Assembly (NCBI GenBank): GCA_021801345.1
Contig: JAJYYA010000064.1
Span: 1 to 38,480, forward strand
Length of the DNA stretch: 38,480 bases
Direction of reading: 5' to 3'
Source of the DNA: Nitrospirota bacterium
GTDB taxonomy: Bacteria; Nitrospirota; Leptospirillia; Leptospirillales; Leptospirillaceae
Each line of letters begins with the position of its first letter. The first letter of the stretch is position 1. The notes under the pieces are model-generated. The model ran no database searches. It saw nothing but the letters and a program-made list of their open reading frames with translations, and had not been told where the DNA came from. Below, one piece after another: positions 1 to 38,480 of the stretch. The position numbers were made by a program, and so were the translations under genes.

Positions 1-321
1 ATCCTTTCACGGGAGGTCGTGCCAGTCGAAGATCATAGAAGCCTCTTGGCGGAGAGGGATCACCTGGCGGGTCGACTGGCGGAAACGGAGCAGAAGCTGG
101 CGGAAGCCCGAGAGAAGGTGTCCCGCCGGGAGGCGGCCTTAGCTAAGACCCGCAAGTTCGTAGATTGGGTGAAGTCGAATTTCCCGGACGTTCTCTCCCG
201 ATACGTTTCAATGTCGCAGAGGGGGCCCGAGGGTGAGAAGGAATCCGTCACTAGTAACAGTAGAGTGACCTGTCACCATTCAGGGGAGCCGGAAGACGAG
301 GATTCGGTGGCCCCGAAGTAG
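1..321 (+). CDS. C-terminal part of a coiled-coil protein, function unknown (partial)
   Basis: The frame is open from the first base of the window to the stop at 319-321, so this is probably the end of a longer gene; a GTG at 19 is the first possible internal start. Residues from about 10 to 50 are rich in Glu, Arg, Ala and Leu with heptad-like spacing (LLAERDHLAGRL, then KLAEAREKVSRREAALA), which predicts a coiled coil. The segment after it (KFVDWVKSNFPDVLSRY) looks like a short amphipathic helix, and the last 35 residues are polar and probably disordered. I do not recognise the family. Coiled-coil DNA-binding proteins of plasmids and islands are possible, which would fit the integrase further along. 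Confidence 0.45.
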   Translation: MLSREVVPVEDHRSLLAERDHLAGRLAETEQKLAEAREKVSRREAALAKTRKFVDWVKSNFPDVLSRYVSMSQRGPEGEKESVTSNSRVTCHHSGEPEDEDSVAPK

Positions 322-702
322 AGGACAGATAATACCGAAACATAGGAGGTCGGCCGCTTCTGGAAGAACGATAACCTACTACGGGTCACGCTTCGCATGA
401 CCCTGTAGGCGGGGGCTGCGCCCCTCGACCCCGAAAGAGAAAAAACGGGACAAAGCCGGTGGCAAGGTTTATTCATATCGGTTTTTGAAAGTCTGTGAGG
501 ACTGGAGGAATAAATGATCTGGCCCGGAGGGACGGAGGGAAATTTAAAAAATCTCATCGAAACCCGTGGCCAAAGGGTGCGTCCTTCTTTCTAAATCGAA
601 ATTTGAGGATCATCCCTTGAGGTATTCAAACTATGTAAGTACTATTTTATATCATTTTCCACAAAACCTTTCGAAGATGTAAGCTAATCTAAGGGGGCTT
701 GG
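322..702. other. Intergenic stretch with two hairpins
   Basis: No convincing gene lies here. Two inverted repeats are visible. The first is at 375-409: CCTAC pairs with GTAGG and GGGTCA with TGACCC around a TTC loop. The second is at 412-424: GGGGC, TGC, GCCCC. They lie downstream of the preceding coding fragment and could end its transcript, although no T-run follows directly. From about 590 the base composition turns AT-rich, leading into the lipoprotein gene at 703, whose Shine-Dalgarno is the purine run AAGGGGG at about 691-697. Confidence 0.4.
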
Positions 703-1557
703 ATGAAAAATAAATTTTACTATGAAAAGATTACGGGACTTGTTTTAACATTTTGTTTTTTATTTTTAACATCTTGTGGGGGAGGGAGTTCAAATAGTGG
801 AAGCGCAACCAATGCCTCGAGCATTGGCACAGGGACTTTGGTATTTACTGGAACAGATTTAAACGCCGGGACGACTTATCAAGTGGCTTTGCTTGTTAAC
901 CCAATTAATAACACATATAGCGTTGTTAATTCAGAGGGAAACGAAACAAGCGGGGGCTACTCTTCAAGCGGTTCAACTATTACGGTTAACAATGGAACCT
1001 TATATGTGTACCCTTGTACTAGCTCATCCTGTACAACTTATCAAGTCAGTCAAAGTACTCTGACATTGTCGGGAACATCTTTATCTGGCACTGTGACACT
1101 AAACAATGGAGCCATCGACTCGCTCTCGTTGACCGCCCAGTCAACATTTAATCAGTCGAATGTATCTCTTAGTTCTTTCTTTGGAAAAAGCTTTTCTCAG
1201 CCTAGTGGGTCAAATTGTGGCTCATCATCTCTTGTAGGGTCAACATCATATACTATTTCCGGCGTGACATTAGTTGTTTCATGTAATGCGTCTTCCTCTA
1301 ATAAGACTTTAAGCTTGACAACTTGTGGTTCGTTGGGAACTGATTGTAGTCCGAATTCATTTTTGACGAGTAATGGGATAAGCATCCCTTCACAGTCACT
1401 TGTTTACTATACTACATGTACTGGCAGTGGATGCCCTAGTTCAACGCCTTATTCTGCAGGTTATATCAGACAAGCCTCTGCTGGAGCTAACGCACTTTCG
1501 ATAAAGGCTCTTCTGAAGAATTTGTGGGTCGAAAACAGGGAGTATTCCTACTTATAG
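703..1557 (+). CDS. Ser/Thr/Gly-rich lipoprotein, paralogue of the gene at 1741-2979
   Basis: The N-terminus is a textbook lipoprotein signal: Lys-rich start, hydrophobic stretch (GLVLTFCFLFL), then a lipobox LTSC near residue 25 followed by GGGSS. It should be diacylated at that Cys and anchored in the envelope. The mature part is about 260 residues of short beta-type blocks rich in Ser, Thr, Asn and Gly, with scattered Cys pairs. It aligns with the minus-strand lipoprotein next door through GTLVFTGT/GNLVYTGS, the SGSSITI-type motif, TAQSTFNQSN/TASSAWNQSG, CGSLGTDC/CSSLGTDC and GYIRQASAG/GYVQQSSPG. It ends about 70 residues earlier than its paralogue, and the last 16 residues do not match. 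Another frame reading IKGSSEEFVG over the same bases resembles the paralogue better, so a 3' frameshift is possible. It is much more AT-rich than the core genes. Function unknown. Confidence 0.8.
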   Translation: MKNKFYYEKITGLVLTFCFLFLTSCGGGSSNSGSATNASSIGTGTLVFTGTDLNAGTTYQVALLVNPINNTYSVVNSEGNETSGGYSSSGSTITVNNGTLYVYPCTSSSCTTYQVSQSTLTLSGTSLSGTVTLNNGAIDSLSLTAQSTFNQSNVSLSSFFGKSFSQPSGSNCGSSSLVGSTSYTISGVTLVVSCNASSSNKTLSLTTCGSLGTDCSPNSFLTSNGISIPSQSLVYYTTCTGSGCPSSTPYSAGYIRQASAGANALSIKALLKNLWVENREYSYL

Positions 1558-1640
1558 ATGATTATGTCGAAGAGGCATCGGATTCTTCCCACCGGGAGTG
1601 AGGAAGTACTATGTGGCGCCGGAGGTTGTATAGGTGTTTC

Positions 1641-1696
1641 AAAAAAATCTTCCCGACATCTCAAGGCAATTTCCCCCCACTTGAGATGTCGGGAAG
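1641..1696 (-). terminator. Rho-independent terminator of the lipoprotein gene at 1741-2979
   Basis: A perfect 17 bp inverted repeat (1649-1665 with 1680-1696; arm CTTCCCGACATCTCAAG) encloses a 14 nt loop. On the minus strand the stem is followed by A and seven T residues (1641-1648). It starts 45 nt past the stop of the minus-strand lipoprotein gene, the right place for its terminator. It also lies downstream of the plus-strand lipoprotein gene, so it may act on both, although only the minus strand has the T-run. Confidence 0.8.
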
Positions 1697-1740
1697 TGAT
1701 GAATGTCAAAATCATTCTACTCAGCATTGATAGAATCCGA

Positions 1741-2979
1741 TCAAAAACTGAACCCGGAGATCTCCCCCAACTCACTTGAGGGATGGTATATATAGCTAAA
1801 GCCGGCTGATGCCGTTCCTATGCATTGTACCGTACTAGGAATTATGGCCACTCCCATATAACCATTGCTCCCGATATTGACTCCGAACAATGCGCCTCCC
1901 TCGATTGCTAGCGTATTACTACAAGTTCCGGACGAGCCGGATGAGACGACAAATTCCGTGGCGTCCTTGAAATAGAAAACGGTCGACCCTGGAGAGGATT
2001 GCTGCACATACCCTACGAAATCTAGGGCGGGGTTGCCGTTATTTTGGGTGCTCACAACGGATACCCCGAAGAGGCCCAAAGCGTTTTGTGGGATAGTGAT
2101 TCCCGCATCTGTGAGGATGGTATTCGATGTTTTTGGGGAGTTTGTGGAAGTATGAGAGCAATCGGTCCCGAGAGAGGAACAGAAATAGACGGTCTCTGTT
2201 CCAAATGCAGTTATCTGGTGTGTGCTTGAATCGTAAGCTGAGGGGGGAGAATTGCAAGGGAGGGCATATGATGCCCCGTTCACGCTGAAGAGCACGGATC
2301 CGTAGTTGATCTGACTGCTTGCCGAAACGGGAGGCGTGAAACAATTGAGGGTGGTGGTACTACTGCTGCTGGGCGGACTTGGAGAACCATTTATTGTTTT
2401 GCCTTCCAATGCCGCAATATTGAAGCCACTCTGATTCCATGCGGAGGATGCAGTCAAGCTGACGTTTGAAGTGGAAAGTGTTGTCGTCCCGTTTTTAATG
2501 GTGATGGTTCCTGTGAGGTTCGATCCTGAATTGGTTAAATTTGCGGAAATGGACCCCAGACAGGAGGAAGCGAGCGATCCGGTCGTTGTGTTGCAAGATG
2601 CAAGGAATATATTGTTAGAAGACGAAATCGTGATCGAACTTCCGCTTTGGGTATAGGTTCCGGACGCCTGATCCCCTAAGTCGTCGATGAAGATGTAAAA
2701 AGTGTTGACTGGGCTTAAAACGAGAGTGAAGTTTGTGGGGGAACTGGAGGCATAGGCGGTATCGATCAGCCGTAAAAATGCCGTTGCACTATTCGATCCC
2801 GTGTAAACAAGATTTCCTGACGTTCCTACAGCCGGGCTCCCTCCCCCTCCCGAAGACCCTCCCCCGCAGGCGGCCAAGGTCGCCAAAAAAGCCACCCCCC
2901 CAAAAAAACTCAAAAAATGGAAGGACGGTCTTTTGATCTCTTTCCAGATCGAGCCCTTCGAGTTCGTATGTCTACTCAT
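1741..2979 (-). CDS. Ser/Thr/Gly-rich lipoprotein, paralogue of the gene at 703-1557
   Basis: The ATG at 2979 is chosen because AAGGAGG lies 6 nt upstream; an in-frame start 14 codons earlier has no such site. The 412-residue product begins with a charged segment, a hydrophobic stretch (FLSFFGGVAFLATLAAC) and a lipobox LAAC, then GGGSSGGGGS. It is therefore predicted to be a lipid-anchored envelope protein. The mature part repeats short strands rich in Ser, Thr, Asn and Gly and shares its block order with the convergent gene at 703-1557, but carries an extra C-terminal block ending ELGEISGFSF. No known enzyme motif is visible. It has its own strong terminator at 1641-1696. Both genes lie beside an integrase, so acquisition with an island is likely. 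Function unknown. Confidence 0.82.
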   Translation of the reverse strand: MSRHTNSKGSIWKEIKRPSFHFLSFFGGVAFLATLAACGGGSSGGGGSPAVGTSGNLVYTGSNSATAFLRLIDTAYASSSPTNFTLVLSPVNTFYIFIDDLGDQASGTYTQSGSSITISSSNNIFLASCNTTTGSLASSCLGSISANLTNSGSNLTGTITIKNGTTTLSTSNVSLTASSAWNQSGFNIAALEGKTINGSPSPPSSSSTTTLNCFTPPVSASSQINYGSVLFSVNGASYALPCNSPPSAYDSSTHQITAFGTETVYFCSSLGTDCSHTSTNSPKTSNTILTDAGITIPQNALGLFGVSVVSTQNNGNPALDFVGYVQQSSPGSTVFYFKDATEFVVSSGSSGTCSNTLAIEGGALFGVNIGSNGYMGVAIIPSTVQCIGTASAGFSYIYHPSSELGEISGFSF

Positions 2980-3414
2980 CCTGGCCTCCTTGAAAGTTGT
3001 TGAGGTGATACACAAAAACACCTCTTTTCGTTAGCCGTTGTACAATGATGTCAGCCCACCTGCAATCAAACGCCTTGACCACCCGGGCAATGTGGTCGGG
3101 CAATATCGACGAGATAGGTCTTGTCGAAAAGATTGACGAACTCATTCTTTGGGGAAAGTTTGAGATTCATAGGTTTTGCGTCCTCAGAATCTTTATTTTC
3201 ATTTTCATGCTCTCAATCATGAAGAGACCCTTCCAATCTTGCCCAAGTTCAAAAAGCGGCATTTGAAAATTTTGAAAATCTTTAGGTAAAGTATATGTCC
3301 TTTATCCTTTCCTGACAATAGACCGAAAGTTTTGCAAGATCCTACTTTTGTAGTGATGCGAGAACGGTGTTGACGCTCCGGTGAGAGGCTCCTCGATGTC
3401 CTTCCCAGATTTTT
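2980..3414. other. AT-rich intergenic stretch upstream of the lipoprotein gene
   Basis: I see no gene that I can support here. A 73-codon frame at 3045-3266 has no family resemblance. The stretch should contain the promoter of the minus-strand lipoprotein gene, but I could not pick a clear -35/-10 pair. Its right end runs into the remnant at 3415-3633. Confidence 0.4.
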
Positions 3415-3633
3415 TTAAATGGTTATGCGCTAGCATCAGATTTATCTTCTAGTTGTCCAAACACATTAATATCATTACAAAACAGTGGATTTGCCTTTGA
3501 GTTTAATAACAATACCTATATAACAGGAGATCTAACAAATACTACTTCTCCATCGAACGTAACATGTAATGGAACTACTGAAACCATATATGGAAGCGGA
3601 TTCTTATACGAAACCTCTGGTTTATTGTTTTAA
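3415..3633 (+). pseudogene. Remnant of an exported Asn/Ser/Thr-rich protein
   Basis: An open frame without a start codon runs from 3385 to the TAA at 3631-3633. From about 3415 it reads as plausible protein (LNGYALASDLSSSC, then FAFEFNNNTYITGD, ending SGFLYETSGLLF). Its composition (Asn, Ser, Thr, Gly, two Cys) and AT-richness match the two lipoproteins nearby, and FAFEFNNNTYI can be laid against VLFSVNGASYA of the 1741-2979 product. I read it as the 3' remnant of a third family member whose 5' part has been lost. The match is by eye only and weak; it could instead be an unrelated fragment. Confidence 0.4.
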
Positions 3634-3712
3634 GCTCTGTTCCAATAATAGCTCAGATGCCCCTTGTCAGATGCAAAGTATCACTCCCATGAAAGGCAAG
3701 GGGCCATATTTG

Positions 3713-4747
3713 TCACTTTAGCATCTCCGCCAGATCCTCGGCTTTCAGATGGGTATACCGTTTCAGCATCTGCAACGTCTTGTGGCCCGTGATCGCCGCC
3801 ACCTGCATCGGGTTCAAGCCCTTCTCGAAGAAGCGCGAAGTCGCCTCGTGCCGGAGGTCGTGAAAGGTCAGGTCGACCAGGAAGGCCGGATCCGGCTTTT
3901 CCTTCTTCTCTTCGCATTCTTTCTCGTAGGCTTTTCGGGCCCGGGCCACGGCTTCTTGAAAGACCCGAGTGATTCCTAGACCCTTTTCGTCATAGCCCCA
4001 GACACTTCCGTCGATCCGGCGGGCGAGCCCGGAGAGGACTCTGACGGCTTCCGTCGAGAGCGGGATTTTTCGCGGTTCGCCAGTCTTGGTTTCCGGCACA
4101 AAAAGAATCTTCTTCTTGAGATCGACATGTTCCCACTTCATGCGAGAGATTTCCCCCCGACGCATTCCGGTCTCGATGGCGAATCGGATCACGTCACCGA
4201 TCGAGGGAGATCCGGTCGCAGCAAGAATGTTGTCGATCTCTCCCGGAAGGAGACGACGTTCTCTTGGAAGAGGATTTTTCGGTCTTCGAACGCCTGGAAC
4301 GGGATTGGACAGTCCACCCATCCCCCAATCCTGAATCGCCACCGTGAACACGTGGGACAATAGATTCAGGAGGCGGTTGACGGTCGCCGGAGAGGATCTT
4401 TTCAGACGTTCGTCTCTCCATTTCGAAAGATCGGACGAACGAATGTTCGCCAGAAAGAGGGAGCCCAGGGAACTTTTCCGCCAATGGTCAATCTTGTCCT
4501 TTTCTTTAGAATATCCCTTTTTTTTCAGTGAGACTTCCGACTCGTAACGATCCATAGCCTCGGCCAACGTCGTGCTCTCGGCCTCGACCCGGGAGACGAA
4601 CACGCCCCGGTCCATTTCCGATTCGACCTGCCGGGCCCAAGCCTCGGCGTCTGCCCGTGTATTAAATGTCTTTGTCTGGATCGGGGAACCCTTCCGACGG
4701 ATCTTGGCCTGCCATTGATAGGAACCACGTTTATAAAACGTCGCCAT
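3713..4747 (-). CDS. Tyrosine recombinase / phage-type integrase
   Basis: This 344-residue protein has the layout of phage and island integrases. An N-terminal arm-binding region (about 1-60) contains GSYQWQAKIRRKG, a core-binding SAM-like domain spans about 60-160, and a catalytic domain spans about 165-340. All catalytic residues are visible: Arg196 in TGMRRGE, Lys221 in ETKTGE, His296 and Arg299 in FHDLRHEATS, His322 in GHKT, and the nucleophile Tyr331 in KRYTHL. The enzyme should catalyse integration and excision of DNA at an att site. Its 5' end faces the 3' end of a tRNA-Glu gene about 105 bp away, the usual place for the attachment site of such an element, so the element would extend leftwards past the lipoproteins and out of the window. 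It appears intact. Confidence 0.95.
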   Translation of the reverse strand: MATFYKRGSYQWQAKIRRKGSPIQTKTFNTRADAEAWARQVESEMDRGVFVSRVEAESTTLAEAMDRYESEVSLKKKGYSKEKDKIDHWRKSSLGSLFLANIRSSDLSKWRDERLKRSSPATVNRLLNLLSHVFTVAIQDWGMGGLSNPVPGVRRPKNPLPRERRLLPGEIDNILAATGSPSIGDVIRFAIETGMRRGEISRMKWEHVDLKKKILFVPETKTGEPRKIPLSTEAVRVLSGLARRIDGSVWGYDEKGLGITRVFQEAVARARKAYEKECEEKKEKPDPAFLVDLTFHDLRHEATSRFFEKGLNPMQVAAITGHKTLQMLKRYTHLKAEDLAEMLK

Positions 4748-4853
4748 GACATTCCTCCCTATGTCTTAAAAGAAACCACAGAGGAAGTGTCCCATTTTTG
4801 TCCCAAAAATTCAATTTTCAGCGGAGGATTTTTTAGAGAATGGCTTAAATAAA

Positions 4854-4930
4854 TGGCGTCCCCAACGGGATTCGAACCCGTGTTACCGCCGTGAAAGGGC
4901 GATGTCCTAGGCCGGCTAGACGATGGGGAC
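4854..4930 (-). tRNA. tRNA-Glu (anticodon TTC)
   Basis: The minus strand folds as a full cloverleaf: acceptor GTCCCCA with TGGGGAC, anticodon loop CCCTTTCACGG giving anticodon TTC, T arm with GGTTCGAATCC, and an encoded CCA at 4854-4856. The 3' half is the likely attachment site of the island whose integrase follows. I saw no second copy of the tRNA 3' end in the window, so the distal att repeat must be outside. Confidence 0.97.
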
Positions 4931-4954
4931 GGGCGGAAGGCGAAAAACCTTATT

Positions 4955-4984
4955 AGTATGAAGAATTCTTACCTTCATTGTCAA
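4955..4984 (-). promoter_or_regulatory. Sigma-70 type promoter of the tRNA-Glu gene
   Basis: On the minus strand a perfect TTGACA (4984-4979) is followed after 18 nt by CATACT (4960-4955), with AT-rich sequence after it. The tRNA 5' end lies about 25 nt further on, which suits a short precursor leader. Confidence 0.6.
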
Positions 4985-5036
4985 TACTTATTTTTCGAAC
5001 AGAGAATACACCTGAGCTCGTTCGCCCCGTCTGGGG

Positions 5037-5588
5037 CTAAAGAATGGGAAGACGTTCCCGGGAAACCTCCGACAAAAGAGGCAGACGGGAGTCCTTCTCG
5101 GAAACGAGCCCATGGGGAAGAGGCCAGGCGATCTTCAGTGCAGGATCGTTCCAAAGAATCCCCTCTTCGTCCTCCGGGGCATAGAAGTCGGTGCACTTGT
5201 AGAGAAAGTCCGCCGTTTCGCTCGTCACCTGAAATCCGTGGGCAAAGCCCTCCGGAACATACATCATGTGGCCGTTCTCTTCTGTCAAAAGTTCGCCGAA
5301 CCATTGTCCGAAGGTGGGAGATCCCAGGCGCACATCGACTGCCACATCGAAGACCGATCCACGCACGACACGAACGAGCTTCCCCTGGCCATGGCGCCGC
5401 TGATAATGAAGGCCCCGGGTCACCCCCAAGCCAGAGCGGGAATGGTTGTCCTGGACAAAAAGCTGGGGAATGCCCAAACGGGCAAACGTTTTGGCATGGA
5501 AGGTCTCCATGAAGAACCCGCGGCTGTCTCCATGGATCTTCGGCACAAGCACCACAAGCCCCGGAAGGGACGTCTTCCTTACTTCCAT
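5037..5588 (-). CDS. rfbC: dTDP-4-dehydrorhamnose 3,5-epimerase
   Basis: RfbC/RmlC epimerises dTDP-4-keto-6-deoxyglucose at C3 and C5, the third step of dTDP-L-rhamnose synthesis, in the cytoplasm. The 183-residue length is normal. Family blocks are visible: [11 protein letters not shown] near 20-30, [18 protein letters not shown] with the catalytic His61, [16 protein letters not shown], and the C-terminal [30 protein letters not shown]. Its ATG overlaps the end of rfbA by 10 bp, so translation is probably coupled. It is the last gene of the rfbBAC operon. A small GC hairpin (5024-5037, GCCCC/GGGGC) overlaps its stop codon but has no T-run after it. Confidence 0.96.
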
Positions 5589-6460
5589 TCCCCCTCCTCC
5601 GCCGCAACCATCTCTGAGAGATATCGCCCATAGGCATTTCTGAGCCCTGCCGCCATCCGGAGGACCTCCTCCTTCCCGATGTAGCCCAGACGGAAGGCGA
5701 TCTCCTCGGGACAGGAAACCTTGATGCCCTGACGTCTTTCGAGAACCTCCATGAAGATCGAGGCCTCAAGGAGAGATTCGTGGGTTCCCGTATCGAACCA
5801 GGCCACCCCCCGTCCGAGTTTCAGGGCCTCAAGGGATCCCTCCCGCAGATAGAGGCGGTTTAAATCGGTGATCTCGAGCTCCCCCCGGGACGAGGGGGAA
5901 AGAGACCGGGCCCGTTCGACAACCGTCCGGTCGTAGAAGTAGATTCCCGGGACGGCATATCGGGAGGGCGGCGAGGTCGGCTTTTCAACAATGTCGCTAA
6001 GGGCACCGGAGCTGTCAAAGGCCAGGACCCCGTAGCGTTCGGGGTCCCGGATCGCATATCCGAAGATCCGGGCCCCCTTCTCAAGAGTCGCCGCCTTCCG
6101 GAGAACCTCGGGAAGTCCGTGACCATAGAAGATATTGTCCCCCAGGACAAGACAGACGGGCTCTCCTCCGATAAAGTCCGCCCCGACAAGAAAGGCCTGG
6201 GCGAGGCCTTCCGGCTTCGGCTGGACCGCATAGGAAAGGGAGAGCCCCCACTGACCTCCGTCACCGAGAAGCCGCTGAAAGAGCGGGGTGTCTTCTGGAG
6301 TCGAGATGACAAGAATCTCCCGGACGCCTGCCAGCATAAGGGTCGTCAGCGGGTAATAGACCATCGGCTTGTCGTAAACCGGCATGAGCTGTTTGCTCAC
6401 CGCCCGAGTCAAAGGATAGAGCCGGGTGCCGGAGCCCCCGGCGAGAAGAATGCCTTTCAC
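5579..6460 (-). CDS. rfbA: Glucose-1-phosphate thymidylyltransferase
   Basis: RfbA/RmlA joins glucose-1-phosphate and dTTP to give dTDP-glucose, the first step of the rhamnose pathway. I set the start at the GTG at 6460, which gives [16 protein letters not shown] and 293 residues, the usual family length. The frame is open for another 90 codons upstream, but that part is only rfbB read out of frame. The nucleotide-binding GGSGTRL motif is at residues 8-14, followed by [24 protein letters not shown], the EKP segment and WFDTGTH come further on. The start overlaps the rfbB stop by 4 bp (GTGA), with GGAGAGG upstream as ribosome binding site. Confidence 0.95.
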
Positions 6461-7554
6461 TTTCCCTCTCCTTGTTTGCGTCCGATCCCCTGGCGGGAGC
6501 CGTCGTAGCGGGCCCGAAGCGCCTCCCACCAGGAGCGGTTCGCAAGGTACCACCGGACGGTCTTTTCGAGCGCCTCCTCGAAACTGTGTGCGGGCGTCCA
6601 CCCCAGCTCGGTGCGGGACCGCGCGGCATCGATCTCGTATCGCCGGTCGTGGCCCGGGCGGTCCGGGACCGCAGTGACAAGCTCCCGGGCGCTCCTTCCC
6701 GTCCGGGAAGCGAGTCGGTCGAGGATTTTGCATAGGGTTTCTATCAGCGCGCGGTTGGTCTTCGGATTGCCGGCGCCAATCGCGTAGGTTTCGCCTTCCC
6801 GCCCCCGATCGAAGGCCGCGAGCACCCCGTCACAATGGTCCTCGACGAAAATCCAGTCCCGGATATTCTCCCCGTCCCCGTAGAGAGGTATGGGTCGCCC
6901 TTCGAGTGCCGAGAGGATCACCGTGGGAATGAGCTTCTCGGGAAACTGCCAGGGACCGTAGTTGTTCGAGCAGTTTGTCGTCACCACCGGAAGACCGTAG
7001 GTGTGAAAGTAGGCCCGGACGAGATGGTCGGAGGCGGCTTTGGAGGCGGCGTAGGGAGAGTTGGGAGCGTAGGGCGTCCGCTCGGTGAAAGGAGGGTCGG
7101 AGGGAGAAAGGGACCCGTAGACCTCGTCGGTGGAGACGTGGAGGAAGCGGAATCCCTTCCCTCTGCCTTCTCGCTCCCAGTACCGAAGCGCCGCATCGAG
7201 CAGGACGAAGGTCCCGGTGACATTTGTCGAGACGAACTCCCCGGGATTTTCGATAGAGCGGTCGACGTGGCTCTCGGCGGCAAAATGAAAGAGTCCGGTG
7301 GGGCGGATCTCAGACAGGAGAGCGGAGACCGCCGGGGAGTCGCGGATGTCCCCCCGGACGAAAAGGTGGTCCGGGTCGCCCTCGAGAGAGAGAAGGTTGT
7401 CCCGGTTGCCGGCATAGGTCAAAAGATCGAAGGTCACAACCCGGGCACGATTCTCCCGGCGCACCTTGTGGACAAAGTTCGATCCGATGAACCCCGCGCC
7501 TCCCGTCACAATCCATGTCGGCCGCCCGTCATCCTTCCCATTGCCTATTGCCAC
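6457..7554 (-). CDS. rfbB: dTDP-glucose 4,6-dehydratase
   Basis: RfbB/RmlB, a short-chain dehydrogenase-type NAD enzyme, dehydrates dTDP-glucose to the 4-keto-6-deoxy sugar. The 365 residues include the NAD-binding GGAGFIGSN at 18-26, the catalytic Thr142-Asp143-Glu144 in STDEVYG, and Tyr168/Lys172 in PYAASK, then [14 protein letters not shown]. The GTG start at 7554 has AAGGAT 6-7 nt upstream. It is the first gene of the rfbBAC operon. No rfbD (dTDP-4-dehydrorhamnose reductase) is in the window, so the last step must be encoded elsewhere. A 34 bp palindrome lies 37 bp upstream of the start. Confidence 0.95.
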
Positions 7555-7590
7555 CCGCGATCCTTTCCAAAGCGCTTGCCTCCGATGCGA

Positions 7591-7624
7591 CGCCGAATCC
7601 CCTGCAATTGCAAGGGATTCGGCG
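7591..7624. repeat. 34 bp near-perfect palindrome upstream of rfbB
   Basis: Arms CGCCGAATCCC and GGGATTCGGCG flank a self-complementary centre TGCAATTGCA, and only one base pair in the whole 34 bp fails to match. It lies between the divergent rfbB and argA genes, inside the likely 5' leader of rfbB. No T-run follows on either strand, so it is not a standard terminator. It may be a dimeric repressor operator, a leader hairpin or a dispersed palindromic element. Confidence 0.6.
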
Positions 7625-7778
7625 CATTCCGGCTTGCGGAGATCGAAAAAGAACCCGGATCACGTCAAGCCACAGGCCTCCATCTTAGACGAATCCTCTT
7701 CCGCTGAAAACCCTTTTTCGACTCCTTATCTCGCGTTGCCGAAAAGACCGGAACCCCGTTTGGATATCCTCTCCTATA

Positions 7779-7808
7779 TTGGCGTTAAAACTGGAAAAAG
7801 GGTATCAT
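7779..7808 (+). promoter_or_regulatory. Candidate promoter of argA
   Basis: TTGGCG (7779-7784) and TATCAT (7803-7808) are 18 nt apart in the 309 bp gap between rfbB and argA, about 55 bp before the argA start. The surroundings are AT-rich (TTAAAACTGGAAAAAGGG). The -35 is only fair. The rest of the gap shows the palindrome described above and no gene. Confidence 0.45.
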
Positions 7809-7863
7809 TAAAAATCTCTTCCATCCCATTGACTGCCTATGACACACGAGAACAGGACTTCTC

Positions 7864-9150
7864 ATGGACTTCGACAGACACCGCTTCATCGGCTGGTTCC
7901 GGGAGGCCTCCCCCTATATCCACCGGTTTCGGGGGGAGACCTTCGTCATCGTCCTCGGCGGAGACCTTCTCTCCGACGGGCGGATCCGTAAGCTTGCCCA
8001 CGATATCGCCCTCCTTGCCAGCCTGGGAATCCGCCTTGTCCTCTCCTTTGGAGCCGACGTCCCCCTGACAGAGAAACCATCCAATGCTGCAGATGAGCCG
8101 GCTCCCCCTGTTCCGCCCGAGATCCTCGCCTCCCTGATGAAAGAGGTGGGCCGGCTCCGTCTCGAGATCGAGGCGGCCCTCTCCCAGGGAACGGACGCCA
8201 CCCCCATGGCCGGAGCGAGGCTTCGCGTTGCCGGAGGGAACTTCGTCATCGGACGTCCGCTGGGCGTCCTGTCCGGGGTTGATCGCCTTTATGCCGGAAC
8301 CGTCCGGCGTATCGAGTCCGAAGCGGTCAGACAGCACCTTGACTCCGGGGAGGTTGTCCTGCTTCCGCCCTTCGGCTTCTCCCCCACAGGGGAGCTCTTT
8401 TACATTCCGGCCTCGGAGATCGCCTCCCGGGCGGCGGTCGCCCTGGAAGCGACAAAGATCATTCTTCTCGACCGGGCTCCCGAGATCCGTGACGGGGGGG
8501 GAAAGGTTCTCCGCCAGCTGACCCTTGGGGAGGCCCGCAAAAATCAAAAGCGCTCGACCATCCCGCTTTCCCCCCTGCTCGAGGCCCTCGACGCGGCAGA
8601 TCTTCGCCTGCACCTGCTCGATACCCGGGAAGACGGTGCCCTTCTTCTCGAGCTCTTTACACGCGACGGCATTGGAACCCTGATCTCGAGAGACCCCTTC
8701 GAACACATCCGCAAGGCCACCCTCGACGATCTTGTGGAGATCCTCGAGATCATTCGCCCCCTCGAAGAAAAGGGGATTCTTGTGGCCCGGCCCCGGGAGC
8801 GCATCGAGATGGAGCTCGACCACTTCACCGTTGCCTCCCGCGACCGCTCTGTGATCGGGTGTGTCTCGCTCACCCCCTACCCCGAGGCCCGGTCGGCGGA
8901 GATGGCCTGCCTGGCTCTCCTTCCCGAATACCAGGGAGAGGGTCGCGGAGGCCAGCTCCTGGCCTGGTGTCGAAGAGAGGCTTACCGGCAGGGACTCGAG
9001 ACTCTCTTTGTCCTCACCACCCAGTCGTCGAGGTGGTTCATGGAACGGGGATTCCGGGAGGGGCGACCGGAGGATCTTCCCCTCGAAAGGAGCCGGCTCT
9101 ACGATCCCACGCGCAAGAGTCAGATCCTGCTCTCTCCCACCGCCCCCTGA
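7864..9150 (+). CDS. argA: N-acetylglutamate synthase (amino-acid kinase plus GNAT)
   Basis: The 428 residues have the two-domain plan of bacterial ArgA. An amino-acid-kinase fold spans about 20-275 (YIHRFRGETFVIVLGGD, then LGIRLVLSFGA). A GNAT acetyltransferase domain starts near 290 (IRKATLDDLVEILEIIRPLEEKG). It contains the acetyl-CoA loop LPEYQGEGRGGQLL and the terminal FMERGFREG. The enzyme makes N-acetylglutamate from glutamate and acetyl-CoA, the first step of arginine synthesis, and is usually inhibited by arginine bound in the kinase-like domain. It stands alone on its strand. Its last 31 bp overlap the end of the convergent LysR gene. NAGK-like proteins share the first domain but lack the GNAT part. 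Confidence 0.92.
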   Translation: MDFDRHRFIGWFREASPYIHRFRGETFVIVLGGDLLSDGRIRKLAHDIALLASLGIRLVLSFGADVPLTEKPSNAADEPAPPVPPEILASLMKEVGRLRLEIEAALSQGTDATPMAGARLRVAGGNFVIGRPLGVLSGVDRLYAGTVRRIESEAVRQHLDSGEVVLLPPFGFSPTGELFYIPASEIASRAAVALEATKIILLDRAPEIRDGGGKVLRQLTLGEARKNQKRSTIPLSPLLEALDAADLRLHLLDTREDGALLLELFTRDGIGTLISRDPFEHIRKATLDDLVEILEIIRPLEEKGILVARPRERIEMELDHFTVASRDRSVIGCVSLTPYPEARSAEMACLALLPEYQGEGRGGQLLAWCRREAYRQGLETLFVLTTQSSRWFMERGFREGRPEDLPLERSRLYDPTRKSQILLSPTAP

Positions 9151-10130
9151 CGACCTCTCCCCGACCTCCGTCCCCCGGCGTTGGCCCGAGAGGGAGCCTC
9201 ACTCTGTCGGAGGTCGTTCGACTCGGGATCAAAAAGCCGCTCGCGCAGGAGCTCGATCAGGGCCGCTTCGTGTACTCCCGGACTCTTGCCGCTTCTGACA
9301 AGGACTCCGATCTCCCGGGACTCTCCGAACCCCCTGAGAGGGCAGGAGGAGATGAGAGGGTATCGGCCCGGCACCGTCGTGAGCAGACGCTCCGGAAGGA
9401 TCGCGCACCCGAGGGCCATCTCTACCCCCGCGGCAATCGCCTCGAGGGTTTCGAACTCGCTGACCCTCCCCGGCCGGACCTTCCTTCTCCGGAAGGCCCG
9501 GTCGATGAGCACCCGGGTGGCCGAGTTGGCAGGGGGGAGGATCAGCGGATAGGCCGCCAGATCTTCGAGGCTCACGTCGCCGCCTTTCGAGACCGGGTGG
9601 TCGACGGGGACCGCCGCCACAAAGGTGTCGGTCCAGAGCCGGATCCGGCGAAGCCCTTCGGCCCGGTCGGGAAGCGTCGCCACGGCAAGGTCGAGCCTTC
9701 CATCCCGGACCCGGACCGCCATCTCTTCGGAGGAGCCGATGGCGAAATCGATTCTCACCTCCGGCGACCTCCCCCGGAACTCCCGGACGGGTCCGGCAAG
9801 ACCCGAAGCTGCCACGTAGTGGCTTGCCCCGGCGGCGATCCTGTGCCGGCTCGCTCCGTCGGCCTCCCGAACACGTGCGAGAGCCTCCCCGATCCTTTGG
9901 AAGACCTCTTCCGACTCCCGAAGAAGACTTTCCCCTGCGGAGGTGAGACGTACGCCCCGGCCGAACCGGGAGAAGAGGGGAACGCCGACCTCTCGGGAAA
10001 GGATCCCCATCTGGCGGGTGACGGCCGGCTGGGTCATATGGCGCGCTTCGGCCGCCCGGTGCATGCTGCCGCAGGTTGCCACCGCACGGAAGGTCTCGAG
10101 ATAGTCGAGAGTCACAAGCTGACTGATCAT
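9120..10130 (-). CDS. LysR-family transcriptional regulator
   Basis: The first 60 residues are a LysR winged helix-turn-helix: [25 protein letters not shown], then [21 protein letters not shown] and LTSAGE. A periplasmic-binding-protein-like effector domain follows from about residue 90 ([20 protein letters not shown], then [18 protein letters not shown]). The 336-residue length is slightly over the family norm because of a basic tail ([11 protein letters not shown]) that overlaps the 3' end of argA. It is divergent from leuCD over a short AT-rich gap. By analogy with LeuO/IlvY-type layouts it may control leucine synthesis, but that is only inference. CysB/CbbR-like targets cannot be excluded. 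Confidence 0.9.
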
Positions 10131-10293
10131 TTTTTCCTATCTTTTTGCTAAAAAAGTTTCAATTTACTTATTAAACAAGATTGTCTACACTTCAAGAGAA
10201 TATTGCAAGCGGAGGAATCTCTCCGCCCGGCCGCACGTGAGGGCGATTGCCCTTCGCGGCAGGAGCCCATCACAGAGAGTCAAGGAGATCGTC
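10131..10293 (+). promoter_or_regulatory. AT-rich divergent control region between LysR gene and leuC
   Basis: The first 60 bp are strikingly AT-rich for this genome. A candidate plus-strand promoter is TTGCTA (10145-10150), a 17 nt spacer, then TTATTA (10168-10173). LysR regulators typically bind T-N11-A boxes in such regions; several overlapping ones can be drawn here, so I do not choose one. No leucine-codon leader peptide is obvious. The leuC ribosome binding site AAGGAG is at 10282-10287. Confidence 0.4.
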
Positions 10294-11697
10294 ATGGCCC
10301 GGACAATCATCGACAAGATATGGGACGACCACGTGGTCACGGAGGAGAAGGGAACCGCCCTTCTCTATATCGACCGCCACCTAGTTCACGAGGTCACGAG
10401 TCCCCAGGCCTTTGAAGGCCTTCGGATGGCCGGAAGAAAGGTGCGCCGTCCCGAGCTCACATTTGCCGTTCCCGACCACAACGTGCCGACGACCGACCGC
10501 TCCCGCGGCATCTCCGACCCCGTGAGCGCCCTCCAGGTCGACACACTGGCACAAAATGCCCGCGAGTTCGGGGTCACCCACTTTTCCATGAACGACCAAC
10601 GGCAGGGGATCGTCCACGTCATTGCCCCGGAACAGGGGATCACCCTTCCCGGGCAGACGATCGTCTGCGGCGACAGCCATACGGCCACCCACGGCGCCTT
10701 CGGGTCGCTGGCCTTCGGGATCGGCACCTCCGAAGTCGAGCATGTTCTGGCAACCCAGACCCTTCCCCAGAGCCGTCCCCGGACGATGGAAGTCCAGATC
10801 AAGGGACGGCCCCCCCAAGGCATCACCCCCAAAGACTTCATCCTCGCCGTCATCGGCCAGATCGGGGCCGCCGGGGGTACAGGCTACGTCATCGAGTTCA
10901 CCGGAGAGGCCGTCCGTGCCCTCTCGATGGAAGGGCGCATGACGCTCTGCAACATGGCGATCGAAGCGGGCGCCCGGGCCGGCCTTGTGGCCCCCGACAG
11001 CACCACATTCGACTATATCAAGGGACGCCCCTACGCCCCCAAGGGAGATCTCTGGGAGAAAGCCGTCGCCTTCTGGAAGACCCTGCCCTCAGACCCTCAA
11101 GCCACATACGACCGCACCGTCACAGTCGACATCTCCTCCCTTGCCCCCCAGGTCACATGGGGAACCAACCCGGGCCAGGTCGCCGGGATCGACGGCCGGG
11201 TTCCCGACCCGGAGAGCTTTTCGGACCCGGTCGTCCGGGATTCGGCCAAGAAGGCTCTGGCTTACATGGGACTCGTCCCGGGGACGCCGATCGCGGAGAT
11301 CCCCGTCACCCGCATCTTCATCGGATCCTGTACAAACGGTCGTATCGAGGATCTCCGGGCGGCCGCCAAGGTCGTGAAGGGCCGGAAGGTCGCCAGGGGC
11401 GTCTCCGCCATGGTTGTGCCCGGCTCGGGCCTTGTACGGGCCCAGGCGGAAAAGGAGGGGCTCCACACCGTCTTTATCGAGGCCGGACTCGAGTGGCGCG
11501 AGCCGGGGTGCTCCATGTGCCTCGGCATGAATCCCGACCAGCTGGCCCCCTTCGAGCGCTGCGCCTCGACATCGAACCGGAACTTCGAAGGGCGCCAGGG
11601 TAAGAACGGGCGAACCCATCTCGTCAGCCCGGAGATGGCGGCCGCCGCCGCGGTCACCGGCCACTTTACCGACCACAGAACCCTTTCCGGATCCTGA
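10294..11697 (+). CDS. leuC: 3-isopropylmalate dehydratase large subunit
   Basis: LeuC is the aconitase-type subunit that, with LeuD, isomerises 2-isopropylmalate to 3-isopropylmalate in leucine synthesis. I start at the ATG at 10294 ([15 protein letters not shown]) because AAGGAG lies 6 nt upstream and the 467-residue product has the standard length; the frame is open 19 codons further. The 4Fe-4S ligands are Cys346 in IGSCTNGR and Cys406 and Cys409 in [14 protein letters not shown]. The signature [31 protein letters not shown] (broken here only for reading) spans roughly 130-160. It is followed by leuD after 22 bp. The cluster requires assembled Fe-S clusters and is probably controlled by the divergent LysR protein. 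Confidence 0.97.
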
Positions 11698-11719
11698 CCC
11701 TCATAACAAGGAGCCTTGC

Positions 11720-12361
11720 ATGGACGCCTTTGTCACCCTCGACGCTCTGGTCGCCCCTCTCGACCGGGCCAATGTCGATACCGATGCCATCATTCCCAAG
11801 CAGTTTTTGAAGACCATACGTCGCACAGGTCTGGGAGTGGCCCTCTTTTACGACTGGCGCTACAAGGATGCCCCCTCCGACGGACGAACCGAGGGCCTCA
11901 AGACAGATCCCTCCTTCATCCTGAACGACCCCCGGTACGCGGGCGCAAAGATCCTTCTCGCCCGGGAAAACTTCGGATGCGGATCCTCCCGCGAGCATGC
12001 CCCCTGGGCCCTTCTCGACTACGGATTCCGGGCAATCATCGCCCCCTCCTTCGCCGATATCTTCTACAACAACTGCTTCAAGAACGGGATCCTCCCGGTG
12101 AGTCTTTTGCCTGACCAGGTCGAGCGGCTGTTCTCGGAGGTCGCACGGACTCCCGGCACCCGTCTCCTGATCGACCTTTCCTCCCAGACGGTGGTCCTGC
12201 CCTCGAAAGAGACATTCGCCTTCACGATCGACCCGGTCAGAAAGAGCCACCTTCTCGAAGGTCTCGACGAGATCGGACTGGCCGAGAAGAAGGCAGAGCT
12301 TATCGACGCCTACGAGAAGAAGCGGAGAGAGCGGGCCCCTTGGCTCACTCCTGCGGTCTAG
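11720..12361 (+). CDS. leuD: 3-isopropylmalate dehydratase small subunit
   Basis: LeuD supplies the swivelling domain that completes the LeuCD active site. The 213 residues begin with [24 protein letters not shown], the family start. They contain the hallmark [26 protein letters not shown] around residues 88-113, then [13 protein letters not shown]. An AAGGAG ribosome binding site lies 6-7 nt upstream of the ATG. It follows leuC directly and is followed after 7 bp by a permease gene, so the three are probably one transcript. leuB and leuA are not in the window. Confidence 0.96.
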
Positions 12362-12368
12362 CCACTCC

Positions 12369-13481
12369 ATGACCCTCTCCGACTCCCCACTTCCCCCCGG
12401 AAACAGCGCGGGCTCCCCGGCCGTTCGGGGAGCCCTTCTCCTGATTCTTCTGGGGACGGCCGTCTACGTTCTCTCTCCCTACATCGTCCCCCTTCTTTGG
12501 GGGGCCATCCTGGCCTTTGCCACCTATCCCCTCCTGCGACTCCTCAGGAGACGGATCCGGCGACCGGTCCTTTCGGCACTTCTTATGACCGCTCTCCTTC
12601 TGGGCCTTGTCGTCGCCCCTCTTCTCTCCTTCGCCCTTCCCCTGACGCAGGAGGTTCTCCTCGAGGTCGAAAAGATCCGGAGCTTCATCGACAATCCCCG
12701 GGCCACACTTCCCTCGTGGGTCGACCACATCCCCATTCTGGGCCCCCGGGCGGAGGGCTGGTACCAGAACTTTCGAAGCCACACGCCCAGCCTTTCGATC
12801 TTTGTCGACAGGCTCCAGTCGCACCTTCTGACCCTCGGCAACCGGCTCTTCTCCCTGATGACAGATGCCGGACGAATTGCCGTCAAAACCCTGATCTTCC
12901 TCCTGGCTCTCTTCAGCTTCTACCTCCGAGGACCGGAGCTCTGGCAGGGGATCCGGTCCCTTCTCCTCCGGTTCGGCGGCCCGGACACCGAACGGCCTTT
13001 CAACCAGATCGCCCCCGTGACCCGGGGTGTCGTCTACGGAGTCTTCTTTACCGCCCTGGCCCAAGCCCTTCTGGCCGGGATCGGCTTCGAGGCCGCCAAG
13101 GTTCCGGAAGCCCTTCTTCTGACCTTTCTGCTCTTCTTCCTGGCCCTTTTTCCCATGGGGGCGGTGGCGGTCTGGCTTCCCGCCTCCTTCACTCTCCTCG
13201 CCCAGGGGCGCACTTTGGCCTTTATTCTTTTTCTTCTCTGGAATGTCCTTGTCGTGGGGGGGATTGAAAACGTGATCAAACCAATCTTCATCGGCCGCTC
13301 TTCGGAGATGCCCTTCATCCTGATCCTCCTGGGTGTTCTGGGAGGACTCGGGGCCTTCGGAATCATCGGCCTCTTTATCGGACCTGTAATCCTGGCGATT
13401 CTTCAGACTCTCTGGCAGGACTTTGTCCACCTTCCCGAAAAAGCCCCCTCCGACGGAGACGATCCCTCCCCCCCCGCGTGA
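12369..13481 (+). CDS. AI-2E/PerM-family membrane permease
   Basis: The 370-residue product has the AI-2E transporter (PerM/TqsA/YdiK) pattern. There are two N-terminal membrane segments (GALLLILLGTAVYVLSPYIV and the segment after it) and a third near 75-95. A soluble middle part (about 100-170) is followed by further helices with the family-typical late block (LLWNVLVVGGIENVIKPIFIGRSSEMPFILILLGVLGGLGAFGIIGLFIGPVILA, given in pieces around residues 275-350). Some members export autoinducer-2 or act as Na+/H+ antiporters; the substrate here cannot be read from sequence. It starts 7 bp after leuD. Its C-terminus is Pro/Asp-rich. Confidence 0.88.
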   Translation: MTLSDSPLPPGNSAGSPAVRGALLLILLGTAVYVLSPYIVPLLWGAILAFATYPLLRLLRRRIRRPVLSALLMTALLLGLVVAPLLSFALPLTQEVLLEVEKIRSFIDNPRATLPSWVDHIPILGPRAEGWYQNFRSHTPSLSIFVDRLQSHLLTLGNRLFSLMTDAGRIAVKTLIFLLALFSFYLRGPELWQGIRSLLLRFGGPDTERPFNQIAPVTRGVVYGVFFTALAQALLAGIGFEAAKVPEALLLTFLLFFLALFPMGAVAVWLPASFTLLAQGRTLAFILFLLWNVLVVGGIENVIKPIFIGRSSEMPFILILLGVLGGLGAFGIIGLFIGPVILAILQTLWQDFVHLPEKAPSDGDDPSPPA

Positions 13482-13806
13482 TGACACCGGCTTCGGAGAT
13501 AAAGAATTTCCGAGAACCTTTCCCGTCAAGGACGCAAGGAAATCTTCTTCTGGTAAAGAAAGTCGCAATTTGTTTCGATGGAGGCTGTCGAGAGACGATC
13601 GGGGAAGGATCGCACACCGCCCGAGTAGTCCGGTGAGAGGCCATACCGGCCTCCCTCCGGACCGTACCGGCCCATGCGGGAATATCGGACAGAGACTTTG
13701 CGCCGGGAAGGAGCCGATCGTTCGCCGCATCGAAGGTGGGCTTTTATGGGCGCTTCCTCACGTGAGGTGCGCGAGAGAAAACGCGCGTTCTTCTCCAAGC
13801 GTCCTC
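13482..13806. other. Gap between convergent permease and lon genes, no gene seen
   Basis: Open frames on both strands are short, overlap one another and resemble nothing. The stretch has a few short GC hairpins, for example AGGCC ATACC GGCCT near 13639-13653, but no clear stem with a T-run on either strand. It probably holds the 3' ends of the two transcripts. Confidence 0.4.
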
Positions 13807-16337
<2,531 letters not shown>

Positions 16338-16338
<1 letters not shown>

Positions 16339-16787
16339 TATTGGACTCCTTCGTGGAAGCTGATGGGGACGGTCAGGGTCTGCTTGGGTTTCTTGCCGAC
16401 GATGATCCGAAGGAATCCGGAGGTATACTCGGCCCGCACCGGCCGCCCCTCAATTCCGTCCCGCAGGAGAAAAACCCTCTCGAAGTCGCCGTAGTTGATC
16501 TCCATCTGAACATAGTTCTTCTTTTTCTGCGGCTCGTAGGTCTTGGCTTCGTCCTTTCTCGTCCCCCGAACCACGAGGCGATTGGACTCCACGACGATGG
16601 AGATCTCATCTTTCGAAACGCCGGCCAGGTCCATCTTGATGACCGTCTCGTCGTCGGTTTCATAAATGTCCGTCATGGGAGACCAGCGCCCGTCTCCCGC
16701 CGCCTTGAAGACAATGTCGGGCCACATCCCCTTGGAGAGCGCCCCTTCCAGCTGCCAGAAAAATCGTTCCATGTCATGAGGTTTCAC
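16338..16787 (-). CDS. Small heat-shock protein (Hsp20/alpha-crystallin)
   Basis: Hsp20 proteins hold unfolding proteins for ATP-dependent refolding or degradation. The alpha-crystallin domain runs from about PMTDIYETDDETVIKMDLAG through LVVRGTRKD to EYTSGFLRIIVGKKP. The GxLxI-type motif appears here as SGFLRIIV, and a short tail VPISFHEGVQ follows. I choose the GTG at 16787 (149 residues) because GAGGAG lies about 7 nt upstream; an upstream TTG and a downstream ATG at 16772 are alternatives. The stop overlaps the lon start by one base, which ties a holdase directly to a protease. No clear heat-shock promoter or CIRCE element was seen upstream; TAGAAT near 16840 could be a -10. Confidence 0.92.
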
Positions 16788-16987
16788 GGAGAATCTCCTC
16801 GGGTTGGCCTTCAGTCTTTCACACAACTTGCTCTATTCTATCCCGGAATTACCCGGCCATTAAAGATCTGGAAAATACGGGGGATGCTTTTCCCAGAGCA
16901 TGAGGGCTCGTCCCGGGCTCCTGAAAAAGCAGGACGGGAAGACTGCCCTCTTTCCCTCCCCTGACGGGACGATCCGGCAAACCCTGT

Positions 16988-18829
16988 TCAGGGCTCCCCG
17001 GAGGATCTTCCCGTCGAGCGCTGACGCTGCAGGTCGTAGAGCCGTCGGATCTCCGGGACCGTTGTGGCCTCCTCCGCCTTCTTGTCGGCGCGGGGACCGG
17101 AGACCATCCGGGGGAACCGCAAGGCAAATCCCTCCTCTTCCCCCTCCCCCCTTCCGGCCCGGTGGGTCGGAGAGCGGGTCAGCTCGTCGGCCAGAACGGT
17201 CACCACGATCGACGGATGGACCCAGAAGTCCGGCACGAGACCCGAGACAACCCCCGGAGGAGGCCCCTCTGTGCGGAGATCGTCTAGAATTGCCCGAAGA
17301 TCGCGCCATCCCTCCTCCGTGAGACCCGAGCCGATCCTGGCAACCGACTGGAACTCTCCCGACTCGGGATCGAGAACCGCCCCCAGGACCGCTCCGATAC
17401 CAAGCTTCGTCCGGAGCCCCTTACCCCGATAGTAGCCGATCAGTGCCAGGTCGACCGTATCGGACAGAGCGCTCTTGTAGGAGCGCTTCAGCTTGATCCA
17501 GTTGAAGTTGCGCGATCCCGCCGCGTAGACCCCATCAAGCCGCTTGGCAATGACCCCCTCAAAACCCTCCTCGACAACTTCGTCGAAAAAGAGGTCGACC
17601 TTGTGGGGATCATCGGTCACGATAAGCCTCGACGCCCCGAAAACTCCGTCGGGCGGAAGCTCTCTGTCGGCGATTCCCCGCACCGTGACGGGAAAGATCT
17701 CCTCGAGGATCTTACGTCTCTGGGCAAATGGCCGCTCCATGAGGGAGAGGCCATCGAGATAGAGGAGGTCGAAGACAAGGCACTTAAGGGGAATCTCCTC
17801 CGACTTTTCGAGGACGTTGTGCTTGCGCTTACGGGTAATCGTGACCTGGAAGGGATGAAAGGACTCGTTCTCGGCATCGTAGCCCAAAGCCTCCCCTTCG
17901 AAGATGGCGCTCCGGCCGGAGAAGAGCTCCGAGGCAGCCCGGGCGATCTCGGGAAACATCCCGGTCGTCTCCTCGAGGTTTCTGGAAAAGAGCCGAACCC
18001 GGGTTCCGTCGCAGTGCACCTGGCAGCGGAATCCGTCGTACTTGGACTCCACGGCCGCCTCCTTAAGCTTTGCGATGATCTCCTCCCCCGAACCGAGCCG
18101 CTCGCAAAGCGCCATTCGGATAGGGTACCCCACCGAGGGAGCGATGCGGCGAATGCCGTCGCGCCCCTCCTCCCGGAGAACCGCCCCCACACGACCGAGA
18201 TCCGAACAAAGATTGTAGGCGCCTTCGATCTCCTCTCGGACAGACTTTCTCCCCTTTTTCCAAGCCCTCTCGTCGTCAGGAGAGGCGTCGAGTACCGTCA
18301 GGGTGAGGGCATCGAGAATGGTCGCATCCCCCACCCCCAGTCGGAGACGACCCATCACAAAGCGGCAGACAAATCGCGCTGAAAGAGGCGAGCCTCCCGA
18401 AAGGACCCTCGCCAGATGGAGAATCTTCTCCTCCTGGGAACCCGAGCCGGAAAGGCGAGAGATTGCCAGAAGGCGTTCATAGACCTCGATCAGGCTCTCC
18501 CCCGCTCCCTCGTTCGGAGGGAGAAGTCTCTCTGCCAGTATTCCCGGATCTCCCGCCTCGGCGAGAAGCGCCTTGAGTTCGGAGTCGGAGCACGTCACGC
18601 CTCGGGAGTCGAGAGCCCGGCCGATCGCCCGGAGAAGAAGACTTCCGGCCATTCCCATGGGCTCTCCGTCGAAGGAGGGCAAAAGCTGTCCCTGGACCAT
18701 GTAAAGAGCCCGGGAGGTCTCACCGGGGGTCAGCTCCCTGAGAAGGGCGGCGAGCCTTTGGGCCAGTTCGAGCCTTCCAGGAGTCTTTTCAAGAACCTCA
18801 AGGCTCTCCGAAAAACTGTCGAAGTTCAC
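16988..18829 (-). CDS. ATP-dependent DNA ligase, archaeal/eukaryal ligase-I type
   Basis: This 613-residue protein has the three-domain plan of the archaeal-type ATP ligases. A helical DNA-binding domain spans about 1-220 (ARVLSGGSPLSARFVCRFVMGRLRLGVGDATILDAL). An adenylation domain follows with Lys263 in ESKYDGFRCQ as the AMP acceptor, then IFEGEALGYD and EGVIAKRLDGVYAAGSRNFNWIKLK. A C-terminal OB fold starts near 460 (VDLALIGYYRGKGLRTKLGIGAVLGAV, in pieces). It seals nicks using ATP. Bacteria normally rely on NAD-dependent LigA, so this is likely a second, repair-type enzyme. No Ku or LigD partner domains adjoin it. The GTG start at 18829 has GGAGGATTT upstream. It reads as intact. Confidence 0.94.
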   Translation of the reverse strand: MNFDSFSESLEVLEKTPGRLELAQRLAALLRELTPGETSRALYMVQGQLLPSFDGEPMGMAGSLLLRAIGRALDSRGVTCSDSELKALLAEAGDPGILAERLLPPNEGAGESLIEVYERLLAISRLSGSGSQEEKILHLARVLSGGSPLSARFVCRFVMGRLRLGVGDATILDALTLTVLDASPDDERAWKKGRKSVREEIEGAYNLCSDLGRVGAVLREEGRDGIRRIAPSVGYPIRMALCERLGSGEEIIAKLKEAAVESKYDGFRCQVHCDGTRVRLFSRNLEETTGMFPEIARAASELFSGRSAIFEGEALGYDAENESFHPFQVTITRKRKHNVLEKSEEIPLKCLVFDLLYLDGLSLMERPFAQRRKILEEIFPVTVRGIADRELPPDGVFGASRLIVTDDPHKVDLFFDEVVEEGFEGVIAKRLDGVYAAGSRNFNWIKLKRSYKSALSDTVDLALIGYYRGKGLRTKLGIGAVLGAVLDPESGEFQSVARIGSGLTEEGWRDLRAILDDLRTEGPPPGVVSGLVPDFWVHPSIVVTVLADELTRSPTHRAGRGEGEEEGFALRFPRMVSGPRADKKAEEATTVPEIRRLYDLQRQRSTGRSSGEP

Positions 18830-19015
18830 AGAAATCCTCCAAAAATGGCCAAGGACAGGGGCTCAGCTCCCTCTACAAAACTCCCGAGGCACAACCCGAG
18901 GGTCGAGCCTCAGGAGTCGATTTGGTCGCCTGCGTAGCGTATGATGAAAACATAGGTTCTTGCGGAATCAGCGAAACAAACGGCGACAGACTCTCGAGGG
19001 AAGAAGGAGACGACC

Positions 19016-19477
19016 ATGGTCCGACATTTTCTGACAGGTCCCCGCATGGCCTTTTTTCTTGCCGGCCTTCTTGTGGCAGGAGCGGCCGGGTGCAGCAGCT
19101 TTACCTTTAACGGCCAGACACTGGGAAGCTCGGCCCCGGCCCCTCAGGGAGGAAACGCCCCAGAACCGCTCCCGTCCCTTCCCAACCCTACAGATCCGGC
19201 CTTCTCCTCGGGAACGCACCTTGGGAAAAGCGAGCCCCTTGGATTGGCTCCACTCGGACAGGACCAGAGCCCCCGCTCCCAGCTCATGAACGAGGGAACC
19301 CTAGGATACATGCTCGACCATCTCTTCGGCGGAAACAACCCCCAGATCTCTGCCCCCTACCTGCCGCCGTCAACCTACGGGACGACGACGGCCGGAGGAG
19401 TCCCCGGCGGTCTCTGGCCCGGGAACTGGTGGATTCAGGGACAGGGGGGAGGATACAACCTCGTCCATCTTCCCTGA
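19016..19477 (+). CDS. Small lipoprotein, function unknown
   Basis: The 153-residue product begins with a basic N-region, a hydrophobic stretch (MAFFLAGLLVAGAAG) and a lipobox AAGC near residue 26, followed by SSFTFNG. It should be lipid-anchored in the envelope. The rest is Pro/Gly-rich with no domain I recognise; the C-terminal YGTTTAGGVPGGLWPGNWW is Gly/Trp-rich. The ATG at 19016 has AAGGAGA about 7 nt upstream. It is convergent with the exported protein at 19490-20020, with 12 bp between stops. Confidence 0.72.
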   Translation: MVRHFLTGPRMAFFLAGLLVAGAAGCSSFTFNGQTLGSSAPAPQGGNAPEPLPSLPNPTDPAFSSGTHLGKSEPLGLAPLGQDQSPRSQLMNEGTLGYMLDHLFGGNNPQISAPYLPPSTYGTTTAGGVPGGLWPGNWWIQGQGGGYNLVHLP

Positions 19478-19489
19478 GGAAAGCCCGAA

Positions 19490-20020
19490 CTACCGACCCG
19501 GCTTGTCCGACTTTTTCGAAGGCGGAGCGATGGCACGGGTCGCCAGAATATGGCTCCACTCTGCCTTCGCTTTCTCCCACTGGCCTTCGTTCATGGTCGT
19601 CTGGACCCTGTAGAGGCTCTTGATCGCGTGGTAGGTGAGATCGCTCCTCAGATTACTGATCTCTTCGAGCACGGGCTTCACCTTCTTGATGTCGATCGGA
19701 TACTTCCCCACCTCGACCGAAAGCACGAGCGCATCCTTCTGGATTCTCCGGCCGATATCCTCGCTCCGGCTCCGAAAGTCCCCCTGGATCTCCCTAAGAG
19801 CCGCCGTCTGCCCCGACGAGAGTCCGAGAGCCGGCGCCTGGCTCGGAATCCATGAAAGGAAGAGATCCGTGGAAACGACACTTGTCTGGAGCGCCGACAG
19901 ATCTCCGGCGTGGGCTCCCGCGGGAGCAAGCGCCAGAAGGGCCGCCCCGGCTCCTGCCACGACAAGCGTTTTTCCAGTCCGGGCCAGGCATGACAGGCCC
20001 CCCCGCCATTGATTGATCAC
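19490..20020 (-). CDS. Exported helical protein, possibly Spy/CpxP-like
   Basis: I choose the GTG at 20020 because GGGGGAGG is 4-5 nt upstream. The 176-residue product then has a Sec signal peptide: basic start, hydrophobic core TLVVAGAGAALLALAP, cleavage after AHA. The mature part is almost wholly helical: LGLSSGQTAALREIQGDF, then a long stretch to KSLYRVQTTMNEGQWEKAKAEW. The pattern 'start helix with a GLSxxQ, about 90 residues, then a second helix ending in the working unit' resembles Spy/CpxP/CnrR-type periplasmic proteins that sense envelope or metal stress. The LTxxQ motifs are not exact, so the assignment is tentative. Confidence 0.7.
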   Translation of the reverse strand: MINQWRGGLSCLARTGKTLVVAGAGAALLALAPAGAHAGDLSALQTSVVSTDLFLSWIPSQAPALGLSSGQTAALREIQGDFRSRSEDIGRRIQKDALVLSVEVGKYPIDIKKVKPVLEEISNLRSDLTYHAIKSLYRVQTTMNEGQWEKAKAEWSHILATRAIAPPSKKSDKPGR

Positions 20021-20285
20021 GACACCTCCCCCACGCATTTGCCGGCGATATGTCCCCGAACCGGGGAGTCAGACCGTCCGACCTAAGCCACGAAAACCGT
20101 TTAAATTCCCCACACTCTCCGGCCCCCTGTGACAGCCCCGGCCCTGACTCGGCGCGAAGCGCCAAAAGCGCCCTTCCTCCCTCTTTCTCCCGACACCCGG
20201 GACGCCTTCCATTATCGACCAAAAAGGGGCTTTCCACAACTGCCGGATCTTTTAAACCGCCCGGCACCGTGTTACCCTCTGCAGC

Positions 20286-22013
20286 ATGACACCCCGAAGC
20301 GAACCTCCCCTTTCCCTGTTCCATGCAGGACCCATCCGTTTCCTCCGCCCGATCCTCTTTCTCGGAGCGGGCAGCGGATTCGGCCTTCTCTTCGACACGA
20401 AGACCCTTCTTGTCCCTTGTTTTTACCTCATTGTCCCTCTCCTTCTGCCCTTCTTCCTCCTGCGCCCCCGGACCCCGGGCAAAGGATTTCTGGAGGGTCT
20501 CCTGTTCGGACTGGCCGCCAACATGATCGGAATCCGATGGATCACGGTCAGCATGGAGAACTACGGCCACCTTCCCGTCCCTCTCTCGCTCGCCGGGCTC
20601 TCGCTTTTCTCGCTCTACCTGGCGCTCTACCCCGCCCTTTTCCGGGCCCTTTCCTTGCGTTTTGGGTTCTGGAGGGAGACGACGAACCGTCTCGCCCTTC
20701 GAAGCCTCTGGATGGCCCCGGCATTATGGGTCCTCTGCGAATCCGGGAAGACAGAGATCCTGACGGGCTTCCCCTGGAATCCCCTCGGATCCCTACTCTT
20801 CGGCCATCCCTTACTGGCCCTTCCGGCCCGCACCATCGGAACCACCGGGCTCTCCTTTCTCGTCGTTACGGAGGCCGTTCTCCTGGCCATGGCACTTCTT
20901 GAACTCTCCAGGGGCTTACAACGACGAACCCTTTCCATCGCCCTTCTTCCGGCCGGCTTCTTGGCACTCTGGCTTTCGTGGGGAAGCATTCTCGATCAGA
21001 GATCCCCTGTCTCTTCGATAGTTCAGGTCTCGCTTGTCCAGGCCGATATTCCTCCCGACCAGAAATGGTCGGCCGAGAACCTCAGGAAGAACCTCGCCCT
21101 CTACCTCGCCCTCTCGAAAGAGGGGATCGGACGCGGCGCACGCCTCCTTGTCTGGCCGGAGACAGCCCTCCCCGCCCTCTACAACAGTCCGAAAACCCAT
21201 CTGGCCTCAAAGCTTTCGCCCCTTCTCTCGCCCGAAACATCTCTTCTGACCGGGGCCATCGGGGAGCGTCCGGACGACTCCTCCCCCATCGGGATCGCCT
21301 TCACAAACGCCGCCGTCCTCTACGGACCTGACGGTACGCTGAGGGCGGACTACATCAAGCGACACCTTGTCCCCTTCGGAGAGTTCCTTCCCCTTCCCGC
21401 TCTTTTCGGATGGCTCCGGCCCATGCTGGGAGTCTCGGGCGACATGGCCCGAGGGGCTCTTCCCGGTCGATTCCCCCTGCCCCAAGGGGGCGGAACCTTC
21501 TCGCCCCTTATCTGCTACGAGGCCCTCTATCCTTCCCTCTCCCGGGAAAATCTGGGGAATGGCCAATTGCTTGCCGTCCTCTCCGACGATGCCTGGTTCG
21601 GAGAGACGAGCGCTCCCTGGCAGCTATTCCGGGAGTCCGGCATGCGGGCGGCAGAGAACGGGGTCTATCTCGTCCGGGCTGCCAATACCGGTCTCAGCGG
21701 GGTGGTTGCCCCCGATACGACCGTCCTTCGCTCGGGACCGCTTTTTCAAAAAGCGGTCCTCACAGTGCCCACTCCCCTTCTGACGGAACACACCTTTTAT
21801 CGGGAGCACGGAGAATGGGTCCTTCGACTCTCCCTCTCCGGACTCCTTTTTTATCTGGCTCTTTCTCCTCTCCTCGGAGAAAGGCTATGGAAGACTCCCC
21901 CCGCGGGCCCCGACTCCCCAGACCAAAGATCGAAAGATCCGGCCACAACAAACGACCCGGGCTCCTCGGCCTCTGCTCCACCGGGGCGTCACGAGTGCGA
22001 CGGGAGTCCCTGA
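20286..22013 (+). CDS. lnt: Apolipoprotein N-acyltransferase
   Basis: Lnt adds the third acyl chain to lipoproteins in the inner membrane. The 575-residue product has six or more hydrophobic segments in the first 230 residues (for example FLRPILFLGAGSGFGLLF and LLVPCFYLIVPLLLPFFLL), including the typical GIRWITVSMENYGHLP and GFPWNPLGSLL. A nitrilase-type domain follows. The catalytic triad is Glu292 in LVWPETALPALY, Lys358 in YIKRHLVPFGEFLP and Cys410 in PLICYEALYP. A final membrane segment (LRLSLSGLLFYLALSPLL) precedes a disordered tail. The lipoproteins in this window are plausible substrates. It stands alone upstream of prfB. Confidence 0.95.
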   Translation: MTPRSEPPLSLFHAGPIRFLRPILFLGAGSGFGLLFDTKTLLVPCFYLIVPLLLPFFLLRPRTPGKGFLEGLLFGLAANMIGIRWITVSMENYGHLPVPLSLAGLSLFSLYLALYPALFRALSLRFGFWRETTNRLALRSLWMAPALWVLCESGKTEILTGFPWNPLGSLLFGHPLLALPARTIGTTGLSFLVVTEAVLLAMALLELSRGLQRRTLSIALLPAGFLALWLSWGSILDQRSPVSSIVQVSLVQADIPPDQKWSAENLRKNLALYLALSKEGIGRGARLLVWPETALPALYNSPKTHLASKLSPLLSPETSLLTGAIGERPDDSSPIGIAFTNAAVLYGPDGTLRADYIKRHLVPFGEFLPLPALFGWLRPMLGVSGDMARGALPGRFPLPQGGGTFSPLICYEALYPSLSRENLGNGQLLAVLSDDAWFGETSAPWQLFRESGMRAAENGVYLVRAANTGLSGVVAPDTTVLRSGPLFQKAVLTVPTPLLTEHTFYREHGEWVLRLSLSGLLFYLALSPLLGERLWKTPPAGPDSPDQRSKDPATTNDPGSSASAPPGRHECDGSP

Positions 22014-22150
22014 ACTTTTCATGGGGTCCTTCGATGCAGTAGGATAGTCTCCTGCCTGTCGCTCACCCGGGACTCCCCCTTTTCTGGATGACCGGAACGC
22101 AGGAACGTCGACGATAGATTGCTCACATTTTCAGCCGAAAGGACCCCTTC

Positions 22151-23306
22151 GTGAACGGAGACCCGATAGACATTCAGGAAATCCGGGACCGTTTTACCCA
22201 GAATCGCGACAGATTTGACCAGCTCCGGAGGCATCTTTGACCCGGAACGTCTCTCCCTGACCATCGAACAGTTCGAGGCCCAGAGCGCAGATCCCGCCTT
22301 CTGGAAAAATGCCGAACGGGCCACGCGGCTCCTTAAGGAAAAGCGGAGGATCGAAAAAAGACGGGATCTTCTTCGGGAGATCTCCGAGGAGGAAGGGGAG
22401 ATCGAAACGGCTCTCGATATGGGAGAGGATCCGGATTTTCTGGCGGAGGCGGCCCGAATCCTTCCCCTCTTCGTCTCGAAGATCGATCAGCTCGAGCTCG
22501 AAGAGATCCTCTCCGACGAGTACTCGGACAGCCCCGCAATCCTCGAGATCCACCCGGGAGCCGGCGGAACAGAGTCCCAGGACTGGGCGCAGATGCTGCT
22601 CCGCATGTACCTCCGGTGGGCCGAGGCCCGGGGGTTCGAGACGACGGTCTTCGATATCCAGCCGGGGGAGGAGGCCGGCATCAAGAGCGCCACGGTCCGT
22701 ATCCGGGGGGAGTCTGCCTTCGGCCTCCTTCAGGCAGAAAGCGGCGTCCACCGCCTGGTCCGCATCTCCCCCTTCGATGCAGCAAAACGCCGCCATACGT
22801 CGTTTGCATCGGTCTTCGTCTACCCCGAGATCGAGGGGAATATCGAGGTCGCAATTCGCGACGAGGACATCCGGATCGATACCTTCCGGGCCTCCTCGGC
22901 GGGAGGCCAGCACGTCAACAAAACCTCGTCGGCGGTCCGCCTCACACACATGCCCACAGGGATCGTCATCTCAAGCCAGAACGAGCGCTCCCAGATCCAG
23001 AACCGGGAGATGGCCTTCAAGGTTCTAAGGGCGCGCCTCTTCGAACTCGAACGGCAGAAAAAGAAGGCCGAACTCGACATGGTTTCCGGGGCCGAGAACA
23101 AAAAGGACAACGCCTGGGGGAGCCAGATACGGTCCTATGTCCTCCAGCCCTACCAGATCGTGAAGGACCACCGGACAGGCATCGAATCCTCCCGGGTCGA
23201 CGAAATCCTCGACGGCAAGATCGATCTCTACATTCGGGGATTTCTTCTGGCGCGCTGGGAAGGAAAGCTCTTCACGGGAAAGGGCGACGACCTTCCCGAC
23301 CTTTAA
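22151..23306 (+). CDS. prfB: Peptide chain release factor 2, with +1 programmed frameshift
   Basis: RF2 reads UGA and UAA stop codons and releases the peptide. The zero-frame part starts at the GTG at 22151 (AAAGGA 8 nt upstream) and gives 29 codons ending QLRRHL, then an in-frame TGA at 22238-22240. Slipping by one base at CTT continues as DPERLSLTIEQFEAQ to the stop at 23306, 384 residues in all. The catalytic GGQ is residues 251-253 (SSAGGQHVNKTSSAVRLTH region), and the codon-recognition SPF lies in VRISPFDAAKRRH. Homology across the junction matches known RF2 proteins. Its 3' end overlaps the convergent GNAT gene by 4 bp. Confidence 0.96.
22227..22241 (+). promoter_or_regulatory. prfB programmed +1 frameshift site
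   Basis: GGAGG (22227-22231), a 3 nt spacer, CTT (22235-22237) and TGA C (22238-22241) reproduce the classic RF2 arrangement. The internal Shine-Dalgarno pairs with 16S rRNA and pushes the ribosome forward from CTT while the UGA waits for RF2. Low RF2 therefore raises frameshifting, an autoregulatory loop. Spacing equals that known from E. coli prfB. Confidence 0.95.
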
Positions 23307-23857
23307 CGTGCACCCTCCCGATCATCGGAGGACCAGGGAGCCCGCATGACAAGAAGGTCGAGAACCACCGAAAATCCCCGCCGGGTCCAGGCCACAGTCC
23401 GCGACGGTTCTGCCCGGGCCATCACCTCGACGGTCTCGACCTCCTCCGTCCGGAACCAGTCCATGAGCGCATGGTAAAGCCTTTCCCCCTCGCCCCTGCC
23501 CCGCATCCCGGGAAGAACATACCAGTGCATGATGTTGCCCGCCCGGGAGGGCTCCCCGTAAAGCCGCTCGTAGACCGAACCCAAAATAAAGCCCGCCGGC
23601 TCCGGGCTCATCTCCGCGGAAGAAGCTGCTACCGGGACCAGCAAAAATCCCCGATAGCTCCCCCGTTGCGCAAGCATCCGGTCAAAGGCCTTTTCCGCCC
23701 GGGACAAACCCTCCACCCCGGCACGAAAGAGAGGCGGCGCCTCCTCGTCCATCAGCCGAACCCAGAATCGGGCCATGACAGCGGCATCTCCCGGGACGGC
23801 AGGGACCACCCGCCACGAAGAGCAGGGTTCTCCGGCATTTTGCTTCGATCCTTCCAT
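23303..23857 (-). CDS. GNAT-family N-acetyltransferase
   Basis: The 184-residue product, started at the ATG at 23857 because GGGGGAGG lies 4-5 nt upstream (a GTG 16 codons earlier is the alternative), has the GNAT core. This comprises VVPAVPGDAAVMARFWVRLMDEE as strand/helix 1, GFILGSVYERLYGEP in the middle, and the acetyl-CoA loop HWYVLPGMRGRGEGERLYHALMDWFR (cut here by function), then MARAEPSRTVAWTRRGFSVVLDLLVMR. It would transfer an acetyl group to a small molecule or protein N-terminus; the acceptor is unknown. It is convergent with prfB, with 4 bp overlap. Confidence 0.85.
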   Translation of the reverse strand: MEGSKQNAGEPCSSWRVVPAVPGDAAVMARFWVRLMDEEAPPLFRAGVEGLSRAEKAFDRMLAQRGSYRGFLLVPVAASSAEMSPEPAGFILGSVYERLYGEPSRAGNIMHWYVLPGMRGRGEGERLYHALMDWFRTEEVETVEVMARAEPSRTVAWTRRGFSVVLDLLVMRAPWSSDDREGAR

Positions 23858-23998
23858 CGTTCCTCCCCCGACAAGTCCCGTACGGATCACGTCCTTACCC
23901 TTCACAAAACCTTAGCAAATCGCAAGACTTGACTCCACCCCCCGAATCCGGAACGATAGTAGGGTCGATTATTCCACTCATCACCTCGGGAGGCTTTT

Positions 23999-24382
23999 GT
24001 GGCTTTTTTTTCAAAAGGCGACAGCTCCAGCTGGTCGGCCGCGTTCCAGAGCTTTTCCCGCCAGCTTGCCGTCATGATCGTCCTGGGCCTCCTTTTGATC
24101 GGAGGGGGTGCCTTTTACGGAATGCACGAACTTGCCTCTCCGGCTGTTCACCAAAAACTTGCGGCCAGCACCCATCTTCTCAAGGTCGGGAGCTATCCGA
24201 CCTTCGAGGCGGCGCTGGGCGCCCTCGAGCGAAGGGTGCCGGGACGGCTCAAGACATTTCCCTATTCTGCCGATACGACAGTATGGTTCGGGAGGCTTGC
24301 CCTCTTCGGGGCGGCCTTTCCCGATGCCAGGGGAATCATCAGAAAAGAGCCTGCCGGCTATACCCTTTACGAAGAGGACTGA
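23999..24382 (+). CDS. Small single-span membrane protein, function unknown
   Basis: The GTG at 23999 has GGGAGG 6 nt upstream. The 127-residue product has a short polar N-terminus, one membrane helix (LAVMIVLGLLLIGGGAFYGM near 24-43), and an external or periplasmic part of about 80 residues with no motif I recognise (YPTFEAALGALERRVPGRLKTFPYSADTTV in pieces). The following LON-domain gene starts about 120 bp on, so the two may share a transcript. No family assigned. Confidence 0.62.
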   Translation: MAFFSKGDSSSWSAAFQSFSRQLAVMIVLGLLLIGGGAFYGMHELASPAVHQKLAASTHLLKVGSYPTFEAALGALERRVPGRLKTFPYSADTTVWFGRLALFGAAFPDARGIIRKEPAGYTLYEED

Positions 24383-24503
24383 TCGTCATGGACCGACGAC
24401 CACAGGATTCCGGGTCACCATACAGAAAAAACATGCGGGGAGGAGCAGGAGCGCCCTTCTCCCGGATCCATTCCTTACGGCCTTCATGGGAGGTTAAGCC
24501 GCC

Positions 24504-25166
24504 ATGCCCATAGAGATTCCGCTTTTTCCGCTTCCGAATGTCGTTCTTTTCCCGAAGACCCTGCGCCCTCTTCATATCTTCGAGCCGCGCTACCGGAAGA
24601 TGATCGAGTCTGCCCTCGAGGGGGAGCACTTAGTCGGGATGACCCTTCTCAAGGAAGGCTGGGAGGAGCAGTACGACCAGACCCCGCCCGTCGAAAGGCG
24701 CGGAACGCTGGGAAAGATCGTCCAGAGCAACCGACTTCCCGACGGGCGCTACTATATCACCCTCCTCGGCATCTCGACCTTCGATATCGAAGAGGAGACC
24801 TCCATGGAGGAGTGGCGCACCGCCCTCGTCTCCGTTCTTCGCCCCGAGAGCCGGTGGCCTCTGGCCCAGGCCGACATGGACCGGATCGGCTCCGTCGTCT
24901 CGGAGGTTCTGACCCAGTGGGACCTGACGGCCGAACTCAAGTGGATCAACGAGTCGGCAAAGGATCCGATTTCTCTTCTCCAGCACTGGTCGGCATTCCT
25001 TCCCCTCACGGCCACGGAGCGCCAGTTTCTTCTGGAGGCTTCGGACATCAGGACCCAGGCAGGGCGGCTGTACGACCTTCTCCTCTTCAAGAAGATCACC
25101 TTCGAGACCGAGATGGCCCAGGAAAACAGGAAGGACGGAGCGGGCGACCTTTTCTTCGATGTTTGA
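24504..25166 (+). CDS. LON substrate-binding domain protein
   Basis: The 220 residues are a stand-alone LON N-terminal-type domain: IPLFPLPNVVLFPKTLRPLHIFEPRYRKMI at the start, GTLGKIVQSNRLPDGRYYITLLG in the middle, and a helical second half ending LYDLLLFKKI. There is no ATPase or protease part. Such proteins are thought to bind peptides or serve quality control, but their role is not settled. A GGGAGG lies about 9 nt before the ATG. Its last 8 bp overlap the DUF815 ATPase gene, so the two are likely co-translated. The full Lon protease is encoded separately at 13807-16338. Confidence 0.88.
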   Translation: MPIEIPLFPLPNVVLFPKTLRPLHIFEPRYRKMIESALEGEHLVGMTLLKEGWEEQYDQTPPVERRGTLGKIVQSNRLPDGRYYITLLGISTFDIEEETSMEEWRTALVSVLRPESRWPLAQADMDRIGSVVSEVLTQWDLTAELKWINESAKDPISLLQHWSAFLPLTATERQFLLEASDIRTQAGRLYDLLLFKKITFETEMAQENRKDGAGDLFFDV

Positions 25167-26034
25167 CCGAATCGACGAAGGTCACGTCCTCGAAGGCCCC
25201 CACAAGGCCCTCCGTCTCGTCGCGCCTCCCGGCCAGCTCCCTTTTCTCCACGCGATCCACCACCCCCGGACAATTCTTCCCGGAGAGCTCTCGGGACTCG
25301 ATGAGTCCGCCGAACTCCTCCGTAAGAACCTCCGGGGACTGACCCGGGGGCTGCCCCCCCTTCCGGTCCTTCTCCACGGCCACCGGGGCACGGGAAAGAC
25401 CTCGCTCGTCCTCTCCCTCTGGAACGAATGGAACCAAAGTCCGGAGCTTCCCCCTCTCCGCCTCGTTCAGGCCGACATTACCGGGATTCCCTTTTTTGCG
25501 CCGCTCAGCGATCTCCTCTCCCTTCGCCCCGAGTTCTACCTCTTCCTGCTCGACGATCTGGCCTTCTCGCCAAATGACCTGGACTTCCGTCAGTTCAAGG
25601 CCTTTTTAGACGGGGGGGCCATGGCCTCTCCCGAAAACATGGCCCTTGTCGTCACCACGAACATCCGCAATCTTCTCCCCGAGTCCCGATCTGCCCGAGG
25701 GGACGCCCTTCATCCCGAAGAGGAGGCCGACGACGTCCATGCCATCCGGGACCGCTTCGGCATCGTCCGTTCCTTCGACGAGCCCTCTCAGGAGGGCTAT
25801 CTCTCCATCGTTCTCGCAAAGGCCCGAGCCGCGGGCATTGTTTCGGGAGAGGACGAAGGGGCCCTTTCCCGCCTTGCCGCCTGGCAGGAGATCTCCCGGG
25901 ACCGGGTCGAAGAACCCTCCGATCCGGTCCTTCGCCTTCTCCTCTCGGCGCTCGCCTTTGCCCGCGGACGAGGCTCCCGGTCGGGAAGAACGGCCCGCCA
26001 GTTCATCGACCTCGCGCTCCGTGGCCTCCTGTAA
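25159..26034 (+). CDS. DUF815-family P-loop ATPase
   Basis: The 291 residues match the DUF815 AAA-like ATPase family. Walker A GHRGTGKTS is at residues 74-82, and the Walker B-like LFLLDDLAF follows. The family's strong block reads DLDFRQFKAFLDGG, MALVVTTNIRNLLPE, IRDRFGIVRSFDEPSQEGYL. It also carries an N-terminal segment of about 65 residues. DUF815 proteins resemble IstB/DnaC-type ATPases, and their role is not established. The ATG overlaps the preceding LON-domain gene by 8 bp, which suggests coupled function in protein quality control, though this is inference. It ends about 80 bp before the guaB promoter. Confidence 0.88.
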   Translation: MFDRIDEGHVLEGPHKALRLVAPPGQLPFLHAIHHPRTILPGELSGLDESAELLRKNLRGLTRGLPPLPVLLHGHRGTGKTSLVLSLWNEWNQSPELPPLRLVQADITGIPFFAPLSDLLSLRPEFYLFLLDDLAFSPNDLDFRQFKAFLDGGAMASPENMALVVTTNIRNLLPESRSARGDALHPEEEADDVHAIRDRFGIVRSFDEPSQEGYLSIVLAKARAAGIVSGEDEGALSRLAAWQEISRDRVEEPSDPVLRLLLSALAFARGRGSRSGRTARQFIDLALRGLL

Positions 26035-26111
26035 TCCTCCCCGAAACACAAAAAAACATTTAAAGCATTAACAAAAAAGAAATAAATTAGCACGGACACA
26101 AAGATCCTCCA

Positions 26112-26140
26112 TTGACTTTGAGGCGACGTTCGTTTAGAAT
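26112..26140 (+). promoter_or_regulatory. Strong sigma-70 type promoter of guaB
   Basis: TTGACT (26112-26117), a 17 nt spacer and TAGAAT (26135-26140) form a near-consensus promoter in an AT-rich gap. The guaB ATG is 35 bp downstream, with GAGGGGG as ribosome binding site. It separates the DUF815 gene from guaBA. No purine riboswitch fold was recognised in the short leader. Confidence 0.8.
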
Positions 26141-26165
26141 GAAAAGATTATTCGACCAAATATGA

Positions 26166-27644
<1,479 letters not shown>

Positions 27645-27678
27645 TCCCTCCTTCCCCCTACAGAAAGTTCTCACGCCC

Positions 27679-29220
27679 GTGACCCTATCCCCCGTCCTGA
27701 TTCTCGACTTCGGATCCCAGCTGACGCAGAACATTGCCCGACGGATCCGAGAGATGGAGATTTATTCGGAGATCCTTCCGGCCTCGACACCGCTTGGGGA
27801 GATCCGACGAAAAAATCCCCTGGCGCTGATTCTGTCGGGGGGACCCGCCTCGGTCTACGAACCGGGAGCGCCCGCACTCGACCCTGCACTGCTCGAGATG
27901 GGACTTCCTGTCCTGGGCATCTGCTACGGAATGCAGATCCTTGCCCATACGGCCGGAGGCAAGGTGGAGCGGGCGAAGGTCAGGGAGTACGGCGTCCAGC
28001 CCTTTTCCCCTGCCAACAACGCCTCTCCACTCTGGCAAGTTTTTCCAGCGGGCTCCCCTGTTCTGATGAGCCACGGCGACACGATCATCTCGCTCCCTCC
28101 CGGATTTTCGGCCGCAGGGCAGACCCCCACGACGCCGGTAGCGGCCATGGAGAACCGGAAGAAGGGGATCTACGGGGTCCAGTTCCACCCGGAGGTCACC
28201 CAGACGACGGGAGGGGTCGAGTTCCTTCGCCATTTTCTTCGGGATATTTGCGGGATCTCGAAAAACTGGACGCTCAAGGGATATCTGGACCGCCACGTCG
28301 AGGCGATCCAAACCCAGGTTGGATCAGAGCACCTGATCTGCGCCCTTTCCGGAGGCATCGACTCCACCGTCACCGCCCTTCTTTGCCACCGCGCACTCAA
28401 GAGCCGATTTCACGCCTTCTTCGTCGATAACGGCCTTCTCCGAAAGAACGAGCTCTCCGAACTCCGGGGCGACCTCGACTCCCTGGGGATCCCCCTCGAG
28501 GTTATCGACGCCCGCACGCTCTTTCTCGATCGTCTTCGGGGGGTGGCCGACCCGGAAAAGAAACGGAAGATCATCGGCAGGGCCTTCATCGATGTCTTCG
28601 GCCGGGAGGCCAAACGCCGCGGAGACTATCGCTTCCTTGCCCAGGGAACCCTCTACCCGGACGTCATCGAAAGCGTCTCCTCCTTCGGGGGTCCTTCTGC
28701 GGTAATCAAGTCCCATCATAATGTCGGAGGACTTCCGAAGCGCATGCCCTTCGCTCTTGTCGAGCCCCTGCGCGAGCTCTTCAAAGACGAGGTGCGCCGC
28801 CTTGGCCGGGAGCTTGGTCTTCCTGACCGTTTTGTCTCCCGTCAGCCCTTTCCCGGCCCGGGGTTGGCCATCCGCATCCTCGGATCGGTCACAGAGGAAC
28901 GTCTCGAGATCCTTCGGGAGGCGGACGCCATCGTACGGGAGGAGGTCGAGGCCTCGCCCCACCGTTCCGCCCTCTGGCAATACTTTGCCGTCCTGCTCCC
29001 GGTCAAGTCGGTCGGGGTCATGGGCGATGCCCGAACCTACGAGAATGTGGCGGCGATCCGAGCGGTCCAATCGGTCGACGGCATGACCGCAGACGTTCAT
29101 TTTCTCGACCCGGCGATCCTCGCCCGCATCTCTCACCGCATCATCGCCACCGTACCCGGAATCAACCGGGTGGTTTTCGACATCTCTCCCAAGCCACCTT
29201 CCACGATCGAGTGGGAGTAA
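27679..29220 (+). CDS. guaA: GMP synthase (glutamine-hydrolysing)
   Basis: GuaA converts XMP to GMP with glutamine and ATP. The GTG at 27679 starts VTLSPVLILDFGSQLTQNIARRI and gives 513 residues, the usual length; the frame is open far upstream but that stretch is guaB out of frame. The class I amidotransferase domain has Cys82 in GICYGMQ and the His/Glu pair in VQFHPEVT. The ATP pyrophosphatase loop SGGIDS is at 224-229. The C-terminal dimerisation domain ends with the typical RVVFDISPKPPSTIEWE. It follows guaB by 34 bp, and its stop lies 11 bp before the pseudouridine synthase start, so these are one operon. Confidence 0.97.
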   Translation: MTLSPVLILDFGSQLTQNIARRIREMEIYSEILPASTPLGEIRRKNPLALILSGGPASVYEPGAPALDPALLEMGLPVLGICYGMQILAHTAGGKVERAKVREYGVQPFSPANNASPLWQVFPAGSPVLMSHGDTIISLPPGFSAAGQTPTTPVAAMENRKKGIYGVQFHPEVTQTTGGVEFLRHFLRDICGISKNWTLKGYLDRHVEAIQTQVGSEHLICALSGGIDSTVTALLCHRALKSRFHAFFVDNGLLRKNELSELRGDLDSLGIPLEVIDARTLFLDRLRGVADPEKKRKIIGRAFIDVFGREAKRRGDYRFLAQGTLYPDVIESVSSFGGPSAVIKSHHNVGGLPKRMPFALVEPLRELFKDEVRRLGRELGLPDRFVSRQPFPGPGLAIRILGSVTEERLEILREADAIVREEVEASPHRSALWQYFAVLLPVKSVGVMGDARTYENVAAIRAVQSVDGMTADVHFLDPAILARISHRIIATVPGINRVVFDISPKPPSTIEWE

Positions 29221-29231
29221 AGGATTTCGCC

Positions 29232-31517
29232 ATGACAACCCAAGGTTCCGACTTCGAGCGGAGCCCCGACGACTCCCCCGACTCTCAGGAAGAGGCGGAT
29301 GGCCGTCTCCGGCTCCACAAGCTTCTCGCCCACCGCGGAGTCGCCTCCCGAAGAAAATCCGAGCAGCTGATCGCCGCCGGCTCCGTCACCGTCGACGGGG
29401 AGGTCGTAACCGAGCCTGGAACCCGCGTCGACCCCACGACGCAGGAGGTTCTTGTGGACGGTCGTCCCCTTCCCCGGGAGTCGGAGACCTTTCTCTTCCT
29501 CTTTTACAAGCCCAAGGGGGTCGTCTCCACCCTCTTCGATCCGGAAGGGCGTCCGACCCTCAAGGACTACTTTCCGGGGATCGACCCTATCTTGCATATC
29601 GGACGTCTCGACTTCCAGACGGAAGGGGCACTCCTTCTCACAAACAACGGCGATCTCTCCCAGAGGATCCTCCACCCACGATTCGAGATCCCCCGAACCT
29701 ATCTCGTGAAGATCCAGGGAGGACTGACTCCTGCCCATCTCGAGCGAATGGCACGGGGCGACGTGCGGCTCGACGGACGGGCGGTCCTTCCCCTCGAGCT
29801 CGTCCCCGAGCGACAGACATCCACGAACGCCTGGTACCGCATTACCCTGACCGAGGGCAGAAACCGCGAGGTGCGCCGCCTTTTCGAGTCCCTGAACTAC
29901 TTCGTTCTGAAGCTCGTCCGGACAGCCTTTGGCCCCCTGACCCTCTCGGGTCTCGAACCCGGGGAATACCGCACCGTGACATCGGCGGAAATCGACTCTC
30001 TTCTGGCCGGGAGCCGCCCGCAAACCCATTCCAAAAATCTCGACTCCCGCTACAAAAGAGACTCCGAACGGAACCCGGGAAGAACGGCTTCAAGAGCCGG
30101 AGACCTCCCGGACGCGAAGGAAAGGTCCCGACGCCCGGCCAGTGGAGCCGATCGTCCCACAAGAACCGGATCCTCGCCTCATTCCTTCCGGAAGTCCGAC
30201 GGCTCCTTCAAAAGAACGGACCCGAAACGGGACTTTGATCAGCCCATGAAAGAGAGGGACTTCTCCGACCGGACGGACAGATCCGACCAGGCGCGCCGGA
30301 CAGAGCGCTCAGAATGGATCTCGCGGTCCGATCGGCCGGACCGATCAGCCCGACCGGAACGATCGGAGCAAGCGGAGCGACCGGAACGCCGAACCCGGTC
30401 CCCGCAGCGCTCGGAGGGGTTTGCGGACCGGCCGTTCGGGAAAGATTCCGAGAGCCGTCCTCCGAGAGAGCGCTTCGAACGGGATCGAACTTTTCGGGAG
30501 CCTCGCAGGGAGCGATCGGACAGCCGCGAAGGAGCCGAACGGCCCAGGCAAGCAAGGCAGGAAGACTCGGCCGAACACTCCTCCCGGTCGCCGTCACGAC
30601 CGTATCGATCCGAGGCCCGTCCCCCCTTCCGGAAGACCGACGGCGCCTTCAAAAGACCAGGCCCGAAGAGGGACTTCTCCGACCGAACGGACAGATCTGA
30701 CCGTTCTGACCAGGCCGACAGGGCAGAACGATCAGAACGGACCTCACAGCCTAGGCGTCCGGGGAGGTCAGACCGATCGGAGAGACCGGAGCGTCGAACC
30801 CGTCCACCGCAGCGCTCGGAGGGATCTCAGAACCGGCCGTTCGGCAGAAATTCCGAGAGCCGCCTTTCGAGAGAGGGGTTCGATCGCGATCGAACCCCCC
30901 GGGAGCCTCGCAGGGAGCGATCGGACAGCCGAGAAGGAGCCGGGCGGCCCAGGCAGACCAGACAGGAAGACTCGGCCGAACGCTCCTCCCGGTCGCCGTC
31001 ACGACCGTTTCGCTCCGACGCCCGCCCCCCCTTCCGGAAGGCCGACGGCGCCTTCAAGAGAACGGCCCCGAAACGGGACTTTGATCAGCCGGATCGGCCA
31101 GCCCGACCAGACCGCTCAGGCCGATCGGAGCAGTCGGATCGTCCGGAGCGCCGAACCCGTCCCCCGCAGCGCTCGGAGGGATACCAGGACCGATCGTCTG
31201 GTAGAAATTCCGGGAGCCGCCCCTCGAAAGAGGGCGTCGAACGAGATCGAAGCCCTCGGGAGCCTCGCAGGGAACGATCGGACAGCCGAGAGGGAGCCGA
31301 ACGAAAACCCCGCACGGAAGGGTCTTCACGATTTTCCGGGAAGTCCTCCGAAAGATCTGACTCGCGCACCTCTCCCAAAACCGAAAGAGGGGGGCCAAGA
31401 AAGAGCTCCGCCGGGGGATATGCCAAGTCGTCACGACCCTCTGCGGGAAAAAGGCCTTCTTCCTCGGGACCAAAAAGGCCCGGATCCCCCTCCGGAAAAC
31501 GAGGAGGCAAACGATGA
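29232..31517 (+). CDS. RsuA/RluB-type pseudouridine synthase with long charged repeat tail
   Basis: The ATG at 29232 has AAAGGA upstream and gives 761 residues. Residues about 25-262 are an ordinary RsuA/RluB/RluE-family pseudouridine synthase. It has an S4 RNA-binding domain (RLHKLLAHRGVASRRKSEQLI), YKPKGVVSTLFDP, the catalytic Asp127 in GRLDFQTEGALLLTNNGD, then GRNREVRRLFESL. It should modify uridine in rRNA, most like RluB (23S) by layout. The remaining 500 residues are low-complexity and highly charged (RSDRSDR, RPERRTRPPQRSEG, EPRRERSDSREGAER), arranged in three imperfect repeats and ending SGKRGGKR. Tails of this kind exist in some homologues but this one is very long. It overlaps the next gene by 4 bp. 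Confidence 0.92.
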   Translation: MTTQGSDFERSPDDSPDSQEEADGRLRLHKLLAHRGVASRRKSEQLIAAGSVTVDGEVVTEPGTRVDPTTQEVLVDGRPLPRESETFLFLFYKPKGVVSTLFDPEGRPTLKDYFPGIDPILHIGRLDFQTEGALLLTNNGDLSQRILHPRFEIPRTYLVKIQGGLTPAHLERMARGDVRLDGRAVLPLELVPERQTSTNAWYRITLTEGRNREVRRLFESLNYFVLKLVRTAFGPLTLSGLEPGEYRTVTSAEIDSLLAGSRPQTHSKNLDSRYKRDSERNPGRTASRAGDLPDAKERSRRPASGADRPTRTGSSPHSFRKSDGSFKRTDPKRDFDQPMKERDFSDRTDRSDQARRTERSEWISRSDRPDRSARPERSEQAERPERRTRSPQRSEGFADRPFGKDSESRPPRERFERDRTFREPRRERSDSREGAERPRQARQEDSAEHSSRSPSRPYRSEARPPFRKTDGAFKRPGPKRDFSDRTDRSDRSDQADRAERSERTSQPRRPGRSDRSERPERRTRPPQRSEGSQNRPFGRNSESRLSREGFDRDRTPREPRRERSDSREGAGRPRQTRQEDSAERSSRSPSRPFRSDARPPFRKADGAFKRTAPKRDFDQPDRPARPDRSGRSEQSDRPERRTRPPQRSEGYQDRSSGRNSGSRPSKEGVERDRSPREPRRERSDSREGAERKPRTEGSSRFSGKSSERSDSRTSPKTERGGPRKSSAGGYAKSSRPSAGKRPSSSGPKRPGSPSGKRGGKR
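30186..31300 (+). repeat. Three tandem coding repeats in the pseudouridine synthase tail
   Basis: Copies begin at 30186, 30627 and 31032 with the codons for FRKSDGSFKR, FRKTDGAFKR and FRKADGAFKR. Unit lengths are 441 and 405 nt; the third decays after about 270 nt. Each unit carries KRDF, a run of RSDR/RPDR dipeptides, ERRTR(S/P)PQRSEG and PREPRRERSDSREGAE in that order. Nucleotide identity is high, with differences mostly in the dipeptide runs. Copy number is probably variable between strains. Confidence 0.85.
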
Positions 31518-31963
31518 CCCTTCCCTTGAGATCCCCCCGGGAAAGTCTGGGAGGATTCGTGATCCTGCCCCGGCTCATCGACAAGGTCCGCCTGCGCGCC
31601 AAGGGACTTCTTCCGGAGGAGTACCATCAAAACCTGCTGCGTCCGGTCGATCCCCAAAGCGGCCTCTATCCTCTTGACGGACGTTTTCTTGCCTTTACGG
31701 GACTCGATCCGGCGGCACTCGAGGCGGCCATCCTCCGTCTTCCTGACGACCAGGCTGTACTTTCTTGGGTTCTGGAAAGGTCCATTCACAGAACCATTCA
31801 GGAGAAGAACGCCTGGCAAGAGAGCCTCGAAACCGCTCCCCCCGACGAGAAGCGAACGGCCCACCGGAGGCGAACCTACCCCTCCCTGGCCCATCGTCCC
31901 GATATCGGGGCCCTCTCCCCCTTCGACCTGATCGACCTTGACGAGGGGCGGACGCTCCCCTGA
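31514..31963 (+). CDS. DUF5069 family protein
   Basis: The 149-residue product begins LRSPRESLGGFVILPRLIDKVRLRAKGLLPEEYHQN, in which the conserved PRE(S/T)LGG(F/Y)V.LPRLIDK block identifies DUF5069. The second conserved part is GRFLAFTGLDPAALEAAI with SWVLERS. No function is established for the family; no catalytic motif is evident. The ATG overlaps the stop of the pseudouridine synthase gene by 4 bp, so it is translated from the guaBA-rlu transcript or its own weak promoter. It ends about 200 bp before aspS. Confidence 0.85.
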   Translation: MTLPLRSPRESLGGFVILPRLIDKVRLRAKGLLPEEYHQNLLRPVDPQSGLYPLDGRFLAFTGLDPAALEAAILRLPDDQAVLSWVLERSIHRTIQEKNAWQESLETAPPDEKRTAHRRRTYPSLAHRPDIGALSPFDLIDLDEGRTLP

Positions 31964-31990
31964 CTCCTGCCCCCGAAGGCGCTCCTCCTG

Positions 31991-31999
31991 TGCTACAAT
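31991..31999 (+). promoter_or_regulatory. Extended -10 promoter candidate for aspS
   Basis: TGCTACAAT gives an extended -10 (TGn followed by TACAAT at 31994-31999) in the 202 bp gap before aspS. No good -35 lies 17 nt upstream, which extended -10 promoters tolerate. The leader to the ATG at 32166 would be about 160 nt; I saw no T-box motifs in it. Confidence 0.4.
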
Positions 32000-32165
32000 G
32001 GGGCCGTCGATCGGCAAATACGCCCGACCGTCGACCCCAATCCGCCTCCGGAACCGTCGGTTTTACGAGGAGCCGTGGCGGGGGGCAAGTGAGCACAAAT
32101 CCCAAGACACAGAACCCCCCCGGAGAGCCTGCAGCCGGCTTTTCCCTAACCCCGAGGACCGATCC

Positions 32166-33923
32166 ATGTACCGTTCGCACCCTGTCGAAGACCTTTACTC
32201 TTGCCCCTCCGGAACCACCGTCACTGTCGCCGGATGGGTTCAGACGGTCCGGGACCACGGAGGACTTCTTTTCATCGAGCTCCGGGATCGCTCCGGGCGG
32301 ATCCAGTGCGTCATCGACCAATCGGCGAATGCGACGCTTGAAGGGGTCGCCAAAGATCTCAGGGACGAGTGGGTCATCTCCGTACACGGCGTCGTGGGTC
32401 TTCGGCCGGAAGGGACCGTCAATGCCTCCATCCCCGGAGGAGACCGCGAGATCCGGGTCACGGGGCTCACGATCCTCAACTCTGCAAAGACCCCTCCCTT
32501 CCCGGTCGGGACATCCGAAGAGGTCTCGGAGAGCCTCAGACTGACCTATCGCTACCTCGACATGCGTTCCCCGCGCCTTCTCGAAGCCCTGAAGTTCCGC
32601 TCCGAGCTGACGACCCTCATTCGCAACCATATGACCTCCCATCACTTCTGGGAGATCGAAACTCCCCTTCTCACACGATCGACTCCCGAAGGCGCCCGGG
32701 ACTTTCTTGTCCCGTCCCGGCTCGAGAAGGGCTCCTTCTACGCTCTTCCGCAGTCCCCCCAGCTGTTCAAACAGCTTTTGATGGTCGGAGGTCTCGAACG
32801 TTACTTCCAGATCGCCCGCTGCTTCCGGGACGAGGACCTGCGAGCCGACCGCCAACCCGAGTTCACCCAGGTCGACATCGAAGCCTCCTTTCTGACGCGC
32901 GACACCTTCCTCGGAATCATGGAGGCCCTCTTCTGCGACATCTTCCGGACCTTCAAAAACGAGACCCTCTCCCGGCCCTTCATGCGGCTTACCTACGAGG
33001 AGGCCATGGAGCGCTACGGGAGCGACAAGCCGGACCTCCGCTTTGACCTTCCCATCGTCGACATCTCCGACCTCGCGAAAAAAACGACTTTTTCCGTCTT
33101 TACGAGCGTGACCTCCTCGGAAAAAGGAACGGTCCGGGGACTTCGCTACCCCAAAGGCGCGGGCCTGAGCCGAAAGGAAGTGGAGGACCTCACGGCCTGG
33201 ACCCAAAGCCAGGGGGCCAAGGGACTCGCCTGGATCAAGGTCGAGAGCTCCGGACTTTCAAGTCCCATCCTGAAGTTTTTCCCAGAAGAGATCCGCAGCT
33301 CTCTTCGGGAACGCATGTCGGCGGAGGAGGGAGATCTGCTTGTCTTCGTAGCCGACGAGCACAAGACCGCCCTCAAGGTTCTGGGCGCACTCCGGACCCA
33401 CATCGCCCAACGGGCCGACCTTATCGACCGGACCAAAACATCGCTCTTCTGGGTCGTGGACTTTCCCCTTCTCGAGTGGAACCCCGACGAAAAGCGGCAC
33501 GAGGCGGTCCACCATCCCTTTACCGCGCCCCATCCCGACGACCTGGGCGTTCTCTCGGACACCCCGGAAAAAACCCGTTCGCTGGCCTACGATCTTGTCC
33601 TCAACGGGACGGAGGTGGGAGGGGGAAGCATCAGAAACCATGAGCTCGAGCTTCAGCGGAGGATCTTCAGCCTGATCGGCCTGACGGAGGAGGAGGCGGA
33701 GCGGCGCTTCGGATTTCTTCTCGAAGCTCTCTCCTTCGGGGCCCCGCCCCACGGGGGGATGGCAATCGGCCTCGACCGCCTCGCCATGATCCTGCTCGGA
33801 CGGGATTCGATCCGGGATGTCATGGCCTTCCCCAAGACACAGAAGGGCGCCTGTCTTCTGACGGAGGCCCCTGCCCCGGTCGACACCGTCCAGCTTCGGG
33901 ATCTTGGACTTAAACTCTCCTAA
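32166..33923 (+). CDS. aspS: Aspartyl-tRNA synthetase, bacterial type
   Basis: AspS charges tRNA-Asp with aspartate. I start at the ATG at 32166 (MYRSHPVEDLYSCPSG), giving 585 residues, the bacterial length; the frame is open upstream but carries no homology there. An OB-fold anticodon-binding domain comes first (VTVAGWVQTVRDHGGLLFIELRDRSG in pieces). The class II core follows: motif 2 FRDEDLRADRQPEFTQVDIE and motif 3 HGGMAIGLDRLAMIL. The bacterial GAD insertion lies between them (about 280-420). Whether it is discriminating or also charges tRNA-Asn cannot be decided here. It is the last core gene before the CRISPR array, which starts 7 bp after its stop. Confidence 0.97.
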   Translation: MYRSHPVEDLYSCPSGTTVTVAGWVQTVRDHGGLLFIELRDRSGRIQCVIDQSANATLEGVAKDLRDEWVISVHGVVGLRPEGTVNASIPGGDREIRVTGLTILNSAKTPPFPVGTSEEVSESLRLTYRYLDMRSPRLLEALKFRSELTTLIRNHMTSHHFWEIETPLLTRSTPEGARDFLVPSRLEKGSFYALPQSPQLFKQLLMVGGLERYFQIARCFRDEDLRADRQPEFTQVDIEASFLTRDTFLGIMEALFCDIFRTFKNETLSRPFMRLTYEEAMERYGSDKPDLRFDLPIVDISDLAKKTTFSVFTSVTSSEKGTVRGLRYPKGAGLSRKEVEDLTAWTQSQGAKGLAWIKVESSGLSSPILKFFPEEIRSSLRERMSAEEGDLLVFVADEHKTALKVLGALRTHIAQRADLIDRTKTSLFWVVDFPLLEWNPDEKRHEAVHHPFTAPHPDDLGVLSDTPEKTRSLAYDLVLNGTEVGGGSIRNHELELQRRIFSLIGLTEEEAERRFGFLLEALSFGAPPHGGMAIGLDRLAMILLGRDSIRDVMAFPKTQKGACLLTEAPAPVDTVQLRDLGLKLS

Positions 33924-33930
33924 TCCTGCC

Positions 33931-35872
33931 TATTACCCATTAAGTTGAGGTGGTTCACTCATCGCGGACGTGATGGAGGTCGCACCGGAACTTCTAAGCC
34001 ACCAATTGGTGGTTCACATTCTTCCGAATCTTTCACTTGGATGCTGATACTTCTAAGCCACCTGCGGTGGTTCACGTCATGGAAAGCCTCAAGAACCTCC
34101 CGCTCTTCTTCTAAGCCACCTATGCGGTGGTTCACTCCCATGCGGCCCATGCGGCGTCCCTTGCGGACTTCTAAGCCACCTATGCGGTGGTTCACGCCAA
34201 GGACCCGTGTAAGGCTCAAGCGTGGTCCTTCTAAGCCACCTATGCGGTGGTTCACAGACGCCTGAATAATAGCATCGCGATGTAAAACTTCTAAGCCACC
34301 TATGCGGTGGTTCACGTTTGAATCGAAGGAGACAAAAATTCTAGAAACTTCTAAGCCACCTATGCGGTGGTTCACGCGATCGAGGCGATTGAGAAAAAGG
34401 CTCCGGTCTTCTAAGCCACCTATGCGGTGGTTCACAGCCCCATCTGTGTGAGCTCGAGCGTCTTGATCTTCTAAGCCACCTATGCGGTGGTTCACAGCCC
34501 CATCTGTGTGAGCTCGAGCGTCTTGATCTTCTAAGCCACCTATGCGGTGGTTCACCATCCGCGTGACCTTGTCGGCCACTTCATCTGCTTCTAAGCCACC
34601 TATGCGGTGGTTCACCACTTGATCCCCTCGACAAAGGCATCGATGATCTTCTAAGCCACCTATGCGGTGGTTCACCGAAGTCCCGTATGGATGGCGAACT
34701 CCACGAACTTCTAAGCCACCTATGCGGTGGTTCACACTTTTCGGCTCTCTGATCCCCCAGACTTCCGCTTCTAAGCCACCTATGCGGTGGTTCACGAATT
34801 ACAGTTCCAGAGTTTGTCCCGAGAGTCCTTCTAAGCCACCTATGCGGTGGTTCACGTTTCTTACGACTTTCGATGAACCGACTCTCACTTCTAAGCCACC
34901 TATGCGGTGGTTCACGGCTCCTGGAGGTCAATCAGACGGCTCTCAATCTTCTAAGCCACCTATGCGGTGGTTCACACGCCTGTTCCCGCCAGGATGGTTT
35001 CGGTTTCCTTCTAAGCCACCTATGCGGTGGTTCACTTATCCGAACATCTCCCTGAACCGGGTTTCCACTTCTAAGCCACCTATGCGGTGGTTCACCACAT
35101 GTCATTTGAGGAATGGCTGGAAACGACCTTCTAAGCCACCTATGCGGTGGTTCACGTCTGTCCGTTCGATGGCCGGACCGTCCTCCCCTTCTAAGCCACC
35201 TATGCGGTGGTTCACGAGATCAGGGAAAAGCAGGTATCCCGGTTCCGCTTCTAAGCCACCTATGCGGTGGTTCACCAATCAACACGGCCCACGCAGTTAG
35301 TCCTTCTCTTCTAAGCCACCTATGCGGTGGTTCACGAGTCGCCGTCAAGCCAACAATTCTCGCTTTCCTTCTAAGCCACCTATGCGGTGGTTCACGACCT
35401 GATCCGTTCACTTCTCGCTCACATCGACTTCTAAGCCACCTATGCGGTGGTTCACTGGAGGGGTGTCAGTAGTTAAAGAGTGCTTGACTTCTAAGCCACC
35501 TATGCGGTGGTTCACGGCTTGTCATCACGATTGACTATCATTCCTGACTTCTAAGCCACCTATGCGGTGGTTCACAGGACGCATGGGATCAGTACTCAGA
35601 CCGACTCCTTCTAAGCCACCTATGCGGTGGTTCACCGTTCCAGTTCCTCCCGGAGCCTCCGGTTCTCCTTCTAAGCCACCTATGCGGTGGTTCACGGCCG
35701 TCGAACGGGTAGACGGAACCAGGGTATCTTCTAAGCCACCTATGCGGTGGTTCACTGTGAGCTGTTCGATAAGGGGACGCTGGACGACTTCTAAGCCACC
35801 TATGCGGTGGTTCACTTTTTAAGTCTGCCTGCTGTTGCTCCGACATCCTTCTAAGCCACCTATGCGGTGGTT
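33931..35872 (-). CRISPR. Type I-F-like CRISPR array, 33 repeats, no cas genes, truncated by an IS
   Basis: There are 33 repeat positions and 32 spacers. Thirty repeats from 34108 to 35848 recur exactly every 60 nt (28 nt repeat, 32 nt spacer). Three more at 33931, 33991 and 34050 are degenerate but also spaced by 32 nt. On the minus strand the repeat starts GTGAACCACC, ends GGTGGCTTAGAAG and folds as CCACC, GCATA, GGTGG, the 5 bp stem and 5 nt loop of type I-F (Cas6f/Csy4-processed) repeats. Transcription is therefore inferred from high to low coordinates, with degenerate repeats at the leader-distal end. The repeat at 35848 matches only for 25 nt before an IS21-type end begins at 35873, so the leader is missing. 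One spacer occurs twice in succession (34436-34467 and 34496-34527). No cas gene lies in the window. Confidence 0.97.
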
Positions 35873-35945
35873 TGCGTATTCCGATGAAGATTGCCACCAA
35901 TTCCGATCCATGGTTGCCACTTATTCCGGCATGATTGCCACCCCC
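35873..35945 (+). repeat. IS21-type terminal direct repeats
   Basis: The tip reads TGCGTATTCCGATGAAG. After it, TTGCCAC recurs at 35891, 35914 and 35935, twice followed closely by ATTCCG. Multiple short direct repeats of 20-odd nt period inside a TG...CA tip are typical of IS21-family ends and bind IstA. Confidence 0.7.
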
Positions 35946-35977
35946 TGAACCCTCTCTAAAAAACCCCCTGCCGGGAG

Positions 35978-37564
35978 TCAGATCAGGAGGCGACCGGAGC
36001 GGTCGTCTTCGCCTTTGTTTTTCTCATAGAGTAGGATAGGCGGGGCCCATCGCTGAGCCCAACCCTCCGAGGAACTGTGCATGCGACTTTCACCGCACAC
36101 AGCTCGATCAGGTCAAAAGCCGCTCCTTGTTCGGGAGGGCCGGTTGGACAAAAGACCGTCCAACCTTCACGCTACACGTCGAAGGCCCCATAGCTTGCGC
36201 CGGCGGGAGCACACGTCCTTACGGACGATTCCACAGCTTTTCCGCCTACTGGAGATTAAACGACTTTCGTATGACGACCCAACACGCGGAAGTAGGCCGG
36301 GTTTCCCCGAGGGATGATGTTGTCCGAAGACTCAATCCCTATGCGCCCTATTACCGGGCGCCATTCGCTTGCTCCGCGATCCCATACCCGCACGGGTGTT
36401 GGCTTACCTCACGGCTCGCTTTCCCGGAAAGGAGACCCGGGACCCGTACGGGCTTACCACGTTCCACTAAAGTCACAAGAGCGGGTTAGGACCCTGCTTT
36501 GCGCCGGGAGCGCGTCATCCGTGTCTTCCCAGGAGAAAAGGGAAGAACCTGTCTCCGTGCCTTTTTTGGCTTGAGCCTGTCAGCAGATTTGGCTCATCAA
36601 TGATAACGGCGCTTACGCAGATTCACTTTCGTTGTCCATACCGCTCAGCCTGGCCCCCGGACCTCCTCTCTGCTGGAAGCCCACTCGTTGTCTCACGACT
36701 CGGAGATGCTTTCGCGGGGTACGTTGTCCCGAGAGCTTCATACCAACGGATTGCTCCGGACGCATGTCTCGGTAGGCTACCACTGACGGAACAGTGGGTT
36801 CCCTCCTTTGTTGTTAAGCAAAGTGGAACAATGACTTGAGCGACTTCGTGTCGCACCTCTCCTTTCATTTCAATAGTGTATGCGCCATGAACGAGGCGGT
36901 CCAGGATCGCATCGGCCAGGGTGGGGTCTCCGATCCGGTTGTGCCACTCCGGAAGAGGGATCTGGGACGTCACGAGTGTTGCTCTGACATTGTAGCGGTC
37001 TTCAAGGATTTCGAAGAGATCCTGGCGGTGTTCGGAGGTCATGGGAGAAAGAAGAAAGTCTTCAATTATGATGACGTCTTGCCTGGCCAGATTCTTCAGG
37101 AAGCCCGGATATTTTCCGGTGTGGCGGGCAATGTCGAGAGACTGGAAGAGGCGAGGGAAGCGGATCAGGAGGACCCGGTATCCCATGCGGCAGGCCTTGT
37201 GTCCCAAGGCTTCTCCCAGGTAGCTTTTGCCAACGCCGGTCGGCCCGGTGACGAGGATGTTCTGGTGGTTGGCGATCCACTGGCCGGAGAGAAGCGTCTG
37301 GACCAGGGGTTTGGGAAGGTTCCGGGGACTCCGGAAGTCGAGGTCCTCGGGGGTGGCGTTCTGCCGGAGCCTGGCCGCCTTGAGACGCCGCTCTGTCCGT
37401 CGGTTTTCCTGAACCGTGATCTCCCGGTCGACCAGAAGACCGAGACGGTCTTCAAAGGAGAGATCGGCGGCGGCTCCGGGGGTGCGCTCCTGATCCTCCA
37501 TTCCCTCGAGGAAGCCTGTGAGACTGAGGGCCTTGAGCTTTTCTTTCAGCGGGTTGATCAACAT
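35978..37564 (-). CDS. istB: IstB-like helper ATPase, split by a group II intron
   Basis: IstB is an AAA+ ATPase that selects target DNA and activates the IstA integrase of IS21 elements. The start is the ATG at 37564, with AAGGAGG 6 nt upstream. Exon 1 (37564-36857) encodes 236 residues: KLKALSLTGFLEGMEDQ, then Walker A GPTGVGKSYLGEALGH, FPRLFQSLDIARH, VIIIEDFLLSPMTSEHRQDLFEILEDRYN, ending AYTIEMKGE. The reading then enters an 831 nt group II intron (36856-36026). Exon 2 (36025-35978) continues EKNKGEDDRSGRLLI and stops. The spliced product is 251 residues, the usual IstB size. Read without splicing, the frame runs 78 codons into the intron with unrelated sequence. Confidence 0.85.
36026..36856 (-). 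mobile_element. ORF-less group II intron inside istB
   Basis: Several hallmarks agree. The 5' end reads GTGCGAC, matching the GUGYG consensus, directly after the istB codons for MKGE. A 34 nt domain V lies at 36105-36072. A 46 nt tail follows it and ends CTACTCTAT, as expected for domain VI and the 3' splice site. The sequence TTCTCC (36537-36532) can act as EBS1, pairing with the last six exon bases GGAGAG. At 831 nt it is too short for a reverse transcriptase gene, and no such frame is seen, so it would need an intron-encoded protein supplied in trans. Removal restores the istB frame. Confidence 0.85.
36072..36105 (-). ncRNA. Group II intron domain V
   Basis: The 34 nt hairpin begins GAGCTGTGTGCGG, has a GAAA tetraloop and ends CGCATGCACAGTTC. 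GAGC pairs with GTTC, and the AGC catalytic triad is present near the base. This is the most conserved part of the ribozyme. Confidence 0.9.
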
Positions 37565-37600
37565 CTGGGCCTCCTTGGTGTTGTGTGTGTCACTAGTAAT

Positions 37601-37669
37601 GGATCGGACTATTGGATCCATTTCCGGATCGCCTCAATGGCGCCACCTTCGGATCGGGACAATGGCGCC
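37601..37669 (+). repeat. IS21-like direct repeats just upstream of istB
   Basis: Three copies at 37601-37620, 37624-37644 and 37649-37669 follow the form CGGATCGnnnCAATGGCGCCA, the first copy weaker. The period is 24-25 nt. They read in the same direction as the terminal repeats at 35873-35945, so they cannot be the matching inverted end of the same element. They look like the end of a second IS21-type element whose body would lie to the right, and they occupy the place where istA should be. Confidence 0.5.
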
Positions 37670-37682
37670 AGGGGCGAGGCTT

Positions 37683-38321
37683 CTACGGCGTGTTTTTTCC
37701 CGGCGTTCTGGTCCGGGAACTTCCTGTGAGGCTCTTGTGTTCTCCCTCCTTTCCTTGGAGCAGGTTCTCGATTCGGGCAGTCGCCTCGTTTACGCGTGTT
37801 CGGAGGTCCTCGATCTGGCCGCAAAGACCCTTTCTCTCGCCTTCCCGTTCGGACGCCTCTTTCTCCGCCCGGATCCGTTCCTCCCGCTCCTGTTCGCAGG
37901 CCCTCCGAAGCCCTTCGGAGAGCGCCCGGAGCTCCGCGAGGCACCCTTCTCCTTTTTGAAGCTCCTCCGTCCGGAGGCTCGCTTCCCGGCGGGACTCTTC
38001 AAGACACCTCTCGAGCCGGACGTTCTCGTCTTCCAGCACGATCAGCCGCTGTCGTTCCGCCCGGAGCTCCTCCTCTCCCTGCTCCCGGATCTCCCGGGCC
38101 TGTCTCTCGAAGGCCTCCCGAAGTCCCCGGAGAAGCTCGGCCGGGAGCTCCGTCCGGTTCTCCGTTGCCGGAGCGTCGACTGCCCTCTCCCGCATGAGGC
38201 GGCTGATGGTGCCGAGGCTTCCCGTTCCGAGAACCTCCCGGACCGCCCGGACGGTCGGCGTCTCGCCCCGTTTGTGTAATACGTCGATGGCCGCTACAAT
38301 TTGTTCAGGTGTCAGTGCCAT
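37683..38321 (-). CDS. KfrA-N-type DNA-binding coiled-coil protein
   Basis: The ATG at 38321 has AAGGAG about 6 nt upstream. Residues 1-50 match the N-terminal DNA-binding domain of KfrA-like proteins: MALTPEQIVAAIDVLHKRGE, then TPTVRAVREVLGTGSLGTISRLMRE (cut for length). The following 130 residues are a long Glu/Arg/Leu-rich coiled coil (LREAFERQAREIREQGEEELRAERQ onwards), ending in a short basic tail. Family members occur on plasmids and with transposons such as the Tn4651 type, as architectural or regulatory proteins. The 212-residue length is shorter than KfrA itself. Its 3' end runs up to the IS21-like repeats, so the tail might be truncated. Confidence 0.8.
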   Translation of the reverse strand: MALTPEQIVAAIDVLHKRGETPTVRAVREVLGTGSLGTISRLMRERAVDAPATENRTELPAELLRGLREAFERQAREIREQGEEELRAERQRLIVLEDENVRLERCLEESRREASLRTEELQKGEGCLAELRALSEGLRRACEQEREERIRAEKEASEREGERKGLCGQIEDLRTRVNEATARIENLLQGKEGEHKSLTGSSRTRTPGKNTP

Positions 38322-38353
38322 GGAGATCTCCTTCGTTTTTGGGTGAGGTCGTC

Positions 38354-38480
38354 GTGGATTCTGTGGCGCCGTGTTATGAACTTACTTTTCGCAAATCAAA
38401 AATCGGCTTGGGGGAATTTCTGGGAGAGAAGGAATTCGAAGAGGGCCTGAAGACGCAAGTCTTGCGTACGGGCCGTTTCC
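38354..38480 (+). CDS. Possible 5' end of a gene divergent from the KfrA-like gene (partial)
   Basis: From the GTG at 38354 a plus-strand frame stays open to the window edge (VDSVAPCYELTFRKSKIGLG and on to LKTQVLRTGRF). The purine-rich GGGTGAGG upstream might serve as ribosome binding site. I do not recognise the product. A minus-strand frame ending near 38393 (ETARTQDLRLQALFEFLLSQ) is an alternative reading of the same bases. Too little is present to decide. Confidence 0.25.
   Translation, partial: MDSVAPCYELTFRKSKIGLGEFLGEKEFEEGLKTQVLRTGRF

Follow-up and report, generated by a model that had tools for sequence, protein, structure and literature searches.

An ORF-less group II intron in istB of an IS21-family element within a CRISPR array, with splicing predicted to restore the IstB C-terminus

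Near one end of the window (the whole stretch of DNA analysed, 38,480 nt, which is all of contig C18), an istB gene starts at 37564 on the minus strand, and its homology to other IstB proteins ends after ..IEMKGE at 36857. This is where a preliminary description of the sequence had seen the istB frame broken, after MKGE, by an ORF-less group II intron that must splice to give a full IstB. The locus raises the questions of what interrupts istB, where the insertion begins and ends, and what protein could be made from the gene with and without it. The parts of the interrupted gene are as follows.

36857..37564, minus strand: istB exon 1, 236 codons from M1 to E236 of KGE (PF01695 IstB_IS21, 205 bits; alignable to the C51 copy up to 36857)
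36031..36856, minus strand: ORF-less group II intron (Rfam RF02012 and RF00029; empty site in C51; 84% identical relative on G010:C70)
35983..36030, minus strand: istB exon 2, SMRKTKAKTTAPVAS plus stop, bearing the sensor II arginine (alignment to C51; PMC11208146 and alignment)

A search of the same genome revealed an intronless IS21 copy on contig C51 (G000:C51), which serves as the empty site. It reads AAAGGAGAG|TCTATGAGAAAAACAAAGG, with the insertion point at GGAGAG|TCTATG, and the window aligns to it as AAAGGAGAG-GTGCG...CCTAC-TCTATGAGAAAAACAAAGG. Related introns of sister genomes have ..AC or ..ACC at the base equivalent to 36031. On the strength of the intronless copy and the ends of these relatives, the intron was assigned to 36856..36031, which gives 826 nt instead of the 831 nt initially proposed, and the predicted splice junction is 36857/36030, joining AAAGGAGAG to TCTATGAG. 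A 3′ end at 36026 is ruled out by the C51 copy, since it would count the first five bases of the 3′ exon as intron. The junction put forward earlier, 36857/36025, likewise predicts a protein of 251 residues that ends at a stop codon, but it reads exon 2 out of frame: its tail would be KGEEKNKGEDD (..KGEEKNKGEDDRSGRLLI), which occurs in no IstB relative, and the correct junction gives ..KGESMRKTKAKTTAPVAS followed by the stop codon. Since the genome is a multi-contig draft, an assembly error that joined an intron to an unrelated istB was also considered. It is highly improbable, as the intronless copy predicts the position of both junctions to the base, and the window istB differs from that copy in 24% of its residues, so that no second template for a chimaera is seen.

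The identity of the insertion was established by covariance models and by its ends, and the following parts of the ribozyme were located.

36654..36798, minus strand: domain I segment (RF02012 match)
36031..36107, minus strand: domains V and VI (RF00029, 54.1 bits; fold of −38.2 kcal/mol, z −3.8)
36037, minus strand: bulged adenosine of domain VI, the probable branch point (from the fold; seventh base from the 3′ end)

RF02012 (group II domain I) matched 36798-36654 over the full model (1-151 of 151) with 103.8 bits and an E-value of 6e-21. The domain V search that the preliminary description had called for returned RF00029 (domains V/VI) over its full 77-nt model at 36107-36031 (E 5e-8). Both scores are far above the Rfam gathering scores (34 for RF02012 and 40 for RF00029), and chance is no serious alternative for these matches. 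The intron begins with GTGCG at 36856-36852, directly after MKGE as had been noted, and ends with CCTAC, of which AC lies at 36032-36031; these match the 5′ GUGYG and 3′ AY consensus sequences at the exact ends of the insertion. The predicted fold of the domain V/VI stretch leaves A36037 bulged in domain VI. There is no reverse-transcriptase ORF inside the 826 nt, and a remnant of an intron-encoded protein (IEP) was sought in the window intron with no match above shuffled or chance scores. The covariance matches, both ends and the bulged A thus bear out the earlier assignment to group II, as does the lack of convincing IEP homology its description as ORF-less.

Recognition of the exon by base-pairing involves four short elements.

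36532..36537, minus strand: EBS1, TTCTCC (partner IBS1; co-varies with the exon, TTGACC/GGTCAA in G010:C70)
36599..36605, minus strand: EBS2, TATCATT (6/7 with IBS2; in G010:C70 AATGGAC/GTTCATT, 7/7)
36857..36862, minus strand: IBS1, GGAGAG, in exon 1 (pairing with EBS1)
36863..36869, minus strand: IBS2, AATGAAA, in exon 1 (pairing with EBS2)

The pairing of EBS1 TTCTCC with GGAGAG, proposed earlier, holds with all six pairs, one being G.U, and EBS2/IBS2 adds six pairs of seven. The closest relative of the intron, an ORF-less intron of 854 nt on contig C70 of genome G010 (84% identity over 569 nt), lies at an unrelated site with IBS GTTCATT-GGTCAA, to which its own EBS2 and EBS1 pair 7/7 and 6/6. 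Over the first 400 nt the two introns are 89% identical, yet their EBS letters differ, and each set matches its own exon: pairing to the own exon amounts to 12/13 in the window and 13/13 in G010:C70, whereas cross-pairing reaches only 8/13 and 6/13. Sites with at least 12/13 pairing occur in the window at about 1e-4 per position for the window EBS and 1e-5 for the G010:C70 EBS, rates that flatter the match because the EBS positions were picked after inspection. As the EBS of such similar introns differ and each fits its own exon, the comparison provides good evidence that this intron family moved by base-pairing. EBS1 also pairs 6/6, with G.U allowed, to 14 of the 17 intronless istB motifs examined, and EBS2 pairs 6/7 to ten of them. 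This breadth is explained by the target, the codon stretch for E-M-K-G-E, in which synonymous changes are absorbed by G.U pairs of EBS1. With a full EBS1 match in most of these istB genes, the intron could conceivably spread widely among IS21 elements and curb their transposition via splicing, although we regard this as a doubtful extension. Only one intron copy was found at this istB site, and a search of 396 genomes of the phylum for further istB introns there recovered the exact exon-intron pattern in the window only; nine of the near matches were inspected, and these had neither IstB context nor group II hits.

Joining of E236 to S237 would yield an IstB of 251 residues with the C-terminus IEMKGESMRKTKAKTTAPVAS (C51 counterpart, KGESMRKTKAKTTPTVDS). 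The IEMKGESMRK of this spliced frame is present in 10/10 IstB matches from other phyla, and at this place every IstB match compared shows the sensor II arginine within KGESMR or a closely similar motif. In IS5376, the sensor II residue of IstB is Arg237 (PMC11208146). The numbering of chain 8q3w runs three ahead of that in the paper, whose Tyr170 and Asn199 are found at 173 and 202; accordingly, Arg237 is the R of KGESYR, and this R aligns with R239 of the spliced window IstB. The intron thus separates codon 236 from codon 237. The AAA+ sensor II arginine comes right after this split and is an exon 2 residue, so that it is missing from the product of unspliced mRNA. In the unspliced frame 77 further codons stay open, giving a protein of 313 residues without the sensor II arginine.

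This open extension would suit a reading in which the 313-residue protein is the working IstB, its intron-derived tail is used and splicing is immaterial, all the more as ATPase-deficient IstB mutants of IS5376 still support integration in vitro, to differing extents (PMC11208146). We consider it improbable, since the 77-residue tail occurs in none of the IstB matches compared, all of which carry the motif and its arginine, and the IstB copies of sister genomes read through the KGESMR motif with no intron. The earlier contention that splicing is needed for a full IstB is supported, as both the sensor II arginine and the canonical C-terminus lie in exon 2; splicing is thus needed for the full protein, though not necessarily for transposition. 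Given the partial activity of the IS5376 mutants, some transposition may occur without splicing.

An ORF-less intron raises the question of which protein would assist it. ORF-less group II introns are rare in bacteria and nearly always occur alongside related IEPs in the genome (PMC4424553), and IEPs that act in trans on ORF-less introns are known (PMC2882425, PMC4424553). In the genome of the window, a draft assembly of 73 contigs, RT and GIIM domains were found only on contig C2. This contig carries a twintron, in which an inner intron lies at the YADD motif inside the RT gene of the outer intron; the RT of the outer intron and the maturase domain of the inner one each switch frame, so that both IEPs are apparently frameshifted. 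The window intron shares 63-64% identity with the C2 introns over the 5′ 400 nt and belongs to a different ribozyme clade. In a tree of these 400 nt it groups with the G010:C70 intron (99/99), then with a set including the IEP-coding intron of G009:C23, apart from the C2 twintrons. Unbroken inner IEPs of the C2 type are encoded on G009:C111 (541 aa) and G008:C13 (an open frame of 534 codons). By sequence, a helper IEP is thus present in the genus, but not demonstrably in the 73-contig assembly itself. An IEP-coding intron may be absent from this assembly, because it is a draft with mobile elements at contig ends (C17, C18).

Further relatives were found across the genus. Another ORF-less intron, of 839 nt and cut by the contig end, belongs to another branch (G009:C2), and 5′-truncated copies are present on G000:C7, G008:C25 and G008:C24. 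The copies on G000:C7 (L077, about 480-856) and G008:C25 (L076) begin at a common truncation point with the same sequence ahead of it, as would be expected had another mobile element carried them. The window intron itself has a mosaic look: its first 400 nt resemble G010:C70 (89%), and from position 390 on, including domain IV, it is closer to G009:C18 (75%; the stretch concerned is about 400-745 of the intron, 36112-36457 of the window). Twintrons of the C2 design occur in three genomes of the genus (L073 on G000:C2 at 3008-7502, L080 and L081). Elsewhere, an apparent IS110-type transposase gene contains the start of a related group II intron whose RT frame is open (L005 on G015:C1, from 1459). 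Among the matches listed from plasmid and phage records, all were partial, covering at most 69% of the intron, mostly at 60-80% identity, and none extended over 80% of the query. In the G010:C70 intron, about 57 columns match the region where the IEP of the C2 inner intron starts (GELVM..), with an alignment score of 46 against a shuffled maximum of 29. Owing to this remnant of the C2 inner-intron type, the G010 intron is likely to have lost its ORF from an IEP-coding intron.

Two other readings hinge on these relatives. The intron could be a degenerate relic, inserted correctly once and now splicing-dead for want of a working IEP, leaving a dead or weakened, truncated IstB. The apparently frameshifted IEPs of the genome, its truncated intron copy on C7 and the finding that bacterial copies are mostly inactive or truncated (PMC4424553) all fit such decay. 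It is nevertheless unlikely, though the most credible of the readings set against ours: both exon pairings, the 5′ and 3′ splice consensus, domain V and the bulged A are intact, as are the frames of istB and exon 2; the intron keeps its high identity to the G010 intron over the first 400 nt, with EBS changes that fit its own exon; and a draft of this kind may simply miss an IEP. Somewhat less likely again, the intron might splice alone or with general host RNA chaperones and no trans-acting IEP, for which one bacterial precedent exists in C.te.I1 of Clostridium tetani (PMC4424553, PMC3919590) and with which the lack of a close IEP-coding relative in the assembly would agree. This is opposed by the occurrence in the genus of IEPs that belong to related introns, and by the IEP start remnant of the sister G010 intron, which points to an IEP-dependent ancestry.

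The gene that hosts the intron is itself part of a nested arrangement, whose further elements in the window are listed here.

35873..38480, minus strand: IS21-family element, with this end TGCGTATTCC at 35873 (other end on contig C50)
37683..38321, minus strand: KfrA_N-like accessory gene of the IS, upstream of istB (PF11740, 51.9 bits)
34108..35872, plus strand: CRISPR array of 30 repeats of CTTCTAAGCCACCTATGCGGTGGTTCAC (last repeat cut by the IS after 25 nt)

The element was assigned to IS21 through its IstB (PF01695) and its TG..CA ends, with istA recognised from gene order and mutual similarity and not from a profile search. The complete copy on C51 has the gene order istA-kfrA-istB (KfrA_N-like gene at L079, about 1053-1775), and a KfrA_N-like gene between istA and istB appears to be an accessory gene of this IS21 branch. 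The array repeat is interrupted after 25 of its 28 nt, directly at the IS end TGCGTATTCC. Contig C50 starts with an istA-like ORF of 601 codons and reaches the IS end GGAATATGCA at 2006, after which follow GTTCAC, a 32-nt spacer and 31 further repeats (L091 2007-3878). The flanks on C18 and C50 share only GTT (3 bp); IS21-family elements duplicate 4-8 bp of their target. No spacer is common to the two array halves. With a gap inside the IS between the two contigs, this arrangement agrees with a single array of about 61 repeats into which one IS21 has inserted. The three-level nesting described earlier is therefore upheld, with the intron in istB, istB in IS21, IS21 in a CRISPR repeat, and the array resuming on C50. 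A degenerate repeat lies at 34051, on the far side of the window array, and on C50 the array is followed by AT-rich sequence; we infer a leader on C50 and an istA-kfrA-istB orientation that is the same as that of the pre-crRNA. Read-through could then join expression of the IS and the distal crRNA. Two side features were also seen. An identical spacer is carried by two neighbouring array units (34436-34467 and 34496-34527), and similar inverted sequences, GTTATGAAC..TTCGCAAATC, are found at the window contig end (38370-38400) and the C50 start (L091 1-90); another insertion, lying between istA and the kfrA-like gene, may have its ends there.

We therefore favour, with a probability of roughly 85%, the explanation that a mobile-type ORF-less intron lies in istB and that splicing restores IstB, probably with maturase help in trans. 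The intron would have entered istB by base-pairing (reverse splicing) at the E-M-K-G-E codons. On transcription of istA-kfrA-istB, its RNA would fold, EBS1 and EBS2 would hold the 5′ exon, the bulged A36037 would allow a lariat to form, and exon joining would produce the 251-residue IstB with its KGESMR motif; mRNA left unspliced would encode the 313-residue protein with the intron-encoded tail and no sensor II. Splicing and earlier movement were probably aided by a maturase from elsewhere, most likely of the C2/C111 twintron type. The boundaries, ribozyme parts, exon pairing, empty site and nesting are observed directly; from the explanation as a whole we infer splicing in the cell, a maturase acting in trans and splicing that limits transposition.

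Several known systems resemble parts of this arrangement. The TeI3 introns of Thermosynechococcus elongatus are likewise small and ORF-less, occupy several sites with good EBS/IBS pairing, and occur, as here, alongside IEP-coding relatives and twintrons (PMC2882425). Their driver IEPs, however, are near relatives in the same genome with demonstrated trans action (PMC2882425), whereas the sole IEP locus of the present assembly is more distant and apparently broken. C.te.I1 is also an ORF-less bacterial group II intron with no close IEP in its genome, but it lies within a surface-layer protein gene and splices alternatively (PMC3919590, PMC4424553). The IS21-family IS5376 shares istA and istB, the AAA+ helper IstB and the sensor II arginine in KGES(Y/M)R (PMC11208146); the IS21 branch of the window differs by the KfrA_N-like gene between istA and istB and by the intron in istB. 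RmInt1, which codes for its own IEP, is likewise a group II intron in an IS transposition gene. Residing in ISRm2011-2 of Sinorhizobium meliloti, RmInt1 must be spliced correctly for the protein to be made, so that poor splicing limits the host IS (PMC4238363). RmInt1 interrupts a transposase gene, whereas the window intron is ORF-less and interrupts istB, which encodes the helper ATPase of an IS21.

Neither an ORF-less intron nor a group II intron inside an IS gene is thus new, and the parts of this locus are ordinary; as far as titles indicate, the open literature naming both 'group II intron' and 'IstB' suggests no such intron in istB. The case is useful in that an empty site fixes the boundary and the exon pairing is checked by its change at two sites. 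As istB is moreover split directly in front of the sensor II arginine, a simple bench experiment could address how splicing bears on IS21 transposition.
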